Below are positions 1 to 64,000 of a stretch of DNA of 64,000 nt, piece by piece. How positions within the stretch are numbered: the stretch's first letter is position 1; each line of letters starts with the position of its first letter. This DNA comes from Methanosarcina sp. DH2. Lineage in GTDB: Archaea > Halobacteriota > Methanosarcinia > Methanosarcinales > Methanosarcinaceae. The position numbers were made by a program, and so were the translations under genes. The notes beneath the pieces were generated by a model. The model saw nothing but the letters and a program-made list of their open reading frames with translations. It ran no database searches and had not been told where the DNA came from. Where the stretch lies: NCBI RefSeq assembly GCF_020804225.1, contig NZ_WJBI01000001.1, forward strand, positions 174,942 through 238,941, in the 5' to 3' direction.

Positions 1-1355
1 CCGTTCCATCTACCACCTGATGATCTGAGATGATAATCATTTTCTTTCTGATCTGCGAAAAGAGGGTTTACATAAATATCGCTAGTAGATATTGCGTTTC
101 TATAATCTCCTGCTACATTCTTGTAAAAGCAGTTGTTTTCCAGTAAAAAGCTATGGGTTTCAGGGAGATAATTGACAACACCATATCCTGTCCCGCTCGA
201 CTCGCTCTTGCGACGTTCAGTATTTGTAATGATGTTATTACGGACAATGGTCGTGTACCCCGTACCTTTTGGTGAAAGATCTGTAGAGTAACCTGTCGGG
301 TACATTAGTGCGATAGCAGTATGATATGTGCCGTCAAACACGTTATTCTCAATCAGGGTATTGTTAAACCCACTTGTTACAATACCTCCTACCCAGTCAA
401 TACTGGGGTTCGTGCCTGTGCTATAGAATGTGTTGTGATGAATATGTACATTCTGCGCTTCTTCTACAGGGTAGTTACCATATGCCAGTAGCCAGATGCC
501 AGGTCCGTAAGTGTCGTGGATGGTATTGTTATATACTTCTATATCATCCATGATCCCTGAGGATTTCTGGATCTGAATTCCGGGTCCGCCCGCGCTCCAA
601 TGATAAAAGGAATCAATAGTATTGTCATGGAATTTTACATGATTACAGTCCCATACTCTAAGCCCACTGTTAGTTCTGCAGGTTATCGTATTATTCCATG
701 CTTCCATATATTGAGACTGGATTCCGTAAAAGCCGTCGTGACCTAGCTTATACACTTTATTGTCGTAAAACTGAATGTTGGAACTGTTTTCAACTTTCAA
801 TCCGTCTCCATGACTGTCATGCATATACATATCATGAACCTGGATATTTGTTGAGTTTATGAGATGGATTAAATTATAGTATCCATCGCCTTTCTTTTTA
901 TCTGTATTTCCGTCATGATTTCCATCCATCTCAAAACCTTTTACAGTAATATTTTGCTCTCCAGAGCTATTTATCTGTGTAATCAGGGGCTTGATCGCTG
1001 GCCAGTTTGCTCTATCTTCAAGTTTTATCACAGCCGTGGAATCCCCTTCCAGAACTGTATTGCTTCCGATAAGGATGCTGTCTGAAATAACGTACGTATT
1101 AGGGCCTTTCAAATGAACGGTTGTAAACTCAGGGTGTTCAGCGACGTATGCGAGGGCTTTATTGATCTCTACCTGGTCATCAGTCCCATCACAGTTAAAG
1201 TTCCCTCTCCCGTCTCCAGACACATAAACCGTCGTGCCTGATGGCGTGATAGAAAGGGTGGTCGTTGCCATTACAATCAGGAACATAAAGAATGCAATGT
1301 AAACTCCCGCTTTTTTTCTGTTTTCCAATCTTTTTAGAAGATCTTTTCCGTTCAT
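1..1355 (-). CDS. Right-handed parallel beta-helix surface protein (C-terminus cut by window edge)
   Basis: The minus-strand frame is open from an ATG at 1355 to the left edge, so about 451 N-terminal residues are visible and the stop is missing. Residues about 17-35 form a hydrophobic export signal after a KR-rich start (MNGKDLLKRLENRKKAG), and the next stretch TTVYVSGDGRGNFNCDGTDD is typical of pectate-lyase-like beta-helix proteins. After residue 100 come many short repeats of the type 'N.V.HDN.I....DGI' (for example NIQVHDMYMHDSHGDGLKVE), the signature of PbH1 repeats. Methanosarcina genomes carry large families of such secreted or S-layer-associated proteins; polysaccharide binding or cleavage is plausible, but no catalytic residues can be assigned. 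It shares fold and orientation with the gene at 2362-4146. Confidence 0.8.
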   Translation of the reverse strand, partial: MNGKDLLKRLENRKKAGVYIAFFMFLIVMATTTLSITPSGTTVYVSGDGRGNFNCDGTDDQVEINKALAYVAEHPEFTTVHLKGPNTYVISDSILIGSNTVLEGDSTAVIKLEDRANWPAIKPLITQINSSGEQNITVKGFEMDGNHDGNTDKKKGDGYYNLIHLINSTNIQVHDMYMHDSHGDGLKVENSSNIQFYDNKVYKLGHDGFYGIQSQYMEAWNNTITCRTNSGLRVWDCNHVKFHDNTIDSFYHWSAGGPGIQIQKSSGIMDDIEVYNNTIHDTYGPGIWLLAYGNYPVEEAQNVHIHHNTFYSTGTNPSIDWVGGIVTSGFNNTLIENNVFDGTYHTAIALMYPTGYSTDLSPKGTGYTTIVRNNIITNTERRKSESSGTGYGVVNYLPETHSFLLENNCFYKNVAGDYRNAISTSDIYVNPLFADQKENDYHLRSSGGRWN

Positions 1356-2361
1356 TTTTTATCCCTGCACCCTGAGATATGTGCCTCCAAACTTGAAAAA
1401 AGTTTATTGCTGGAAGGTATTATCACTGGAATTTTAAAAAGCCTGATATCCTCAGCGATCTCACAGGTTTAGTCTTATATAACAGTCTATACAGGTTTAA
1501 CAGTTACAACAGTTCAAAACAATTCTGTACAAGCTTTCAGCTTTTTCTTGAATGCATACGAATTCCAACATTAAGATACTAACTACTGATTACGGCAGTG
1601 TACAAAAAGCTTATGTGCTTGAATTTATTCAACTTGTATGGAGGGTGTGTATTGAAGAAATGATGTCCTCAGAATCGTAATAGGCTAATTTTATTAAATC
1701 CTATTTTAACTAATTTTTATATACAGTTAGCTGATTTAAGTTTTTAACAGTAATATTTGAGCACTTCTGGAAATATATCCACTACTGAATTATTTATTTG
1801 CTCTTAACTGAGTTAATATTTCCTATAAACTTTTATTCTGATTTCTGCATAATATTGTCCACTAAAATTTCCTTTACCTTCATACGTTCTGTAATGTCTC
1901 GATTAACGTCACATAAAAAGAAAAAAGTAAATTCAGATATGTTTTATGCTAAGTTTTGCTCAGGAAAGGTTCCTTCACGTTGGTATACTTTCAAAAACTC
2001 AGTTTTACTTCAAAACTTAGTTCTACTTCACAGGATTTCTCATAATACGAAGAATAGGCAGCGATCTTTTAATGCACAGATCTCACAATGGCTGCTGTTC
2101 TCAAGACGCACAGCTTTACCTCAGACAGGTTATGCAGGATATGAGCTCGGCGACAAACGGTTAGTAACTACTCCATAATGTTATATTGTTTAAGCAAGAG
2201 GAAAACAAAAGAAAAGCAAAAATCTATTTTCGCAGGGTTTAGCTGAAAAATTCTTTCTTTTAAAAAAATAAGATGGAAGAACTCAAAGGCCTGGGTTACG
2301 GAGTTTTTCTATTATCCCCGTATTTTCAGCTTCTCAGAGCCTCTTCCTGAAGTTAAAGCTG
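1356..2361. other. AT-rich intergenic region
   Basis: About 1 kb between two surface-protein genes on the same strand. It should hold the promoter of the left gene. A plus-strand reading frame at 1798-2178 has no ribosome binding site and a composition unlike a protein, so I do not call it. No tRNA, insertion sequence or strong repeat is seen. Confidence 0.5.
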
Positions 2362-4146
2362 TTAAGCTACAGCTTTCTCTTCTATATTCAGCATTGGACG
2401 CTGATTTTCATCTTCTACTTCGCTGCTGTAGAATGCTACGTAATCCGCATTTTCTGTACGTGTTTTAATCAGGAAGCCTGTGTTTTCGTACTCGCCGCTG
2501 ACGTACTCTTTTACGAGATCGGTTACATTCAGCTCATAGTACCTGTTGTCCGGTATATCGCTTCCTTTGAGGGTTATCGTGGCGTATGGTGCATCTCCCT
2601 GAGAGGCATTATTCATGTCGAACCAGTCTCCTCCGGGCTGTGTCCATAGCACGCCATCATCCCTGCTGTTCCAGGTAACATTTTCCGGGTTCCAGGCTGC
2701 AGCGGGCCTGTATATCTCTATAACTGCATCTTCGGGTCTTTCTCGTCCATCAGGATAGTACCAGTATAGAGATAGAGTTGCACTGCTAATATTTTCAGCA
2801 TCGCTGTATTCACTTAGATTAAATAAAAGCAGGTCTCTATACTTTCCTATTCCAGGTCTGCCTCCTATGTCGATATATGCTTTTTCTTGGTAGACCGTAT
2901 CAGGAGAGACCTCTCTGAGGCGATTGTCTATGACAATGTCTGTTGTATTCTCTTCTGTCAATAATATGTTATCAGTTCCAACTACCTGTTCAGGAACAGT
3001 CTCTGTTACAGCAGTTTCATTAACTGTTGATGTTACAGCAGTTTCATTAACTGTTGTCTGATTATTGGTCGTTGCAACTTCGTCTTCTTCTGTCTCTGCA
3101 ACAGGGGTTTCATTAACTGCCGTCTGGGTATCTGTTCCAGATATCGGATCTACAGTTGTTGTTTCCTGTGCGACTGAAGCACTGCCAAGAGAGCCATATC
3201 CATACCCTTTCGCTACCCAGTTTTCAACACTGTGATCAGATGGTCCCAGTGTGTTTGAGCCTGAGCCTACCTCAACGTAAGGGGATACGTTCCACATAAC
3301 GTTATCACGAACACTGATTGACCCTTTTGCATTCCAGTTACCAATGCCTGCACTGCTGCTTGATCCTTTGTAATCATGCATAATGTTGTGATGGACATCC
3401 ACGTTTGTCAGTGTATTTTCCAGCTCAACACAGCACCAGCCAGAGCCTGCGCTGCCTGTGAAGGTGTTATGGTCAACCTCAATATTTGCACAGTTGTCCA
3501 CCCTGACACCTGTGTTGGTCTGAACCTCAACATAACAGTTGTACATTCTGGAATCCTTGGTGCCGGATAAGAATGATACGCCGTCATGTCCTACGGACTT
3601 CATTCTACAGTTATATACTTCTATTCCAGAACTTTTACTGATTCTGACACCATCACTATACAGATAACGGGTGAATAATATGTCATGTACTTTACTATTA
3701 GTCACAGACGCGAATTTTATGCAGTTTCGATAGTCTCCGTGACCTCCGTCGCTGGGGCTGGTTGCTGAACTTTTGAATTGAAGATGGCTCACTTCAACAT
3801 TGGAAACGCCTGACCCGTATATATACGCGGGTGAGCTCGCGGAGTTACAAACTGAGCCCTTAGCAAAGATTATTGTATCATCGCCTGAGCCTTTCAGTAC
3901 TACATTAGATTTCAAAATTATAGGTGCACTTATCTCATAAGTGCCAGCAGTAAGGACAACAACTCCCGGGTTACTTGCTGTTGCTCCTGATGCTGCAGAA
4001 TTTATTGCATTATTAATTGCAGTCTGGGCACCTGACCCAGATGTCGGATTTACAGTTATCGTATTCTGTGCGCCTAACGCAGCGGGTACGGTTGTTAAAA
4101 TAAGGCATGTTACCAGGAGTAGGGTTCCTAGTTGTCTTCTTAGCAT
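2362..4146 (-). CDS. Secreted beta-helix protein with C-terminal DNRLRE (disaggregatase-type) domain
   Basis: 594 residues from the ATG at 4146, chosen because AAGGTGAT sits just upstream and because the signal peptide (MLRRQLGTLLLVTCLILTTV, cleavage near ALGA) starts there; an ATG 14 codons upstream lacks these. Residues about 30-320 are a pectate-lyase-like beta helix (GSGAQTAINNAINSA, AGTYEI, then HN/YNC repeats). A linker of about 70 residues repeats 'TTVNETAVT' and is rich in Thr, Val, Asn and Glu. From about residue 420 the sequence DNRLREVSPDTVYQEKAYID opens a domain of the DNRLRE/disaggregatase-repeat type, found in Methanosarcina enzymes that loosen the methanochondroitin matrix and now grouped with carbohydrate-binding modules. 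Role in matrix polysaccharide binding or turnover is inferred. The gene head is tandemly copied upstream. Confidence 0.85.
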   Translation of the reverse strand: MLRRQLGTLLLVTCLILTTVPAALGAQNTITVNPTSGSGAQTAINNAINSAASGATASNPGVVVLTAGTYEISAPIILKSNVVLKGSGDDTIIFAKGSVCNSASSPAYIYGSGVSNVEVSHLQFKSSATSPSDGGHGDYRNCIKFASVTNSKVHDILFTRYLYSDGVRISKSSGIEVYNCRMKSVGHDGVSFLSGTKDSRMYNCYVEVQTNTGVRVDNCANIEVDHNTFTGSAGSGWCCVELENTLTNVDVHHNIMHDYKGSSSSAGIGNWNAKGSISVRDNVMWNVSPYVEVGSGSNTLGPSDHSVENWVAKGYGYGSLGSASVAQETTTVDPISGTDTQTAVNETPVAETEEDEVATTNNQTTVNETAVTSTVNETAVTETVPEQVVGTDNILLTEENTTDIVIDNRLREVSPDTVYQEKAYIDIGGRPGIGKYRDLLLFNLSEYSDAENISSATLSLYWYYPDGRERPEDAVIEIYRPAAAWNPENVTWNSRDDGVLWTQPGGDWFDMNNASQGDAPYATITLKGSDIPDNRYYELNVTDLVKEYVSGEYENTGFLIKTRTENADYVAFYSSEVEDENQRPMLNIEEKAVA

Positions 4147-4194
4147 CGTATCACCTTTGGGTTGGATTTGGAATATAAGTACACTCAAAAAACT

Positions 4195-4290
4195 TTATCG
4201 AGTTAGAGTGTATTTTTTTCCCAAAGCACATACGGCCGTTAAACTAAGATATGTTGTCAGGAATAGGGTTTCCTGCTTCATTTTTAGCAT
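4195..4290 (-). pseudogene. Signal-peptide remnant, copy 2
   Basis: A 31-codon frame starting MLKMKQETLFLTTYLSLTAV and ending 7 codons after a signal-peptidase-like ALG. It aligns with residues 1-25 of the intact protein at 2362-4146 and has the same ribosome binding site, but stops immediately after the signal region. It may be translated as a short peptide or be a dead fragment. Confidence 0.6.
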
Positions 4291-4328
4291 CGTATCACCT
4301 TTGGGTTGGGTTTAAAATTTGGGTAAAC

Positions 4329-4430
4329 TCAAAAAACTATAGAATAGTTGTATATCTCTCCAACAGTTGATACGTCTGTTAAATTAAGACATGTTGTCAG
4401 GAATAGGGTTCCTGGATTCTTTTTTAGCAT
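4329..4430 (-). pseudogene. Signal-peptide remnant, copy 3
   Basis: A 33-codon frame starting MLKKNPGTLFLTTCLNLTDV, homologous to the first 20 residues of the gene at 2362-4146. Its ribosome binding site differs by one base from the other copies (GAGGCGAT instead of AAGGTGAT). The hydrophobic core is partly lost (Asn and Asp inserted), which suggests decay. Confidence 0.55.
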
Positions 4431-4480
4431 CGTATCGCCTCTGGATTGAATTTAGAATTTGAGTAAACTCAAAAATCCTG

Positions 4481-6696
4481 GATAATCTATACTCTTTCCC
4501 AGATATTTCTCAAAATTCCATATTACGTACTCGTAATGTTTTTCCGAACTATCTAATTAGACCGAGTTATACCAAATATCTAATTATGTCGGGTCTATAC
4601 GGTAATTCAAAAATTCTAATTACGTCTTCGTAATATTTTTGAACCTATCCAATTCGGTTCTCTGCGTTTTGTGGGGCGGACACGGTGCAGAGGATTTTCC
4701 ACACTCCATTCTCACGTTATAAGTGGCTAGCTTTTAGGAGGTGGTCGGACATGAAAAGTCTGGCTCCAGATTTTTATTCAAAATCCGTTATAATTGCAGA
4801 ATGTTTTTCCTTCTAATCAACATTTTCTGTTCTTATCAGCCATGGCTTTTAGCCCGGTTAACTCATCTGCGAAACTTTTGTTTACTTATATAATGCTGAG
4901 TTAACTCTGAAGTTTATGTGATCCTATTATAAATATTTTTGGTATTTTTCTCAAATATTTTTAGCAAGTCATCTGAACACTTTATATTCTTGTATGCACC
5001 TTTCAATAGAAAAAAGTTGTTTTTTAGAGGCAAAGTTACACTAATTTTCAGAATTGAATCTGTAAAATCGAGGAATACTAAGGTCTCTATCTCCTGCTTT
5101 TCTGAAACTTCCCTAATTTAGGGGTACTTTGCCAGCCCTCCTCCCAGAATGTATGAATCGTGTACAAAAAATTTACTCTGTTATTTTTATGCTATTTATT
5201 CGCCAGCAGGATTTTGGGTAAATTTTCCGTAGTCTTCACTTTTCCTGTGGAACATTCGAAGTGATGCTAACAACTTCACTTTCCGGGCTGGATTTATGAA
5301 ATTACTGATTCTTTTCCAGCCTGGTATCAGGAGGCTTCAACACCATCATTTATTTTTTATTAATTCACCATCGTTTATTTTTTATTAATTGTATCTTCTT
5401 TACAATGTACTCACGATCCACGTGTGCAGGTAAAAGCTCCTGGTGAGAAACTCTGCAATAGCTCTTTATATCTAAGGACGTGTTAACTGGGATAAATAAG
5501 CTTGACAGTCTATTCTATTTTCTCCCCTTTCTGTTCTATACTTACAATACAGTTCGCCTTTTTCTCACCAAATTGACTTTTCTGCTACTCCAATCAATTA
5601 TAATTCTTAAAAATCAAATAAATATAATATTGATGCTGATATAAACAGCTTCAGTAACTGACAATATCTTCCTTAAATTTTACAGATTCATATTAACAAT
5701 ATTAATTCTCTGTTCTGTGGTGCCTGCACTCCGAAAGTCAATTACAGAAGGTATGGTTCGTACAATATTACTTTTTCTCTCTATGTCAATACAACTAACC
5801 TTCAGGAGTCTGGAAGGTATTCTTTTTAAAGTCTTCCTTTTCTCAAAAAGGCCAAATTCTGTTCAATAAACTGGAAATCTGGAAAGTGATTCAGTTTCTC
5901 CAATTGGTTTACAATTCAAAAGTTGCTACAGGTTTTAGCAGTTCCAATAGGAGTTCTTATTTCTACATCAGGTGGTCTCTATACTAAACCAGTTTGAAGC
6001 CCATATCCGGAGTGATGGGCTTTTTGAGCCTTACTGGTAGGAAAAATAAAACTATAGTGGTTATTCAGGCAAATCATCTGGTGTCTTTCCCTCTTATTCT
6101 AAAACAAAGTTTAAAAACATTCAGTTTATGAAATGATTTTATTTACTGCCTCAAATCATGAGTAAACAGTTTTTTTCTCGAGCACTTTTTTTCATGAAAC
6201 CAGCGCAAAAAGCTGGTTTCTTAAAAATTCTGCTAAAATATTTTTTCTTACAGCTCTATGCCTGCGGAAAGACACTATGCCTGCGAAAATTTCAGTAAAA
6301 AAGCTTCTGTAAAGGTATCTTCAAAAGAAAGGGTCTCGATATACTCTTTCGAGAACTACAAACTTCTATTTTCTCCAGACATAAAATCAAATTAATGAAC
6401 TAAGTTATTTCCTGCAGTATCCATATACGTCAACTAGTGCCATGCCGGACTATATATGATAGCAATGTGATATTTATACTTATCTTCTTGATAAAATTTA
6501 TTTATTTTGTTTTCGCCGTTACAATCCTCTTTCTTTAATTCAGTTCATCTTAATCCTTTTCTTTCTTATGAAATGTCGAAAAATCTTTTATACTCTTACG
6601 GTGTTCCTTTAAGTGGGGAGGCTTTCTAAGCCAGTGGGGACACATATTTGCTAAATTCCCATTCTTAGTGAAACTTCCAGTCTAGTTTCACAACAT
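4481..6696. other. 2.2 kb AT-rich intergenic region
   Basis: No convincing gene on either strand. It holds a duplicated small hairpin (4522-4537 and 4619-4634), a direct repeat of a 22-base AT-rich unit near 5340-5390 (accatc-tttattttttattaatt twice), and, just before the deacetylase, a GC-richer patch at 6610-6650 with the small stem GGCTTtctAAGCC flanked by two copies of GTGGGGA. The last is a candidate leader structure for the downstream gene. A plus-strand frame at 4939-5121 is not supported. Confidence 0.5.
4522..4634. repeat. Pair of ATTACG-N4-CGTAAT hairpins
   Basis: Two perfect 6-base-pair stems, ATTACGtactCGTAAT at 4522-4537 and ATTACGtcttCGTAAT at 4619-4634, each followed by a T run and by related sequence (gaactatctaatt / gaacctatccaatt). 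The unit is about 97 bases and repeated in tandem. They could be small terminators or protein-binding sites. Confidence 0.55.
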
Positions 6697-6726
6697 ATGA
6701 AAATACAGCTCGTAGTGAGGAATTTC

Positions 6727-7632
6727 ATGAACGGTAGTCTTTCGGTTACGGTAGATCTTGAGGATTGGTATCATATTCCTTCCGTCTGCAGTTCTCCGTT
6801 TTCAGTTTACAGGAATGTAGATGAATTTTTCAAGAACTGGAACGGCAGGTATGATTTCTTGAGTGAACCTACAAAAAGGGTGCTGGATATTCTTGATGAG
6901 TTCAATGTAAATGCTACTTTCTTTGTAGTTGCAGATACCATTGAACACTATCCGGGACTGGTAGAGTCAATTGTAGATAGGGGGCATGAGCTTGCTTGCC
7001 ATGGGCTGAATCACGCCTGTAAGATCGACCCTGAAACTAAAAAGCAGTTAATGAGTGTGGAGGATTTCGAGCAAAGGACTTTGGCTGCAAAAAAAATGCT
7101 CGAAAAAATCAGCGGAGAAAAGCTGGTAGGCTACAGGGCACCAAACGCGCTGGTAAGCGGATGGATGATTGATTCACTCGAAAAGCTTGGATTTAAGTAT
7201 GATTCATCTGTTTCAGTAAATTCTTTTTACAACAAAACTGATTCAGCCCTCAGTACTGTTTCGTCTTTCCCTTATTATCCTGCGGAAAACGAACTTGAAT
7301 CAGGCAGTGATAGGAACTTTATTGAGTTTCCATGGGCTTATTGTCAGCATGGATTAAAATTCCCTGCATCAGGCGGTCCTATGCTTCGATTCCTGGGTTC
7401 ATCATTTATACTGGACGGACTTACGCAGAGCCTTAAAAGAGGGCACACTATTTTCTATTTTCATCCACTGGATATCTCCTGTACCAGATTTCCATCTCTT
7501 GGAAATAGAAGGCCTTTTTACTGGTGCATAAAAGGGAGACTTGTTGAACAGAGGATCCGACATATCCTGAACAAACTCAGTGAGGTTGATAAAATCTGCT
7601 TGAGGGATTATTCGGGAGTGTCATGCGTCTAA
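6727..7632 (+). CDS. Polysaccharide deacetylase (NodB homology, XrtA/DUF3473 type)
   Basis: 301 residues from the ATG at 6727, which has GTGAGG six bases upstream; the ATG at 6697 would add ten residues without such a site. The NodB catalytic pattern is visible: SVTVDLEDWYH near the N-terminus (metal/catalytic Asp), ATFFVVADTIEHYPGLV, and RGHELACHGLNH supplying the His pair, then GYRAPNA (motif 3). The C-terminal half (FYFHPLDI, LGNRRPFYW) resembles polysaccharide deacetylase-like proteins that accompany exopolysaccharide loci. It should remove N-acetyl groups from a surface polysaccharide such as methanochondroitin or a precursor. No signal peptide is seen, so it is probably cytosolic. It is followed 620 bases later by a large membrane protein on the same strand. 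Confidence 0.85.
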   Translation: MNGSLSVTVDLEDWYHIPSVCSSPFSVYRNVDEFFKNWNGRYDFLSEPTKRVLDILDEFNVNATFFVVADTIEHYPGLVESIVDRGHELACHGLNHACKIDPETKKQLMSVEDFEQRTLAAKKMLEKISGEKLVGYRAPNALVSGWMIDSLEKLGFKYDSSVSVNSFYNKTDSALSTVSSFPYYPAENELESGSDRNFIEFPWAYCQHGLKFPASGGPMLRFLGSSFILDGLTQSLKRGHTIFYFHPLDISCTRFPSLGNRRPFYWCIKGRLVEQRIRHILNKLSEVDKICLRDYSGVSCV

Positions 7633-8254
7633 AGGAATCTTCCTATCATTCAGAGCAGAGAAGGTAAGGGCTCTGCCATTTCTGCGCCTGAACATATCCA
7701 GACATTGAGTACTTCAGTCATACAAAGGTATAGTCAGAAAGCCCAGAGGCGTCAGAGTTTGTAAGGAAACCGAACTCCTCCCTCTCAATATCTAATTTTC
7801 TTACAACTGGTTGCTGGACTATGAGCAATATTTTCTCTTCCTTTTTTCAAATATCTGTTTTTGTATTCTTTTCCTTCTTTATGGGCTAATTTTAATGCGT
7901 CGACTATATATTTTAGAAATGCCGGAAATATCATAAACATCTGTGATTCTCTCTCTGGAAGTCCGAAAGCCTTTAATTCTTGAGAATTTTTAATTTATGA
8001 GAACATTAATCAGCTTGAGGGCGGTATATCAGTCTGCATATCAGGCACAACAATTAATTATTTGTTTAGCAATTGCATACACGAAATATAAGAAGGAGCA
8101 AAATAAAAGAAAATCTTACATATAAGGAAATTTTGAGAACTGAAATTCCCCTGCCTCAGGCTGCCCTTGAAAGCAGATTTTAAAGGAATAGTAGAGGTGC
8201 TGTTTCAGGGGAATCCCAAAGGTACGGGAACTGGACTCTGTAACTTTCCGGAGG
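7633..8254. other. Intergenic region with leader of the membrane protein gene
   Basis: No gene recognised. The sequence ends with GGAGGATGGGGGA, so the ribosome binding site of the following gene directly touches its first ATG. No repeat or RNA gene was found. Confidence 0.4.
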
Positions 8255-10033
8255 ATGGGGGACACATTGTCTAAACTCAACAATAAAATCTTAAATCTAA
8301 TAACATCGGTTTCTCTGCTACTACTTGTTTACAGTCTCTTTATTCTCAGGGAAATCCAGCCTGAAGGATACACAGTTAGTATCTATGAGCAGCTTCCATT
8401 CCATTTTTTCCTGATTCTGCTCTTCTGTTACCTTTCCGCCTGCTTTCTGATTCTTGCATTTAGAAAGATTGGTGCAGTCTTCACATTGATACTTGTTCAT
8501 ATTATCGTACTGATAATCCCCTATATGCTTGGTTACGCTTCAGTAGGCAGGGGAGCCGGATTCTCATACCCGGTTCTGGCAGAAAGTACAGGGGTTTTCG
8601 GTTCTTCAGGTCTTTCTACCTTTTCAGATCTCTCTCCCACCGGCCCTCTACTGGTCTCAGCTCTGTCTCTGGTCTCAGGAATGAAAGTACAGGCACTGTC
8701 TTACTTTTTACCGGTCTTCTTTTCTTTAATATTCATTGCCGGTATGTTTCTGTTCTACCGGGGCTTTATGAGCAGGGAAAAACTGGTCTCGGTAACTTTT
8801 CTCTCCTCGGTAATTCCATATTTCGGACATTTCCAGGTATCAACGGTCCCCTTTTATCTCACTTTCTGCCTGGTTCCTCTCTATCTCCTTTTGCTGTGGA
8901 ATGCAATTACCGACAAAAACAGGAAATCGATACTTGTTTGTTTGCTCTTTATGGTACCTTTGCTTCCATTAGCCCATCCCTTTATCTTTACTTACCTCGT
9001 ATGTTTTGCTCTGCTGCTCGCTTTTTCAGGTAAAGCCATGCAGTCAGGCTTCCTTAAAAAAATCTTAAGTCTTAAAAGCCTTGCTCGAGATCCTCTTTCC
9101 AGCTCTTCAGGAAGAATGGTTCCTCTATTTATCTTTCTATCATTTGTTTCAGTCGGCTTCTTACTCTATATAATGTACGCCTCAGGGTTTTTTGATGTTT
9201 TTCTCCCGGCTCTTGTGTGGCGTATTGAAGCCTTTAGAGCTGCAGGCTTTGCTACAATTCCAAGCATGGAGCCCGGAATTTTCGAGTTTATACACCTTTT
9301 TAACCTTTACTACGGCAAGTATTATATCCCGTTAATTTTTGTTATAATTAATACCGTAATCGTTTGGCAGAATCGCAAACGCTTTTGTCACCACTTTGTC
9401 CGCAGGTACCCCCGTTTTTTATTCCTGTATATAATCTCGTTCTTCCTGGAACTGGGCTTTCTCTTAAATCCCTTCATACCTTACCCGCCGGATAGGTTTG
9501 CAAACTTAAGCTTCATTATCTTTGCCCAGATCCCGCTTCTCGGGTACTCTCTCTACATTGTTCTTCTCAGGAAGGGATACACGACTGGTCTTGGCGCTGC
9601 AATCCTTGTGCTGGCTCTTCTATGGACTTTAGGATTTTTCAGCTGTTTCAGCTCCCCGTATACTGGCGGAATTTCGGAAGCTGTTACGCAAAATGAAGTG
9701 GAAGGCATGCAGTGGCTGATAGAGTCAAAAGCAGCATACCCGTATGTTATATCTCCTGGAGAAAAAGAGAGCTATGCCTTCTCAGAAACTTCTACCGGGC
9801 CCGGATCAGCCTCTGCAGTTGATCCTCAGGATGCAAAATCTTTGAACAATCAAACAATCGTGCCCTCCTACCCTGTTGTGACAACTTTTTCAGAGGCTCT
9901 GAACCTGGAAAAATCAGGGTCCTATGATATAGGATCTTCTTCAGCCGGCAACATTTCCGAAACTCCGGATAATAAATCTCTGTACAAAATTTATGACTCT
10001 CTTAATATCAAAATCTACAATCATCCTTCCTGA
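8255..10033 (+). CDS. Large polytopic membrane protein, possibly GT-C type
   Basis: 592 residues with about twelve to fourteen hydrophobic segments up to residue 475, followed by a soluble tail rich in Ser, Gly and Pro (about 480-592). An extracytoplasmic-looking loop near residues 90-125 (SVGRGAGFSYPVLAEST) lies between the third and fourth membrane segments. Size and layout resemble archaeal GT-C glycosyltransferase-like membrane proteins encoded near surface-polysaccharide genes, but I see no diagnostic Asp motif, so the function stays open. The start is uncertain: GGAGG abuts the ATG at 8255, and the TTG at 8267 has better spacing from GGAGG/GGGGG. The deacetylase upstream on the same strand suggests a surface-glycan role. 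Confidence 0.7.
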   Translation: MGDTLSKLNNKILNLITSVSLLLLVYSLFILREIQPEGYTVSIYEQLPFHFFLILLFCYLSACFLILAFRKIGAVFTLILVHIIVLIIPYMLGYASVGRGAGFSYPVLAESTGVFGSSGLSTFSDLSPTGPLLVSALSLVSGMKVQALSYFLPVFFSLIFIAGMFLFYRGFMSREKLVSVTFLSSVIPYFGHFQVSTVPFYLTFCLVPLYLLLLWNAITDKNRKSILVCLLFMVPLLPLAHPFIFTYLVCFALLLAFSGKAMQSGFLKKILSLKSLARDPLSSSSGRMVPLFIFLSFVSVGFLLYIMYASGFFDVFLPALVWRIEAFRAAGFATIPSMEPGIFEFIHLFNLYYGKYYIPLIFVIINTVIVWQNRKRFCHHFVRRYPRFLFLYIISFFLELGFLLNPFIPYPPDRFANLSFIIFAQIPLLGYSLYIVLLRKGYTTGLGAAILVLALLWTLGFFSCFSSPYTGGISEAVTQNEVEGMQWLIESKAAYPYVISPGEKESYAFSETSTGPGSASAVDPQDAKSLNNQTIVPSYPVVTTFSEALNLEKSGSYDIGSSSAGNISETPDNKSLYKIYDSLNIKIYNHPS

Positions 10034-10607
10034 GTCTTCCGAGTCTCCCAAATCTCTCGAATTGTGCCTCGCCCGAGTTTCGCTTCCCGAGTTTCGCTTC
10101 CCGAGTTTCGCTTCGGGAGCACGAGGTCCTTTTCGCTGCGCTCAAGAGGACTAAGTATAAGTGTAGCAATAAGCTGAGCTCAGAAGGACTTAGTTATGGG
10201 TTATAGCGGTGAGCTGCGCTCAAGAGAGGCAATTTAAAGGTTATAGTGGTGAATTTCGTTCAAGCGGATTGAACGTAAACATTTCTAACGCATACAAACG
10301 CTACTCGCTGTTTTAAGTCGTTTGGCAAGCTGGAATAGGCGCTTATATTTTAATGTGGATTGAAATGTGCCTCCCGGGTCGGAGAAATATTTCTCGGATT
10401 ATGGACGCATTTTTTTATTTACAGCATTCAGTTTCTCAACACCAGCTTGAACTTACCTGTCATTTTTTCTTGCGTGGCAGAGATAGCTTCAATCTGCAGG
10501 GCGCAGAAGAGAAAAACAACAGATTCCAGCCTTTCGTTCTGGAATATACTAACCGATTAATCAGGGATTGCTTTTTTATTATTACTGCTCTTTTGCTTTC
10601 TCTTTCA
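10034..10607. other. Intergenic region with a dispersed repeat and degenerate copies
   Basis: Contains the palindromic repeat at 10072-10153 and, downstream to about 10275, degenerate partial copies around 'gctgcgctcaagag', 'gagctcagaaggactta' and 'gaatttcgttcaagcgg'. The plus-strand frame 10353-10637 lacks a ribosome binding site and is not called. Confidence 0.5.
10072..10153. repeat. Dispersed palindromic repeat, copy A
   Basis: Begins with three tandem 14-base units CCCGAGTTTCGCTT, the last forming the stem CCCGAGTTTCGCTTCGGG, followed by GAGCACGAGGTCCTTTTCGCT and an arm AAGAGGAC that can pair with GTCCTTTT. A second copy lies at 28686-28748, identical over about 38 bases with an 8-base insertion in the loop. 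Confidence 0.8.
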
Positions 10608-11147
10608 TTACTTGAGAATTACATTTTTTCCTTCTAATTTTGACCTGATATAGCTGCCCGCAAACAGGAGAATAATTCCCAGCCCTATTATTTCCGGGAT
10701 AAACACGCTCGAGGAGGCTGGGTTGTATGAGTTGGTCAGGATTCTCATGAAGTACTCAATAAATCCTCCCAAAAATGTATCTCTTGGAAACTCCCATCCC
10801 AGAAGCGGCCAGAGAAAGGCTCTGGGTGAATTCCACATCTGGTCCTCAAGCAGGTGACAGAATGACGCGCCTGCAACAATAAGGGGTATTGTCCAGCCCT
10901 TTCGGTAGAAGGTGTAACCTGCAAGCAGCCCCAGCAGGATTGCGAATAGAAGGGTATGAGCAAAGATTCGCCCGCTTCCTATAGTTTCAGCAAGAATTAT
11001 CCTGCCCAGAGGTTTGTCTATAAAATCCGGAAGGAGCGCTCCAAAAGCTATCCATTTGAAGTCTACCGGAATATTCTTTTCCGGAAATAAACGGTTCAGG
11101 AAATAGAAAATTCCCAGAGTTATGCCTATATGCCCGAAAATAAACAT
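10608..11147 (-). CDS. YdjM-type membrane-bound metal-dependent hydrolase
   Basis: 179 residues with four or five membrane segments. It starts FGHIGITLGIFYF, then has GALLPDFIDKPLGR, GRIFAHTLLF and FCHLLEDQMW, giving the GH...D..DK...H...H..D pattern of the YdjM / DUF457 family, whose E. coli member is described as an inner-membrane LexA-regulated putative hydrolase. The spaced His and Asp residues at membrane borders suggest a metal site. The substrate is unknown. It ends at 10608 next to the repeat-bearing intergenic region and stands alone on the minus strand, 104 bases downstream of the end of mfnB. Confidence 0.8.
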   Translation of the reverse strand: MFIFGHIGITLGIFYFLNRLFPEKNIPVDFKWIAFGALLPDFIDKPLGRIILAETIGSGRIFAHTLLFAILLGLLAGYTFYRKGWTIPLIVAGASFCHLLEDQMWNSPRAFLWPLLGWEFPRDTFLGGFIEYFMRILTNSYNPASSSVFIPEIIGLGIILLFAGSYIRSKLEGKNVILK

Positions 11148-11251
11148 CAGATTAAAAAAGTGGGTGGCGTATAATTATTTTTTGGCCGGCTTGCCTGAAA
11201 GACATGCCAGCACAAGTTACAGTGTCTTGTATTAATTGTGTATAGAACCTT

Positions 11252-11956
11252 TCAGATCTGGCACTCAGCTACGAGCTTTTCTACAAGTTCCTGCCTGATT
11301 GCAGTCCTTCGGTCTCCGCCGCAGACCATACCCCGGACACCAATTATGTCAGGCCCTATTCTTTCGAGTACAGGGAGGTCCTCAAATTTCAGGGATCCTG
11401 CAATTGCATTTTCAAGCCCGTGCTCATGAGCAAGGTCAGTAAACTCTTTCAGTTCCTCTTCATCCATGAATTCGAAGGTAGATTTCCCGTCTTTGATACC
11501 GGTATCTACCATAACCACATCTACCCCGGCTTCTGCGGCAACTGCGGGGAGTAATATGGGAGAAATCGAATTGATGCGTTTGTAGTCCGAATATCCTGAG
11601 GCAACAACCTTTTTTGATGGGTCATAGTCTTTTACAGCCTGCGTAATCTTAGTAAGCAGTTCAAGAGCCTGTGCTTCGGTCTGGATATCGTAAAGACCTA
11701 CTTTTATGTAATCTGCTCCTGCGACCGCTGCTCCAAGAGCTGCAAGTGCGGCAGTCCCAGGTTTGTAATTGAAGTCTCCTATCGTTGCGCTTATCGGCTG
11801 CCTGCCGTTTACAACCGCTTTAACGTCCCTGATTACCCAGGGGAAATTGGCTCCAAGGGAACCTTCTTTTGGGTTTTTGACATCCACAATGTCCGCGCCG
11901 CCTATAGAAGCGATGATCGCCTCCTCTCTGTTGATTGGACTTACAAGCAGTTTCAT
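11252..11956 (-). CDS. mfnB: (5-formylfuran-3-yl)methyl phosphate synthase
   Basis: 234 residues, full length for MfnB (DUF556). The enzyme condenses two glyceraldehyde-3-phosphates to 4-(hydroxymethyl)-2-furancarboxaldehyde phosphate, the furan ring precursor of methanofuran. The catalytic residues known from the Methanocaldococcus enzyme fall at the same positions here: Lys27 (VDVKNPKEG), Lys85 (DYIKVGLYD) and Asp151 (VMVDTGIKDG). It is a TIM barrel and cytosolic. The gene is divergent from a HisA-like TIM-barrel gene, with 113 bases between the starts containing AT-rich promoter elements. Confidence 0.95.
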   Translation of the reverse strand: MKLLVSPINREEAIIASIGGADIVDVKNPKEGSLGANFPWVIRDVKAVVNGRQPISATIGDFNYKPGTAALAALGAAVAGADYIKVGLYDIQTEAQALELLTKITQAVKDYDPSKKVVASGYSDYKRINSISPILLPAVAAEAGVDVVMVDTGIKDGKSTFEFMDEEELKEFTDLAHEHGLENAIAGSLKFEDLPVLERIGPDIIGVRGMVCGGDRRTAIRQELVEKLVAECQI

Positions 11957-12069
11957 ATAAAGCCTCTAGTTAAGCATGAAGTTAAATCTTTTGCAATGTA
12001 TATTGTTCCTTTTATACAATCAGCCTTATTTTATATTTTTTTATAGGATGATGCAATTATCGAATAAGT

Positions 12070-12807
12070 ATGTTCCGAGTAGTCTTTGTAATGGATATAT
12101 TTAACCGTAACGTGGTTCTTGCAAAAGGTGGAGTAAGGGAGAACTACCGTCCGGTTTCGGATTCGAGTGCTGTGTGCCGGACATCAGCTCCCATGGAAAT
12201 AGTTGAATTTTTACGCCCTAGAGAAATCTACATTGCTGACCTGAATGCACTGCAGGGCAAAGGTCCTCTTGATATTAACGCGGAAATCATCCGGGAAGTG
12301 AGTCTAAAGGCAGATACGATGCTTGATTTCGGTGTCTCTTTTCTGAAAGATGTGGATAAAGCACTTTCTATTGCAGGAACTGCAATTATAGGCACGGAGA
12401 CCGGCAAGCTTGCAGTAATAAAGGATGCAGCTTCCAGAAATCCTGGACGTATCAGTGTCAGTATTGATGTCAAATATGGAAAGATCCTAAAACAGGACCC
12501 TGAGATCCCGGAAGACCCTTTTGAAGTTGTAAAGCTTCTTAATGAACTTCCCTTAAAGGATCTGATTTTTCTCGATCTTGACAGGGTCGGCACAGCTTCT
12601 GGTTTTGACCCGGAATTTCTGCGCAAACTGACTGAGGTCTCAGTACACGATGTATTGCTTGCAGGAGGGGTTCGGGGTATGGAGGACCTTTTTGCTCTTG
12701 ACAGGCTCGGTATAAAGGGCGCTCTGGTAGCAACTGCAGTCCACTCTGGTTCGGTCCGTCCTGAAGTGATGACCCTGGGGCTTGGAAATACGAAGAATGC
12801 CGATTAA
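12070..12807 (+). CDS. HisA-related TIM-barrel protein (COG1411 type)
   Basis: 245 residues related to phosphoribosylformimino-AICAR-ribotide isomerase: MFRVVFVMDIFNRNVVLAKG is the HisA-like first strand, and the C-terminal GGVRGMEDLF is the phosphate-binding loop of the barrel. The family is widespread in methanogens beside true HisA, and its reaction is unknown to me. The start at 12070 lacks a clear ribosome binding site; an AT-rich TATA-like run at 12029-12042 lies about 30 bases upstream, so the mRNA may be nearly leaderless. Divergence from mfnB suggests, but does not prove, a link to furan or cofactor biosynthesis. Confidence 0.75.
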   Translation: MFRVVFVMDIFNRNVVLAKGGVRENYRPVSDSSAVCRTSAPMEIVEFLRPREIYIADLNALQGKGPLDINAEIIREVSLKADTMLDFGVSFLKDVDKALSIAGTAIIGTETGKLAVIKDAASRNPGRISVSIDVKYGKILKQDPEIPEDPFEVVKLLNELPLKDLIFLDLDRVGTASGFDPEFLRKLTEVSVHDVLLAGGVRGMEDLFALDRLGIKGALVATAVHSGSVRPEVMTLGLGNTKNAD

Positions 12808-12833
12808 TGAATCCACAGGAGGGCTTCATGATC

Positions 12834-12860
12834 TGCCTTATGCCTCTGGTATATAAGGCA
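12834..12860 (+). terminator. Hairpin after the HisA-like gene
   Basis: Perfect 8-base stem TGCCTTAT / ATAAGGCA with an 11-base loop, starting 27 bases after the stop. It is not followed by a long T run, so termination is only a guess. Confidence 0.4.
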
Positions 12861-12885
12861 TCAAGTATCTTTATAATCCAATTAG

Positions 12886-12897
12886 CATATTTATATC
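12886..12897 (+). promoter_or_regulatory. TATA-box candidate for the 95-residue protein gene
   Basis: catatttatatcc resembles the archaeal TATA consensus and lies about 70 bases before the ATG at 12965; the mRNA leader then contains GAGGTTACAGC just before the start. A second TATA-like run (ctttataatcc) lies at 12869-12879. Confidence 0.4.
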
Positions 12898-12964
12898 CAG
12901 ATTCTCGGATTTCACCATAACATCAGATTTCAACACAAAAATAAAGAGTTTACGAGGTTACAGC

Positions 12965-13252
12965 ATGGCAACAAGAAAGGTAACTGAGGAAAGCATTGAG
13001 GAGCCAGTAGAGGAACGCACCGAAGAAAGCACCGAAGAAAGCAGCGGAGGAGACGGGTACGTAGAGATCAAGATGGGGGGCGGCTGGTACATGACCATCT
13101 CCCTGGCCCACAGTGACCGGTTTGAAAAGGAATATGTCGAACTCGCAAAAGAGCGTGGAGGCATGAAAAAGTCCAGGTTCAATCTCAACCCTTCACACGT
13201 CCGGATGCTTGGGGAAGCCCTGATCAAATTTGCGGATGATAATAAGCTCTAA
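12965..13252 (+). CDS. Small conserved-looking protein with acidic N-terminus
   Basis: 95 residues, good ribosome binding site (GAGGTT, seven bases before the ATG). Residues 6-36 are an acidic low-complexity stretch of E/S/T (EESIEEPVEERTEESTEESS). The rest (YVEIKMGGGWYMTISLAHSD ... FNLNPSHVRMLGEALIKFAD) is a compact globular domain. I do not recognise the family. The strong base usage and own promoter suggest a well-expressed cytosolic protein. Confidence 0.7.
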   Translation: MATRKVTEESIEEPVEERTEESTEESSGGDGYVEIKMGGGWYMTISLAHSDRFEKEYVELAKERGGMKKSRFNLNPSHVRMLGEALIKFADDNKL

Positions 13253-13263
13253 CCGGACTTTCA

Positions 13264-13283
13264 TTTTCTTTTTTTATTTTTTT
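13264..13283 (+). terminator. T-rich archaeal termination signal
   Basis: Runs of T (ttttctttttttattttttt) 12 bases after the stop of the preceding gene, typical of archaeal transcription ends. Confidence 0.5.
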
Positions 13284-13390
13284 ATATTCTTCATATTTAT
13301 ATAAGGTTAGTTTTTGAGTTTAGCAGCTGGGATTAATCTACAGGCTAACTTCCTGCCTTACCCTTTCATTTTCTAAAATTTAATTTTCAT

Positions 13391-13456
13391 ACCCTATCAA
13401 TATCCCATGTCAATATCTCATATCAATATCTCATATCAATCTCATCAATATTTCAT
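13391..13456. repeat. Short tandem 'atcaatatctcat' repeats
   Basis: Four to five imperfect units of about 13 bases built on 'tcaatatctcatatcaatatct', ending at the tmk stop codon. Likely replication slippage at the 3' end of tmk. Confidence 0.5.
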
Positions 13457-14074
13457 TCAATCCTCTTGAACAAACTCGAGAATTTTTTGCACAACTGTTT
13501 TTTCCACATACTCCGGGGAACAGGATGCGTCAACTATCACAAAGCGCTCCGGCTCCTTTGCGGCAAGGCTAAGGAAAATTTCTCTGACTCCCCTTAAAAA
13601 TTCTATCTTTTCAAATTTGGTCTGCTCTCCCCGCTTCCCACAGCGCTCAACCGCGATTTCAGGCTCAATGTCGAAAAGAAAAGTAAGGTCCGGAACAACG
13701 GTCCAGCCCCTGTGCAGGCTCTTTACCCATTCGAGCGGGTTTTCAAGACGGTTTTTAAGGGTTATTCCCTGGTAAGCATAGCGGCTGTCAGAATAACGGT
13801 CAGAGATTACGGTTTTCCCGTTTTCAAGTGCAGGTTTCACAAGCTTTGCCAGATGCTCGGCATGGTCAGCTGTAAAAAGAAAAAGTTCGGCAAGCTGGTC
13901 TGTATCAGACTGGATCGTTTTTTCGACAGCATTTCCAGTAAGGGTGCCTCTTGTCGGTTCCCTGGTAAAAACCGGTTCAAAAACGCTAATTTTATGGTTT
14001 TCCTGAATTTTTTTTGCAACCGTACTCTTGCCTGAACCATCAATACCCTCAAGTGTGATCAGTTTGCCTCTCAT
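13457..14074 (-). CDS. tmk: Thymidylate kinase
   Basis: 205 residues, normal length for dTMP kinase, which phosphorylates dTMP to dTDP. P-loop GIDGSGKST at residues 10-18, the DR(Y/H) motif SDRYSDSRYAYQG, and the LID/PDLTFLFDIEPE segment are all present. Single minus-strand gene between a 95-residue protein gene and the divergently transcribed DUF166 gene. Its coupling with the DUF166 gene (sometimes annotated as thymidylate-synthase-like) is only positional. Confidence 0.95.
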   Translation of the reverse strand: MRGKLITLEGIDGSGKSTVAKKIQENHKISVFEPVFTREPTRGTLTGNAVEKTIQSDTDQLAELFLFTADHAEHLAKLVKPALENGKTVISDRYSDSRYAYQGITLKNRLENPLEWVKSLHRGWTVVPDLTFLFDIEPEIAVERCGKRGEQTKFEKIEFLRGVREIFLSLAAKEPERFVIVDASCSPEYVEKTVVQKILEFVQED

Positions 14075-14200
14075 AAGGACCGCCTTTAAATTTTTTCTTT
14101 ACAGGTTTTCATTCAAATGCACTATCTATATTTATAGCCTCTAGAGAGTGCCGGACAGCTGGCAGGTCAGGGCAGTAGTTCCGGATAAAATAAGCATCTA

Positions 14201-14212
14201 TTTATGTAAATA
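14201..14212 (+). promoter_or_regulatory. TATA box close to the DUF166 start
   Basis: tttatgtaaata lies about 26 bases before the ATG at 14232, and no Shine-Dalgarno sequence precedes that ATG. This spacing would give a leaderless transcript. Confidence 0.4.
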
Positions 14213-14231
14213 TTAAAAATACCTTAAAGTA

Positions 14232-14894
14232 ATGACCGTAATAGGAGTTATCACAAGGGGCAAGTACGGGCATCGCCTTGTTGAAACTGTAAAGGAACAC
14301 AGTGATTTCTCAGTTGTAACTGCCGACCTGCCTGAGTTCGTGCCTATATTCATTGAGGAACCGGATGAGTTTCTGGAAAGCCTGAATTTCGATGGGCGCG
14401 TCTTTTCTGCCGACATTGTGGTTAGTTATTCCCTGCATCCTGACCTGACCTCAGCAATTGCAAAGCTTGCCGCAAAAGCCGGAGTGCGCTCTTTGATTAT
14501 TCCAGGGGGCCCTTCCAGGGCATCGGTTACCGAACTTAAAAAGATTTCCGAAGCTTCCGGAATGGATGTAGAGGTGGATGAGACTTGCTGCACCCTCGAA
14601 CCCAACTCTTTCAACCGTCCCTTTGCTGAGATTTTCGGATCTCCTGTTCTGAAAGTTAAGACCGAGAACGGAAAAATAGCTAAAGTTGAGGTCATAAAAG
14701 GTGCCCCTTGCGGGAGTACATGGTATATGGCAAAGGAAATTGTCGGAGTCCCTGTAGAGGATGCCCCTCCAAAAGCCGGATTGTTGGTCCAGCACTATCC
14801 CTGCCGGGCTGCAAGGGGCGACATGGGGGGGATTCATGAGTCTGGAGAACTGCACAAGCAGGCGCTCATAAAAGCGCTTGAGAATGAGGAGTGA
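14232..14894 (+). CDS. DUF166 family protein
   Basis: 220 residues of the archaeal DUF166 family, a group in which some methanogen members are selenoproteins, as I recall from current annotation names (DfsP). Several conserved Cys occur here: DETCCTLEPNSF near residue 118, GAPCGSTWYMAKE near 157, and QHYPCRAARGD near 186. The N-terminal half looks Rossmann-like (MTVIGVITRGKYG). The family has at times been labelled thymidylate synthase, but I see no support for that assignment. A redox or metal role for the Cys set is inferred. The gene appears leaderless and lies alone between divergent tmk and the DUF2111 gene. Confidence 0.75.
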   Translation: MTVIGVITRGKYGHRLVETVKEHSDFSVVTADLPEFVPIFIEEPDEFLESLNFDGRVFSADIVVSYSLHPDLTSAIAKLAAKAGVRSLIIPGGPSRASVTELKKISEASGMDVEVDETCCTLEPNSFNRPFAEIFGSPVLKVKTENGKIAKVEVIKGAPCGSTWYMAKEIVGVPVEDAPPKAGLLVQHYPCRAARGDMGGIHESGELHKQALIKALENEE

Positions 14895-15011
14895 TTATAT
14901 ATTCTTTGAAAAAATATAATCTAAATAAGGCAGAAAAAGGGGTCAGTTTTTTGTTCATGAGACTCCTGTTTTTGTTGTACCGGTTGCCAAGTACTTTCTG
15001 GGGGTGAAAAC

Positions 15012-15398
15012 ATTATTTCCCTAACTATATCCGAAGACTCAGGCCCTGAAGATCTTGAGCCAATAGCAGTTGCGATACACTCTCTTATGGGACTCCCTAC
15101 CACCATTAGAAGCCTTAAAAGAAGAGGACTTCGCCTGGAAAAGGGAAAAGTCCTTGACAGGGATTATACAGGACCTGTACTCGAAGAGGTATTGAAGACC
15201 AGCAAAATTGCCCATGAAGTTCCCGCAGAAGGCATGTATCGTGGAAAACATGTGGTAGTCGCGCCTATCTGTTCAAAGGATGGAAAGGTTGTTGCGGCTG
15301 TCGGGATTGTGGATCTTCTGGCTACTATTGATCTTCCATCCGTCTTTCAGGAATATACCTCTGTACTGGAAGAAGTAGAAGAAGATGCAAAAAAATGA
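15012..15398 (+). CDS. DUF2111 family protein, probable ATT start
   Basis: 128 residues if started at ATT 15012. The conserved domain clearly begins before the first ATG at 15087: the frame reads IISLTISEDSGPEDLEPIAV and continues into the ATG-started part (GLPTTIRSLKRRGLRLEKGK, YTGPVLEEVL, AAVGIVDLLATIDL). Between the upstream in-frame stop at 14958 and 15087 there is no ATG, GTG or TTG, yet GGGGGTGA at 15000-15007 is an excellent ribosome binding site four to seven bases before ATT codons at 15012 and 15015. The family is methanogen-specific and of unknown function; the end resembles a small ligand-binding fold. Starting at 15087 would remove the first conserved segment. Confidence 0.75.
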   Translation: MISLTISEDSGPEDLEPIAVAIHSLMGLPTTIRSLKRRGLRLEKGKVLDRDYTGPVLEEVLKTSKIAHEVPAEGMYRGKHVVVAPICSKDGKVVAAVGIVDLLATIDLPSVFQEYTSVLEEVEEDAKK

Positions 15399-15458
15399 AG
15401 CAGAGCAGGGCTACAAATACAACTTTATAAAAAAAGGAAAAACTAATTTCTTTTTATT

Positions 15459-15517
15459 GGAGGATTTTGTCCCTACCTCTTTTCAAGGCTTAAGAGGGAC
15501 ATTTTTCTAACTCCTCC
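15459..15517. terminator. Long hairpin between convergent genes
   Basis: GGAGGA at 15459-15464 pairs with TCCTCC at 15512-15517, and TGTCCCT..CTCTT pairs with AAGAGGGACA inside it. The structure sits between the plus-strand DUF2111 gene and the minus-strand mtd gene and could end transcription from both sides. Confidence 0.6.
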
Positions 15518-15571
15518 AGTACTTAATGAAATCCAGGGTCTGAGTTTAAAACCGGAAAAAATTTTCCGGCG

Positions 15572-16402
15572 TTACTCTGGCTTTTCGTATAACCTGACCT
15601 TTTTCAACAGGGCTCCGCTCTTTGCGTGAGGCTGCCTGAAGACTGTGTCATTGGATTTTTCAATTTCTCTTGCCTGAGTTGCGAGTTGTGCTGCGGCTCC
15701 CATTATCTCGTGCCCGGCTGCGGCTGTGAGGCATACCTGGTCGATTTCCTTTAACATAAAGCAAGCAGGGAAGTTAACCTGTGCAACTTTCTCAGCCATG
15801 TGGAGGGCAGCAAGAGCCTTTGCCTTTGCATAAGGGTTTGCAAAGCCTGCATGTTCAACACATTTCTCAGGTTTTGCGAAGATATGCGGGAGTTCCAGAT
15901 CCTTTCCTGACCTTCCGGACGCGACCTGTTCTGTTACTTTGTCGAGTTCTTCCTGGATAAGCCTTACAACACCACAGACGGAAAGTACTTTCATAGCGTC
16001 GGAATTGAAGGCCGACATCTCGACCGGGTCAAGGAATTCCCTTTTTGCTCCGATAAGGGGATCTACCGGAAGGATAATGTATCCGAAACCATCCTGCTCA
16101 AAAGCCTCACGTGCTTCCTTTTTTGTAGGGCCGTCTGAAACTACGATGCAAGGTACGTCCTTCCATATTTCACGGGCTGCGGTAGGGCCTGGAGCTGCTG
16201 CATTCGGACTGATAATTACCACGAAGTCAGCATTCCACTGCTTGAAGCTTTCAGTATCCGCAGCATCGGCAGGGCCCATTTTGGCACCAGTGCCGAATAC
16301 TCTTACAGTAATTCCCTCTCGCGCTGCAATTTCATCCTGGATTAAATTAATAACCTGGCTCATTCCCAGGTTGCCCATTTTTATAAAGCCTATGTTGACC
16401 AT
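15572..16402 (-). CDS. mtd: F420-dependent methylenetetrahydromethanopterin dehydrogenase
   Basis: 276 residues from the ATG at 16402, matching the family length; an upstream ATG at 16528 would add 42 residues not found in Mtd. The start MVNIGFIKMGNLGMSQVINL and the segment VRVFGTGAKMGPADA are diagnostic. The enzyme reversibly oxidises methylene-H4MPT (H4SPT in Methanosarcina) to methenyl-H4MPT with coenzyme F420, a step of CO2 reduction and of methyl oxidation during methylotrophic growth. It is a soluble homo-oligomer. It is monocistronic here, with a 400-base upstream region that likely carries its promoter. Confidence 0.96.
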   Translation of the reverse strand: MVNIGFIKMGNLGMSQVINLIQDEIAAREGITVRVFGTGAKMGPADAADTESFKQWNADFVVIISPNAAAPGPTAAREIWKDVPCIVVSDGPTKKEAREAFEQDGFGYIILPVDPLIGAKREFLDPVEMSAFNSDAMKVLSVCGVVRLIQEELDKVTEQVASGRSGKDLELPHIFAKPEKCVEHAGFANPYAKAKALAALHMAEKVAQVNFPACFMLKEIDQVCLTAAAGHEIMGAAAQLATQAREIEKSNDTVFRQPHAKSGALLKKVRLYEKPE

Positions 16403-16806
16403 TTTTCTCAAAATCCTGTGTTGACCTTTTTCTTCAATAGTGGAATTCCTAAAGGGTTTATAATCCTTTTGGCAATCTTCATCCCTTATCACCCTTATTT
16501 TATATATATCTGTCCTATTTATAATCATTATTCGGTATGTTTCATTGCTCCTCCGAAAAGCTTAAAAGGGATGTGATTTATTTCACTCAAAAACGTTGAC
16601 ATCAATGCTGTTGTTTTGTGGTTTTGTTTTCGCGAAACCCGCATTATAATTTGAAGAACTTTATCCGTTGGTGGGCTTTTAATGTCAGGGCGCATATATT
16701 ATGTCAGGCTGCGGGGGTACCCCTAAACGGTACTCTGGGCAGTGTGCCCTTTTTCGGGAAATTGTCCCGCTATATCTATAGATATTCAGGTCCAGGTTTT
16801 GATTGA
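16403..16806. other. Divergent promoter region of mtd and serB
   Basis: Holds the upstream sequences of both genes. On the mtd side tttatatatatctgtcc at 16499-16515 is a strong TATA-like element (read on the minus strand as agatatatataaa). The serB side has GC-rich blocks around 16706-16760. No gene or RNA is recognised; a plus-strand frame from 16618 is not supported. Confidence 0.45.
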
Positions 16807-17514
16807 GTGAACTGTCCTATACATAATTCTACTGAAAACAAACTCATTGTTTTTGATATGGATAGCACCCTTATAGACGCTGAGACCATCGATGAGCTCG
16901 CCAGGGCTGCAGGTGTTGTAAGCAAAGTAGAGGAGATTACGAAGAGAGCGATGTATGGAGACCTCGATTTCGAGCAAGCGCTTGCAGAAAGGGTCAGACT
17001 TCTTAAGGGGCTTCCCCTTGAAACTGCCCTTGATGCTGTAAATCAGATCAATCTTATGCCGGGAGCAGCCGAACTTGTCCTGCATGTTAAAAATAGGGGT
17101 TATAAGACTGCGATGATTTCCGGTGGATTTACAATAGCTGCCGAGAGGGTAGGTAAAGAGCTTGGTATTGATTTCGTTGTCTCCAACGAACTGCTTGTGG
17201 AAGACGGCTGCCTCACGGGCGAAGTTGTCGGTCCTGTCACACAAAGCGATTCCAAAGCAAAGGTGTTCGAGGAACTGGCCAGGCTCTATAATGTCAGGCC
17301 CGAGCAGTGTGTGGTTGTCGGGGACGGCGCAAACGATGCCTGTATTTTTGAGATAGCAGGTTTTGCCATAGCTTTCAATCCAAAGCCCATCCTTAGGGAA
17401 TATGCGGACGTGGTCATAACAATCAAAGACCTTAGAGCCGTGATCCCTGTTCTTGAGTCTCTTTCTTATCAATTTTGTAATCAGGCACAGCATGTCGACA
17501 TCGAACACTACTAA
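16807..17514 (+). CDS. serB: Phosphoserine phosphatase
   Basis: 235 residues of the HAD superfamily. Motif I FDMDSTLID (Asp17 nucleophile, Asp19 acid/base), motif II MISGGF, and motif IV GDGANDACI are intact, and the cap between motifs fits SerB. It hydrolyses phosphoserine in the last step of serine synthesis. The start is GTG at 16807; the first in-frame ATG would cut off the catalytic Asp, so GTG is required. The ribosome binding site is weak. It is followed after 40 bases by a coiled-coil protein gene, probably in one transcript. Confidence 0.93.
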   Translation: MNCPIHNSTENKLIVFDMDSTLIDAETIDELARAAGVVSKVEEITKRAMYGDLDFEQALAERVRLLKGLPLETALDAVNQINLMPGAAELVLHVKNRGYKTAMISGGFTIAAERVGKELGIDFVVSNELLVEDGCLTGEVVGPVTQSDSKAKVFEELARLYNVRPEQCVVVGDGANDACIFEIAGFAIAFNPKPILREYADVVITIKDLRAVIPVLESLSYQFCNQAQHVDIEHY

Positions 17515-17554
17515 AATGCCAGCTTTTTTGCTGGACCGGGAGGCACAATAAGAG

Positions 17555-18412
17555 ATGCTAAAGGAATTGCAGAAAAAAAGATCAGATTTGAAGGACATTT
17601 CTGAAGAATCCAAGGAAAAAAGGAATACTTTAAACGCTGAGGCCAGCGCTCTTGCCGCAAAGCGCAATGACCTGAACAAGAAGACAAAAGACCTTATCAA
17701 CGAAGCCCAGGAACTGAAAGTTCTCAGGGACGAGATCAACGAAAAGGTCAGCGAATATAAGAACAAGCGCGATGATACCAACGCCAGAGCAAACGACCTG
17801 TTTGCAAAGGCAGATTCCATCAGGAAGCAGAATAACCTTGGCGGGCCCTCAATCAAAGCCTTAAGGAAAGATATCGATCGCCTTGAATTCACCCAGCAGA
17901 CTGAAGTCCTGAGCACCACCAAGGAAAGAGAACTCGTTGGTAAGATTACACAACTTCAGAAACAATACCAGGTTAAAAAAGTCCAGCTCGAAGGCAACCT
18001 CGAACTGAAAACTATCCTCGATGAAGCCCAGCTAATCAGAGACGAGGCTTCGGAGTTCCACAACGAGCTTGCCGAGTATGCCAGGCAGGCCCAGGAATAC
18101 CACGAGAAAATGATTACCGCCTTCAAGGAAGCTGACAGAACCAGGGCAGAGTCGGATATTGCACACCGCGAATTTGTAAAAGCCCAGGAAGCAGCTGACG
18201 AGCAGCACAAGGTTTTCATCAACGCCCAGAAAGAAATCAGGGATCTTGACAAAGAAATCTTCAAGCTTAAGAAGAAAGACAAAGACGGAAAGTCCCGTGT
18301 TGTCAAGTCCGAACTCCAGAAGGATGCCAAATCCATCTTCGAGAAGTTCAAGGGCGGAGCAAAGCTTACTACCGAAGACCTGATGACCCTTCAGCGGTCT
18401 GGTTTAGTCTAA
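17555..18412 (+). CDS. Coiled-coil protein (COG1340 type)
   Basis: 285 residues, almost entirely heptad-repeating charged helix: MLKELQKKRSDLKDISEESK through KKKDKDGKSRVVKSELQK, with repeated 'R.D.N....L...A..L' units. Only the last 30 residues (AKSIFEKFKGGAKLTTEDLM) look like a small folded tail. Such proteins are found widely in archaea, often beside serB, and resemble SMC-like coiled coils. GGGAGGC upstream gives a good ribosome binding site. Function unknown; a structural or ribosome/polysome-associated role has been guessed for relatives. Confidence 0.8.
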   Translation: MLKELQKKRSDLKDISEESKEKRNTLNAEASALAAKRNDLNKKTKDLINEAQELKVLRDEINEKVSEYKNKRDDTNARANDLFAKADSIRKQNNLGGPSIKALRKDIDRLEFTQQTEVLSTTKERELVGKITQLQKQYQVKKVQLEGNLELKTILDEAQLIRDEASEFHNELAEYARQAQEYHEKMITAFKEADRTRAESDIAHREFVKAQEAADEQHKVFINAQKEIRDLDKEIFKLKKKDKDGKSRVVKSELQKDAKSIFEKFKGGAKLTTEDLMTLQRSGLV

Positions 18413-18853
18413 TCAATCTCATAGAATAGATTTTACATCGCTGGAATTTTTAATTTCCATTGCAAGTGAAGGCAACTTCGCCTTTACCTGCACTCCTTTT
18501 TCTGTTACCATCTCAGTTTCCCATTATCAGCTCAGTACCGGAACCTGCGGTCTGTTCGCTGTTGGCTGTTTACTGCCTTTTATATTCCCTGCTTACGCTA
18601 TCCAATCGAGTTTTTTGTTTTCAAGCTGTGTTTGTTTCGGACCTTGTGCTGGTAGTTTGCTTTCGCTTTTTTGCCATCCTCTTCTGCATGGTTAATATTT
18701 GACTGTCTGTATTCCAGGCGTGGCTGATGCTTTTCCTTTTATTTGATGTATATTGAGGTTCAAGCCGCATAAGGCACGTGAAAAAAAGAGCTGGAAATTC
18801 CTTTTACAGCTATCGGAATAACCCATAAATATTTTCTTCAAAAAGTCCGGAGC
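18413..18853. other. Intergenic region between convergent genes
   Basis: No gene or RNA recognised. Pyrimidine-rich on the plus strand, which produces a spurious plus-strand frame at 18460-18702. Confidence 0.4.
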
Positions 18854-19993
18854 TCACTCCAGAAGCTTCAGATATTTTTCTCTGAATTCGGGGTCTCTCA
18901 TAAGGCAGCATTTTGCGTTATATGCAGGTTCGCCCCTGATTTTTTTCCAGATATCTTTTATCTTGTCCCTATGGACATTTCCATAGGGGATAGGGATGCA
19001 GGCGCAGGGGAGGATATTTCCTTCAGGCGTGATGTGCAGCCATTTCCTGCCTGCCATGCAGCCTGTGGTCTTCATAACCTGTGGAATTGGAAAAACTCTG
19101 GGACCTTCTTTTTCCCTTACCCGGGATACAAAATTGTCAAATTTCCTGAGGTCTTTCGGGGTCATTATCTCGGATGCGTGGTCCATCCATCTGCCTGTCG
19201 GCACTATTTCGTAGAAAGAGAGTTCATGGGCTCCGAGATCTGCTGCAAGGGTGTAGAGTTCATCAAGTTCATTGACATTGTCCCTTGAAAGCACAACATA
19301 TATATTTACAAGCAACCCGGCTGCAAGTCCGTTCCTAACCGCCTCAACCGCGCTTTTGAATACTCCTTTCCTGCCCCTTACATAATCATGCTTTTCCTCA
19401 TATGCGCTGTCAAAACTGACTGTAAGCGAGTACAGCCCTGCAGCTTTAAGGCTCCTTGCGCGTTCTTCTGTCAGTCCGACTCCCGAAGTGAACATACCGG
19501 CAATGGCTTTTTCAGGGTCAACGTAGTTTATCAAAGCTTCCAGACCAGGATAGGTCAACGGTTCTCCACCATCAAAAATTACAAAAGTTGTGCCCATTTC
19601 GAGCACCTGGTCGATTGTATCTTTAATGATTTCGGGTGAAAGCTTTGCCCTGTTTTTTGTATCCGGAAGGGCGCAATGGATGCAGTTGTTGGGGCAATCC
19701 TCGGTAACTGAGATTGTTACCTGGTCAGGCATATTTTTTCCGAAAATTGACGATAGCTGGCTCTTCACAAGCCGGTCAAAGCTCGGACTCGGAATAGGAG
19801 GCATCCAGGTGGAATAGATCAGGCGGTCAGCTTCTACATTTGCAGGCTTTTCGCCGTCAAAGATTGAGATGTTTGCCGTAAGGATTTTTTTCATGAGTGG
19901 AGATGCTACCCCATCGGTTTTCATCTTCAAGCACCCATTTTCAATTTCGGCATAGACCCTGAAAAGGGGATTTTTATAAAACTCGTACTGCAT
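18854..19993 (-). CDS. Radical SAM protein with SPASM-like C-terminus
   Basis: 379 residues. The radical-SAM cluster motif is CPNNCIHC (Cys100, Cys104, Cys107), followed by GG-E (FDGGEPLTYPG) and the usual partial barrel. Near the C-terminus Cys residues in GCMAGRKWL, NILPCACIPIPYG and KCCLMRDPEF look like an auxiliary Fe-S (SPASM/twitch) domain as in PqqE, NirJ and AhbC/D. About 95 residues precede the barrel. It uses SAM and an unknown substrate. It is the third gene after a UbiA prenyltransferase and a geranylgeranyl-reductase-like flavoprotein on the same strand (120-base gap), so modification of a prenylated ring or lipid is a reasonable inference. Relation to haem-pathway AhbC/D cannot be excluded. 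Confidence 0.85.
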   Translation of the reverse strand: MQYEFYKNPLFRVYAEIENGCLKMKTDGVASPLMKKILTANISIFDGEKPANVEADRLIYSTWMPPIPSPSFDRLVKSQLSSIFGKNMPDQVTISVTEDCPNNCIHCALPDTKNRAKLSPEIIKDTIDQVLEMGTTFVIFDGGEPLTYPGLEALINYVDPEKAIAGMFTSGVGLTEERARSLKAAGLYSLTVSFDSAYEEKHDYVRGRKGVFKSAVEAVRNGLAAGLLVNIYVVLSRDNVNELDELYTLAADLGAHELSFYEIVPTGRWMDHASEIMTPKDLRKFDNFVSRVREKEGPRVFPIPQVMKTTGCMAGRKWLHITPEGNILPCACIPIPYGNVHRDKIKDIWKKIRGEPAYNAKCCLMRDPEFREKYLKLLE

Positions 19994-20113
19994 ATTTTCC
20001 CTGCATTGGCTTCTGGTGATTTTTTCCTTTCTGTGTTTTCCGTTCTATTTTTCCGGTTTCGTTTTTTCCGTTTCTTCAGTTCAATCTTTTCCAGCTTGCC
20101 TTTCGTCTCCGGT

Positions 20114-21271
20114 TTATTTATTCCTCAGGAATGCCCTGTATTTTAGCATAGCTGAAGGTTTCTTTTTCAACATGAATGTAAAGACATGCATAGCCTGTTC
20201 AAAGGCGCTGCCGTGGATAAAAGATAGGTCTTCTTTTTCAAATACCCTTACCATCTCATCGATTTCTCTGTCCGTCATCTTCCTGAGAGTTTCAAGCCCT
20301 ATACGGCCCAGATAATGCTCTACCTTAAATTCTCTCTCCCAGGTTTTCCGATATTCCGAAAGAGCATTTTTTGAAATGTCCCCTTTTTTCACAGCATCTG
20401 CCGCAACGTCTCCGCATATCTGGCCTGCCCTCATTGCATAACCTATCCCGGATTGACCTGCAGCTCCTCCAGCTACCATTACTCCGTCCATTATGTACTC
20501 ACCAGGTATGGTCACAATGGGGTCTCCCCCGGAAAGTTTTCTTACAACTTCTACTTCTTCGAGCCCTTTAAGCTTTTTGAAACGCTCAATCCAGGCATTC
20601 AGGTAAGGAGTCGCATCCTTGCCGCACCTGCGCACATAAGCTCCGATTGCAGCATTATCTCCTCCCCTGGGTGCATATGTAGTCTTCCAGCCGGGAGCAT
20701 GGTTTCCCACATAGTACTCAAACATTTCAGGTTTCCCAAGCCCTGCCGCCCTGATATCCAGCTCGATTCCCCAGGCAATATCCTCCGGGTGCTTCATTGT
20801 TTTCAGACCCAGAAGGGACGCCATTTTTGAATTGATGCCATCGGAAATGATTACAAGCTTCGACCTGAATATCCCTGAAGAAGTCCAGACAGCGAATTCC
20901 CCGCCTTCCTTTCGGATATCGTTTACTTCTACTCCTGTCCTGAGGTTAACGCCGGTTTTAATCACTTTCTCTGTATAAAACCGGTCAAATTTTGTTTTGT
21001 CGATAGAATAGCCAGGTGTTTCTATGATAACTTCTCGTCCTTCCGGAGAAACGATTTTCATGCCCTTGAGGTAATGCACGATATAAGACGAGTCTGCCTT
21101 TTCTCCGCACCTGTCAAGCATCCCCTTAAAAAAAGAGTTTGCAGGGTGTGGTGGAGTCCCGATCTCTTCTTTTCTTTCCAGCAGAAGAACATCTGCACCC
21201 TTTTCACAGGCATTTCTGGCTGCCATGAGCCCTGCAGGGGACGCCCCCATTACAATGATATCCGCATCCAT
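20114..21271 (-). CDS. Geranylgeranyl reductase family flavoprotein
   Basis: 385 residues. The N-terminal FAD-binding Rossmann motif is GASPAGLMAARNACEKGADV followed by LLERKEEIG; the middle APGWKTTYAPRGGDNAAIGA corresponds to the PGxYxWxFP region of geranylgeranyl reductases, and GDPIVTIPGEYIMDGVMVAG is the second FAD-contact segment (normally GD-A). Family members saturate isoprenoid double bonds of archaeal lipids or quinone-like tails. The main archaeol reductase of Methanosarcina is, as I recall, encoded next to a ferredoxin gene; none is present here, so this is likely a paralogue with another substrate. It starts 17 bases after the UbiA gene end. Confidence 0.85.
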   Translation of the reverse strand: MDADIIVMGASPAGLMAARNACEKGADVLLLERKEEIGTPPHPANSFFKGMLDRCGEKADSSYIVHYLKGMKIVSPEGREVIIETPGYSIDKTKFDRFYTEKVIKTGVNLRTGVEVNDIRKEGGEFAVWTSSGIFRSKLVIISDGINSKMASLLGLKTMKHPEDIAWGIELDIRAAGLGKPEMFEYYVGNHAPGWKTTYAPRGGDNAAIGAYVRRCGKDATPYLNAWIERFKKLKGLEEVEVVRKLSGGDPIVTIPGEYIMDGVMVAGGAAGQSGIGYAMRAGQICGDVAADAVKKGDISKNALSEYRKTWEREFKVEHYLGRIGLETLRKMTDREIDEMVRVFEKEDLSFIHGSAFEQAMHVFTFMLKKKPSAMLKYRAFLRNK

Positions 21272-21288
21272 TTTTTTCTATCCTTTTT

Positions 21289-22239
21289 TCACCAGAGAAT
21301 GGAGGTGTAAGATCCAAGATATATGCAGAGCACCACATCCAGGATCATTGACCCGAACATTATTGCCCTGTAGTTTGAGCCGTTAAGGAAAAGCGCGCCG
21401 CCCCTCTCAGGCGTCGGATGCTTGATAAAATCAAGGCACTGAGAAAGCATCCAGAGACCTGAGGCAAGAGCTCCTGCAAAAAATACCGGTCCGAGTCTGG
21501 CTGACCAGCCTATTATAACTGAAGCAATAACTCCGACAATCCACCAGAAGGTTACAAATCTGGCGGTAAATGGAATTCCAAAGGTTACTGGCAAAGTCGG
21601 GGCACCTTTTAGCCGGTCCCCTTCTACATCCCTGGCAACGCCTCCCAGAGTAAAAGCCCAGTCTGTAACGCAAATCATGAGTCCGAAGCAGATTGCAGGC
21701 AGGGGCAGGATCACTCCGTCACCGCCTTTAAGGATTCCTGCAGGGTCAAAGGCGAGCCAGATTCCCACAGGCACGAGCCCGTAGGAGATGCCGACAGGCA
21801 GGAAACTCAGGAAGGTGCTGCGCTTTGCAAAGATTGAGTAAATAGTAATAGTTGCAGCTGCGATAAACAGGACTGCAAGGGATTCCGGGTTCAGGTACGT
21901 AGCTGCCGCACCTGCGATAAGCAAAAGCAAGAAGGCGTACATCATCGCCGAATTCTTCGATACTCTCGAGGCAGGCAGAGGACGGTCCGGAATATTGATG
22001 GTGTCTATATCGACATCGCAGCAGTCATTGAAAACATATGAACTGGTTATGGCCGCAAAGCCTCCTATCACGGCAATCAAGAAGGGGACAAATAAGGGCA
22101 GCCCTCCGGTTGCCAGGTAGGAAGCAAGGATTGCGCTTGAGGCCGGGAGGGTAAGGTCCATGTAGTAGAGCTCGGGCCTCATCAGCCGGAGGTAGGGGCT
22201 GAGTTCCCCGATTCTTGCTGTAAGGGACAATCTTTTCAC
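21289..22239 (-). CDS. UbiA family prenyltransferase
   Basis: 316 residues, about nine membrane segments. Both Asp-rich motifs are present: NDCCDVDID at about residue 91 and DVEGDRLKGAPTLPV at about 203, which bind the Mg-diphosphate of the prenyl donor. Members join prenyl chains to aromatic or glyceryl acceptors (UbiA, MenA, DGGGP synthase, haem O synthase). This one heads a probable operon with a geranylgeranyl-reductase-like enzyme and a radical SAM enzyme. In Methanosarcina an attractive acceptor is the phenazine of methanophenazine, but archaeal lipid synthesis is an alternative. Confidence 0.88.
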   Translation of the reverse strand: MKRLSLTARIGELSPYLRLMRPELYYMDLTLPASSAILASYLATGGLPLFVPFLIAVIGGFAAITSSYVFNDCCDVDIDTINIPDRPLPASRVSKNSAMMYAFLLLLIAGAAATYLNPESLAVLFIAAATITIYSIFAKRSTFLSFLPVGISYGLVPVGIWLAFDPAGILKGGDGVILPLPAICFGLMICVTDWAFTLGGVARDVEGDRLKGAPTLPVTFGIPFTARFVTFWWIVGVIASVIIGWSARLGPVFFAGALASGLWMLSQCLDFIKHPTPERGGALFLNGSNYRAIMFGSMILDVVLCIYLGSYTSILW

Positions 22240-22385
22240 CTGTGCTTTTCTGGTTTGTATTGGGGGTTGGTTGTATTATCGGGAATTGTCAGATTTTTAG
22301 TGTTATCAGGGGTTTTACAGTTAGTCCTATAAACATTGGCATCTCAAAAAAGTTTCCTTTTTCTCTTTTTCAGGAGAATCCTGCC

Positions 22386-22451
22386 ATGAGACAGCAACTG
22401 AGGGTTTATGAGATGTATGAGGACCCCTGGGACCGATTTAAGAATCCGTAA
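22386..22451 (+). CDS. Possible 21-residue peptide
   Basis: Frame starting MRQQLRVYEMYEDPWDRF with AGGAGA eight bases upstream, on the opposite strand between the UbiA gene and tgtA. Its composition (W, D, Y, R) is protein-like, but no homologue is known to me. Very tentative. Confidence 0.2.
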   Translation: MRQQLRVYEMYEDPWDRFKNP

Positions 22452-22454
22452 AAA

Positions 22455-22474
22455 ATCCAGGCCCCTTTAGGGGC
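22455..22474 (-). terminator. Hairpin plus T run after tgtA
   Basis: On the minus strand GCCCC-TAAA-GGGGC followed by a T-rich stretch, starting 11 bases after the tgtA stop codon; shaped like an intrinsic terminator. Confidence 0.6.
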
Positions 22475-22484
22475 TATGATGTGC

Positions 22485-23957
22485 TTATTCTTTTTTCCAG
22501 GCATCCCTGTATACGAGCTTTGCTTTTTTCCCGATTTCTTCGATCAAAGGATGTTCAAACTCCCTTTCACAAATAAAGGTAAATTCTGCCCCAGGGTTCA
22601 GATCCATCAATTTAATTGTATTTGAGAGGGCTGTGCTGAGAGCTTCATAGTCCGGAAACTTCGAAATCTCGGCATTGAAGGGATAAACCTCTTCCATTTC
22701 TGCAGGAAAAGCTCCAAAAGGCGCTTTAAATATCAGGATCCGGTCATAGTCCTTTTCTCCTTTAACCGGGCCTGTTCGTATTATTGCCGAACCTTCTATG
22801 CTGAACCTTTCCAGCCGCTTTCCGAAACGCAGGACTTCCGGCCGAGAGGCGGATTCCGGGCCACAGTAAAAGTATGTGCTTTTGGTTGCAGGGTCATATT
22901 GTTCCAGCCAGGCAGAGTGGGTATAGAGTTTTTTCAATCCGTCAAGAAGTTTCGGGTGGGCACGGCAGCGCTGCTCAACAAGCTCGAGCAGTTTTCCGTC
23001 TTTTATGGACTGCTTGATCAGCCGGATTTCTGCAAAGGTTGCATAAAGGTTATGCCTTGCGAGAAGCTCCTCCTTATTTTTGGCTTTTCTCAGCTCGTCG
23101 GCAGTATATTTAGAACAGATAGGGCAGGAACAGGGAAGGTAGTTCAGTTTTTCTACATGATACGTCCCGTTAACAGTAATATAACGTCCGTCCTTGGCAT
23201 AGAGAGCATAGGCTGCCGAGTCAAAAAGGTCGCAACCAAGAGCAACTGCAAGAGCAAACATCATAGGGTGCCCTGCCCCGAAAAGATGTACAGGTGAGGT
23301 TGGAGAAAGACCTTTTTTGGCTGCGGCAATTACATCCACAAGCTCTGCGTAACGATAGGATTCCATTAGCGGGACAACTGCCCCCAGGGGATAAACTTCA
23401 AAGTTCAAGTCTTTCAGGTAAGATGCAGCTTTTTCCCTGAGTTCGGGATAGGTCGAGCCCTGTACCGGGCCTGCAAGGAGCTGTTCCCCCTGAATGAATC
23501 TGCGGGCAGCTTCCAGGCGTTCGGCAGTGACTGCAAGTTCTTCTTCCGCTCTCCTGAAATGGACATCCGGAGGGGTCGGAATATCAAGTGGGACTATGAT
23601 GTCGCTCCCGATTTTCTGCTGGAATCCTAGAATTTCTTCATTTGTAACTTCTACCGACCCGTATACTGAAAGCTGGAAAGAGCCCGAGTCTGTCATAATT
23701 GGCCCTTCAAAGCCAAGGAGTCCATGCAGCCCCTTTTCAAGGGCGACACTTCGCAGCTCTTCTTTCCGGTAAATAATATATGAATTGGTGATCAGAATCT
23801 CTGCCCCGAAGCTTTTCATCTCTTTCGGGGAGATAAGCTGAATGTTCGGATTTATTACAGGCATGACAGTAGGTGTCTCAACAGTCCCGTGTGGAGTCCT
23901 GAGTTTCCCTATCCTGCCGCCTGCGTCCTTGTCTAGAATTTCGAATATAGCTGACAT
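22485..23957 (-). CDS. tgtA: tRNA-guanine(15) transglycosylase
   Basis: 490 residues. It exchanges guanine-15 in the D-loop of archaeal tRNAs for preQ0, the first step to archaeosine. Catalytic features: MTDSGSFQ with Asp90, GPVQGSTYP, and the nucleophile segment FDSAAYALYA with Asp246; the zinc site is CSCPIC (Cys276, 278, 281) plus a His near 302. The protein ends after the second domain with no obvious PUA module, as in methanosarcinal split versions. It is followed by an intrinsic-terminator-like hairpin, so it is probably monocistronic. Confidence 0.95.
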   Translation of the reverse strand: MSAIFEILDKDAGGRIGKLRTPHGTVETPTVMPVINPNIQLISPKEMKSFGAEILITNSYIIYRKEELRSVALEKGLHGLLGFEGPIMTDSGSFQLSVYGSVEVTNEEILGFQQKIGSDIIVPLDIPTPPDVHFRRAEEELAVTAERLEAARRFIQGEQLLAGPVQGSTYPELREKAASYLKDLNFEVYPLGAVVPLMESYRYAELVDVIAAAKKGLSPTSPVHLFGAGHPMMFALAVALGCDLFDSAAYALYAKDGRYITVNGTYHVEKLNYLPCSCPICSKYTADELRKAKNKEELLARHNLYATFAEIRLIKQSIKDGKLLELVEQRCRAHPKLLDGLKKLYTHSAWLEQYDPATKSTYFYCGPESASRPEVLRFGKRLERFSIEGSAIIRTGPVKGEKDYDRILIFKAPFGAFPAEMEEVYPFNAEISKFPDYEALSTALSNTIKLMDLNPGAEFTFICEREFEHPLIEEIGKKAKLVYRDAWKKE

Positions 23958-24249
23958 GCCGCGGTTATAGATGCCTCTCAGATATATTTATCTTTGGGGA
24001 CTGGTAAGGAAGACCACCTGGTGTAGAAAGCTGCATCTGCCTGCTTTGCTCCCCGGGACTTAAAAAATAAAGATTTACTCTCTTTAGTTTGAGTACAGTG
24101 TATTCGTTTATAATCAAGGGCCCCAATTCCTTTACTGATCTCAATCAAGTAGGTGAACTACAGGTAAGCAGGTAAACTGCGGAAAAACAGAGCAGAGCTG
24201 TAGCCCCTCTCTGCCCGGTTTTTTCTTATCTTATTCTTCTTTTTCTGAA

Positions 24250-24837
24250 TCAGTCCTCTTTTGCCCGCGGCATTGCAATTATTTCCCTTATCTGAAGGGA
24301 GAAGAAATCATTGCTATGAGCCGGCCTCAGTACAAGAGCCACATCTGCACCCCACCTTGTGCCTCCTATGGCTATGATTTCGGTGTCGTCCGAGACCGGG
24401 ATATGGCCTGAGTCTGCTGCCATAATGGCAACCTCTACAGCCACCTTGAAACCTTTTCCAAAAAGGGAACGCAGGGTATCGGCAATTACTTCAAGCCTTG
24501 AATAGCCTCCGAACTTCTTTGTTATCGAACGCTCTATTCCGGAAAACATATGTGACTGGGTGGTAATTATTGCTCCAAGTTCTTCAAGCTTCTTTTTGTA
24601 CTCTTCTTCTACTTCCCATTCGCCTTTTTCTTTCTGCCCGTACTGGTGGCTTACTCCAATTACCTTTATGCCGCTGCCCTTTACTGCCTCTGCCATTTTT
24701 AGAGCGGTTTTCCCACTGGTACTGGCAACTACAATGTGGGATATTCCAAGGTCTGCTGCTCTTTTTGCTGCAGCCTCAACAACTGCGTCTGTGTTTCCTT
24801 CACCTACGCTGTCCAAATAAAGAACTGGTTTTTCCAT
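24250..24837 (-). CDS. Pyruvate kinase alpha/beta (C-terminal) domain protein
   Basis: 195 residues equal to the stand-alone C-terminal domain of pyruvate kinase: VEAAAKRAADLGISHIVVAS and TSGKTALKMAEAV near the start, EIIAIGGTRWGADVALVLRP towards the end. There is no catalytic barrel, so it is not a pyruvate kinase; in the enzyme this domain binds allosteric sugar phosphates. Stand-alone copies are common in archaea and thought to be regulatory or nucleotide-binding; function unknown. Good ribosome binding site (AGGAGGAAG) just upstream of the ATG. Confidence 0.85.
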   Translation of the reverse strand: MEKPVLYLDSVGEGNTDAVVEAAAKRAADLGISHIVVASTSGKTALKMAEAVKGSGIKVIGVSHQYGQKEKGEWEVEEEYKKKLEELGAIITTQSHMFSGIERSITKKFGGYSRLEVIADTLRSLFGKGFKVAVEVAIMAADSGHIPVSDDTEIIAIGGTRWGADVALVLRPAHSNDFFSLQIREIIAMPRAKED

Positions 24838-25298
24838 GAATTACTTCCTCCTGTGTTTGATTTAATTTTCTTTCATGAGCTTCTTTCATTAGTTATTTTA
24901 TAAACTTTTTAAGTTTATTTCTGCCACTTTTCTGTCTTTTTCCTGTTATTTTTCCTTCTTTTCTATGAAACTTTTTTCTATGAAACTCTTTTTCCTCTCC
25001 TTTTCTTATTCTTCATGAACGCAGTTTACATTAGCAGGCATCTAGAGGAGAAGGTATGTTAATCAGGATAAACGCTCCTAATCTGAATTATTTTTCCTCT
25101 GTCATGAGAAAAGATATATATTAAAAGGATTCTCTTTTAATGAAAAAGAGGGTTATGGCATTCGGAATCCCGGATTCATCGATATTTTTTTATTGATGTC
25201 TGCGCAGAAAGTAACACAGATCCGGGCTGGCGAGAAACTTGTTTATTTAGGATTAGATCAGATATAATCATAGGGGTTGTATTCATTGAGGTGGTTTT
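24838..25298. other. Divergent promoter region and PAC2 gene leader
   Basis: The plus-strand TATA box at 25113-25123 implies a leader of about 150 bases for the PAC2 gene. The leader contains two very short frames: 18 codons from 25140 (MKKRVMAFGIPDSSIFFY) and 23 codons at 25196-25267 (MSAQKVTQIRAGEKLVYLGL...), the second ending 31 bases before the PAC2 start. Neither has a good ribosome binding site. The minus-strand side is pyrimidine-rich with a small repeat (ttttctatgaaactt twice near 24960-24990). Confidence 0.4.
25113..25123 (+). promoter_or_regulatory. TATA box upstream of the PAC2 gene
   Basis: gatatatatta preceded by purine-rich gagaaaa (BRE-like) is the best TATA match in this stretch. 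Confidence 0.5.
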
Positions 25299-26048
25299 TT
25301 GTCAACTACTACAGACTATGACGACAATGACGTGAAGATTATTACCAAACCTGTGCAGTCAAAAAACCCTGTTTTGATTGAAGGTTTTCCCGGAATCGGG
25401 CTTGTGGGGAATATTGCGAGTCAGCACATGATCGAAGAGATGAATATGGAGTATATAGGCTCCATTGAGTCCAGGTATTTTCCTTCAATTGCAGTGCTCT
25501 ATGAAGGGCTTATAAACATGCCTGTACGGATCTACAAAAACGTAGAACACAACATCATTATAGTCATCTCCGATATTCCTATCAGCCACTCGGTTTCCTA
25601 TGATGTGAGCAATGCTCTCGTGGACTGGGCTGAATCTATCAATGTCAAGGAGATTGCTTCTATTGCGGGGATTGCCATTATGGATGGAGGGCACAAGGTT
25701 TTCGGAGCAGCTACCACGTCGGAAATGCTGGATAAAATCAGGGACAAAGTAGAAATTTTCCAGATGGGAACTATTTCCGGAATTTCGGGCAGCGTAATGG
25801 CTGAATGCTTGCTGCGTGGGATTCCCGCAATTAGCCTGCTCGGGGCTACAAAAACTCAGAACCCAGATCCAAGAGCTGCATCTTCTGTGATTGGAGTCCT
25901 TAATGAGTTGTATGGGCTTTCGGTCAGCACTGAAAGGCTTATAGAACAGGCTGAGCGCATAGAAATCGAACTCCAGAAACTTTCTGAAGATGTTCAGGCT
26001 ACCGAGCGGAAAGGAGAAGTCAAAAAGGAGTTCCCAATGTACGGGTGA
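25299..26048 (+). CDS. PAC2-type proteasome assembly chaperone family protein
   Basis: 249 residues starting at TTG 25299, chosen because GAGGTGG lies four bases upstream. The N-terminal core NPVLIEGFPGIGLVGNIASQ is the hallmark of the archaeal PAC2 family (COG2047/COG1938), related to the eukaryotic proteasome assembly chaperone 2. The body continues with VIISDIPISHSVSYDVSNAL and GISGSVMAECLLRGIPAISL; the end (ERLIEQAERIEIELQKLSED) is a helical tail. In archaea a role in 20S proteasome assembly is predicted. It is followed four bases later by a DUF473 gene, surely one operon. Confidence 0.88.
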   Translation: MSTTTDYDDNDVKIITKPVQSKNPVLIEGFPGIGLVGNIASQHMIEEMNMEYIGSIESRYFPSIAVLYEGLINMPVRIYKNVEHNIIIVISDIPISHSVSYDVSNALVDWAESINVKEIASIAGIAIMDGGHKVFGAATTSEMLDKIRDKVEIFQMGTISGISGSVMAECLLRGIPAISLLGATKTQNPDPRAASSVIGVLNELYGLSVSTERLIEQAERIEIELQKLSEDVQATERKGEVKKEFPMYG

Positions 26049-26052
26049 TCCT

Positions 26053-26442
26053 ATGGAGTACACCACGTTAACAGGAATTGCCGATTCCGTAATTGAGATC
26101 CTGAAAACACACGAGCTCAGGACTCTTGAAATCCGGAATCCGCAGAACTTCTTCGGAGTACTCGGGCTCAATGCAGGAGATAGTGTTCTCCTGACTTCTA
26201 CGAGCCTTCAGGACCTTACTGATGGGACTCAGGGACTCATAGCGAGGGTTGTTCAAAAACAGGTATCGGTTCACTCCTTTGTCAGCTCAAATGAGCTATA
26301 CCTTGAAGAGCGAGAAACCCTGTCAGCCCGCATTCAACTTGAATGCAGGTGTATGGCAAGGGTACGAAATGTTGTTTCAAATGAACTCGGGAAACCTGTA
26401 AAAGTAGATGCAAGGGAAATCTCGTGCTATGAAGCTCGGTAA
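26053..26442 (+). CDS. DUF473 protein
   Basis: 129 residues. The ATG at 26053 has GGGTGAT immediately upstream and follows the PAC2 stop by four bases. The sequence (NPQNFFGVLGLNAGDSVLLT ... ARVRNVVSNELGKPVKVDAR) matches the methanogen-specific DUF473 family in size and pattern, and looks like a small beta-rich domain. Function unknown; translational coupling to the PAC2 gene suggests joint use. Confidence 0.8.
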   Translation: MEYTTLTGIADSVIEILKTHELRTLEIRNPQNFFGVLGLNAGDSVLLTSTSLQDLTDGTQGLIARVVQKQVSVHSFVSSNELYLEERETLSARIQLECRCMARVRNVVSNELGKPVKVDAREISCYEAR

Positions 26443-26879
26443 TTTTATTAAATTTAATTTACTGTGCCAGACTTCAATCTGAAAAATGTTTTTTTCCGAA
26501 ATTTGTAACTCTCTTTAATAAGTAACTCTCTTTAATAAAGATCTGGCTTTAGCATGCCATCATCTTCCTGAAAAACGTTTTTTTCTTTACTTTTCTTGAA
26601 CTAATTTCTAAGAAAATTTTCCAAAAAAATCTATTCTGGAAACTATTCTTCCTATAAAAATATATGCTGAAAATAGATTTCTATTCCTCTCAGATAAAAG
26701 CCCATTTCTAAAAGAAATTTCTAAAAGAGGTTTATAAAAAAGATTTCTAAAAGAGATTTCTAAAAGAGATTTCTAAAAGAGGTTTATAAAAAAGAATCAC
26801 AAAAAAGGGGCCCGGAAAATTTGAACTTTTCCGGAAACCACCAGCTTAGTTTTAAATTCTTACGTTTAGTTTTGAATTC
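26443..26879. other. Intergenic region with AT-rich tandem repeats
   Basis: Between two convergent genes. Contains the tandem repeat at 26704-26794 and a smaller duplication 'taactctctttaataa' at 26505-26540. No gene. Confidence 0.5.
26704..26794. repeat. Tandem 'gatttctaaaaga' repeats
   Basis: Six copies of atttctaaaaga(g), two of which are followed by ggtttataaaaaaga, giving a nested repeat of 13- and 28-base units. Likely slippage in a non-coding region. Confidence 0.7.
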
Positions 26880-28508
<1,629 letters not shown>

Positions 28509-29207
28509 ACTTTAGTCTCCTTTATAATGATATGAATTTCTATGAATTTTTATCAGTAGTATTTCTGAGCACTTTATCTTTGTGCGTAATTTTTCCTATT
28601 CTTAATGCAAGCACTTCTATATAAGAATTCCTCTGGAGGCCAGGTTCTAAATCTTGAAAACAGGGTCTTCTGGTCCTTTTAATACCCCGAGTTTCGCTTC
28701 GGGAGCACGAGGTCCTTTTCGCTCGCTCCGCTTCGCTCAAGAGGACTAATAAAAATTCTAGTGTTTCGATCCCAAAAAAATTTCCTTATTTAGTGAAAAA
28801 ATCCGTGATAGGTTAATCAATTCCATGCGCCTTCGGTTAAGAGAGGAATCATGATAAATTACTCTATTTCCGCAAAATATCTCATATATATTGATGTGAA
28901 GTTGGAACAAGGTCTCGATTTTAGTTTTGATGTTCGAAATTTGAGATTAACTTTTGCTCTAAAATCGATAGCATACAGGCAAGAAAATTCCTTCACCGAT
29001 GACCAATGTAATCAATTCAAAAGTCAAGTTTTATAACTTATTTCAGAACCGCAGTACTAGAGCCTAATTGTCTCGAAAATTGGCAAAAAGACATCATTAT
29101 TCATTCTTTATGAAAGTTACATGTTTACACAGATATTATTGATCCACTTACATATACTAAAAATTAATACAGTTTAGTTCCTTATTTTTAGTTCCTTATT
29201 GTAAGTT
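28509..29207. other. Intergenic region with repeat copy B
   Basis: Holds the thermosome promoter, the dispersed repeat at 28686-28748 and a doubtful plus-strand frame at 28850-29035 (61 codons, MINYSISAKYLIYIDVKLEQ) that has GAGAGGAATC before its ATG but a composition I cannot judge; I do not call it. Confidence 0.4.
28686..28748. repeat. Dispersed palindromic repeat, copy B
   Basis: CCCGAGTTTCGCTTCGGG, then GAGCACGAGGTCCTTTTCGCT, a loop gcTccgcttcg-like insertion, and CAAGAGGACTA. Same as copy A at 10072-10153 except that the 14-base unit is single and the loop is 8 bases longer. GTCCTTTT can pair with AAGAGGAC, giving a two-stem structure. Confidence 0.8.
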
Positions 29208-29522
29208 ATGCCCATGTCAAGAGCTTTAATAGAGGGTTCAATTGCTGGAATTTTATTCGGAATTTACATTAAAACGGGCGTTTCTGTAGATGAAGGGGAT
29301 ACCATAATAACTGTTATAACAGGAGTATTTGAAGGATTGGAGAAAATTAGGGTTGTAACTCATAATTGGAGAGCATGGTTGTTCCTTTTTTCAATAATGT
29401 TTACTTTAGGGTCTTTTAGTGATGTATTGACAATATTGCGTGAAGAAGGAGATATGGAAACCGGTATTTTGCTCTACGGAATAGGATTTGTTTTCGGATT
29501 GTTTTTGATGTTGATAGCATGA
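29208..29522 (+). CDS. Small membrane protein
   Basis: 104 residues with three predicted membrane segments: ALIEGSIAGILFGIYIKTGV, AWLFLFSIMFTLGSFSDVL and GILLYGIGFVFGLFLMLIA, separated by an acidic loop (SVDEGD). No family recognised. The ATG at 29208 has only a weak upstream site; MSRAL three codons later is possible. The gene is isolated in an AT-rich accessory stretch and may be strain-specific. Confidence 0.5.
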   Translation: MPMSRALIEGSIAGILFGIYIKTGVSVDEGDTIITVITGVFEGLEKIRVVTHNWRAWLFLFSIMFTLGSFSDVLTILREEGDMETGILLYGIGFVFGLFLMLIA

Positions 29523-29713
29523 AACGAAAATTGAAACAATAAAAGACTTTCTTGCTGCCCAAAGTCCAGAGTTTCGGCTTTATGGAAGAATAGGTTTAAA
29601 TATTAAGTTAATTCCGGAGAGTACAGAAATAAAGTCGTGATGGAAATTATGGTAATATATGGGACCGTTCATTTGGTTAGGCTTGTAGAATCCTCTTTAT
29701 TGCCTAATTTCAA

Positions 29714-29875
29714 TCATTCTTCGGTTTCAGTTAGTGGTTGACTTTTTTGGTTTACTTTTATTCTGTAATCAATGAATGTGGTTGTAATTATAAGTGAAAT
29801 CATGAATAACATTGACCAATTGAGTGATTTTGTAATTATCATTGGTATACTTAATGCGAGTAGTGTTGTTGCCAT
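29714..29875 (-). CDS. Possible 53-residue membrane protein
   Basis: Frame starting MATTLLALSIPMIITKSLNW with GTGATT eight bases upstream, containing two hydrophobic segments and a charged tail (DYRIKVNQKSQPLTETEE). The open frame extends 16 codons further upstream to a stop without a better start. Protein-like but unrecognised; may be a remnant of a larger membrane protein. Confidence 0.35.
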   Translation of the reverse strand: MATTLLALSIPMIITKSLNWSMLFMISLIITTTFIDYRIKVNQKSQPLTETEE

Positions 29876-30021
29876 AGCTAACAAATCACGTGTTATTTTC
29901 AGTAATGTTTTTGCTCTATTTTCTTAAAAAAGGGTGTGTCGAAGGAATCCCTAAACTTTTCCTTCGATTTTTTTGCTTACCGGTTTTGTACGTTGAACTC
30001 TCGGTGCTTTTTTGATGCTTT

Positions 30022-33000
30022 TTAATGCGTTTTTATGTACTCGATCATCCGTGGGGTCAGCAATGGAATTATCTCGGGAAGCATATTCGGCATCAGGTTC
30101 TCCATTGCCTTTGGCATGAGGTCCGGGAGCTGCTCTCTCATGTAATCAGGCATAGGGACCCGCCTCTCAACAGCCTTGAGCATATCAGGCATGACCTTCG
30201 GCATGACAGAAGGCATGAGCATAGGCATCATTATGGGCATCATGGACTTCATCATGGCACCCATTCCGGGCACATACTTAACCATCTTCATCATGGCCTG
30301 AAGGGGAGCTGGCATTGTGGCCATCATCTGGGGCAGGAGTTCTACCATCAGGTCGGTCATGTTTTGGGTCTGCATGAGGTCGATCATCTTCTCAAAGGGC
30401 ACCCAGGACTGCAGGGCGTAGTTTGTCGTGTCCGGGATGTCATAGCCGAGGCTTCTTGCAACAAGGGCGCCGAGGTCCTGGGACTCTATGTTCATGTTGT
30501 TTTTCTCGGCTGCAACACGGAACTGGACCGTACAGCAGGGACACAGAGCTGCAAGGATGTCTGCGTTTACATCTACAGCTTCCTGAAGCCTCATACCTCC
30601 AAGTTTATATGCAACCGGAGGCTCGGCAATAAGGCTCACCACCGAACCACAGCAGTGGGCCTGTTCCCTGTTGTGTTCAAGTTCTTTAAACTGGAGGCCA
30701 GGGATGGCTTTCAAAAGTTCCCTTGGGGGTTCGTATATCTTGCCCCCGGCTCTTCCCAGGTGGCAGGAGTCATGCCAGGCAACCACTTTATTCAGAGGTT
30801 TCTTAAATTTGGGCTTCAATACGTCCAGGCGCTCCACCAGGACTTCGGAATAGTGCTTTGTCTCAAGCCCGTATTCAATACCCAGTTTTTCCGCCCACTG
30901 GGGATAGACTGTGTGCCACATAAGCCAGCATGCAGGGCAGGAAGTGATCACGGTTTTTACGCCTTTCTTTTTCATGTTGGAGACGTTCATCCGCATGATC
31001 TTTTCAAAGACATCCCATTTCCCGGCAACCAGCATGGGAATCCCGCAGCATGCTTCCCTGTCTCCCAGCCCTGTAAACTCAACTCCTGCATCGTCGAGCA
31101 TGCGGACTGCCCCTACGGCCACGTCTTTTTCCACGTAGGAGGCGGTACAGCCTGCAAAGTAGGCGTACTCTGCTTTGTCTTTCATTTTTGCCCTGATGTC
31201 GTCAGGAATCCATTTGTCTCTGTCTTTGCTGAGGTTTGCCCAGATGTTCCTTTCCTTCAGGAGGCTTGCAGCCATGATCTCGAAGGGTGGGAAGGTCATC
31301 TTTTTCTCTTCATCAACCAGCTTTCCGCGCATTGTCATCCAGGCATGTTCGATCGGCATGTCCAGCTCACAGCGGGCGTCGCACATCTGGCAAGTGGTGC
31401 AGGCAAGGAAGGTGTTCGTCTGCCTATGGTCAAGTTTTTCCCGGTCAGCCAGGTATTCCTTGATAAAGAACCATTTTCCTCGGGGCGACTGTGACTCCCA
31501 GCCCCTGCCGTAATACTGGTCACACTCGCTCACACAATACCCGCATTGGGAACAGGAGTAGGCAAGTTCGGCAATATCTGCAGGAATTTCTTTTTCATCT
31601 TTGAAGGAAACTTCCCCGATTCCTGACATATTTCCAACAAGCCTTCCCATGGGTTCGAAGGAAGAGCCGAGGGACACGGCGGTATTCAGGAGCCCTTTTC
31701 CTTCCAGGGTCTCAGGGTTCATGATCCCGTTGGGGTCGAATTCCTTCCTGAGGGCTTCTATTTCCGAAAGCCTGTCTCCAAATACGCTTTTTTTCTTAGA
31801 AGCGAAGAAAAGACCGGAAGAATAAGCTCTACCTCCGTTTTCTTCTGCAATTTTCAGGATGCTCAGGGAAAGTGCGAAGGCGGTATTAAAGAGTATAGAG
31901 CGCTCGGAATGGCGCATAAAGCAGAGGAGTACAACGTTTCCGTCACTGATAACCATCCCTTCGATAAGCACCGGCAGTTTTATTCTCTTTGCAATTTCTT
32001 CAAAAGCACTGTCCATCTTCTCAAGAGGTACCAGGATCTCAGCAGGGATGAAGGAGGGACCGAGCCTTTTAACCTTCATGGACTTGAACCATTCCTCAGT
32101 CTCGTGCTTTGCAATCTCATCAGGAAGAACTGTCCCGCCTGCATTCTCGATTGCTTCTTTCAGGCCGGAAACGTCCCTGGAAGCGGGGTACATAAAGGTA
32201 CAGACGTAAGCAACAGGCAACACAGGCCTGTTCTTATCCACAATTTCCCCATAGTGGAGTTTTTGGGGCGATTTATTTTTCATGTCCGCCCATTCGGGGT
32301 TCAGGAAAGAGATTGACCAGAGGGGAATGTTTTTTTCCCTTATTGTTTCTACCGCCTTTTTCATGGCTGAAGCGTCTGGGAAACTGGCAGAAACAGCTCT
32401 TCTCTCTTCGAGCTTCTGGACTTTCAGGGTAATTTCGGTGATGATACCTGTGGTCCCCATCGTCCCTATCAACTTTTTCAGTTCAGAGCCTGAAAAATCC
32501 CTTATTTCTCCATTGGGGAGGACAACCCGGGCGTTTTCCATGCTCTCGTAGCCCCAGCCAAACTCATAACTCCCATACCCGGCTCCGCTCTGTGCCAGCC
32601 AGCCTCCTACGGTCGAGGACGGAGCACTTGAAGGGATTGCCCTGACTGAAAGCCCTTTTTCTTTCAGTTTCCTCTCTAACTTTTCCCAGATAATCCCACT
32701 CTGGACTACCGCTTTCTGCCCTTCGGGGTCTATGTTTATGATCTTATTCAGTAATGTGACATCGGCGACTACGCCTCCCTTTGTAGGGATTACCCCGCCG
32801 TACCCCGAGGAAGCCCCTGCACGGGGGACAACCGGAACCTTATGCCTGTTTGCAAATTCCAGAATTTTTACTGCATCTTCTTCTGTCCGGATTTTTACGA
32901 CCGCAGCAGGGTCGGTGTTACCCAGTACTTTCTTGACGAGTGGGGGTAAGGCTCCTATATCGTGGTTATAATAGTGACGATCGCGTTTTTCAAGGTTAAC

Positions 33001-33072
33001 ATATTCCCCGAAGAGTTCGGCGAGCTCTGTTTTTTGGGCTTCTGAAAGTTCCGGTACATTTTTTGCTGTCAT
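30022..33072 (-). CDS. Fused FAD-linked dehydrogenase / Fe-S / CCG-domain oxidoreductase with Met-rich tail
   Basis: 1016 residues. Domains: FAD_binding_4 (about 45-220; VPRAGASSGYGGVIPTKGG), FAD-oxidase C-terminal domain (about 220-470), two [4Fe-4S] motifs CSQCGYCVSECD (about 520) and CTTCQMCDARCEL (about 570), and two cysteine-rich CCG domains as in HdrB/HdrD and GlcF (CCGIPMLVAG..CPAC and DSCHLGR..AHCCGS). It combines GlcD-like and GlcF-like parts, as in D-lactate/glycolate or other 2-hydroxyacid dehydrogenases. The last ~100 residues are a separate Pro/Met-rich tail with about 25 Met in repeats like MPIMMPMLMPSVMPKVMP. The gene follows, after 71 bases, a NapH-like Fe-S membrane protein, a likely electron partner. 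Substrate unknown. Confidence 0.88.
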   Translation of the reverse strand: MTAKNVPELSEAQKTELAELFGEYVNLEKRDRHYYNHDIGALPPLVKKVLGNTDPAAVVKIRTEEDAVKILEFANRHKVPVVPRAGASSGYGGVIPTKGGVVADVTLLNKIINIDPEGQKAVVQSGIIWEKLERKLKEKGLSVRAIPSSAPSSTVGGWLAQSGAGYGSYEFGWGYESMENARVVLPNGEIRDFSGSELKKLIGTMGTTGIITEITLKVQKLEERRAVSASFPDASAMKKAVETIREKNIPLWSISFLNPEWADMKNKSPQKLHYGEIVDKNRPVLPVAYVCTFMYPASRDVSGLKEAIENAGGTVLPDEIAKHETEEWFKSMKVKRLGPSFIPAEILVPLEKMDSAFEEIAKRIKLPVLIEGMVISDGNVVLLCFMRHSERSILFNTAFALSLSILKIAEENGGRAYSSGLFFASKKKSVFGDRLSEIEALRKEFDPNGIMNPETLEGKGLLNTAVSLGSSFEPMGRLVGNMSGIGEVSFKDEKEIPADIAELAYSCSQCGYCVSECDQYYGRGWESQSPRGKWFFIKEYLADREKLDHRQTNTFLACTTCQMCDARCELDMPIEHAWMTMRGKLVDEEKKMTFPPFEIMAASLLKERNIWANLSKDRDKWIPDDIRAKMKDKAEYAYFAGCTASYVEKDVAVGAVRMLDDAGVEFTGLGDREACCGIPMLVAGKWDVFEKIMRMNVSNMKKKGVKTVITSCPACWLMWHTVYPQWAEKLGIEYGLETKHYSEVLVERLDVLKPKFKKPLNKVVAWHDSCHLGRAGGKIYEPPRELLKAIPGLQFKELEHNREQAHCCGSVVSLIAEPPVAYKLGGMRLQEAVDVNADILAALCPCCTVQFRVAAEKNNMNIESQDLGALVARSLGYDIPDTTNYALQSWVPFEKMIDLMQTQNMTDLMVELLPQMMATMPAPLQAMMKMVKYVPGMGAMMKSMMPIMMPMLMPSVMPKVMPDMLKAVERRVPMPDYMREQLPDLMPKAMENLMPNMLPEIIPLLTPRMIEYIKTH

Positions 33073-33143
33073 ATTTTTCTGGCTCCCCTTATTTTACAAC
33101 TATAATAAATATGAAAAAAATAGAAAATAATTAAGTTTGATAC

Positions 33144-33785
33144 TTAAAAGTGAAGGGCATCTTTAGGACAGACACTCACACAGCGTCCGCATTTGATACA
33201 GTCGGGTTTTGTCTCGTTCTGGCAGACCTTAAGCTGCATTGGGCATACTTTCTCACACTTCTTGCAGCTGATACATTTGTCTTTCTCAAGTTTCAGCTGG
33301 TACCTCTTTCCTCCGAGCAGGCGCTGGGCTGTCCCCATTGGACAGAAGGAACACCAGGCTCTCGGGCTCAGGAAACTTCCGAGAAAGATTGCAATTGAGG
33401 TAGTCACAAGGCACATGGTGACCAGAACCATGCCTATTTTCTCGAATGTGTTAAGACTCCCGAAAACGCTTGCTATCCTGTAGCTCATAAACCCCATCAT
33501 CAGGAAAAAGATAGGGAGACGCACCCACAGGCTCCTTAAGATTCCAGGGATCTTTCTTTTCTTTGAAATTTTGCTGATCCAGAAATCAGCAAGGCTTCCT
33601 CTCGGGCAGAGGTTTCCACAGAACCATCTTCCTCTGAAAGGGCTGCTCAGAAAAATTGCCGCAAAGACGAGCAGCATAAAGTACCCGAGTGCAGGGTACC
33701 AGAGCCCACCGATAGAAACGATCAGTACAAGAATTCCCAGGTAAGGAGTGATTTTGAGCATTTTAATTAACCTCCGTTTTCCCAT
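33144..33785 (-). CDS. NapH-like polyferredoxin membrane protein
   Basis: 213 residues with about four membrane segments. Two CxxxCP-type membrane-edge motifs, FCGNLCPRGS and WCSFCPMGTA, are the mark of NapH/CcoG/RdxA-like proteins, and the C-terminus has two classical [4Fe-4S] motifs, CISCKKCEKVCPM and CIKCGRCVSVCPKD. Such proteins pass electrons between a quinone-like carrier and soluble partners. In Methanosarcina the membrane carrier would be methanophenazine (inference). Its start overlaps the upstream HTH regulator gene by 19 bases, and the FAD/Fe-S dehydrogenase follows. Confidence 0.85.
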   Translation of the reverse strand: MGKRRLIKMLKITPYLGILVLIVSIGGLWYPALGYFMLLVFAAIFLSSPFRGRWFCGNLCPRGSLADFWISKISKKRKIPGILRSLWVRLPIFFLMMGFMSYRIASVFGSLNTFEKIGMVLVTMCLVTTSIAIFLGSFLSPRAWCSFCPMGTAQRLLGGKRYQLKLEKDKCISCKKCEKVCPMQLKVCQNETKPDCIKCGRCVSVCPKDALHF

Positions 33786-34126
33786 CGTTCAAGTTCCTGT
33801 CCGAGTCTGTCAGCCCAGGACTGGACGATTTTTTGAATGATATTTTTAATCTTATTTTTGGAATGAATTTTGTAAATGAAGACATAGCCCCCTCCATCAA
33901 GGTTCTGCTGCGACCTCTGAAGAATCTCTTTTTCGTGCAGCTTTTTTACGGAGCGCTGGACTGTAGAAATATCCAGATCCAGAGATTTCGAAAGAGCATC
34001 AGTATCAACCCATTTTTCGGATTCGTTTAAAAAGTACTTCATTACATTCAGGTCAGCTTTTGTAAGATTGAGAGCGCACTTGATTACGTCTTCTATTTTG
34101 AATTCCCTGCAGGCAAAGTCTATTAT
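33767..34126 (-). CDS. Winged-helix (TrmB-like) regulator, probable ATA start
   Basis: 119 residues if started at ATA 34126. The first ATG (34042, 91 residues) lies inside the domain: the frame upstream reads GIIDFACREFKIEDVIKCAL and NLTKADLNV, then MKYFLNESEKWVDTDALSKS, exactly as TrmB-like helix-turn-helix proteins begin ('DVIKC.L.L...D..V...L'). No ATG, GTG or TTG occurs in that upstream part, while GGAGGG at 34133-34138 is a strong ribosome binding site six bases before ATA. The recognition region is DLDISTVQRSVKKLHEKEIL. It overlaps the NapH-like gene by 19 bases and likely regulates this redox operon. An ATT at 34132-34130 is the alternative start but too close to the site. Confidence 0.7.
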   Translation of the reverse strand: MIDFACREFKIEDVIKCALNLTKADLNVMKYFLNESEKWVDTDALSKSLDLDISTVQRSVKKLHEKEILQRSQQNLDGGGYVFIYKIHSKNKIKNIIQKIVQSWADRLGQELERWENGG

Positions 34127-34132
34127 TCCAAT

Positions 34133-34482
34133 CCCTCCTCTCTTCTACAGTACTGTAATATTATGTCCGGAGTATATATATACTGGGAAGTACGGCATAC
34201 TACCGGTAAAAATAGGAAGTACTATCATTTTTTGTTAATGTCCTCTAGCTATGTATATGCACGATATAGAAAACTAAAAGGCAGAATATTGATGCAAGTA
34301 TTCTGAGATCTAAAATATGATCTCAGGAAAAGCATCAACCCTTCACCAACAGTATCAATTATTCAAAAGAAGTCTCTACTCACTGGTGAGTTATGAAAAG
34401 TTTTCAAAAAATAGAGTTTTGTACATCTTCAGCCGGAACACTCGGTTAATAAAAATTTTATTGAATCTAAGTCATGGCTGGT
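34133..34482. other. Promoter region of the redox operon
   Basis: Contains AT-rich TATA-like elements on the minus strand (reverse of 'gagtatatatatactgg' at 34170-34186, a near-palindrome) and, nearby, 'gtacggcatactaccggtaaaaatagg'. A small plus-strand frame from 34317 is not supported. No RNA gene. Confidence 0.4.
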
Positions 34483-37400
34483 TCATTTATCTATATTATT
34501 AAACCATATTATGAATTTTGTTCCTTGATCTCTTCTAAGCTCGATACAGCCATCTATTTGTTCAACAAGGATATTTATAAGTTGGAGCCCAAGAGAATCC
34601 GCATCCTGATACTCTATTTCTTCTGGTATTCCTTTTCCGTCATCCGTTACTGTCAGCATATAATGGAAGCCGTTCTTTTCCATACAATCCGGACCAGGGG
34701 AAATGCCGCACTTTGAGGCAAAACTCTCCTTTTTGCAAAGGTTTACATGAACTTCGCCTTTCCTTCCGGCAGGGAAAGCGTGCTTCAGGGCATTTGATAC
34801 CAGCTCATTTACAATAATCCCCAGAGGTATTGCAGTATCCATGCCAAAGTAAACCTGCTCAACATCTATTTTCAGGTTTATATTATTGCCAAGATTATAT
34901 GAGCTGAAGAGATCTGCAGTCAGTTTCCGAAGATATGCTGCAAAATCAAGATTTTTCGCTCCTTTACCTTTATACAGCTCTTCGTGGATAAGAGCCATTG
35001 AAGCTACGCGGTTCCGGCTTTCCCTGAAGGCTTCAAGTATTTTTTCATCGCTAAACTTATCAGCTTCAAGACTGAGCAGAGAACAGATAACCTGCAGGTT
35101 ATTCTTGATCCTGTGGTGGATTTCTTTTATGCGGATTTTATCTATCTTCGCCAGGGCTTCTTCAGCCTCTTTTTTCTCGGTGATATCGTATACTATCCCG
35201 GTGTATGTGGTTTCTCTGCCCTTTCTCTGGATTTTCTGGTGGATATCATGCACCCATTTTACATTTCCATCCTTAGACTTTATTCTATAGTCTAACTCTC
35301 CGTAATAGTCATCAAAAGATTTCATTTTTTTATTTTCTCTAAGGATGAGATTTAAATCCTCAGGCAATATAGCCTGTTTCCATCCCCCAAAAACTAATTC
35401 CTCCTCAGTATATCCAGTTATTTCTTTAACAGTCCCATGAATGAACTCTAAATTAAAATCCTTATCTAGCTGGAAAGCAATGCCTTTAAAATTCTGTATA
35501 AAAGAGCGGTACTTTTCTTCACTTTGCTGTAATTTCTGCTGAGCAAGCTTGCTTTCTGTAATATCCTGGATTGTTCCTTTCACTCCAATAGGGGCATTTT
35601 TCTCATCAAAAATAACTTCGCCTTGCTTGAGGACTATGCGCTCTATTCCATCCGCTGAAATTATTCTGAAATCAATACTAAAAGGACTTCCATTTATGGC
35701 TTTTTTAATGTTACTATTGACATAATTTCGATCATCGGGGTGTACATAATTTAAAAATTCGTTGTAATGTGGCGCTGATTCTTGAGGATTGAGTCCGAAA
35801 ATACGATACATTTCCTCAGACCAGTATGCTTTATCAGCTACAATGTCCCACTCCCAATTTCCAATATGAGCCATTTTCTGGGCTTCAGCAAGACCTTTTT
35901 CGTTTTCTTTCAAAGAATTGTAGGCCTTTTCAAGCTCTGCAGTACGTTCTTTAACTGTTTTTTCCAAGTTGTCTAATGTTTCTTCTAGTTTAATTTCTGC
36001 TTTTTTTCTTCCGGTGATGTCGGTGAGCATGCTCATGGAACCTATAAACTTGCCGTTCTTGTCGAACATGGATTTAGCACTTATAAGCGTCCATAAAGGT
36101 AAGCCGTCCTTACGTATTAGTTTAAATTCATGGCTTTCATCGACGCCCTGCTGCCTCTTTTCCATATTCTTTTTGGAGATGGTCGCGCTTTCCTCATCGG
36201 TAAAGTTCCTCGCTGACCTTCCAATCATTTCTTCCTGAGTACATCCCAGCATCTCAGCCATTTTCTTATTTACATAAGTAGTCCTGGCTTCAGGGTCAAC
36301 TATCCATATACCTTCATTTGCTGTTTCTATGATGGCGCGGTACTTCTCCTCGCTTTCCCGTAGCGCCTCCTCAGCCTTCCTGCGCTCGGTAGTATCTCTA
36401 AAAATTGCCGCGAATTTCCCTTTCTCAGTGCTGAACGCGTAAATATCCAAATACTTGCCAGTCTCCTGGCTAAAAATTTCAAAATGCTTTGACTTGCCTG
36501 AGAGTGCCACTTTACCTAATTCTTCGATCGCTATGGAGCTCGCGTTGGGAAATACTTCCAGGTGAGATTTGCCTACTATCTGTCCCTTTTTTACGCCTGA
36601 ATTGAGCTCACAGGCAGGGTTTGTATCAAGGTAACGATAGTCATACGGCTTACCATCTTTATCACAGATGATTTCTGCAAGGAAGAAAGCTTCGCTCATG
36701 TTTGTGAAGAGCAGTCGGTAGCGTTCCTCACTCTCCCGCAAAGCTTCCTCAGCCTGTTTGCGCTCGGTAATATCCGCAAGAGTAACCACACAGCCTACGA
36801 TCTTGCCCTCGTCATTTTTGAGAGGGTCTGAGTTTAAAAGTAAGTGGGACTTCTGGCAATCCTCTAATTCAAAGGTCGCATCCACTCCGATAGTAGAAAA
36901 TCCCTTCAGAGCAGAGGAGACAGGAAGAATGCTTTTGCCGGCATCTTCTCCTTCTGAGAACTGTATATCAATAATATTTTCAAATATCTGGAACGTCGGA
37001 TCGCACCTGCAGATCCTGGACACGGCATTGCTGAAGTGAGTTATCCTTCCCGATGTATCGCAAACTACTATGGCTTCGGCAGCCTGCTCTATGATTGATC
37101 GAGCCAGGCGCTCAGCAGCAACGATTTCTTCATTCTTCTTCTGCTCGGTCAGGTCTGTGACCACAAGACACCAGGCATTCGGAGACCCCTCTGACTTTAA
37201 TGAGCTGACGGACAGGTACACGGGCAAAGAAGTGCCTCCACTAGCCTGGAAATTTATCTCCCCCCTGCCTGCCTCCTGCTTCAGGAGTGCCTTAAATTTG
37301 ATAGCGTTCTCAGGCGCAATGAATCGATAGATAGATGTGCCTACTACAGCCTCTGAAGGCAGCTTCACGAGTTCTGCAAATTGACGGTTACAGTAAAGGA

Positions 37401-37734
37401 TAGTGCCATCGAAAGCCAGGGTGGCAGTGCCTTCATTCATTGTCTCCACAAGGACACGATATGCTTGATCGGCACTATTCAGGGTGAAGATCAACTCCCC
37501 TTCAGGTCCGGATATCACCAGGGCATCGAGATCCCCTTCGCTGATGGCACGCTTGAGTTCTTCAGCCTCTTCCAGACGTGCTCTAAGATCCTGTATTTCA
37601 GCCTCTAAGGCATGATTCTTATTTGCCAATGCCTCATACGATACAGGCCCCCGACCTTTTGCCAATTTCGAACTCATATTTACAACGTCCTTCCCCAAAC
37701 GTCGATCACTCTTGTTGTTTTTCATCATTTTCAT
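34483..37734 (-). CDS. Soluble multi-PAS sensor histidine kinase of the Kai operon
   Basis: 1083 residues, no membrane segment. A short coiled coil (about 30-65), then SEGDLDALVISGPEGELIFT leads into PAS1; five more PAS/PAC units follow, each ending in 'DITE.K.AEE', making six in all. A longer coiled coil precedes PAS5. The kinase core is of the HisKA_2 type: EIHHRIKNNLQVICSLLSLE with the phospho-acceptor His, then the N-box NELVSNALKHAFP and G-boxes DDGKGIP and SLGLQLI. The start overlaps kaiB1 by 29 bases; an ATG at 37677 is an alternative. The N-terminal 'GDLDALV..GPEGE..FTL..AD..YR' block resembles kinases found next to kaiB/kaiC in bacteria, suggesting it is the output or input kinase of the Kai proteins. 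No response regulator is encoded nearby. Confidence 0.9.
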   Translation of the reverse strand: MKMMKNNKSDRRLGKDVVNMSSKLAKGRGPVSYEALANKNHALEAEIQDLRARLEEAEELKRAISEGDLDALVISGPEGELIFTLNSADQAYRVLVETMNEGTATLAFDGTILYCNRQFAELVKLPSEAVVGTSIYRFIAPENAIKFKALLKQEAGRGEINFQASGGTSLPVYLSVSSLKSEGSPNAWCLVVTDLTEQKKNEEIVAAERLARSIIEQAAEAIVVCDTSGRITHFSNAVSRICRCDPTFQIFENIIDIQFSEGEDAGKSILPVSSALKGFSTIGVDATFELEDCQKSHLLLNSDPLKNDEGKIVGCVVTLADITERKQAEEALRESEERYRLLFTNMSEAFFLAEIICDKDGKPYDYRYLDTNPACELNSGVKKGQIVGKSHLEVFPNASSIAIEELGKVALSGKSKHFEIFSQETGKYLDIYAFSTEKGKFAAIFRDTTERRKAEEALRESEEKYRAIIETANEGIWIVDPEARTTYVNKKMAEMLGCTQEEMIGRSARNFTDEESATISKKNMEKRQQGVDESHEFKLIRKDGLPLWTLISAKSMFDKNGKFIGSMSMLTDITGRKKAEIKLEETLDNLEKTVKERTAELEKAYNSLKENEKGLAEAQKMAHIGNWEWDIVADKAYWSEEMYRIFGLNPQESAPHYNEFLNYVHPDDRNYVNSNIKKAINGSPFSIDFRIISADGIERIVLKQGEVIFDEKNAPIGVKGTIQDITESKLAQQKLQQSEEKYRSFIQNFKGIAFQLDKDFNLEFIHGTVKEITGYTEEELVFGGWKQAILPEDLNLILRENKKMKSFDDYYGELDYRIKSKDGNVKWVHDIHQKIQRKGRETTYTGIVYDITEKKEAEEALAKIDKIRIKEIHHRIKNNLQVICSLLSLEADKFSDEKILEAFRESRNRVASMALIHEELYKGKGAKNLDFAAYLRKLTADLFSSYNLGNNINLKIDVEQVYFGMDTAIPLGIIVNELVSNALKHAFPAGRKGEVHVNLCKKESFASKCGISPGPDCMEKNGFHYMLTVTDDGKGIPEEIEYQDADSLGLQLINILVEQIDGCIELRRDQGTKFIIWFNNIDK

Positions 37735-38092
37735 TAGGTTTGGATATCAGGTCCATTCCTAACAGAACCCTTTCAGTATCTGACATGCTGCCTATGAGCT
37801 TCCTCAAAGGCGGGGGAAGCTCTTTTATGAGGGTTGGAGCTGCTACTATCTGACCTTCTCTGGCGAAGACCGGATTCTGATAGATATCGATAACCTCCAG
37901 CTGGTACTTGCCGGGCAGATACTCATCAAATATGCGCTTGATATTATCTATCGCCTGTATGGATTTGGGCCCCATCCCAGCAACATACAGGTGCAGAACG
38001 TATTTTTTATCTTTCGTTTTAGCCAGAGCTTCCTCAAAGGCGGCTGTGGAATCCTTGACATCCGATTTTTCGGTCTCTTCATTTTTGGACAT
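37706..38092 (-). CDS. kaiB: KaiB family protein 1
   Basis: 128 residues. The KaiB core is about 29-112: [60 protein letters not shown] and [10 protein letters not shown] align along the whole cyanobacterial protein, including the LPPP stretch involved in the fold switch. N- and C-terminal charged extensions ([29 protein letters not shown]) are extra. It overlaps kaiB2 by 14 bases and the kinase gene by 29, so translation is coupled. In cyanobacteria KaiB binds the CI ring of KaiC in its thioredoxin-like form. Confidence 0.93.
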
Positions 38093-38438
38093 TAGCTTCC
38101 CCCACAGGGAGTAGATCCAGGCCTACAAGGACGCGCTCAGTATTCGAGAGGTCTCCTATAATTTTCTTTATAGGTGGGGGGAGCCTTCTAACCAGTGTTG
38201 GGACAGCCAGTATCTGGTCTCCTCTGGCTAGCTGCGGATTTTCCAGAAGGTCTACAACCTCGATCCTGTATCTGCCGCCAAGATGCTCTTCGCAGATTTC
38301 TTTTAAGTTTGCGAAGGCTGTCAAACTCTTTTTAGTCTGGCCGGCCACATATAACCTCAGGATATAAAATTCCGGGTCAGGAGTAGTATCGGACTCGACA
38401 AGCTCAGGTCCGTTGTTATTTTGTGCTGCGTCTTCCAT
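38079..38438 (-). CDS. kaiB: KaiB family protein 2
   Basis: 119 residues, the closest of the three to cyanobacterial Kai[61 protein letters not shown] and [13 protein letters not shown]. About 25 acidic residues precede the core. The LPPP loop and GDLSN are intact, so fold switching is possible. Its end overlaps kaiB1 by 14 bases. Confidence 0.94.
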
Positions 38439-38516
38439 CGAATTTCCACCATTTAAACCTAAGAAGAATTACTTTCCCGGGCGGGCCTCTTCTCTGCAGT
38501 TTGGGCCCTCGATTAT

Positions 38517-39026
38517 TTAACACGGGCTATAAGGCAAATAAAATGTCCATTTGTCCGGGTTTTGAGATCGTTGCCCGCATAAACCACTGCCGATGTAAGG
38601 CTGAAGATCGTCTTTCGACCTCTTGCTCCTCACGATACGAGCTTTCGATTCCTCTTCGGAGATTTTTTCTACAGGGCCTTTTTCATTAACAACACCTATG
38701 AAACTGGAGATTCTCAAATCCAGGGCTTCCAGGACTTTCTTCTGATTAGAGAGATCCCCTACTATTCTCCTGCCAGGGTAATTCTTTCTAATGAGAGTGG
38801 GAATAGCTACTATCTGATCTGCTCTGGCAAGACCTGGATTCTTTATGAGATCTATGACTTCGATACGGCACTTTCCCTCGAGATATTTATTACAGATATC
38901 TTTCAGGTTATCGAAAGCTAGCTGGCTCCTCCTGTTATTGCCTACCACATAGAGTTTAAGTTCATAAACACCCTCATCGTACTGGGCATGCATGGCCGAA
39001 TCACTCGTCTGCTCTGTATCACCCAT
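38517..39026 (-). CDS. kaiB: KaiB family protein 3, divergent, with C-terminal extension
   Basis: 169 residues. Core at about 17-100: VYELKLYVVGNNRRSQLAFD, RIEVIDLIKNPGLARADQIV, AIPTLIRKNYPGRRIVGDLS and KKVLEALDLR. The usual LPPP is replaced by KNYPG, and the VAG of the first strand by VVG. A 65-residue tail rich in K, E, S and ending QRSQNPDKWTFYLPYSPC is unique among the three. The ATG at 39026 has GGAGG; kaiC ends 19 bases upstream. The gap to kaiB2 (78 bases) is the largest in the operon. Confidence 0.88.
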   Translation of the reverse strand: MGDTEQTSDSAMHAQYDEGVYELKLYVVGNNRRSQLAFDNLKDICNKYLEGKCRIEVIDLIKNPGLARADQIVAIPTLIRKNYPGRRIVGDLSNQKKVLEALDLRISSFIGVVNEKGPVEKISEEESKARIVRSKRSKDDLQPYIGSGLCGQRSQNPDKWTFYLPYSPC

Positions 39027-39045
39027 CGAGACCTCCGCTGTTCGT

Positions 39046-40758
39046 CTAGTGTAAGTCGGCCCTTCTTATTCTAGCCATCTCGCTTCTGTCTTTGGCTAGC
39101 GCATTACTTCTGAGTGCTTCCTCAGAGCTGAGCTTATCCAGTTCTTCTTTCTGCACCTCAAACTCAGAGTTCAATGCTGTTATCTGGGCATCCAGAGATT
39201 TGAGCTTGCTCTCCAGTTCTCTCTTCCTGCGCGCAGCATTCTTACTTTGAGCTGCAATTTCGGCTGTTTCCTTAGCTTCCTGGATATCTCTGGACGAACC
39301 CATAAGCAGACCTCCTGAAGGTCCCAGGTACACATCCCGAATCTCTATTCCGTGGTTAGTCAGCATGTACTCCCTGATCTGGTTTGAGTGCGCCATGCCT
39401 CTTGCCTTAACAACAGAGATGCCACGGTTACGCTCGTTATTACTCTCAAAGAAGCGGAGGTTAATCCAGGTATCCATGAGAGAGGATATTTCCTGAGCAT
39501 TAATGCCCTCGGTACTCTCGCGTTGCACAAGGCTGGTACATATAGCGGTAATGTTTTTGAGCTTCAGGTAGTCGATAAGTCTTGTGAGCATGAGCTTAAC
39601 ATCGATCTCAGTACCTGCACTGATAAGGTTTGTGATAGGATCTATGACAATGACATCCGGGTTAAAAGTGTCCAGGATCTTGCGCATGCCCATTAGGTGC
39701 ATTTCCAGGCCGTAAGCCATGGGCCTTGAGGCATGTATCTGCATAAGTCCGGAATCCAGGTAGGGCTGGAGTTTTATCCCAATGGATTTCATGTTTCTGG
39801 TTATCTGGTCTGGAGACTCCTCGAATGCGAAATACAGGCAGCGCTCTCCTCTTTCGCAGGCAGCTTTACAGAACTGAGCTGCAAAACTGGTCTTGCCTGT
39901 GCCGGCTGTTCCTGAGACCAGTACGGTGGTGCCGCGATAGTAACCCTGCCCTCCAAGCATTGTATCCAGACGCGATATGCCTGTTGATATCCTCTCTGTA
40001 GACACCTCGTGTTCCAGGCTCAGTGAAGTGATAGGCAGGACCGATATTCCGTCTTCCTCTATCAGGAAGGGGTACTCGTTGGTGCCGTGTTTCGAGCCCC
40101 TGTACTTAATAATCCTCAGGCGCCTGGTTGATATCTGTTCCTCCATCCTGTTATCCAGGAGGATAACACAGTCTGCAACATATTCTTCAAGCCCGTATCT
40201 GGTAAGGGATGCTTCTCCGCGTTCCCCGGTAACTATGGCTGTTACACCCCTATCCTTCAGCCAGCGGAAAAGTCTGCGAAGCTCAGAGCGCAGTATGGCT
40301 TCATTCTGGAACCCTGAGAACAGAACTTCTAATGTGTCCAGAGCTACACGTTTTGCGCCTATGGAATCTATTGCCAGGCCAAGCCTTATAAACAGGCCTT
40401 CCAGGTCGTACTCGCCTGTTTCCTCTATCTCGCTCTTATCAATGTGGACATGATCAACCAGCAGCCTGTCCCTGGATTCCATGCCGTCCAGATCGAACCC
40501 AAGAGATGCAAAATTCTCGGCCAGATCCTCAGCTGTTTCCTCAAAAGCCATAAAGACGCCCGGCTCGCCGTACTTTTGAGCTCCCTTGACCAGAAACTCC
40601 ATTGCCATAAGGGTCTTTCCTGAGCCTGCACTCCCGTATACCAGGGTTGTGCGACCCTTAGGCAGCCCTCCATAAGTGATATCATCCAGACCGTTTATGC
40701 CTGTTGGGGCCTTCTCCAGACTCTTTTCTTTTAAAGTCCTGTCCTTTTCTTCAATCAT
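39046..40758 (-). CDS. kaiC: KaiC-like double RecA ATPase / autokinase
   Basis: 570 residues. CI domain: Walker A GSAGSGKT at 42-49, catalytic pair Glu73-Glu74 in AFEET, VALDTLEVLF Walker B. CII domain: Walker A GTAGTGKT at 283-290, Glu313-Glu314 in AFEES, VIVIDPITNL Walker B. The segment AQEISSLMDTWI places Ser425-Ser426 at the positions of Ser431-Thr432, the phosphosites of Synechococcus KaiC, and VVKARGMAHSNQIREYML follows as in cyanobacteria. Instead of the short KaiA-binding tail there is a coiled coil (about 500-560). First gene of the operon; good ribosome binding site AGAGGAA. Predicted cytosolic hexamer. Confidence 0.95.
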   Translation of the reverse strand: MIEEKDRTLKEKSLEKAPTGINGLDDITYGGLPKGRTTLVYGSAGSGKTLMAMEFLVKGAQKYGEPGVFMAFEETAEDLAENFASLGFDLDGMESRDRLLVDHVHIDKSEIEETGEYDLEGLFIRLGLAIDSIGAKRVALDTLEVLFSGFQNEAILRSELRRLFRWLKDRGVTAIVTGERGEASLTRYGLEEYVADCVILLDNRMEEQISTRRLRIIKYRGSKHGTNEYPFLIEEDGISVLPITSLSLEHEVSTERISTGISRLDTMLGGQGYYRGTTVLVSGTAGTGKTSFAAQFCKAACERGERCLYFAFEESPDQITRNMKSIGIKLQPYLDSGLMQIHASRPMAYGLEMHLMGMRKILDTFNPDVIVIDPITNLISAGTEIDVKLMLTRLIDYLKLKNITAICTSLVQRESTEGINAQEISSLMDTWINLRFFESNNERNRGISVVKARGMAHSNQIREYMLTNHGIEIRDVYLGPSGGLLMGSSRDIQEAKETAEIAAQSKNAARRKRELESKLKSLDAQITALNSEFEVQKEELDKLSSEEALRSNALAKDRSEMARIRRADLH

Positions 40759-41460
40759 TAAATTCCTCTTGTAATACTCTGATAAATAATATACATTATT
40801 ATAAATTCTTATTTTTCATTAAGTCTGTCAGTATTGATACTTTAAGTATGTAAGACTGTTTTTTAAAAGATGATCGGGCTTTATATTCTTAGAAACAAAT
40901 CATCGTTCATGGTGAGGATTTTTTATTTGTCATAATCTCTTCAACCAGTAGAAAAAACTTAAAATTTCTATTTTTTTTATATTTAATTTTCCCATAACTC
41001 TCACCTATGAGAACAGGAATCTTTCCGAAACTTTTTTCTCACTAAATAGTTTCTCTTCTATAATAAATTTTAAAGAAAAAAGATAGATCCCTGGGAATTT
41101 TTGCATTTTATTTTTTCTAAAATCAATTGTACAGCAATATTTTTATACTCCCTATCCAATCTGCAAACTAAGGTTTAATGAGCTTGCTTGCTTTGAGGTT
41201 TTTTCCACAAAGAAACCTGATTTTAAATATGCTTTCGGCTCATTAAAATCTACATATACTCCACAAGATGCCGGCAGGTTTCTCCTTTTCCCCTGCCGGA
41301 TCCACACACCCTTTTTTTCTATTAAACTATACCTGACCGGAAAAACCTGCCTTCTTCTCCATGTCTCTCCCATAGGCTCTCCACTTCCCCTTTTGAAGGC
41401 AGGTTTTTTCCGGATAGCAGCTTGTCGAGGGAAACATTGCAGTTTCCCCGCCTATCTGAC
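40759..41460. other. kaiC promoter region and structured sequence downstream of sufBD
   Basis: The kaiC side has minus-strand TATA-like sequence (reverse of 'aataatatacattattataaa', 40786-40806). The other half carries the inverted repeats at 41271-41413. A 73-codon minus-strand frame (41152-41373) overlaps these and is not called. Confidence 0.5.
41271..41413. other. Structured element with nested inverted repeats, downstream of sufBD
   Basis: A stem of 18 base pairs with one bulge joins 41337-41354 (CCGGAAAAACCTGCCTTC) and 41395-41413 across a 40-base loop. Next to it CCGGCAGG at 41271-41278 pairs with CCTGCCGG at 41292-41299. Both share the GGCAGG core. On the minus strand the block lies 48-190 bases after the sufBD stop, so it may be a terminator/3' stabiliser or a small RNA. 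Confidence 0.6.
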
Positions 41461-42684
41461 TTACATTCCGAAAGCTGTCTGTGTAATTGTGTTTTCTATT
41501 TCGTTCTTTAACTCTTCCGGGATTCCCCTTATCCCAACGTCCAGAAAACCCCTTATAATCATTCCGACGGCTTCTTCTTCGGTAAGCCCTCTTGCCATCA
41601 GATACTCGACCTGGTCTTTGGCAATTTTTCCTACGGCTGCTTCATGAGTAAGCTCGATGTCATCCACATTTGCCTCAAGGATAGGAATTGCGAGCTGGCT
41701 CCCTTTGTCAGTAAGGACAAGCCCTTTACATTCAAGGTGCCCTTTTGCGCCCTTTGCATTGCCTATCATCTCACCTCGTGCAATCAGCCTCCCACCGATG
41801 GTAATCGTTCTCGAAATTAGTTCGGCTCTCGTTCCAGGGGCATTGAAAATGGCCCTGCTTCCGAGGTCAAGTACGGAGCCTGGGTGCGCAATTGCTATGG
41901 TATTGAGCCTGGTTACTGCTCCCTTACCTTCGAGCCTGACAGTCGGGTATGTCTGTACGGAGCGTACGGGTTTCAGGCAAATGTAATTGCTTACGTAAGT
42001 CCCTCCTTCTTCCACATGGACAACTGTCCTCGGGCGGACTCCGATCTGTTCAGCCCAGTTGTGGATCATTGTGAAATTCAGGGTGGCACCTTTCTTTACG
42101 TACATCTCGGAAATCCCCATATGCAGCCCCTCCTCCACTCCTTTTTTGGAGGTACAGCCTGTGATTATGTCAAGACTTGCTCCTTCCTCGACGATTATAA
42201 TATTATGCACTGTTTGGGATACCTTTTTGCTTCCCAGCATAAGGCAGGTCTGGACAGGCATGGCGGATTTCTTTCCAGCAGGCACCCGGATAAAGTAGCC
42301 GTCCGCATCTTCAAGGTAGGTCTTTGCAGTGTACTTGTCAGCGTCCACCTGCACCAGTTTCCAGGAGTAATCTTTGAGCCACTCATATTTTTCCATGGCT
42401 TTATGCGTGGACATTAGTTCCACATTCTCATCTTTCAGTGAAGAATGCGAGACTGCATTATCCAGTACCAGAAAACTGCCTGATCTGCCCTCTTCGCTCG
42501 GGATCACCCCTACCTGAAGCAGGGTCCTTTTGCTTTCCTCGTCAAGAGTCCGGAGGTCTTCAATAGGCTTGCTGACCTTGGAGCCTTCTTCATATTTTTC
42601 CAGTTCAAAATCCTCTCCGTAAGCCGCTTTTTTCTCAGTTGCGCTTTCAGCTCTCTTTTTAAGGCTCATTTCATCAGTCTGCAT
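41461..42684 (-). CDS. sufB: SufB/SufD family Fe-S assembly scaffold protein
   Basis: 407 residues from the ATG at 42684, which has CAGGAGTG just upstream; an ATG 22 codons earlier lies within sufC without such a site. The right-handed beta-helix core of SufB/SufD is seen in TVHNIIIVEEGASLDIITGC, the conserved HEAAVGKIAKDQVEYLMARG and MIIRGFLDVGI. Archaea usually have one SufBD-like protein acting with SufC as the minimal SUF scaffold that builds and transfers Fe-S clusters. The start overlaps the end of sufC by 19 bases, so the two are co-translated. SufB versus SufD naming is uncertain. Confidence 0.9.
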   Translation of the reverse strand: MQTDEMSLKKRAESATEKKAAYGEDFELEKYEEGSKVSKPIEDLRTLDEESKRTLLQVGVIPSEEGRSGSFLVLDNAVSHSSLKDENVELMSTHKAMEKYEWLKDYSWKLVQVDADKYTAKTYLEDADGYFIRVPAGKKSAMPVQTCLMLGSKKVSQTVHNIIIVEEGASLDIITGCTSKKGVEEGLHMGISEMYVKKGATLNFTMIHNWAEQIGVRPRTVVHVEEGGTYVSNYICLKPVRSVQTYPTVRLEGKGAVTRLNTIAIAHPGSVLDLGSRAIFNAPGTRAELISRTITIGGRLIARGEMIGNAKGAKGHLECKGLVLTDKGSQLAIPILEANVDDIELTHEAAVGKIAKDQVEYLMARGLTEEEAVGMIIRGFLDVGIRGIPEELKNEIENTITQTAFGM

Positions 42685-43409
42685 GTAATACACTCCTGGT
42701 ACCCTTTGTTTTTTATTTCTTCCAGCATTTTCAGGGGGTTTCCTGAGCACATGACCGTCCCGTTACAGAGAATATATCCTCTATCTGCCTGTATATAATC
42801 CAGGACCTGGCCTGTGTGGGTAATAATAAGGGCTGATTTTCCCTTTTTGCACCTTTCTCCAGGGCAGTCTATCCCTATGTCGAGCAGTCCTTTTATTGTC
42901 AATCCTACCTGTTCTATGCTTACAAGGTCTACTCCGGACTCGGGTTCGTCCAGCAGGTAGAGGCTTGGGTCCTGGGCTGCAAGCTGCAGAAGCTCGGAGC
43001 GTTTGATTTCCCCTCCTGAAAAGCCCACATTTACGTCCCTGTCCAGGAAGCGGTTCATATCAAGGTTTTCGGCAAGTTTTTCAGGGTCCTTTTTTCCTTT
43101 CGATGCTACTTTTACAAGGTCCCTCAGTTTAATTCCTGACATATCCGGCGGGCGCTGCATCATGATACCCAGCCCACGGCGGGCTCTTTCATCTACTGGA
43201 AGATTTGTAATATCTTCTCCATTGAACAGTATACTGCCTTTCACAATCCTGTACTCGCTAAAGCCCATGATTGTCCTCATGAGGGCTGACTTTCCGGCTC
43301 CGTTTGGTCCGAAAAGCACGTTTGTATACCCTTTTTCAACTTCGAGGTTCACGTCATGAAGCAAAGTTTTTCCGTTGACCTCTACAGTCAGGTCTTCTAT
43401 CTTCAGCAT
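42666..43409 (-). CDS. sufC: Fe-S cluster assembly ATPase SufC
   Basis: 247 residues of the ABC ATPase type. Walker A GPNGAGKSA (34-42), signature FSGGEIKRSELLQL, Walker B SLYLLDEPESGVDL and the switch His in IITHTGQVLDY. The SufC-specific RRGLGIMMQRPPDM Q-loop is present. It drives conformational change of SufBD during cluster assembly. It overlaps sufBD and no other suf gene is nearby, as in many methanogens. Confidence 0.95.
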   Translation of the reverse strand: MLKIEDLTVEVNGKTLLHDVNLEVEKGYTNVLFGPNGAGKSALMRTIMGFSEYRIVKGSILFNGEDITNLPVDERARRGLGIMMQRPPDMSGIKLRDLVKVASKGKKDPEKLAENLDMNRFLDRDVNVGFSGGEIKRSELLQLAAQDPSLYLLDEPESGVDLVSIEQVGLTIKGLLDIGIDCPGERCKKGKSALIITHTGQVLDYIQADRGYILCNGTVMCSGNPLKMLEEIKNKGYQECITCRLMK

Positions 43410-43867
43410 CGATGTTTCTCCCTTAATCTCATTTTAGATACGGTTTCCCCTGTTTCTTTCTCCGTATCCGAGAAGTAGCCGTTCGAAGTGCGCCTTTTTA
43501 ATATACTATAATATGTAATTTCTATTATGTACGGCAGAAATAATAGCAAAGATCAGAGTATTCTGGCAATTCTATCTGATCTCCGGTTATCTGCACAAGT
43601 TCCTTTATTCTTGTTGGAGGACATTGTATTTCTAACCATATGTTCCTAAATGTCTCCGTGACCTCTTTTAAAATTGAAGGGTTAAGTTAAGGGCTATCTA
43701 ATATAGAAAACAAAAACTGAAATCACTATAGGACTGAACGAAAGTAATTTCTCTTAAGCAGAAATGATTTTTTGAAACGAGAGTAGCTACTTGAAACGAA
43801 AGTAGCTGTTTAAAACAAAAATAACGATTTGAAATAGAATATTTTTCGGAAAAGGAGCGTGTCACTC
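43410..43867. other. Intergenic region upstream of sufCB
   Basis: Contains the sufC promoter (minus-strand TATA-like reverse of 'aatatactataatatgtaa', 43499-43517) and short direct repeats 'tgaaacga(g/a)agtagct' at about 43774-43810. No gene. Confidence 0.45.
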
Positions 43868-44530
43868 TTAATGGAGTTCAAAGCGCATGCCAGCCCGAGT
43901 TTCCGTATATTTTGAGGGAAAAGCGCTCTTTATTTTTTCTTTATGAGCCGTGCAGTGTCCGGCTGCTATCAGTTCCATCTCTTTAAGCCTCTCAAACTTC
44001 TCGCTATTATGAAGCCCTCCAATAATTCCTTTAATATTCCCATGAAAAAGAGCAGCATCCATGATTGCATCAATGCCCGGGTGAGCGCAGCCTGTAAGCA
44101 CATAGGACCCGTTTTCTGTGTCAAGGACAAGAGACTGTTCTTTTATTTTATCTCCCAGTTCTCCTGTGCTCCAGATCCCATCAGATATTTTTATTGCTTC
44201 CTTTATCTCTACAAGGTCAGCCCTCTTCTTAATTTCCCTTTTGAGATTCTCTGAAAAGGATGAAGGAACATATACCGTGAGTCCGGGATTTGCGCAAAGG
44301 ATCTCGGGTAGACCGCCTATATGGTCCCAGTGCTGATGGGAAAGGACCAGTTTATCTATACAGGCAGGACCAATTCCAGTTTTCTCCATATGCTTCAGTA
44401 GCAGAGTCCCATCCCATCCGGTGTCGAATAGAAGGGTTTCTCTGCCTGTTTCAAGTAGAGCCGAAAATCCCCAGCTTCCTGTGAAACCAGGGCATGCTTC
44501 GTTGTCATATAGTATTGTCAGCCTGAGCAT
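43868..44530 (-). CDS. Metallo-beta-lactamase fold hydrolase
   Basis: 220 residues. Metal motif LSHQHWDHIGGLPEIL (HxHxDH with Trp), an N-terminal TILYDNEACPGFTGSWGFSA, GCAHPGIDAIM with the third His, and GGLHNSEKF. This pattern belongs to the archaeal/bacterial subgroup related to the 7,8-dihydropterin-6-methyl-4-(beta-D-ribofuranosyl)-aminobenzene-5'-phosphate synthase family, named from a methanopterin precursor, although activity of that assignment is unproven. Cytosolic. It follows nrpRI by about 110 bases with a 14-base tandem repeat between. Confidence 0.85.
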   Translation of the reverse strand: MLRLTILYDNEACPGFTGSWGFSALLETGRETLLFDTGWDGTLLLKHMEKTGIGPACIDKLVLSHQHWDHIGGLPEILCANPGLTVYVPSSFSENLKREIKKRADLVEIKEAIKISDGIWSTGELGDKIKEQSLVLDTENGSYVLTGCAHPGIDAIMDAALFHGNIKGIIGGLHNSEKFERLKEMELIAAGHCTAHKEKIKSAFPSKYTETRAGMRFELH

Positions 44531-44578
44531 CTCCCCATCTCACGTTTTCGGCATTTTTGATTATCTTTCTATACGTAG

Positions 44579-44648
44579 CCGGTTTATATTCCCCGGTTTG
44601 TATTTCCCGGTTCGTATTACCCGGTTCGTATTACCCGGTTTATATTTC
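44579..44648. repeat. Five tandem 14-base units before the MBL gene
   Basis: CCGGTTTATATTCC, CCGGTTTGTATTTC, CCGGTTCGTATTAC, CCGGTTCGTATTAC, CCGGTTTATATTTC: exact 14-base periodicity from 44579 to 44648, reaching into the nrpRI stop codon. On the minus strand each unit contains a TATA-like AATATAAA or AATACGAA, so the array sits where the MBL promoter is expected. Confidence 0.8.
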
Positions 44649-45614
44649 TGACATTGTTCGGTAATCCAGTACAGTGGAAATCGGGTTTGTTTCAATTTCA
44701 ATTCCTGTTTCCTCAAGGGCACAGATCCCGTTAATTCCTCCCACTACTGCAACTCCGAACTTTCCGGTTTCAACCGGGGCTCCAAGTAAAAATTCGTCAA
44801 TTTCTCCTGTAGTAATGCAGCCTGCCAGACCCACTTTTTCTGCCCTTTTCAAAATCTCTCCTGTCATATCATAAGCAGAGGCATTTATCTGCCGCATATT
44901 GGCAAGAATTTTTCCTTCCCCTTTCTCAAGTACTTCAAGAACTGATGTAGGAGCCCTATTCATAAAAATCTTTATAGGGTCAATAGACGTTCCGCTGTAG
45001 GAGATCAGGTCAAGAAAACGTGCCGGTTTTCTGTTTTCTATCTGGAGTATTCCTCCATAGGCGGGCTCTACCGGGACGCCTGCTTTCAGGAGAAGCCCAT
45101 CAAAAGTGACACTGCACACCGTAGCAATTCCTATTTTCCCCGAGGGAAGGGGTATTTCAGGGTCGGAGCCTTCTTCAAAGATTCTTACTCTCGGGCTTAT
45201 CATATATCCTGAATGGGCCGTATAAGAAATCAAATTTATAACAGTTTCAAAGTCGTCCTTATCAAAATAAGAGATATTTACTACGACGTCGCCTTTGTCT
45301 GTTTCGGGGTTATATGTGGTCCTGAACGCCATCTCTTCGATTCTGGATATTACAAAGCCAAAACGGTCACCTATAAGGGCATCATTCATTTCGCTTTCTC
45401 CAAGATCCGTAAGCGTACGCCCGGCATATCCATGTTTGTGTGTAAACCCTCTCTCATCTAGGATCCTCAGGTGGTAGCGGACAGCCCTCTCTCCTATATC
45501 ATAGCCCCGGTTGTTCAGTTCGTCGGCTATGGCCCGGGCACCTATAGGTTTGTCACTTTCGTGAATCACCCTCATGATTTCAATGAGTTTTCTCTCTATT
45601 TGCGGATCCATCAT
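44640..45614 (-). CDS. nrpRI: NrpR-type transcription repressor (HTH plus one NRD domain)
   Basis: 324 residues. Winged helix at about 5-75 (IGARAIADELNNRGYDIGER and AVRYHLRILDERGF), followed by one NrpR regulatory (DUF128) domain with GDVVVNISYFDKDDF and VAVVGGINGICALEETGIEI. NrpR represses nif, glnA and related genes at GGAA-N6-TTCC operators and is released by 2-oxoglutarate. In Methanosarcina the function is split: NrpRI with the HTH binds DNA and NrpRII contacts the transcription machinery. The single NRD here fits NrpRI. No operator of that form was seen next to this gene. Confidence 0.88.
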   Translation of the reverse strand: MMDPQIERKLIEIMRVIHESDKPIGARAIADELNNRGYDIGERAVRYHLRILDERGFTHKHGYAGRTLTDLGESEMNDALIGDRFGFVISRIEEMAFRTTYNPETDKGDVVVNISYFDKDDFETVINLISYTAHSGYMISPRVRIFEEGSDPEIPLPSGKIGIATVCSVTFDGLLLKAGVPVEPAYGGILQIENRKPARFLDLISYSGTSIDPIKIFMNRAPTSVLEVLEKGEGKILANMRQINASAYDMTGEILKRAEKVGLAGCITTGEIDEFLLGAPVETGKFGVAVVGGINGICALEETGIEIETNPISTVLDYRTMSEI

Positions 45615-46318
45615 GTTTATAACACCGTTATACCCTGTATTAATTTCGTAAACTTTATGGATAATCGTGATAAAACCACAAAGACCACAAATTGAATATT
45701 GTGAGTGGTCTCAATGAGTAAACTAAGTGGTTTCAGTAGAGTTTTAATAAGCAGTTTCCGGGACGTCTCTACGAGTTTTACAGGAAGTTCCGGATCAATA
45801 ATTATTTTTGAATCTAATTTGCTATTTCTCGACAGCACAAAACGGATTCAGTCCTGCTTTTAAATACTCAATTATAGTAAATCTTTTCGTACTTAATATA
45901 AGTTTGTCTTATTTAGCTTCATAATTACTGTTGCTGAGAACTTGGAAATGAGAACTTTCCTGATAACAAAATGTCCTTTAGTAACCTTTTATTATTTTCT
46001 TAGCAACTTTTTATTAACTTTTTATTAACTTTTTATTAACTTTTTATTAACTTTTTATTAACTTTTTCTTTTTTTCTTTTATTACATCGCAGGTCATTTA
46101 AAGTGGCAGCCAGTTAGAATGACAATTTTAATAGGTAAATTTACGAATAATAAATTCCTGGCACAAGACTATCAATAATAAATTATCAGTAATGAACCAT
46201 CAGTAACAAATTCCTGGAAAGAGATATCACTAATAAGTTCTAATAGAAATTTTCAATAATAATCATCACACTGTTTATAATCAATTAATTATTGATTAAC
46301 CGGTCAGACTACTTATAG
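45615..46318. other. Intergenic region with tandem repeats
   Basis: About 700 bases, very AT-rich; holds the nrpRI promoter and the 11-base repeat at 46005-46070, plus scattered 'tatcaataataaat' variants near 46165-46260. No gene or RNA recognised. Confidence 0.5.
46005..46070. repeat. Six tandem copies of AACTTTTTATT
   Basis: Perfect 11-base units (last one ends CTT) from 46005 to 46070. One helical turn per unit, so it may act as a bent or curved DNA tract or as a T-rich termination zone. Confidence 0.85.
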
Positions 46319-46855
46319 TTATATCATTTTTACAACCCCAGGTTCTGGAGAGTAAAGTTCTCCTGTTTCCAGGAGTTTCTTCATAATTGTCTCGAATCTT
46401 TCCTCACTTACCCCTTTCTCCAGAGCTCTTTCACGAAGCTCTTCGATTTTCATTTTTCCATCTGAAGCTTTAAGGATTTCACTCAGAATTGATTTCTGGT
46501 CTTTTTTAGCTGCTGTACTTCCAGAAGAAGTTCCGGACACTGGAAGTTGAGCTATTTTTTTTGTGGCTTGACCTCCGGAGCCTGAGCTTTCGGTTTCTTT
46601 CGGAAAGGTTTTCAGGGAAAAAGTTTCTTTTCCTTTTCCGGAAAGTTCAGCCTGAAGATGGGCCCTGAAGTCCACAGCTTCGGATAACTTTTCGAAAGAA
46701 CCGAATATTCTGAGTTTCCGCGCCTGAAGAAGGGCTCCACAGTGCTGACATCTAAGAGTTTTCTTTCCGGTTTCGGTTATCTGGGCATGCTGCCTGCATT
46801 TAGGGCATACAATAATAACATAACGCAAATTTCCGGTTTTTTCTCCAAACTCCAT
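46319..46855 (-). CDS. Zinc-ribbon / winged-helix protein
   Basis: 178 residues. N-terminal zinc ribbon VCPKCRQHA ... LRCQHCGALL (four Cys), a Ser/Gly/Lys linker (about 95-120), and a C-terminal winged helix (KSILSEILKASDGKMKIEEL, ERFETIMKKLLETGELYSPE) that resembles the C-terminal domain of archaeal MCM helicases and DUF5817-type proteins. DNA binding is likely; the target is unknown. It starts six bases after the cis-prenyltransferase-like gene, so both are in one operon. Confidence 0.8.
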   Translation of the reverse strand: MEFGEKTGNLRYVIIVCPKCRQHAQITETGKKTLRCQHCGALLQARKLRIFGSFEKLSEAVDFRAHLQAELSGKGKETFSLKTFPKETESSGSGGQATKKIAQLPVSGTSSGSTAAKKDQKSILSEILKASDGKMKIEELRERALEKGVSEERFETIMKKLLETGELYSPEPGVVKMI

Positions 46856-46861
46856 CTTCTC

Positions 46862-47536
46862 TCACTTTCCGTACCTTCTCTGCCTTTTTTGGAAATCTCT
46901 TATCACTCTCAGAAGGTCTATTCTTCTCACATCGTTCCAGTTGACGTCCGTAAAATACAGTTCCGAATATACGGACTGCCAGACAAGGAAATCCGAAAGC
47001 TTCTGACCGCCCGAACGGATCATTATGTCAGGTTCATGCTTGACAAGAAGGTGTGATTCAAGCATTTTTTCGTCTACTTCTCCAGGTCTGGTATGCCCCG
47101 CCTTAACCTCCTCAAGAATAGAAATTACAGCCCTGGTTATTTCTCCTCTTCCTCCGAAACCAAGTGATACATATACAAAAAAATCCCTGCTCTGCCGGCT
47201 ACTTTTTACTTCACCTTCAAGTCCATATATTTCATAGCCTGTCCCGGAAGGGAGGTCTATGAAATATTCTTCCAGCCTGGCTCCAAGTGTCGATGCAATC
47301 TCGGTTTTCACCGACTGGTCAGCCTTAAGAATGTCCACATAGATGCTTACGAGTTCTACCTTAAACCTTCTGAACGTAAGGATCGCAGTCAGGAGCTTTT
47401 CAATTCCTTTGTGTTCAAGGAGGTCGGTTTCCTTGAGTATGATAGCTACATGCACCGGGGTCTTTGTAGTTGATCTCGTTATTTGCCAGGCCAGGTACCT
47501 CTCATAAAGAGGATGACCAAATAAAAGCAGGTCCAT
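46862..47536 (-). CDS. cis-Prenyltransferase family protein lacking the catalytic Asp (NgBR-like subunit)
   Basis: 224 residues. The C-terminal half has the family motifs SLGFGGRGEITRAV and DIMIRSGGQKLSDFLVWQSV followed by ELYFTDVNW, which hold the diphosphate-binding Arg and the RxGG element. But at residues 30-38, where active enzymes read 'HVAIIMDGNRRW', it reads VAIILKETD, so the essential Asp and the GNRRW loop are gone. This is the pattern of Nogo-B-receptor-type non-catalytic subunits. As I recall, a heteromeric cis-prenyltransferase making the glycosyl-carrier lipid has been described in M. mazei, with one subunit of this kind. The partner is not in this window. Confidence 0.85.
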   Translation of the reverse strand: MDLLLFGHPLYERYLAWQITRSTTKTPVHVAIILKETDLLEHKGIEKLLTAILTFRRFKVELVSIYVDILKADQSVKTEIASTLGARLEEYFIDLPSGTGYEIYGLEGEVKSSRQSRDFFVYVSLGFGGRGEITRAVISILEEVKAGHTRPGEVDEKMLESHLLVKHEPDIMIRSGGQKLSDFLVWQSVYSELYFTDVNWNDVRRIDLLRVIRDFQKRQRRYGK

Positions 47537-47650
47537 TGAGTGTTCCTTCTACAAAAAGCCTTAAATGGCCCGGGATTTGTTTTTCATTTTTCATCTCAAG
47601 CTTCAGGTCTTTCCCGTATATGTAGTCTTTTCGGCTTGTTTTACCGCAGG

Positions 47651-48835
47651 TTACTTTGCAGTAGATACAATCTTAATTACATCCCCATTTTTCAGTTCGT
47701 GCTTTTCCCCAAGCCTGAGTCTTGTTCTTGCATCCACCGCATAGAGGAACCGATCTCCGATCTCGGTATGGATCTGGTATGCAAGGTCACGGCAGGTGGA
47801 CCCTCTTTTCATAAGATAAGCATCAGGAAGCATATTCCCTACTTTGTCGGACCATTTTCCTTCATCTTCTACAGGATATACCACAATAAGGTCCAGAAGC
47901 TCGAAGACAGTCCTGTTTATACACTCCTGAATACCGGTGGTGCCAAGCCGTTCAATTACTTTATGGATAGCTTCAAGACCTTTCTTCTGGGCTTTTGTAA
48001 GTTCCTCTGTAAGCACCTCGAAGTTGCTGTCTCCTGGCACATACCCGATTATCCCGCTCTTTGCCGCTGATTTCAAAGCCAGTTCGGCTGCTGCACTGGT
48101 AGGTACTACTATCCTGTCAAGTTCTCTTAGTTTATCCAGGTTTTCTCTTGGGGCAATATCTGCCTTATTTGCAGCGATAAGCAGGGGTTTGCTGACCTCT
48201 CTCATAGTATCACAGAGCCGGATCATATCCTCTTCAGTCCATTTAATATGATCTGTCCTTGCAAGCCCTGTGTCCATTAAGGCAGCACTTACGTGAGATT
48301 CCTTTATTCCTGCTCCTGCAAGCTGCTCTGAAATTACTACTTCAAGCTTGAGCCCTTCTGCCTGGATCTTTCTGGAAAGCTTCACCCAATTTCTTTCCAG
48401 AATCCCATAGAGCCACATTGTAATTTCCCTGTTCAGGAAAACCACATCTTCAAGTGGATCATGGTCTCCTACTTCTACAGGATTGCCCTCACAGTCTGTC
48501 CCGCCTGAGGCATCTACAACGTGAACTATTGCCTGGGCCTGCCTGAGTTCATCCAGGAACGTATTTCCAAGCCCTCTCCCTTTGCATGCGTCCGGTACAA
48601 GCCCTGCAACGTCTATAATGTCAATAGGAACAAGCCTGACTCCGTCCGCGCACTTCCCGCACGTTTTTTCCTTCTCCTTACATGGGCACTCAGTCCGAAC
48701 ATATGTGACGCCGTGGTTGGCATTGATAGTTGTGAAAGGATAATTTGCAATTTCGACATCTGCAAGGGTAGCCGCTTTAAAGAAAGTGGATTTGCCCGCA
48801 TTGGGCTTTCCTGCAAGGCCTATGGTCATTGACAT
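47651..48835 (-). CDS. ychF: YchF/Obg-type GTPase family ATPase
   Basis: 394 residues. G1 [15 protein letters not shown]3 [18 protein letters not shown]4-like NKAD, and a C-terminal TGS domain ([20 protein letters not shown] and [16 protein letters not shown]). The insert [14 protein letters not shown] is a Cys cluster typical of archaeal members. YchF proteins prefer ATP and associate with ribosomes and translation quality control. It is followed after 114 bases by the cis-prenyltransferase-like gene. Confidence 0.92.
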
Positions 48836-48965
48836 AAATTATAAAAACGAACTTGTTGCATTTAATCTTTATTGATATTGAAGCCGTGGAAATAGGTTTT
48901 TTTACGCACTTTTCAGAGAAAACAGAAAGATGCATTGCAGGTTCAGCTATTTTTTCAGTAACAAA

Positions 48966-48975
48966 GTTTATATTC
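48966..48975 (+). promoter_or_regulatory. TATA box of the tRNA-Arg gene
   Basis: gtttatattc lies about 33-40 bases before the mature tRNA 5' end, as expected for an archaeal tRNA gene with a short leader. Confidence 0.55.
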
Positions 48976-49006
48976 TAGAATGTGCTTATCAGTGGTGCTC
49001 GCTTGC

Positions 49007-49078
49007 GTCCCGATAGGGTAGTGGATATCCTTGAGGCCTGCGGAGCCTTAGACCTGAGTTCAAGTCTCAGTCGGGACG
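49007..49078 (+). tRNA. trnR: tRNA-Arg (anticodon GCG)
   Basis: 72 bases fold into a full cloverleaf: acceptor GTCCCGA/TCGGGAC with discriminator G; D arm GGG/TCCT with A14, G18G19 and A21; anticodon stem GAGGC/GCCTT and loop CTGCGGA, giving anticodon GCG (codons CGC/CGU, Arg); four-base variable region; T arm CTGAG-TTCAAGT-CTCAG. No CCA is encoded and no intron is present. Confidence 0.95.
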
Positions 49079-49343
49079 TAAACTTTTAATTTTGATTATT
49101 CTTAGATCATTTATTTCAGATTCATTGTGTCTTTATCTTTACGGTTTTTTATATCCTGCTTTTCCCTTACTATCTTTTGTACCAGATCTTTTGATTTCAA
49201 AGCTCTAGAATTCTTTTATTTTCTGTTTAACTTCTATTTTTATCTCTTATTTCTTCTGTTTTTCTCACCAATCTCTTAAATCTATCAAAAAGATAATGAA
49301 TATAAATTAACTTATTAATAAAGACTAAAAGATGGTGATATTC

Positions 49344-49778
49344 ATGAAAGGGAAAATTCTGGTTTTACTTCTGGTATTTGTGTTCTTACTTGCCTCAGGT
49401 TGTTCTGAGGACGGAGCGGAGCCTGTGACCGAAGAGTCCAATGATTCAGAAGCCGCCACAGCTGAACCGCAAGAAAATGTACCGCAGGAAAATGTTGCTT
49501 CAGGATCTGGAGAAAATCATATTATCTACCTTGAGTACTATAATGCAACAACGCAATCAGTAACACGTTCAGAACTGGATATTTCGGCAGGAGATACAGT
49601 CTCCTGGTGGAGTAAGAAAAGGCAGGGAGCTTATGTCCTGGTAAGCGAAGAAGATCTCTTTCCGGATCAGGAACTGGCTTACAGAGTCCCTTACAGCTAT
49701 ACCTTTACCAGTCCGGGGACTTACCTTTTCACTGTAAAAGACACTCCGGAAATGAATGTTACAATCAGAGTGAACTGA
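49344..49778 (+). CDS. Lipoprotein with cupredoxin-like domain
   Basis: 144 residues from the ATG at 49344, preceded by GGTGAT; the ATG four codons upstream has no such site. Signal peptide MKGKILVLLLVFVFLLASGC with lipobox LASGC and Cys20 as lipid anchor. An acidic Q/E/N linker follows (EPQENVPQENV). The rest (ELDISAGDTVSWWSKKRQGA, SYTFTSPGTYLFTVKDTP) is a small Ig/cupredoxin-type beta sandwich as in plastocyanin-like methanogen lipoproteins, but the typical Cu ligands (His/Cys) are absent. Role at the outer face is unknown. Confidence 0.8.
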   Translation: MKGKILVLLLVFVFLLASGCSEDGAEPVTEESNDSEAATAEPQENVPQENVASGSGENHIIYLEYYNATTQSVTRSELDISAGDTVSWWSKKRQGAYVLVSEEDLFPDQELAYRVPYSYTFTSPGTYLFTVKDTPEMNVTIRVN

Positions 49779-50129
49779 AAAACTTTTTTTCTCCTTTTTT
49801 TAAAAGGACTGTTAAAAGGGCTGTTTTTTTCTGCGTATATCTAACTTCTGCGTGGTCGGGCAGAGTTTCAGGGTTAACCAGTAATAAAAAAGATCGGAAT
49901 GACCCATACTATCCGTTTACAGATCAAAGTCTCAGGCTCTTTATGAACGCCTGCAAAAAAAGGCATTACGGGATATTGTAATAATGCTCTTTTAGAAAAA
50001 GTAAATCTCGACTGCTTGCAGGGAAAGCACCCTTTAAAAGCCAATCTGTTTAAGAGCTAATATATTTAAGAGTTATTTTCAACCTAAAATTTTAATAGAA
50101 GGAAGAATTTAATAGAGGAAAGATTTCTT
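49779..50129. other. Intergenic region after the lipoprotein gene
   Basis: Starts with poly-T runs (aacttttttttctccttttttt, 49783-49803) that should terminate transcription of the lipoprotein gene. The rest holds no recognised feature. Confidence 0.5.
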
Positions 50130-50918
50130 TCAAACCCTTGTAATAGGCCTTGCCACGCCTTTATAATGATCAAAAAGTTCTTTTCCCCATTTAAGTGCGC
50201 TTTCATCAAAACTTACCAGGTTATGGTTGTAATAGATCCCGCTATTGCAAAAGAGGGACAGAGCCATAAATTTCTCTGTAACTATGCTTGATGCGATTTT
50301 CATATTGTTGTTATTGCATACATACAATTTGGTGTATTTTAAATTCAGGAAGTGTTCAAGCTCTTTTTTGTAGTCGTTGAGCATCCTGTCATAGACGTAC
50401 TCTGTGAATACAAGGGTAATATCCGTTCCCTTTGCGGCAAGTTCTATACAGAGAGAAGGATAGATCGGAAGGAAAAATGAAGATGAGATCATTACCTTCT
50501 CGGATTCGGAAAGGTGCTTAACAACTTCTTTTGGGTACTCGAACACATGGTTCCGGTCAGGGTTTACTTCAATATAATCTCCAAGCTTTCCTATGCTGTC
50601 CAGAAACTCAGGAGGAATTGATGTCATATCCTGATTTATCCAGTAATCGTGGTTTTTATCGAAAACATTAAAAGTTTCGAGAATTGCTTTCATCTTGGGG
50701 ACAAGAATCTCTCCGATACTGGAAAGTTTGTAAAGCCTGTTAGTTTCAATAATTAAATCCTGCTTCACCAGGATCTTTATCTGGGTCATTATCGGGCTTG
50801 AGCGTACATCGAGTGTGTTTTTAATCTCTTCGATAGTCTTGGGCCCGTCCAGAAGCAACAGAAGGAGGTTTTTCCTTTTTTCTGAAAGAAAGAGAACATC
50901 CAGTAATGATGACTCCAT
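50130..50918 (-). CDS. Msr-type regulator (HTH + DUF1724), second of a pair
   Basis: 262 residues. Winged helix at about 10-75 (KTIEEIKNTLDVRSSPIMTQ, IKILVKQDLIIETNRLYKL) and a C-terminal DUF1724 domain (ITLVFTEYVYDRM, IVTEKFMALSLF, ESALKWGKELFDHYKGVARP). Methanosarcina regulators of this architecture, the Msr proteins, control the methanol methyltransferase operons and related genes. It is a paralogue of the protein at 51294-52079, and both lie downstream of the mtaCB block on the same strand. Good ribosome binding site (GAGAGGGA). The effector is unknown; a methanol- or corrinoid-linked signal is inferred. Confidence 0.88.
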   Translation of the reverse strand: MESSLLDVLFLSEKRKNLLLLLLDGPKTIEEIKNTLDVRSSPIMTQIKILVKQDLIIETNRLYKLSSIGEILVPKMKAILETFNVFDKNHDYWINQDMTSIPPEFLDSIGKLGDYIEVNPDRNHVFEYPKEVVKHLSESEKVMISSSFFLPIYPSLCIELAAKGTDITLVFTEYVYDRMLNDYKKELEHFLNLKYTKLYVCNNNNMKIASSIVTEKFMALSLFCNSGIYYNHNLVSFDESALKWGKELFDHYKGVARPITRV

Positions 50919-51293
50919 CTGATTCCCTCTCTTATTTTTTCATCCTGTTATATCTAACATTGTATATATCTCTATACCAGAAGTTTATACACTTCTTTAC
51001 CTTTCTCCCTGCCATTATCATTTATGGAAAAGGTACTTACAGGTTAATAACTGTAGGGACATTCTTAAAATTGCCATTTTTTGCGTAACAAACTACTACT
51101 ATAAGATATATAATTATTTTTCATTTTTTTATTTCGAATGCCCTCTCATTCTTGGCTTTTATCCGACAAAACTCTTACTCCAGCAAAACTTTTACTTATA
51201 CACTTTCATATACCTGATAACTAAAACATCATTTATATTTAAAATCAGTCGGAAGGTTCATCTGTACCTTTTCTCTTTTACACCATTTTTAAG
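50919..51293. other. Promoter region between the two regulators
   Basis: 375 bases with AT-rich minus-strand TATA-like sequences (around 51102-51125). No gene. The length suggests that each regulator has its own promoter. Confidence 0.4.
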
Positions 51294-52079
51294 TTATATC
51301 TTATTTACCAGTTTGGAAAGTCTCTTGAAATAATCAAACAATTCCTGGCCCCACCGCAGGGCAGCAGGTTCAAAACTCATAATAAATTGCTGGTCGAACT
51401 TTCCATTTCTATCAAAGAGCCCAAGGAGCATTATTTTTTCAGTCACTGTAATTTCGGATATTTTTATTCCCTCTTTTGAGATATAAAGGCTCACATTATC
51501 CATGCCCATTAGCTCTTTTATCATCTCTGAGTGCTCGTTTGAGAGATGGTCCCAGACAGACTGCGTAAAATTAAGAGAGAGTTCAGCATCTTTTCTGCCA
51601 AGCTCAACGTAAAGAGGCAGATAGGCAGGGTTGAAATAAGAAGCAAAAGTCGAAGCTATTTTTGCATTGGCCATACTGTCAATGATCTTCTGGGAAGGTT
51701 CATAAATGTGGTTCAGGTCCGGCTCTATCAGGGTGCAGTCTCCAAGCTCCGAGATTCTTTCAAGAAGATGGCGGGGGATTGAATTCAGGTCATGCCCTGT
51801 CCAGTAACAGTTGTTTTTTTCCACTACCTCAAGGGCACTGATCAGCGGCTTTACCTTTTTGATTATGAACTCTCCAAGTACCGTGAGCTTATACATCCGG
51901 TCTTCCTGGACGATGAGATCACTATCTATCAATTTCTTTATCTGGGGAAGGATTGACGTGGCAGTAACATCCAGTTCATCCCTGATTTCATCAATATTTT
52001 TTGAGCCGCTATCCAGCAGTATAAGAAGGTTTTTTCTTTTATCGGAGCGGAAAACAAGATCAATAAGTGAAGATTCCAT
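51294..52079 (-). CDS. Msr-type regulator (HTH + DUF1724), first of a pair
   Basis: 261 residues, same architecture as the gene at 50130-50918: winged helix KNIDEIRDELDVTATSILPQ with IKKLIDSDLIVQEDRMYKLT, and C-terminal DUF1724 (ELSLNFTQSVWDHL, IKISEITVTEKIMLLGLFDR, PAALRWGQELFDYFKRLSKL). The two are clearly paralogous over their full length. In M. acetivorans adjacent msrD/msrE genes stand beside a mtaCB operon and hydantoinase-like genes, as I recall; the arrangement here looks the same. Likely an activator or repressor of the methanol genes. Confidence 0.88.
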   Translation of the reverse strand: MESSLIDLVFRSDKRKNLLILLDSGSKNIDEIRDELDVTATSILPQIKKLIDSDLIVQEDRMYKLTVLGEFIIKKVKPLISALEVVEKNNCYWTGHDLNSIPRHLLERISELGDCTLIEPDLNHIYEPSQKIIDSMANAKIASTFASYFNPAYLPLYVELGRKDAELSLNFTQSVWDHLSNEHSEMIKELMGMDNVSLYISKEGIKISEITVTEKIMLLGLFDRNGKFDQQFIMSFEPAALRWGQELFDYFKRLSKLVNKI

Positions 52080-52227
52080 CTCTTCCTACTTCCTGCAGTA
52101 TAATATGCTGCGATATGCTGCCGGTCCTTCTTTCCGGCAGTCTGGTTCCTTGGTCGCTCTTTTTCAAATTCAGAAATTCTCCGGCATTTTTTAAAACTAC
52201 ATATTTCTGGGGATACAACTATAGATT

Positions 52228-54156
52228 TCAGTCTATTGAAAAACCAGGAGTACAGACTCCTACAAAAATCATCTTTGTCTCCATTGGCGTCTGCTTCCAT
52301 CCCGAGGGGACGAGATACTCTATGCTGGTATCTATCTTTATTGAACTTTCCGGAAGCCCAAAGTCCTTCATCGAATCCAGGATCATTTCTTCCCCAGCTT
52401 TTTGAGAGTATTCTACTGCAGCCCTGTACTGCTCGAATTTTTTTCTTCCAGCCGGGGTAAATACAAGGAAATTCTGATCCGGGTTTTCCATCGAATAAGG
52501 CTTGATGGTTATCTCGATTCTTTTTATTCCTTTTCCTACAAGAGCTCCGACAGCATTTCCTACTCTTGCCTGCTCGGGGACAATAATTTCCGCATCAATG
52601 AGAGCCTTCAGTTCTCCATAGTAAGCTTTTACCGGCCCTCCCAGCAGAACGATGGGAATATTCACTTTGTACTGGACAGGAACTTCTTCTTCCAGCATCA
52701 TCTTTATTCCATCTTTTCCCCTGCCTTCCATTATAAAAGACATCAGGCTATAGGCCATATTTCTGGCGACCTGCTGCTTTACTTTTTTACAGAAAGCATG
52801 CACTCCCATCTGGGTAAAGCGAGAGAGTTTTCTGGCTCCTATCTGGGCAGTCTCTACATCCCATTCTGTATATTCCCCCAGCACGTGCAGGGCATCGGTG
52901 GGTGTAAAGCCTATAGCCTGGATTACCCTCTGGTTGAGCAAGGAATCAAGGACTGCAGGAGAAGGAAAACGCTTCATTTTATTTAGTATCTCGTGGATCG
53001 AAAGAGGTTCATCTCCTATAAATTCCAGCAGTTTTTTCTCACTCTCGGTGGGGTTGATGGGTGTCACCCCAGTCCTGACAAAAAACTTGGTGGGCTGAAG
53101 ATGCTCATTAAGCATGGTTCTCAAAGGTATGGGATTTTTCTCGAGTTTGTCTTTGAAGTTAGGGTATTTTACCGCAGCAAAACATAGAGGCATAACTCTT
53201 CTTGGTCCTATCCTTATGCATTTCTTGAACCATACGTGGCTATCTCCTCCGTTCGCGGAGCTTTCCATTTTTATAGCTTTTACGCGTGTCTGCCAGCCCC
53301 CAACAATTGCCCCTTTCTCGCAGAGATCAGGAACTCCGTTTTTAATTATGGAGACATCCGTGCTTGTTCCTCCAACATCAATTACGGCGCATGTATCAAG
53401 CCCTGAAAGGTGTGAAGCTCCCATAATACTTGCAGCGGGGCCTGAGAATATAGTTTCAATCGGGCGCAGTTTAGCTCCTTTTATATCTATAACCGAGCCA
53501 TCACATTTTAACATCAGAACTTTCGCATCAAGATTTCTTTCTTTCACTTCAGCCATGATAGAATGGATAAACTGGTAGGTTATGGGAATTAGCTGGGCAT
53601 TTAAGACTGCCGTAGCTGCTCTTTCGTAAGCTCCCAATTCCTGGGAAAGTTCATGCCCGCAGACTACAGGATGCCCTGTAAGTTTGAGGATTACGTCCTT
53701 TATCCTCAGCTCATGCTCCGGGTTTCTGGTACTGAAATAAGAAGAAACGGCAAATGCAGATACTTTCTTTTTAAGGCTTACTGCAAACTGTTCTACAGCA
53801 GTGAGGTCAAGAGGGTGGAGTTCGTCACCGTTGCTGTCATGTCCCCCTTTAACTGTAATACTGTAGTCGGCTGGCAGTTCCCTTGGAATGGTATAGTCCC
53901 CTACAAGGATCAGGCCAACAGGATATCCGGTTCTTTCCAGAATCGTATTTGTCGAGAGAGTTGTGGAAACCGACACGAGTTTTACTTGCTTGAGATATTC
54001 CGGGTTCAACTTATTGATTGCGTTTCGAATTCCGGTCATCAGGTTTGGATAGGTGGTAACCGCTTTGCTGGTATCAAGGATCCTGCTGTCCGAATCCCTT
54101 AAAATAACAGCGTCAGTATATGTTCCACCTGCATCAATACCCAGACTATATTGCAT
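52228..54156 (-). CDS. HyuA-type hydantoinase/oxoprolinase family ATPase 1
   Basis: 642 residues from the ATG at 54156 (MQYSLGIDAGGTYTDAVILR); a longer frame adds 33 residues with no homology. ASKHA-fold signatures are clear: GIDAGGTYTDA (phosphate 1), STTLSTNTILE, GPAASIMGASHLSG and VIDVGGTSTDVSII (phosphate 2). The tail (about 480-640) with VPVQYKVNIPIVLLGGPVKA corresponds to the adenosine region. In bacteria HyuA needs a HyuB partner to hydrolyse hydantoins, 5-oxoproline or acetone; none is encoded here. It is 156 bases after a paralogue and within the mtaCB island. An ATP-dependent role in corrinoid-protein maintenance is inferred. Confidence 0.88.
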   Translation of the reverse strand: MQYSLGIDAGGTYTDAVILRDSDSRILDTSKAVTTYPNLMTGIRNAINKLNPEYLKQVKLVSVSTTLSTNTILERTGYPVGLILVGDYTIPRELPADYSITVKGGHDSNGDELHPLDLTAVEQFAVSLKKKVSAFAVSSYFSTRNPEHELRIKDVILKLTGHPVVCGHELSQELGAYERAATAVLNAQLIPITYQFIHSIMAEVKERNLDAKVLMLKCDGSVIDIKGAKLRPIETIFSGPAASIMGASHLSGLDTCAVIDVGGTSTDVSIIKNGVPDLCEKGAIVGGWQTRVKAIKMESSANGGDSHVWFKKCIRIGPRRVMPLCFAAVKYPNFKDKLEKNPIPLRTMLNEHLQPTKFFVRTGVTPINPTESEKKLLEFIGDEPLSIHEILNKMKRFPSPAVLDSLLNQRVIQAIGFTPTDALHVLGEYTEWDVETAQIGARKLSRFTQMGVHAFCKKVKQQVARNMAYSLMSFIMEGRGKDGIKMMLEEEVPVQYKVNIPIVLLGGPVKAYYGELKALIDAEIIVPEQARVGNAVGALVGKGIKRIEITIKPYSMENPDQNFLVFTPAGRKKFEQYRAAVEYSQKAGEEMILDSMKDFGLPESSIKIDTSIEYLVPSGWKQTPMETKMIFVGVCTPGFSID

Positions 54157-54311
54157 GTCAAAACAGCCCCATTTTTTATTCCATTTTAGGCAACCTATAT
54201 CTTTTTTTAGCTGTACTAATCCCTTTTTAGCCGGATTTATAAAGTTATGTTTCAAGATATATATTTTTACTTATAATGTGCAGCAATTTCTATTTTTTAC
54301 TATCCTTTCTT

Positions 54312-56324
54312 TCAGGCTGTCATGCTATTCCTGGGAACTCCTACTCCTACATAAACAAGTTTTGTTTCGAGAGGCACATCTGTCCAGCCACTGGGTGCCA
54401 GGTGTTTCCTGCTGACATCTATCCTTATATCCTCTTTTTCGAGACCTGCACTGATCATATAATTCATAACAAGCTGTCTCCCGAGTTTTTCAGCATACTC
54501 CAGAGCTTCACTGTATACTTCAAATTTTTTCCTTTCCGATGGAGAAAACACAATGAATTCATTTTTCTTTTCCTGCTGAAGCGCACCTTCTATTACTTCG
54601 CTCTCCGGCGCTATGCAGTGCTCTTCGCCTTCGGGAGTTTCTTCCCTGGACTTGGGAACAAGCCTTGTTTTTATAAGAATCTCTACCCTTTTAATTCCTT
54701 TTCCAACAAGGGCTCCAACCGCATTACCAACATCAGCGTGTTCTGGCACTATAAACTCGGCACTAATCAACCTTCTCAGGTTTTCAACGTATGCCCCTAC
54801 AGGTCCTCCTAGAAGGACGACAGGAATTTCTACTCTGAAGCGCGTAAAGTTTTTCCCCTTAAGTACCCTGTCAATCTCGCCTCTGGGCATTCCCTCTATT
54901 AGATATGCGATAAGGTCTTCGGCAATGTTGCGCGCAACCCTGCGCTTTACTTCGGCGCTGAAAGCTTCCGGGTTTAGTTTCAGTGGCCTCCCAAGTATAT
55001 AAGCCCCGATCCTTGCAGCTTCCACATCCCATTCTGTATATTCCCCAAGGACATGCAGGGCATCGGTAGGTGTAAAACCTATAGCCTGGATTAACCTCTT
55101 CTGTATAAGTGAATCGAGTATTGAAGGCGAGGGGCGTTTTTTCAGTGCTATGAGAAGGTCTCCAAAGGAAACAGGTTCTTTTCCTATATACCTGTAGATC
55201 TCACGTTCTCCTGCTTTCAGTTCAATAGGCCTGAAACCTGTCCTGACAAAAAATTTCGTTACCTGGATGTTTTCACAGAGATAACCTTTTGCTACTCTGT
55301 TATGTTTGAGCTTTTCTCTGAATTCGGGATATATAGCAGAAGCTCTGCAGAGAGGAATGACCCGGCGGGGTCCTACGTTGATCCTGTCGCCCTTTAGCCA
55401 TACATGGCTATCTCCCCCGGTTGCCGAGGTTTCCATACGGATAGCTTTTACACGGGTTTGCCAGCCTCCGACTACCGCACCTGAACTGCTGAGTTGCGGG
55501 AGCCCGTTCTGCATCATCGCTACATCCGTACTTGTGCCTCCAACATCAATGACAGCGCATGTGTCAAGCCTGCTGAGGTGGGAGGCACCCACAAGACTTG
55601 CTGCAGGCCCTGAAAATATAGTTTCAATAGGCTTTTCCAGAGCTTCTTCGATTCCAACAACCGACCCATCGCATTTTAGCATCAACATGTTTGCGCTGAT
55701 TCCACGGCTTTCGAATTCTTTAATTATTGACTGGATGAACTTATGGGTGATAGGAATCAACTGAGCATTCAGAAAAGCAGTTATTGCCCTTTCGTAGGCT
55801 CCAAGGTCCTGAGAAAGCTCATGCCCGCAAACAACCGGGTGCTTGGTAAGTTCCTTTACAGTTTTCTTGACGGCAAGCTCATGCTCGGGATTTCGGTTGC
55901 TGAAATACGAAGAGACTGCAAAAGCAGAAACTTTATCCTGAACTTTGAGTGCGAATTCTTTTACCGAATCAAGGTCCAGGTCTTTTAATTCTTCTCCATC
56001 ACTGTTATGCCCGCCTGAGACTGCTACCCAGTAATCTGTGGGGAGTTTCTCAGGGATTACATAGTCTCCGACCATGATCAGGCCTACCGGGAACCCTGTG
56101 CTTTCCAGAATCGTATTTGTAGACAGTGTAGTGGATACGGATACGAGCTTTATATCCCCGAGATAGTCGGGATTCAGCCTGTCGATTGCATTTTTCATTC
56201 CAGGCAGGGGGTCAGGGTAGGTCGTCAGGGCTTTGCTCGACTCAACTACTACTCCATCAGAATCCCTTACGATAACGGCATCAGTATAGGTGCCCCCTGC
56301 ATCGATTCCAAGACTGAAGTGCAT
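54312..56324 (-). CDS. HyuA-type hydantoinase/oxoprolinase family ATPase 2
   Basis: 670 residues, paralogous along its whole length to the protein at 52228-54156: GIDAGGTYTDAVIVRDSDGV, STTLSTNTILESTGFPVGLI, GPAASLVGASHLSRLDTCAV and VIDVGGTSTDVAMMQN. It differs by a charged insert near residue 570 (SREETPEGEEHCIAPESEVI). The ATG at 56324 has GAGGTAAG upstream. No HyuB partner is present. The tandem pair probably arose by duplication and may form a heteromer. Confidence 0.88.
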   Translation of the reverse strand: MHFSLGIDAGGTYTDAVIVRDSDGVVVESSKALTTYPDPLPGMKNAIDRLNPDYLGDIKLVSVSTTLSTNTILESTGFPVGLIMVGDYVIPEKLPTDYWVAVSGGHNSDGEELKDLDLDSVKEFALKVQDKVSAFAVSSYFSNRNPEHELAVKKTVKELTKHPVVCGHELSQDLGAYERAITAFLNAQLIPITHKFIQSIIKEFESRGISANMLMLKCDGSVVGIEEALEKPIETIFSGPAASLVGASHLSRLDTCAVIDVGGTSTDVAMMQNGLPQLSSSGAVVGGWQTRVKAIRMETSATGGDSHVWLKGDRINVGPRRVIPLCRASAIYPEFREKLKHNRVAKGYLCENIQVTKFFVRTGFRPIELKAGEREIYRYIGKEPVSFGDLLIALKKRPSPSILDSLIQKRLIQAIGFTPTDALHVLGEYTEWDVEAARIGAYILGRPLKLNPEAFSAEVKRRVARNIAEDLIAYLIEGMPRGEIDRVLKGKNFTRFRVEIPVVLLGGPVGAYVENLRRLISAEFIVPEHADVGNAVGALVGKGIKRVEILIKTRLVPKSREETPEGEEHCIAPESEVIEGALQQEKKNEFIVFSPSERKKFEVYSEALEYAEKLGRQLVMNYMISAGLEKEDIRIDVSRKHLAPSGWTDVPLETKLVYVGVGVPRNSMTA

Positions 56325-57015
56325 TTTCTTACTTACCTCTTTTGTGAATTGGATAGTGGCTTCTTCAGGTTTTCTGAAAATTATCGGTTTCTGGTATTAT
56401 ACTATTAGCAACCTGATCATTTAACAACCTGGCCAGGTTTCGGACTCTGACTTATAAATTTTTAGATTCCGGTATTGGTTAAAGCCTGTTATTATATAAT
56501 TAAAGTCTGAATAGATGTTAAAGATGTAGTAGCTAAGTGGATATCTAATCTGGATGTTGTTAAATATGTAGTAGCAGTAACTAAACGAATATCCGATGAA
56601 CCTGAGTAATTAACTATTTTTTTAAATCCTGAAAAATCCGTCTGGATTTTTCTGATCCATATCCGAGTAACAGTTAATTAATTGAGTAAGAATTAATTGA
56701 GTAAGGCTAAAAGTCGTCATCAGTGGTTATTCATTAGTTAATTTCTAATTAAGGTTTCTTCATAACTGATTTTAGTTATAAGTTATTTTTAGTTATAAGT
56801 TATTTTTAGCTATAACCTCTTTTAACTTAAACAACTTTTAAATTGCAACCTTATCTGTTAAAATCGAAGGCGTGACAGGTTAACTAACGAATGCTATTCT
56901 TTCGTTTTGCTTTACAAGTTATTTCTCTATTATATTATTTCTCTATTATATTATTTTTTTATTATTTTATTTTTTTGGATTTATAATTCTTTTGCTGGTT
57001 TTTATCATTGTTCGT
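56325..57015. other. Promoter region of the HyuA pair
   Basis: 690 AT-rich bases with short repeats: 'aattgagtaag' twice at 56680-56706, 'atagttaaatctaatctggatgtt'-like doublets near 56520-56570, and 'tttagttataagttat' three times at 56770-56815. The minus-strand promoter of the HyuA genes must lie here. No gene. Confidence 0.45.
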
Positions 57016-57984
57016 TTATGACACTGTCTTCTGTCTTCCTTCCTCAGAAACTCTTATTTTTTTCTGAAAAGAACAGTTTCTCTCAAAGGCAGGTTCTGCT
57101 TTTATAAGGGTGTATATCCCTTGCCCATAGGCTGTTTTCAGTCTCTCTTCTACAAGGTCCGCAATCTCTACAACTTCCTGGATATTTAGGGAGTTATTTA
57201 CAGTTATACAGGCATTGATTGCAATCTCGTTTCCGATCCTCCTCGTTTTAAGCTCGTCGGAACCTATTACTCCTTCAGTTCTGTTTATTATCTCCCTTAT
57301 CTTCCGGTTATTTTCTTCATCAAGGGAAGCTTCTATGAGTTCGTTGGCAGTGCCGTAGAGGAGCCTGCCCGATGTCCCGAGGAGGTACAGGCTTAAAAGT
57401 ACTGCAATAAAAGAATCAGCTATAGCGTAATTTTTTCCGGGGAGGAATGTACATCCTATGCCCAGAGTAACAAAACAGGAAAGAAAGAAACCTCTGATAT
57501 GAGTACTTCTACTGTAAGAGTCAATTTCTGATAAAACTCCTTCAGTTTGGCTCCCGATTTTCCTGTTAATAAGAGGAACAATTTCTTTTGATATAAGGAT
57601 AAAAGCAGCTGTGAGGAGCGTAAACATTTCAGGGGTTTCTGTCTCTCTCCCCTGCACAAACATAAGTAGCTCTCCTGATGCCAGAGTAAATGATTGTACG
57701 CCAGCAAAAAGGAGCACACATGCCCCTGCTCCCATAAAGAGAGTTACAACTTTTCCATGTCCGTAATTATGGCTCCAGTCTTCGGGTTTGCTGGCAATAA
57801 AATGGTCAAGAAGCTTTACAAGTTCATTCATTAACTCGGAAAAAGAACGGACCGCATCTGCGAGAAGTGCAGTGCTGTTTCCCAGCAGTCCGGCAAATAG
57901 TTTAAAAAGAGTTATCGTAAGACTAAATAAGAGTCCTGTATACGATATGTTCCGGGTTTTATTCAAATTTTTGTCCGCTTCCAT
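57016..57984 (-). CDS. Cation diffusion facilitator family protein with altered metal site
   Basis: 322 residues, six membrane segments plus a C-terminal cytosolic domain as in CDF transporters. The start NKTRNISYTGLLFSLTITLF and LLGNSTALLADAVRSFSEL match the family, and YGHGKVVTL is the usual loop. However, the transport-site residues are changed: in segment 2 'ADA-H-S-x-x-D' reads ADAVRSFSE, and in segment 5 'A-x-H-x-x-S-D' reads SYSRSTHIRGFF. Zinc transport by the canonical H/D tetrad is therefore doubtful. It lies between the HyuA pair and the acetate-transporter-like gene in the methanol island. Confidence 0.8.
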   Translation of the reverse strand: MEADKNLNKTRNISYTGLLFSLTITLFKLFAGLLGNSTALLADAVRSFSELMNELVKLLDHFIASKPEDWSHNYGHGKVVTLFMGAGACVLLFAGVQSFTLASGELLMFVQGRETETPEMFTLLTAAFILISKEIVPLINRKIGSQTEGVLSEIDSYSRSTHIRGFFLSCFVTLGIGCTFLPGKNYAIADSFIAVLLSLYLLGTSGRLLYGTANELIEASLDEENNRKIREIINRTEGVIGSDELKTRRIGNEIAINACITVNNSLNIQEVVEIADLVEERLKTAYGQGIYTLIKAEPAFERNCSFQKKIRVSEEGRQKTVS

Positions 57985-58359
57985 CCGAAACTCACCGTTA
58001 ATGATTTTTAAATCCTCCTTCGTAAAAGGAGCCCATTTGACCGGGTTTAAAAGAGAGTACTTGATTATCTAAATTACTCTGAAAATTTAGTAAGAATCCC
58101 GAAGACCTACATTTCCCTAACGCGGTACATGACTCAGCATTTTAAGCCACTGAGATCAATAGATATTGGAGAGGGTGAGTATTTTGAAAACACAGATAAT
58201 ACATCTGTGTTTTCAAGGGTTGGGAATATTTTCGGGCTTTCTATCCTGTTTTTGCCCTGCCGTTTTTATGGGTTTTGTAGGTCTTCGAGGTTGGTGTAGG
58301 TTTTCCTCAGATTCCGTTTTTCTTTTTACTGAGGGTGTAATGCTGTCATTACTTTATCT
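57985..58359. other. Intergenic region with terminator-like hairpin
   Basis: Between the acetate-transporter-like gene and the CDF gene; holds the perfect hairpin at 58184-58216 and presumably the CDF promoter. Confidence 0.5.
58184..58216 (-). terminator. Perfect 14-base-pair hairpin after the mtaCB operon
   Basis: TTGAAAACACAGAT (58184-58197) and its exact complement at 58203-58216 with a five-base loop. On the minus strand it begins about 145 bases after the end of the acetate-transporter-like gene and before the CDF gene; probably the 3' end of the mtaC-mtaB-transporter transcript or an RNA-stabilising stem. Confidence 0.55.
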
Positions 58360-58944
58360 TCAGAGTGGAGCAATTGTCTTTCCATGGACTTCATTCATAA
58401 CCATGGCAAGAGCCGTGTATAAAGATCCAAGGCCCATAATAAGTCCAACATATCCGGCCACTACAAGCAGCCCGGTATTCCCGGTTGCGTTTACAACGGC
58501 CAGCAGCATAAATAATATAAATAAAGTTACAAATACAAACTGAAGGGCTCTGACTCCGATTTTCATTGTAATGATTAACATAACAAAGGTGTACACACCC
58601 CAGGTGAAGAGATATGCGGCCATAGCGATTCCAGAAGAGGCTTCAGCCCAGCCCATTGCAGGCATTACGATCAGTCCGGCCAGTGAGAACCAGAAAAGGC
58701 CGAATGCTGAGAATGCAGTTCCTGCAAAAACATCTCCTTTCTTCCAGCACATGATTCCTGCAAACACCTGGGCAAATCCTCCCAGGAATATTGCCATGGA
58801 GACAATCATTGACTCCACAGGGTATACCCCTATGTAGCTCAGACTCAACAGAACTGCAGCGAGACCCAGGCCGGTAAAGCCAAGAGGGGCAGCATTTGCA
58901 GTTTTGTCGACTATTATGGTAGAAGTTCCTACGTTTTCGCTCAT
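58360..58944 (-). CDS. GPR1/FUN34/YaaH (SatP/AceP) family transporter
   Basis: 194 residues, six membrane segments. The family opening APLGFTGLGLAAVLLSLSYI (normally NPAPLGL..F) is present, then GGFAQVFAGIMCWKKGDVFA and GTAFSAFGLFWFSLA. Relatives transport acetate, succinate or ammonium; one Methanosarcina member (AceP) is linked to acetate uptake. Here it follows mtaB after 52 bases and is probably co-transcribed, which points to a role during methanol growth, for example moving a small uncharged or weak-acid molecule. The substrate is not determined by sequence. Confidence 0.88.
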   Translation of the reverse strand: MSENVGTSTIIVDKTANAAPLGFTGLGLAAVLLSLSYIGVYPVESMIVSMAIFLGGFAQVFAGIMCWKKGDVFAGTAFSAFGLFWFSLAGLIVMPAMGWAEASSGIAMAAYLFTWGVYTFVMLIITMKIGVRALQFVFVTLFILFMLLAVVNATGNTGLLVVAGYVGLIMGLGSLYTALAMVMNEVHGKTIAPL

Positions 58945-58996
58945 GATTATTCCCCTGAAGCCATTTTTTAAAAAATTAAAAAAAGAAGTTTAGGGC

Positions 58997-60382
58997 TTAG
59001 AGCCCGTAGTTTTCAGGTCTGAAAACTGCAACTTCCTGTTTGAATTTGGTCAGGTTTTCGCTCATGAACTTGTCAGCATCATCGGTAAGGGCTACAAGGT
59101 CTGCTTTAACCTTTGCAAGAGCATTGGTTTCGAACCTTGTGAGTTTGAGCTTGCCGGAGTTGATGCCTGTTTCTACAATGTTACAGCACTCAATTGCAGC
59201 ATTCTTGGAACGGAGGTAGTTGTTGTTTCCGTCCTTTGCAATTGCCTGTCCTACCTTGTAGGCGTTGTCATAGGCGAGGACATATCCCTGTGGGTCTCTG
59301 TATTTGTCAGAGAGTGCGAGGATGTCCCTGAGGTCCTTTCCTTTTCCGAGTTTCAGAGAGGTGTTCATCATTGCACAGTCGTATGCAAGAGTCTCGGACC
59401 AGCACTGAACAGTGGTACCACCGAATTCACCGTGGTATTCGACGGATTCGTTGGACCAGAGGTCACAGCACTGCATGGTCAGGTTACCCATAAGGTCAGA
59501 GTGGGCACAGGTTGAGGTCTTACCTTCCTGAGCAATTGGGACACCAGAGATGGATTTTATGATGGTGTTTTCGTATCCACAGTCCTTTCCTGGGCCAGTT
59601 GCGCCTGATTCGTATGCACAGAGGGACCTTGCTGCAGAGATTGCCCTTGCAACGATTGCGGTTGTGTGGGCAAGGTTCTTGTCAAGCAGGCCGCCTGCGA
59701 TGAACATTGCAGTGTTTGCCTGGGCACAGTCTGTGTCACCGGCTGCAACTACACCGTTCTTCTTTGCAATGTCTGCAATATCGGACCAGATCATTTCCAT
59801 GTCCATACTGCCGAGCACACCGATACCGAAGAGGATACCTGCAGTGTCGTTCCTGAGGATGGAGTAGTCGAATACTTCCTTACCACCCATGCTCTCTACG
59901 GAAAGCAGGTCAGCACCGTTCTGGGCACACTGTTCGAATGCTTCCATAAAGGTGGTGTACTTGTCTCCTCTGAGCTGGAGGTAGTCACGGTCTTCACGGA
60001 TGTCACCGATTGTGTGGCGGAGTGCGCACTTTATGCCGTATTCATCGTGGTATTCTTCCATGATGGTCTTCTGGGCGTGTGCAACAGCGCCTCCCCATTC
60101 AGGGTTATTGGACATCTGTTCAACGTGTTCAGTTTCGAGGACTATGGAAGGTGCACCGATCTGGACCATTCTTGCCATTGCGTCGGTAGTAATCCTTTCG
60201 TATTCCTTAACGAGTTTGTCTTTAGATTTGCCTGCCTGAGGTCTCGGGGCGTAGTTCAGTTCAGGGGTTGTGAAACCAGCACCAATCTCAAGGCCAAGCC
60301 CTGCCTTTACTGGGAATTTTGCGTTCCCGAAAAGCATGTCATCTGCTTTAGCGTAAGCCATTGAAGTGTATTTTTTTACCAT
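58997..60382 (-). CDS. mtaB: Methanol:corrinoid methyltransferase MtaB
   Basis: 461 residues, family length. MtaB activates methanol on zinc and transfers the methyl group to the Co(I) corrinoid of MtaC. The zinc ligands known from M. barkeri (Glu164, Cys220, Cys269) correspond to Glu163 (SVESMGGKE), Cys219 (GDTDCAQAN) and Cys268 (GPGKDCGYE) here. The ATG has GGAGGG nearby. It starts 12 bases after mtaC, forming the classic mtaCB operon. Codon use looks highly optimised, as for an abundant catabolic enzyme. Confidence 0.98.
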   Translation of the reverse strand: MVKKYTSMAYAKADDMLFGNAKFPVKAGLGLEIGAGFTTPELNYAPRPQAGKSKDKLVKEYERITTDAMARMVQIGAPSIVLETEHVEQMSNNPEWGGAVAHAQKTIMEEYHDEYGIKCALRHTIGDIREDRDYLQLRGDKYTTFMEAFEQCAQNGADLLSVESMGGKEVFDYSILRNDTAGILFGIGVLGSMDMEMIWSDIADIAKKNGVVAAGDTDCAQANTAMFIAGGLLDKNLAHTTAIVARAISAARSLCAYESGATGPGKDCGYENTIIKSISGVPIAQEGKTSTCAHSDLMGNLTMQCCDLWSNESVEYHGEFGGTTVQCWSETLAYDCAMMNTSLKLGKGKDLRDILALSDKYRDPQGYVLAYDNAYKVGQAIAKDGNNNYLRSKNAAIECCNIVETGINSGKLKLTRFETNALAKVKADLVALTDDADKFMSENLTKFKQEVAVFRPENYGL

Positions 60383-60394
60383 TTTGCTCCCTCC

Positions 60395-61171
60395 TTAGTG
60401 CTTGTGGAATTCTGCTCTTAACTTCTCAATGTCGTTACCGCTGGCAATGATTGCATCAGCAATCTTCACAGCGTCTGAAGCTTCTTCACCATAAACTCCA
60501 AGGTCATACTGAGCAACGAAGTCCTGGTTCACAGCACCGCCACCACATGCAAAGGGCAGTTTTAATCCCTTTTCAAGGAGCTTGTCATTGATTTCCTTGA
60601 ATGCATACATAGTGGTTGTCATGAGAGCAGTACCTGTAAGCAGGATTGGCTTCTCTTTTACAACAGCTTCAATGACTTCGTCAACAGGGACATCTCTGCC
60701 CAGGTCAGTTACGTCATAGCCGGCTGCTCTCAGGAGGGCAGCAACAATGTTCTTTCCGATGTCGTGAACGTCTCCTTCTGCAACGTGGCAGACAACAGTT
60801 CCCTTTGGTTCAGGTACTTCTGTGGTCTGGGACTTGCAGTATTCAATACCATTCAGCATGGCATCGGCAGACATCATAACGTTGGGGAGGAAAATGATAC
60901 CGTCATCGTAGAGCTTGGATACAACACCCATGCCTACCATCAGTGCATCATTGATAAGGTCGATTGGCTTCTTGCCTGCAGCAATTGCGGCTTTGAGTCC
61001 GTCAACCACGTCGTCTTCTTCTCCCTCATAGATTGACTTTGCAATCGGGTAGATGAGTTCGTCCTTCGGGTAAAGCTCTTCTGCTGCTTCGTCAGGGGTC
61101 ATTTCCTTTTCGAGGGCGACGTTGTAGCGTACTAATATGCCATCGATGTCTTCCAGTTTCAAATCCAACAT
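60395..61171 (-). CDS. mtaC: Methanol corrinoid protein MtaC
   Basis: 258 residues. N-terminal helical cap (about 1-125) and C-terminal Rossmann-like B12 domain with EGDVHDIGKNI, in which His136 is the lower cobalt ligand, plus TGTALMTTTM and ACGGGAVNQD for the nucleotide tail. It accepts the methyl group from MtaB and passes it to MtaA for coenzyme M methylation. Good ribosome binding site (GGAGG) before the ATG. The transcript probably has a long leader. Confidence 0.98.
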   Translation of the reverse strand: MLDLKLEDIDGILVRYNVALEKEMTPDEAAEELYPKDELIYPIAKSIYEGEEDDVVDGLKAAIAAGKKPIDLINDALMVGMGVVSKLYDDGIIFLPNVMMSADAMLNGIEYCKSQTTEVPEPKGTVVCHVAEGDVHDIGKNIVAALLRAAGYDVTDLGRDVPVDEVIEAVVKEKPILLTGTALMTTTMYAFKEINDKLLEKGLKLPFACGGGAVNQDFVAQYDLGVYGEEASDAVKIADAIIASGNDIEKLRAEFHKH

Positions 61172-61800
61172 ATTTTAACCTCCATTTAATGAAGAGATCT
61201 CAGATTGCTCAGATCCTCGATCTTGCAAGTTGCATCTTCCTGAATTCTCAGGTATTTCTTCCGAAATACTATCTGAACAATGCAAATGAATTCGAAAACC
61301 TCCAGATCGAATTCTTTCCATTGTGGGGGGTATGGATAACCTCTTGATGGTGTACTGGTTGCACAAAAGTGCCGAATTACAGGCCGTTTCATGTTTTTCA
61401 GGCTCCTTAGGAATATTATTGATTTCCTGGGTTTCAGGATTTCCAATTTATATTTCAAGGTGCCAGTAGACCTTTTCTTCCCAGTTAACTTATGAAAGGT
61501 GTACTCCCTTTACTATTCGGGAATTCACTTGCAGATGACAGTTGGATTTCCTGGAATATACCTTCATCTGTGCTAATTTTTGCGCAGCTGTAATTTTATA
61601 ATCCTCACTACGTTTTTCTCCGCAAATGATTTTATAAAAAAGAATTGTTTTTTTGTTCCCATTGATCTAATCAATGACATCAAAATTTATAGAGCAATTA
61701 TTCTCTTTTCAGGGATATTCTTTACTGCGGATATTGATTAAATATAGGTTTTTATTTGAGCTATGGAGGTTAACAAGTGGATTTGTTTTATCTGGAATCT

Positions 61801-61824
61801 TCAATAAGGAAAAATGCGCTGCAT
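61801..61824 (-). CDS. Leader mini-ORF of mtaC (7 residues)
   Basis: Reads MQRIFPY then stop. AAGGAGAGG lies five bases before the ATG, the best ribosome binding site in the whole leader. It starts about 650 bases before mtaC. Could be a regulatory leader peptide, or chance. Confidence 0.3.
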   Translation of the reverse strand: MQRIFPY

Positions 61825-61910
61825 TGAAACCTCTCCTTGAAATTATACAAGTAAGGTTAACACACCTAATTGTTTTTCCCCGTTTTTCAGAAATTTTATT
61901 TTCTTTCTAA

Positions 61911-61920
61911 TATATAATAT
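61911..61920 (-). promoter_or_regulatory. TATA-box candidate for mtaCB
   Basis: On the minus strand ATATTATATATTAG in an A-rich surrounding. Would place the transcript start near 61888. Confidence 0.4.
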
Positions 61921-62247
61921 GAATTTTTTAAGTTCAGGTTTTTTAATTCTCCCTGAATCTGATCAAATTCTATTTTTTATCTTTTTTCCGCTATTTTTTA
62001 AAATGTGGGCGGACTTTTTCCCTGGTGACTTATTGCATCTCTGCTTTTAATTTCTTCTTATGACTACTTATGAAAGATTTTCTATATATTTATTTCCGTC
62101 CCAAAGCCAGGTTACTCTGGAAACTGAAAGGCCACTTTACCTCTTAAATTAGAGGTCTTTTTCGGGCAAGGGTCGAGGACAGTTTTATCCTATATAAGGT
62201 TTTTGTATGTCCGGTCATGGCTTTCCTGAACCGGAAACATATTTCCT

Positions 62248-63315
62248 TCAACAGTTTCTCTGCTTAAAGGGATTTATTTTTGCATGACTGTATCCGTGAC
62301 CGTTTTTTCCCACATTTATATATGAAAGCTGCCTATCATTCAGCTGTCCACTTACCGTTGTATCCACAGTTTCGATAAGTTCTTCCCTGGATACGGATGT
62401 TACCGCAGAGAGTACCTTTACCCTTGATCTGTAATTGCCTTCTTTTTTAAGGATTTCAATCTCGGGTTTGTCATGTGCTGAAGTCACACTTCCCTTTACA
62501 AAGTTTTCTTTGTGTGCAAAGGAAAGTTTGATGTGCCCTATAAATTCAGGGTTCAGCTGTGTTACTCTATTTCTTATGCCGTCCAGGATCTGCCCGGAAA
62601 CAGAGACAACCGTTTCAAGAGATATGTCATGTGAAGTAATTTCGAACTCGGTTGAGTAAGCTGAAACTCCGGACATCTCAACTGAGTTTCTCGCTTCGTG
62701 AATTGTTTTACTCTGGCTGTCTCTTCCTATCAGACAGAATAGTTTGTCCAGGTCTTCTCCTCCCTGCCTGGCTGAGAAATGAACTATCCTTGCTTTCGGG
62801 TTCAATTTGCGTAGAAGCAGGCACGTTTCCAGAAGTTTTTCAGGTCCTATGAGATCGACTTTGTTGATGCCCAGAACCTCGGCATCTTCTATCTGATTTC
62901 TAACAAAATTCTGCAGATCTCCCGCATCAGGGCTCAGGCGGCCGGGATCCACGAGGCTTACTATTGGAGCAAAGTTGATCTCTGGAATATGCATGCTCTG
63001 TATATTGCTTTTGATCTGCCTTGGAAAGGCTATCCCTGTAGGCTCTATTATAATAGTATCCGGACGGTAAGAAGTTATAAGGCTTTTAAGGGTGTACTCC
63101 ATACTGATCCTGAGAGTGCAGCAAACGCACCCGCTTGTAATTTCTCTGGTTTCCACTCCCCCTTTCGAGATGGTGTCCCCGTCTATCCCTATCTCTCCTA
63201 TTTCGTTGACGATAATTGCTGTTCTCTGCCCCTGTGCTCCAAGATATTCGACAAGCTTTCTTATTGTTGTCGTTTTTCCGCTTCCAAGGAATCCTCCGAT
63301 TATCATGCACTTCAT
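62248..63315 (-). CDS. CobW-like G3E family GTPase
   Basis: 355 residues. G1 GGFLGSGKTTT (7-17), the metal-binding GCVCCTL with Cys63, Cys65 and Cys66, IIEPTGIAFP, and the base-specificity GINKVDLIG. The C-terminal half (about 200-355) is less conserved and ends in NVGKNGHGYSHAKIN, with His residues. G3E GTPases insert or chaperone metals and cobalamin (CobW, HypB, UreG, MeaB). Its place directly upstream of mtaC suggests corrinoid or zinc delivery to MtaC/MtaB. It has its own 620-base upstream region with two palindromes. Confidence 0.88.
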   Translation of the reverse strand: MKCMIIGGFLGSGKTTTIRKLVEYLGAQGQRTAIIVNEIGEIGIDGDTISKGGVETREITSGCVCCTLRISMEYTLKSLITSYRPDTIIIEPTGIAFPRQIKSNIQSMHIPEINFAPIVSLVDPGRLSPDAGDLQNFVRNQIEDAEVLGINKVDLIGPEKLLETCLLLRKLNPKARIVHFSARQGGEDLDKLFCLIGRDSQSKTIHEARNSVEMSGVSAYSTEFEITSHDISLETVVSVSGQILDGIRNRVTQLNPEFIGHIKLSFAHKENFVKGSVTSAHDKPEIEILKKEGNYRSRVKVLSAVTSVSREELIETVDTTVSGQLNDRQLSYINVGKNGHGYSHAKINPFKQRNC

Positions 63316-63937
63316 GGCTCGCCACCTTCCTCAAGACTTCAATTAAGGATTGAACTTATTGAGCATTGATTGAATATTGATTGAACATTCATTATTACTG
63401 GAATATTGTCTGTACTGTCAGCAGTGCTATTGTCCTGACAGTGTAGTCATCCTGACTGCTGTACTGATCAGGAAAGGAGTACTGCCCACTTTTCTACCTG
63501 GAGGGATTTCAGCAGCAATTGGGGCGTACAGATTCTGCTTCAGGTTTCAAGTCTTTTCTTTAAACCCTTAAAAATGGCAAAAGAGTCTGAGAAGTACTTT
63601 TTACCTGATTTTTCCATGTCCTGATACTCTTTCTGCGAGGTGAATCGAGGTTTAGAGTATCGAGCGTTTTCCTTTCCCTTTTCTGGCTAGCAAGTCTTCG
63701 GTAAATGGCAAATCCGGAGTTTGTCGCTTGCCAGAAATTTTTCTGGATACAGGTTCCCTCCAGGAAAGGTATATTTAAATGGCAAATACATACCTTTCCT
63801 GAAAGAGTATTGCAGGTCTAACTTACTTTTCAGTTAATATGACAACAATGCTCATGGAGAGGGAGTAGCACTGTCATCAGCGTGATTTTTTGAACCTTCC
63901 CGGCTCCCTTGTTCTTTATTATATTTTATTGTCCGGC
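63316..63937. other. Intergenic region with palindromes
   Basis: Between the chaperonin C-terminus and the CobW-like gene, both minus strand. 'taaatggcaaat' occurs at 63702-63713 and 63777-63788; the two perfect palindromes at 63731-63801 lie around the second copy. No gene recognised. Confidence 0.5.
63731..63801. promoter_or_regulatory. Two adjacent perfect palindromes
   Basis: CCAGAAA-TT-TTTCTGG at 63731-63746, and CAGGAAAGGTAT (63761-63772) with its exact complement at 63790-63801 around a 17-base spacer that includes the TATA-like atttaaat. Could be an operator/promoter for the CobW-like gene, although 430 bases upstream of its start, or a terminator of the chaperonin gene. Confidence 0.5.
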
Positions 63938-64000
63938 TTATTTCTTCGGGACTATCTCGTCTATCCTGAGGACACTCCTTGCTGTTTCCGTGCCTGCGAT
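63938..64000 (-). CDS. C-terminus of a group II chaperonin subunit (partial)
   Basis: The last 20 codons of a minus-strand gene entering from the right edge: AGTETARSVLRIDEIVPKK. This matches the thermosome C-terminal helix ('[13 protein letters not shown]'), as in the full subunit at 26880-28508, which reads [20 protein letters not shown]. It stops without the Gly/Met-rich tail, so it is a distinct subunit. Confidence 0.65.
   Translation of the reverse strand: MAGTETARSVLRIDEIVPKK

Follow-up and report, generated by a model that had tools for sequence, protein, structure and literature searches.

ASKHA proteins that act as reactivases or chaperones of B12 enzymes have precedents in the diol dehydratase reactivase and GlmL. 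In methylotrophic methanogenesis and acetogenesis, the supply, retention and repair of the B12 cofactor in corrinoid proteins constitute a gap. M. acetivorans MtaB obtained from E. coli was well folded yet inactive (PMC12450230), and hence accessory factors may be missing. The Co(II)-to-Co(I) activase of the methanol pathway has been named RamM (PMC6855144, PMC2770081); it is an Fe-S protein with a mass of about 60 kDa. In Methanolobus vulcani the RamM cluster also encodes HyuA; yet RamM supplied with ATP and Ti(III) citrate activated MtgC in vitro in the absence of HyuA, and glycine betaine:CoM transfer was likewise reconstituted without it (PMC6855144). As RamM was enough for the reduction in vitro, HyuA probably has another task. 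In strain DCMF, Ga0180325_114738 (HydA), published as an N-methylhydantoinase A/oxoprolinase-type protein with no function given, was strongly more abundant on glycine betaine, together with the glycine betaine methyltransferases (PMC9768040). The contiguous cluster of HdrED-responsive genes in M. acetivorans stops at MA4394, just short of the HyuA genes (PMC11619418). Our literature search found no functional study of the HyuA family to which these proteins belong.

We analysed a window of 64,000 nt from Methanosarcina sp. DH2 (NZ_WJBI01000001.1, positions 174,942-238,941, forward strand), which encodes two such proteins, HyuA1 and HyuA2 (Table 1). The gene order at this locus is that of M. 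acetivorans mtaCB2-MA4395/MA4396-msrDE (compared with PMC11619418), and by gene order HyuA1 is the predicted ortholog of one of MA4395/MA4396. A preliminary description of this DNA placed the pair next to mtaCB, which holds for proximity but not for direct adjacency, as the pair lies two genes downstream, beyond a YaaH-type transporter gene and a cation-efflux gene. HyuA1 was found 0.3-5.3 kb from mtaB (median 2.5 kb) in 27 other genomes, and in at least 14 of these 27 it is followed by HyuA2; since this arrangement recurs across genomes, the tandem is not a matter of chance. A ramM-type gene is located in the same cluster as the pair, about 16 kb away, and at least 16 other genomes show this arrangement too.

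Table 1. Genes and protein features of the HyuA locus (positions in the window)
Feature	Position	Strand	Details
HyuA1	54312..56324	-	670 aa, 73.7 kDa; Pfam PF05378/PF01968, AF2 model, synteny
HyuA2	52228..54156	-	642 aa, 70.7 kDa; tandem paralogue, 59% identity with HyuA1
mtaB, methanol:corrinoid methyltransferase	58997..60382	-	NCBIfam NF040651 above cut-off
mtaC, methanol corrinoid protein	60395..61171	-	NCBIfam NF040655 above cut-off
GPR1/FUN34/YaaH transporter, between mtaB and HyuA1	58360..58944	-	PF01184
Cation diffusion facilitator, between transporter and HyuA1	57016..57984	-	PF01545, PF16916
Msr-type regulator, msrD position	51294..52079	-	PF08350 FilR1_middle; gene order as in PMC11619418
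Msr-type regulator, msrE position	50130..50918	-	PF08350
CobW/COG0523 G3E GTPase, upstream of mtaC	62248..63315	-	PF02492
ASKHA phosphate-1 motif DAGGTYTD, HyuA1	56280..56303	-	D8, T12, D15 invariant in family
ASKHA phosphate-2 motif DVGGTSTD, HyuA1	55524..55547	-	D260, T264, D267 invariant in family
Cys166 codon, HyuA1	55827..55829	-	Invariant, 49/49 family members
Winged-helix insertion, HyuA1 residues 366-416	55077..55229	-	AF2 model, family alignment
Winged-helix insertion, HyuA2	52903..53055	-	Pfam DprA_WH, 23.0 bits vs cut-off 22.9

Neither ORF is interrupted, and in each Pfam recognises Hydant_A_N (E about 1e-32 and 1e-35) as well as Hydantoinase_A (E about 1e-30), in agreement with the earlier recognition of two HyuA-type ATPases in tandem. 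A GAGGT ribosome-binding site precedes HyuA1, and the start of HyuA2 is most likely ATG 54156 (642 aa), rather than the upstream TTG 54255. The AF2 model of HyuA1 had a pLDDT of 88.4, and its best Foldseek matches were 9h03, 5svc, 5m45, 5l9w and 6yra. The closest folds were catalytic HyuA subunits (acetone carboxylase, acetophenone carboxylase, caprolactamase and N-methylhydantoinase), and RACo ranked ninth (E 1e-6). The ASKHA fold proposed before was indeed found, with both phosphate motifs invariant; a viral structure library yielded no useful match. Pfam matches of the pair to MutL were weak (28.1 and 29.9 bits, cut-off 27) and covered short stretches only, and the NCBIfam equivalog scores of the two proteins fell far under the cut-off. 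Hydant_A_C (PF19278) was absent from both in Pfam and present in the genome's own 5-oxoprolinase-type fusion.

Cys166 sits in a conserved C-x-H-E region of the family alignment, where the canonical HyuA proteins that we compared have Leu in its place. The idea that the conserved cysteines serve an Fe-S cluster was rejected, as Cys166 alone is invariant while C218 and C256 vary. The winged-helix insertion is found before the FTPTDALHVLG segment and, in the HyuA1 model, is made of helices 371-379, 387-394 and 400-408 and strand 412-416; compared with the PDB, its profile hits winged helices of MarR/Lrp proteins (E 0.002), and it is missing from the canonical 570-aa HyuA of the same genome. Folded alone, the fragment gave a poor model (pLDDT 49), which was not used. 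Judged by their sequences, the pair are members of a distinct HyuB-less HyuA family carrying the invariant Cys166 and the winged-helix insertion.

The neighbours of this family, in archaea and in bacteria, include mta, mtt, mtb, mts and mtg genes; their substrates vary (methanol, methylamines, methyl sulfides, glycine betaine), and a corrinoid methyltransferase is common to all. A corrinoid methyltransferase-system gene was present within 5 kb of 43 of the 94 family members. Ram/RACE was encoded in 103 of 104 Methanosarcinales genomes with the family, and RACE was present in all 26 distant genomes with the family and in the genome of the pair itself. Among Chloroflexota, RACE was found in 21/21 genomes with the family versus 108/301 in the background (p 1e-10, shared ancestry uncorrected), and in the Rhizobium order in 30/31 versus 81/199 (p 9e-13, shared ancestry likewise uncorrected). 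MttB, too, was present in 30 of these 31 Rhizobium-order genomes, with a median of at least about 7 copies, versus 2 in MttB-positive genomes that lack the family. RACE itself follows corrinoid metabolism as a whole. Methyltransferase genes do not adjoin the Rhizobium members, nor nearly all of the Chloroflexota members with 37-40% identity, which instead have serS, guaB and a cysteine synthase nearby. Of the seven family members in the genome studied here, four are encoded away from methyltransferases, and several pair with individual methyltransferase operons. Ca. Formimonas encodes a member of 668 aa inside mtgC-mtgB-mtgC-mtgB-HyuA-mtgA-mtgB; it is 37% identical to HyuA1, retains the Cys and the winged helix and corresponds, by size and position, to Ga0180325_114738.

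The association of the family with corrinoid methyltransferase systems is real and wider than mtaC. The corrinoid tie of the preliminary description thus stands, with the pair beside corrinoid methyltransferases and accompanied by Ram/RACE, but its specificity to MtaC does not. A role restricted to MtaC was rejected, as the family is kept in 9 genomes without MtaB; one genome with MtaB and without a close family member, and the many other methyltransferases among the neighbours, also counter it. Drawing on the observed family, its architecture, its genomic association, its presence alongside RACE and a single published co-induction, we give a probability of roughly 45% that this family assists corrinoid-dependent methyltransferase systems as a dedicated accessory factor driven by ATP, and that the pair does so for the mtaCB2-type methanol system. 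Points against this reading are the many members encoded away from methyltransferases, the general link of RACE to corrinoid metabolism and the phylogenetic profiles uncorrected for ancestry, the end of the HdrED-responsive cluster before the HyuA genes (PMC11619418) and the reconstitution of glycine betaine:CoM transfer in which HyuA was absent.

Several other readings were weighed. The preliminary description took the pair for the ATP-dependent reductive activator that converts MtaC from Co(II) to Co(I), and regarded the activation protein of about 60 kDa as lacking an obvious gene assignment. The literature attributes this activation to RamM (PMC6855144, PMC2770081), which performs the reduction in vitro without HyuA (PMC6855144), and a ramM-type gene is present in the cluster. 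The ASKHA fold in common with RACo and the close genomic tie to corrinoid proteins speak for such an activator. However, the HyuA proteins are of 71-74 kDa rather than about 60 kDa, and a motif scan found no Fe-S cysteine motif in either of them, while it detected two [4Fe-4S] motifs in RamA (about 59 kDa); RACo_C_ter (PF14574) did not match HyuA1 or HyuA2, its matches genome-wide being other genes. Genomes with HyuA already have RACE, and therefore it does not replace RACE; the candidate role of RACE substitute was rejected on the 26 distant genomes. We consider the activator reading very unlikely. That the pair is half of a hydantoinase or oxoprolinase with its HyuB encoded elsewhere, as homology to HyuA would suggest, is hardly credible: the genome-wide search agreed with the earlier remark that HyuB is lacking, as the sole HyuB (PF02538), on another contig, forms a single 5-oxoprolinase-type protein of 1283 aa with a complete HyuA of its own, leaving no free copy, and a distant HyuB was rejected as a partner. 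The lack of a Hydant_A_C match in the family, and an insertion missing in the canonical 570-aa HyuA, argue in the same direction, and the database label "hydantoinase" for these proteins, which our analysis corrects, is probably wrong.

A small-molecule enzyme, in which HyuA would phosphorylate or ligate a metabolite common to corrinoid methylotrophy, for example in modification of the corrinoid side chain or cofactor, accords with the catalytic HyuA subunits as closest folds and with a possibly catalytic Cys166. We regard it as unlikely, as the presence of seven paralogues in a genome, several being operon-partnered, fits protein partners better, and the gene neighbourhoods of family members showed neither HyuB nor another catalytic partner conserved alongside. 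This reading is modelled on MfnF and on the carboxylase and caprolactamase HyuA subunits. By analogy with ROK repressors, the winged helix might instead bind DNA, with the ASKHA domain as the sensor of a nucleotide or ligand. Such a regulator would agree with the MarR/Lrp match of the insertion and with the msrD/msrE-type genes adjoining the pair, but seems quite improbable: the recognition-helix region is neither conserved nor consistently basic across the family alignment, dedicated Msr regulators are already at the locus, and the abundance and co-induction of the member in strain DCMF are more in keeping with an enzyme or factor (PMC9768040).

For the accessory factor, the work would most likely be protein or cofactor handling, and the role most likely maturation or repair of corrinoid methyltransferases. 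We infer that HyuA hydrolyses ATP and targets a corrinoid protein: the ASKHA ATP cycle would open or close HyuA as a clamp on the corrinoid protein or on the MtxB-MtxC complex, and this movement could allow corrinoid loading, exchange of a damaged cofactor or complex assembly, while Ram/RACE, encoded in the same cluster, would carry out the electron transfer of reductive activation. More tentatively, the family might constitute a new class of corrinoid-methyltransferase maturation or repair factor in methanogens, acetogens and aerobic bacteria, a HyuA fold minus HyuB plus a winged helix, which works with Ram/RACE and loads or exchanges the corrinoid or assembles the complex. Found almost only where the genome also encodes a corrinoid activase, the family is a concrete candidate for an accessory factor. 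Previously unrecognised, it accompanies B12-dependent methyl-transfer systems in archaea and bacteria, and the two proteins studied here are probably helpers of these.

Compared with known systems, the pair has the fold and ASKHA motifs in common with the HyuA subunits of N-methylhydantoinase, 5-oxoprolinase OplA, caprolactamase (alpha) and acetone/acetophenone carboxylase, but differs from them in having no HyuB, no Hydant_A_C match, Cys166 and the winged-helix insertion. MfnF is, like the pair, a methanogen HyuA-fold protein without HyuB, but of 329 aa versus 670/642 aa, and the genome has a separate MfnF-like gene adjoining an mfnE-like kinase gene. RamA, RamM, RACE and RACo resemble the pair as ASKHA ATPases linked to corrinoid methyltransferases and frequently clustered with them, whereas the pair has no Fe-S motifs and no RACo_C_ter, is larger and occurs alongside RACE. 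GlmL/MutL and the diol-dehydratase reactivase are also ASKHA proteins and the known ones serve B12 enzymes; these are adenosyl-B12 mutases and dehydratases, and, apart from the weak MutL match, only the shared fold links their sequences to the pair. HydA of Ca. Formimonas warabiya belongs to the same family as HyuA1, yet stands beside MttB-type (mtg), not MtaB-type, methyltransferases.

The preliminary description of tandem HyuA ATPases held: both reading frames are intact, and each has the N-terminal domain of HyuA along with the ATPase domain. The pair does share a locus with mtaCB, but not as an immediate neighbour, as YaaH and CDF genes intervene between mtaB and HyuA1 (window order mtaC-mtaB-YaaH-CDF-HyuA1-HyuA2-msrD-msrE). 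This layout matches the mtaCB2 locus of M. acetivorans, where "predicted hydantoinases MA4395 and MA4396" sit between the mtaCB2 cluster and msrDE (PMC11619418). HyuA2 probably starts at ATG 54156, as judged from the alignment and its MQYSLGID start; TTG 54255, proposed initially, is probably too early. The pair lacks a HyuB, as first noted, and a search of the whole Methanosarcina-type assembly (4.6 Mb, 37 contigs) for a distant one found a single HyuB, which makes up the C-terminal half of a 1283-aa fusion. The HyuB-less family has seven copies in this genome. One of the five further copies adjoins a fused Mts methyltransferase gene near ramA (locus L019), and four are in unrelated contexts (L018, L020 and a pair in L021). 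Two COG0523/CobW genes lie in the methyltransferase supercluster; co-localisation of such genes with those for corrinoid methyltransferases has been published (PMC2770081).

Coordinates of the HyuA pair and of accompanying features (L-numbers denote retrieved loci of this and other genomes)
Feature	Locus	Positions	Strand	Remark
HyuA1	window	54312-56324	minus	73.7 kDa
HyuA2	window	52228-54156	minus	70.7 kDa
COG0523/CobW GTPase	window	62248-63315
COG0523/CobW GTPase	L022	6384-7550
ramM-type gene, methanol cluster	L022	8045-9995		beyond the window, ~16 kb to the right of HyuA1; broken only by an assembly N run, both halves match RACo_C_ter
Divergent thermosome	L088	11953-13578
Divergent thermosome	L093	11932-13542
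Divergent thermosome	L095	2883-4490
Divergent thermosome	L022	1-1587
Cys-rich ORF	L112	9677-9994
Cys-rich ORF	L114	5654-5968
Cys-rich ORF	L116	9658-9990
Cys-rich ORF	L120	1077-1391
DUF6951 protein	L019	8177-8542
DUF6951 protein	L116	12003-12356
DUF6951 protein	L112	12079-12456
MtmB-family protein, 451 aa	L065	12195-13550		no in-frame stop; adjoins a HyuA copy and a corrinoid protein

A survey of 186 genomes from the order showed HyuA1 and mtaB sharing a contig in 27 further genomes, 0.3-5.3 kb apart (median 2.5 kb), with HyuA2 after HyuA1 in at least 14 of them; this proximity is not due to chance. The corrinoid METHYLTRANSFERASES association extends to the family: a corrinoid methyltransferase-system gene lies within 5 kb of 43 of the 94 members in the retrieved loci, and of 25 of the 56 with at least 5 kb on either side. 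The methyltransferase types, checked with Pfam, differ from locus to locus. Besides mtaBC they include mttC-mttB-mtbA (L075, L082), mts-HyuA-chaperonin-ramA (L093; likewise L095, with mtaA preceding ramA), methylamine clusters of Methanimicrococcus (L096, L097), an Mts-like methyltransferase with a Cys-rich 104-aa ORF in Methanomassiliicoccales (L112, L114, L120), mttB-corrinoid-mttB-HyuA in Desulfosporosinus (L129), and HyuA-mttB or pterin methyltransferase-HyuA in Chloroflexi (L136, L117, L118). The glycine betaine cluster of Ca. Formimonas encodes a 668-aa member in which both the Cys and the insertion are conserved; its size and position identify it as Ga0180325_114738, which carries the label "Unknown" and is more abundant on glycine betaine (LFC -7.20), shifting alongside the methyltransferases (PMC9768040). 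Earlier papers had already drawn or mentioned HyuA genes close to mtaCB2 and within betaine clusters (PMC11619418, PMC9768040); among open-licence PMC papers we found none that defines the family or its insertion, or its near-restriction to genomes with RACE.

Other genes accompany these loci. The Cys-rich ORFs of Methanomassiliicoccales (104-110 aa, CxxC repeats), immediately before the HyuA gene, had no Pfam match and are possible zinc-ribbon or Fe-S partners. Genes for small DUF6951 proteins adjoin ramA or HyuA genes in methanogens, and the divergent thermosome (chaperonin) genes inside or beside mts/HyuA/ramA operons suggest a folding or maturation module. The L065 MtmB-family protein is possibly non-pyrrolysine.

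Co-occurrence with RACE was nearly complete. RACo_C_ter proteins were present in 103/104 HyuA-positive Methanosarcinales (three weak HyuA matches left out), in 26/26 distant genomes, in 21/21 Chloroflexota (background 108/301; hypergeometric p 1e-10, phylogeny not accounted for) and in 30/31 genomes of the Rhizobium order (background 81/199; p 9e-13, likewise uncorrected), the lone exception being a fragmented genome. MttB-family proteins also occurred in 30/31 of the latter, with a median of 7 copies, the count being capped near 7, versus 2 where MttB is present but the family is absent. Nine Methanosarcinales genomes keep the family without MtaB, and therefore the tie is to corrinoid methyltransferases generally. 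A genuine limit on the neighbourhood evidence is a Chloroflexota branch (37-40% identity) that mostly adjoins serS, guaB and cysteine-synthase genes instead. In L158-L175 this branch is in conserved synteny with these genes and an ABC exporter, not methyltransferases, and is confined to RACE genomes.

Searching a collection of genomes gave full-length relatives (33-60% identity) in Methanosarcinaceae, Methanomassiliicoccales, Desulfosporosinus, Ca. Formimonas, Chloroflexi, Rhizobium and Granulosicoccaceae. An alignment of 49 members shows invariant ASKHA phosphate residues (D8, T12, D15, D260, T264, D267) and an equally invariant Cys166, which is Leu in the genome's OplA and 570-aa HyuA. Small-molecule chemistry with Cys166 is the alternative that we rank first. 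The AlphaFold2 model (pLDDT 88.4, pTM 0.85) is nearest to the HyuA subunits of N-methylhydantoinase, acetone and acetophenone carboxylases and caprolactamase, with RACo and 2-hydroxyacyl-CoA dehydratase activators far lower among its matches. HyuA1 and HyuA2 had no Pfam Hydant_A_C match, whereas OplAH of the same genome has this domain. Compared with the 570-aa HyuA, the family has ~85 additional residues (three helices and one strand among them) between the GPRRV and FTPTDALHVLG segments. Their profile gave only weak matches, the top ones and most of the list being MarR/Lrp-type winged helices (best E 0.002); the HyuA2 insertion is barely above the Pfam DprA winged-helix cut-off, and 11/26 members match this domain at E up to 0.1. 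A regulatory role via this winged helix ranks second.

Third comes the original proposal, that the pair is the ATP-dependent reductive activator of MtaC. That role is taken by Ram: the methanol-pathway activase is named RamM in the literature, and recombinant RamM of Methanolobus vulcani B1d (MV10335), with ATP and Ti(III) citrate, reduced the Co(II) state of a corrinoid protein to Co(I), four proteins being enough in vitro for glycine betaine:CoM transfer (PMC6855144). The order in this strain (L077) is mtaA-HyuA-mtaB-mtaC-cobW-ram, so two proteins of this HyuA-free system come from that HyuA's own cluster, as we infer by equating L077 and MV-tagged genes by order. The genome encodes four RACo_C_ter proteins. 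One of them (L022) shares the supercluster of the pair, ~16 kb upstream of it, among CobW, msrC-type, Mts-type and MtaA-type genes; in at least 16 further genomes, HyuA1 has a RACE gene within 20 kb. Nor does the pair fit the ~60-kDa activation protein whose role it had been suggested to serve: RamA has 58.8 kDa and two [4Fe-4S] motifs, whereas HyuA1 and HyuA2 are larger and no Fe-S motifs were found in their sequences.

Common to the methanol, methylamine, methyl-sulfide and betaine loci are a corrinoid protein and its activase, and because of this shared element HyuA probably acts on the corrinoid protein or on the complex that contains it. Since RACE reduces and is present in addition, HyuA would do an ATP-dependent job other than reduction, for which corrinoid loading, exchange or assembly are candidates. 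Most plausibly, HyuA would act in one of these by analogy with the ASKHA factors of other B12 enzymes.
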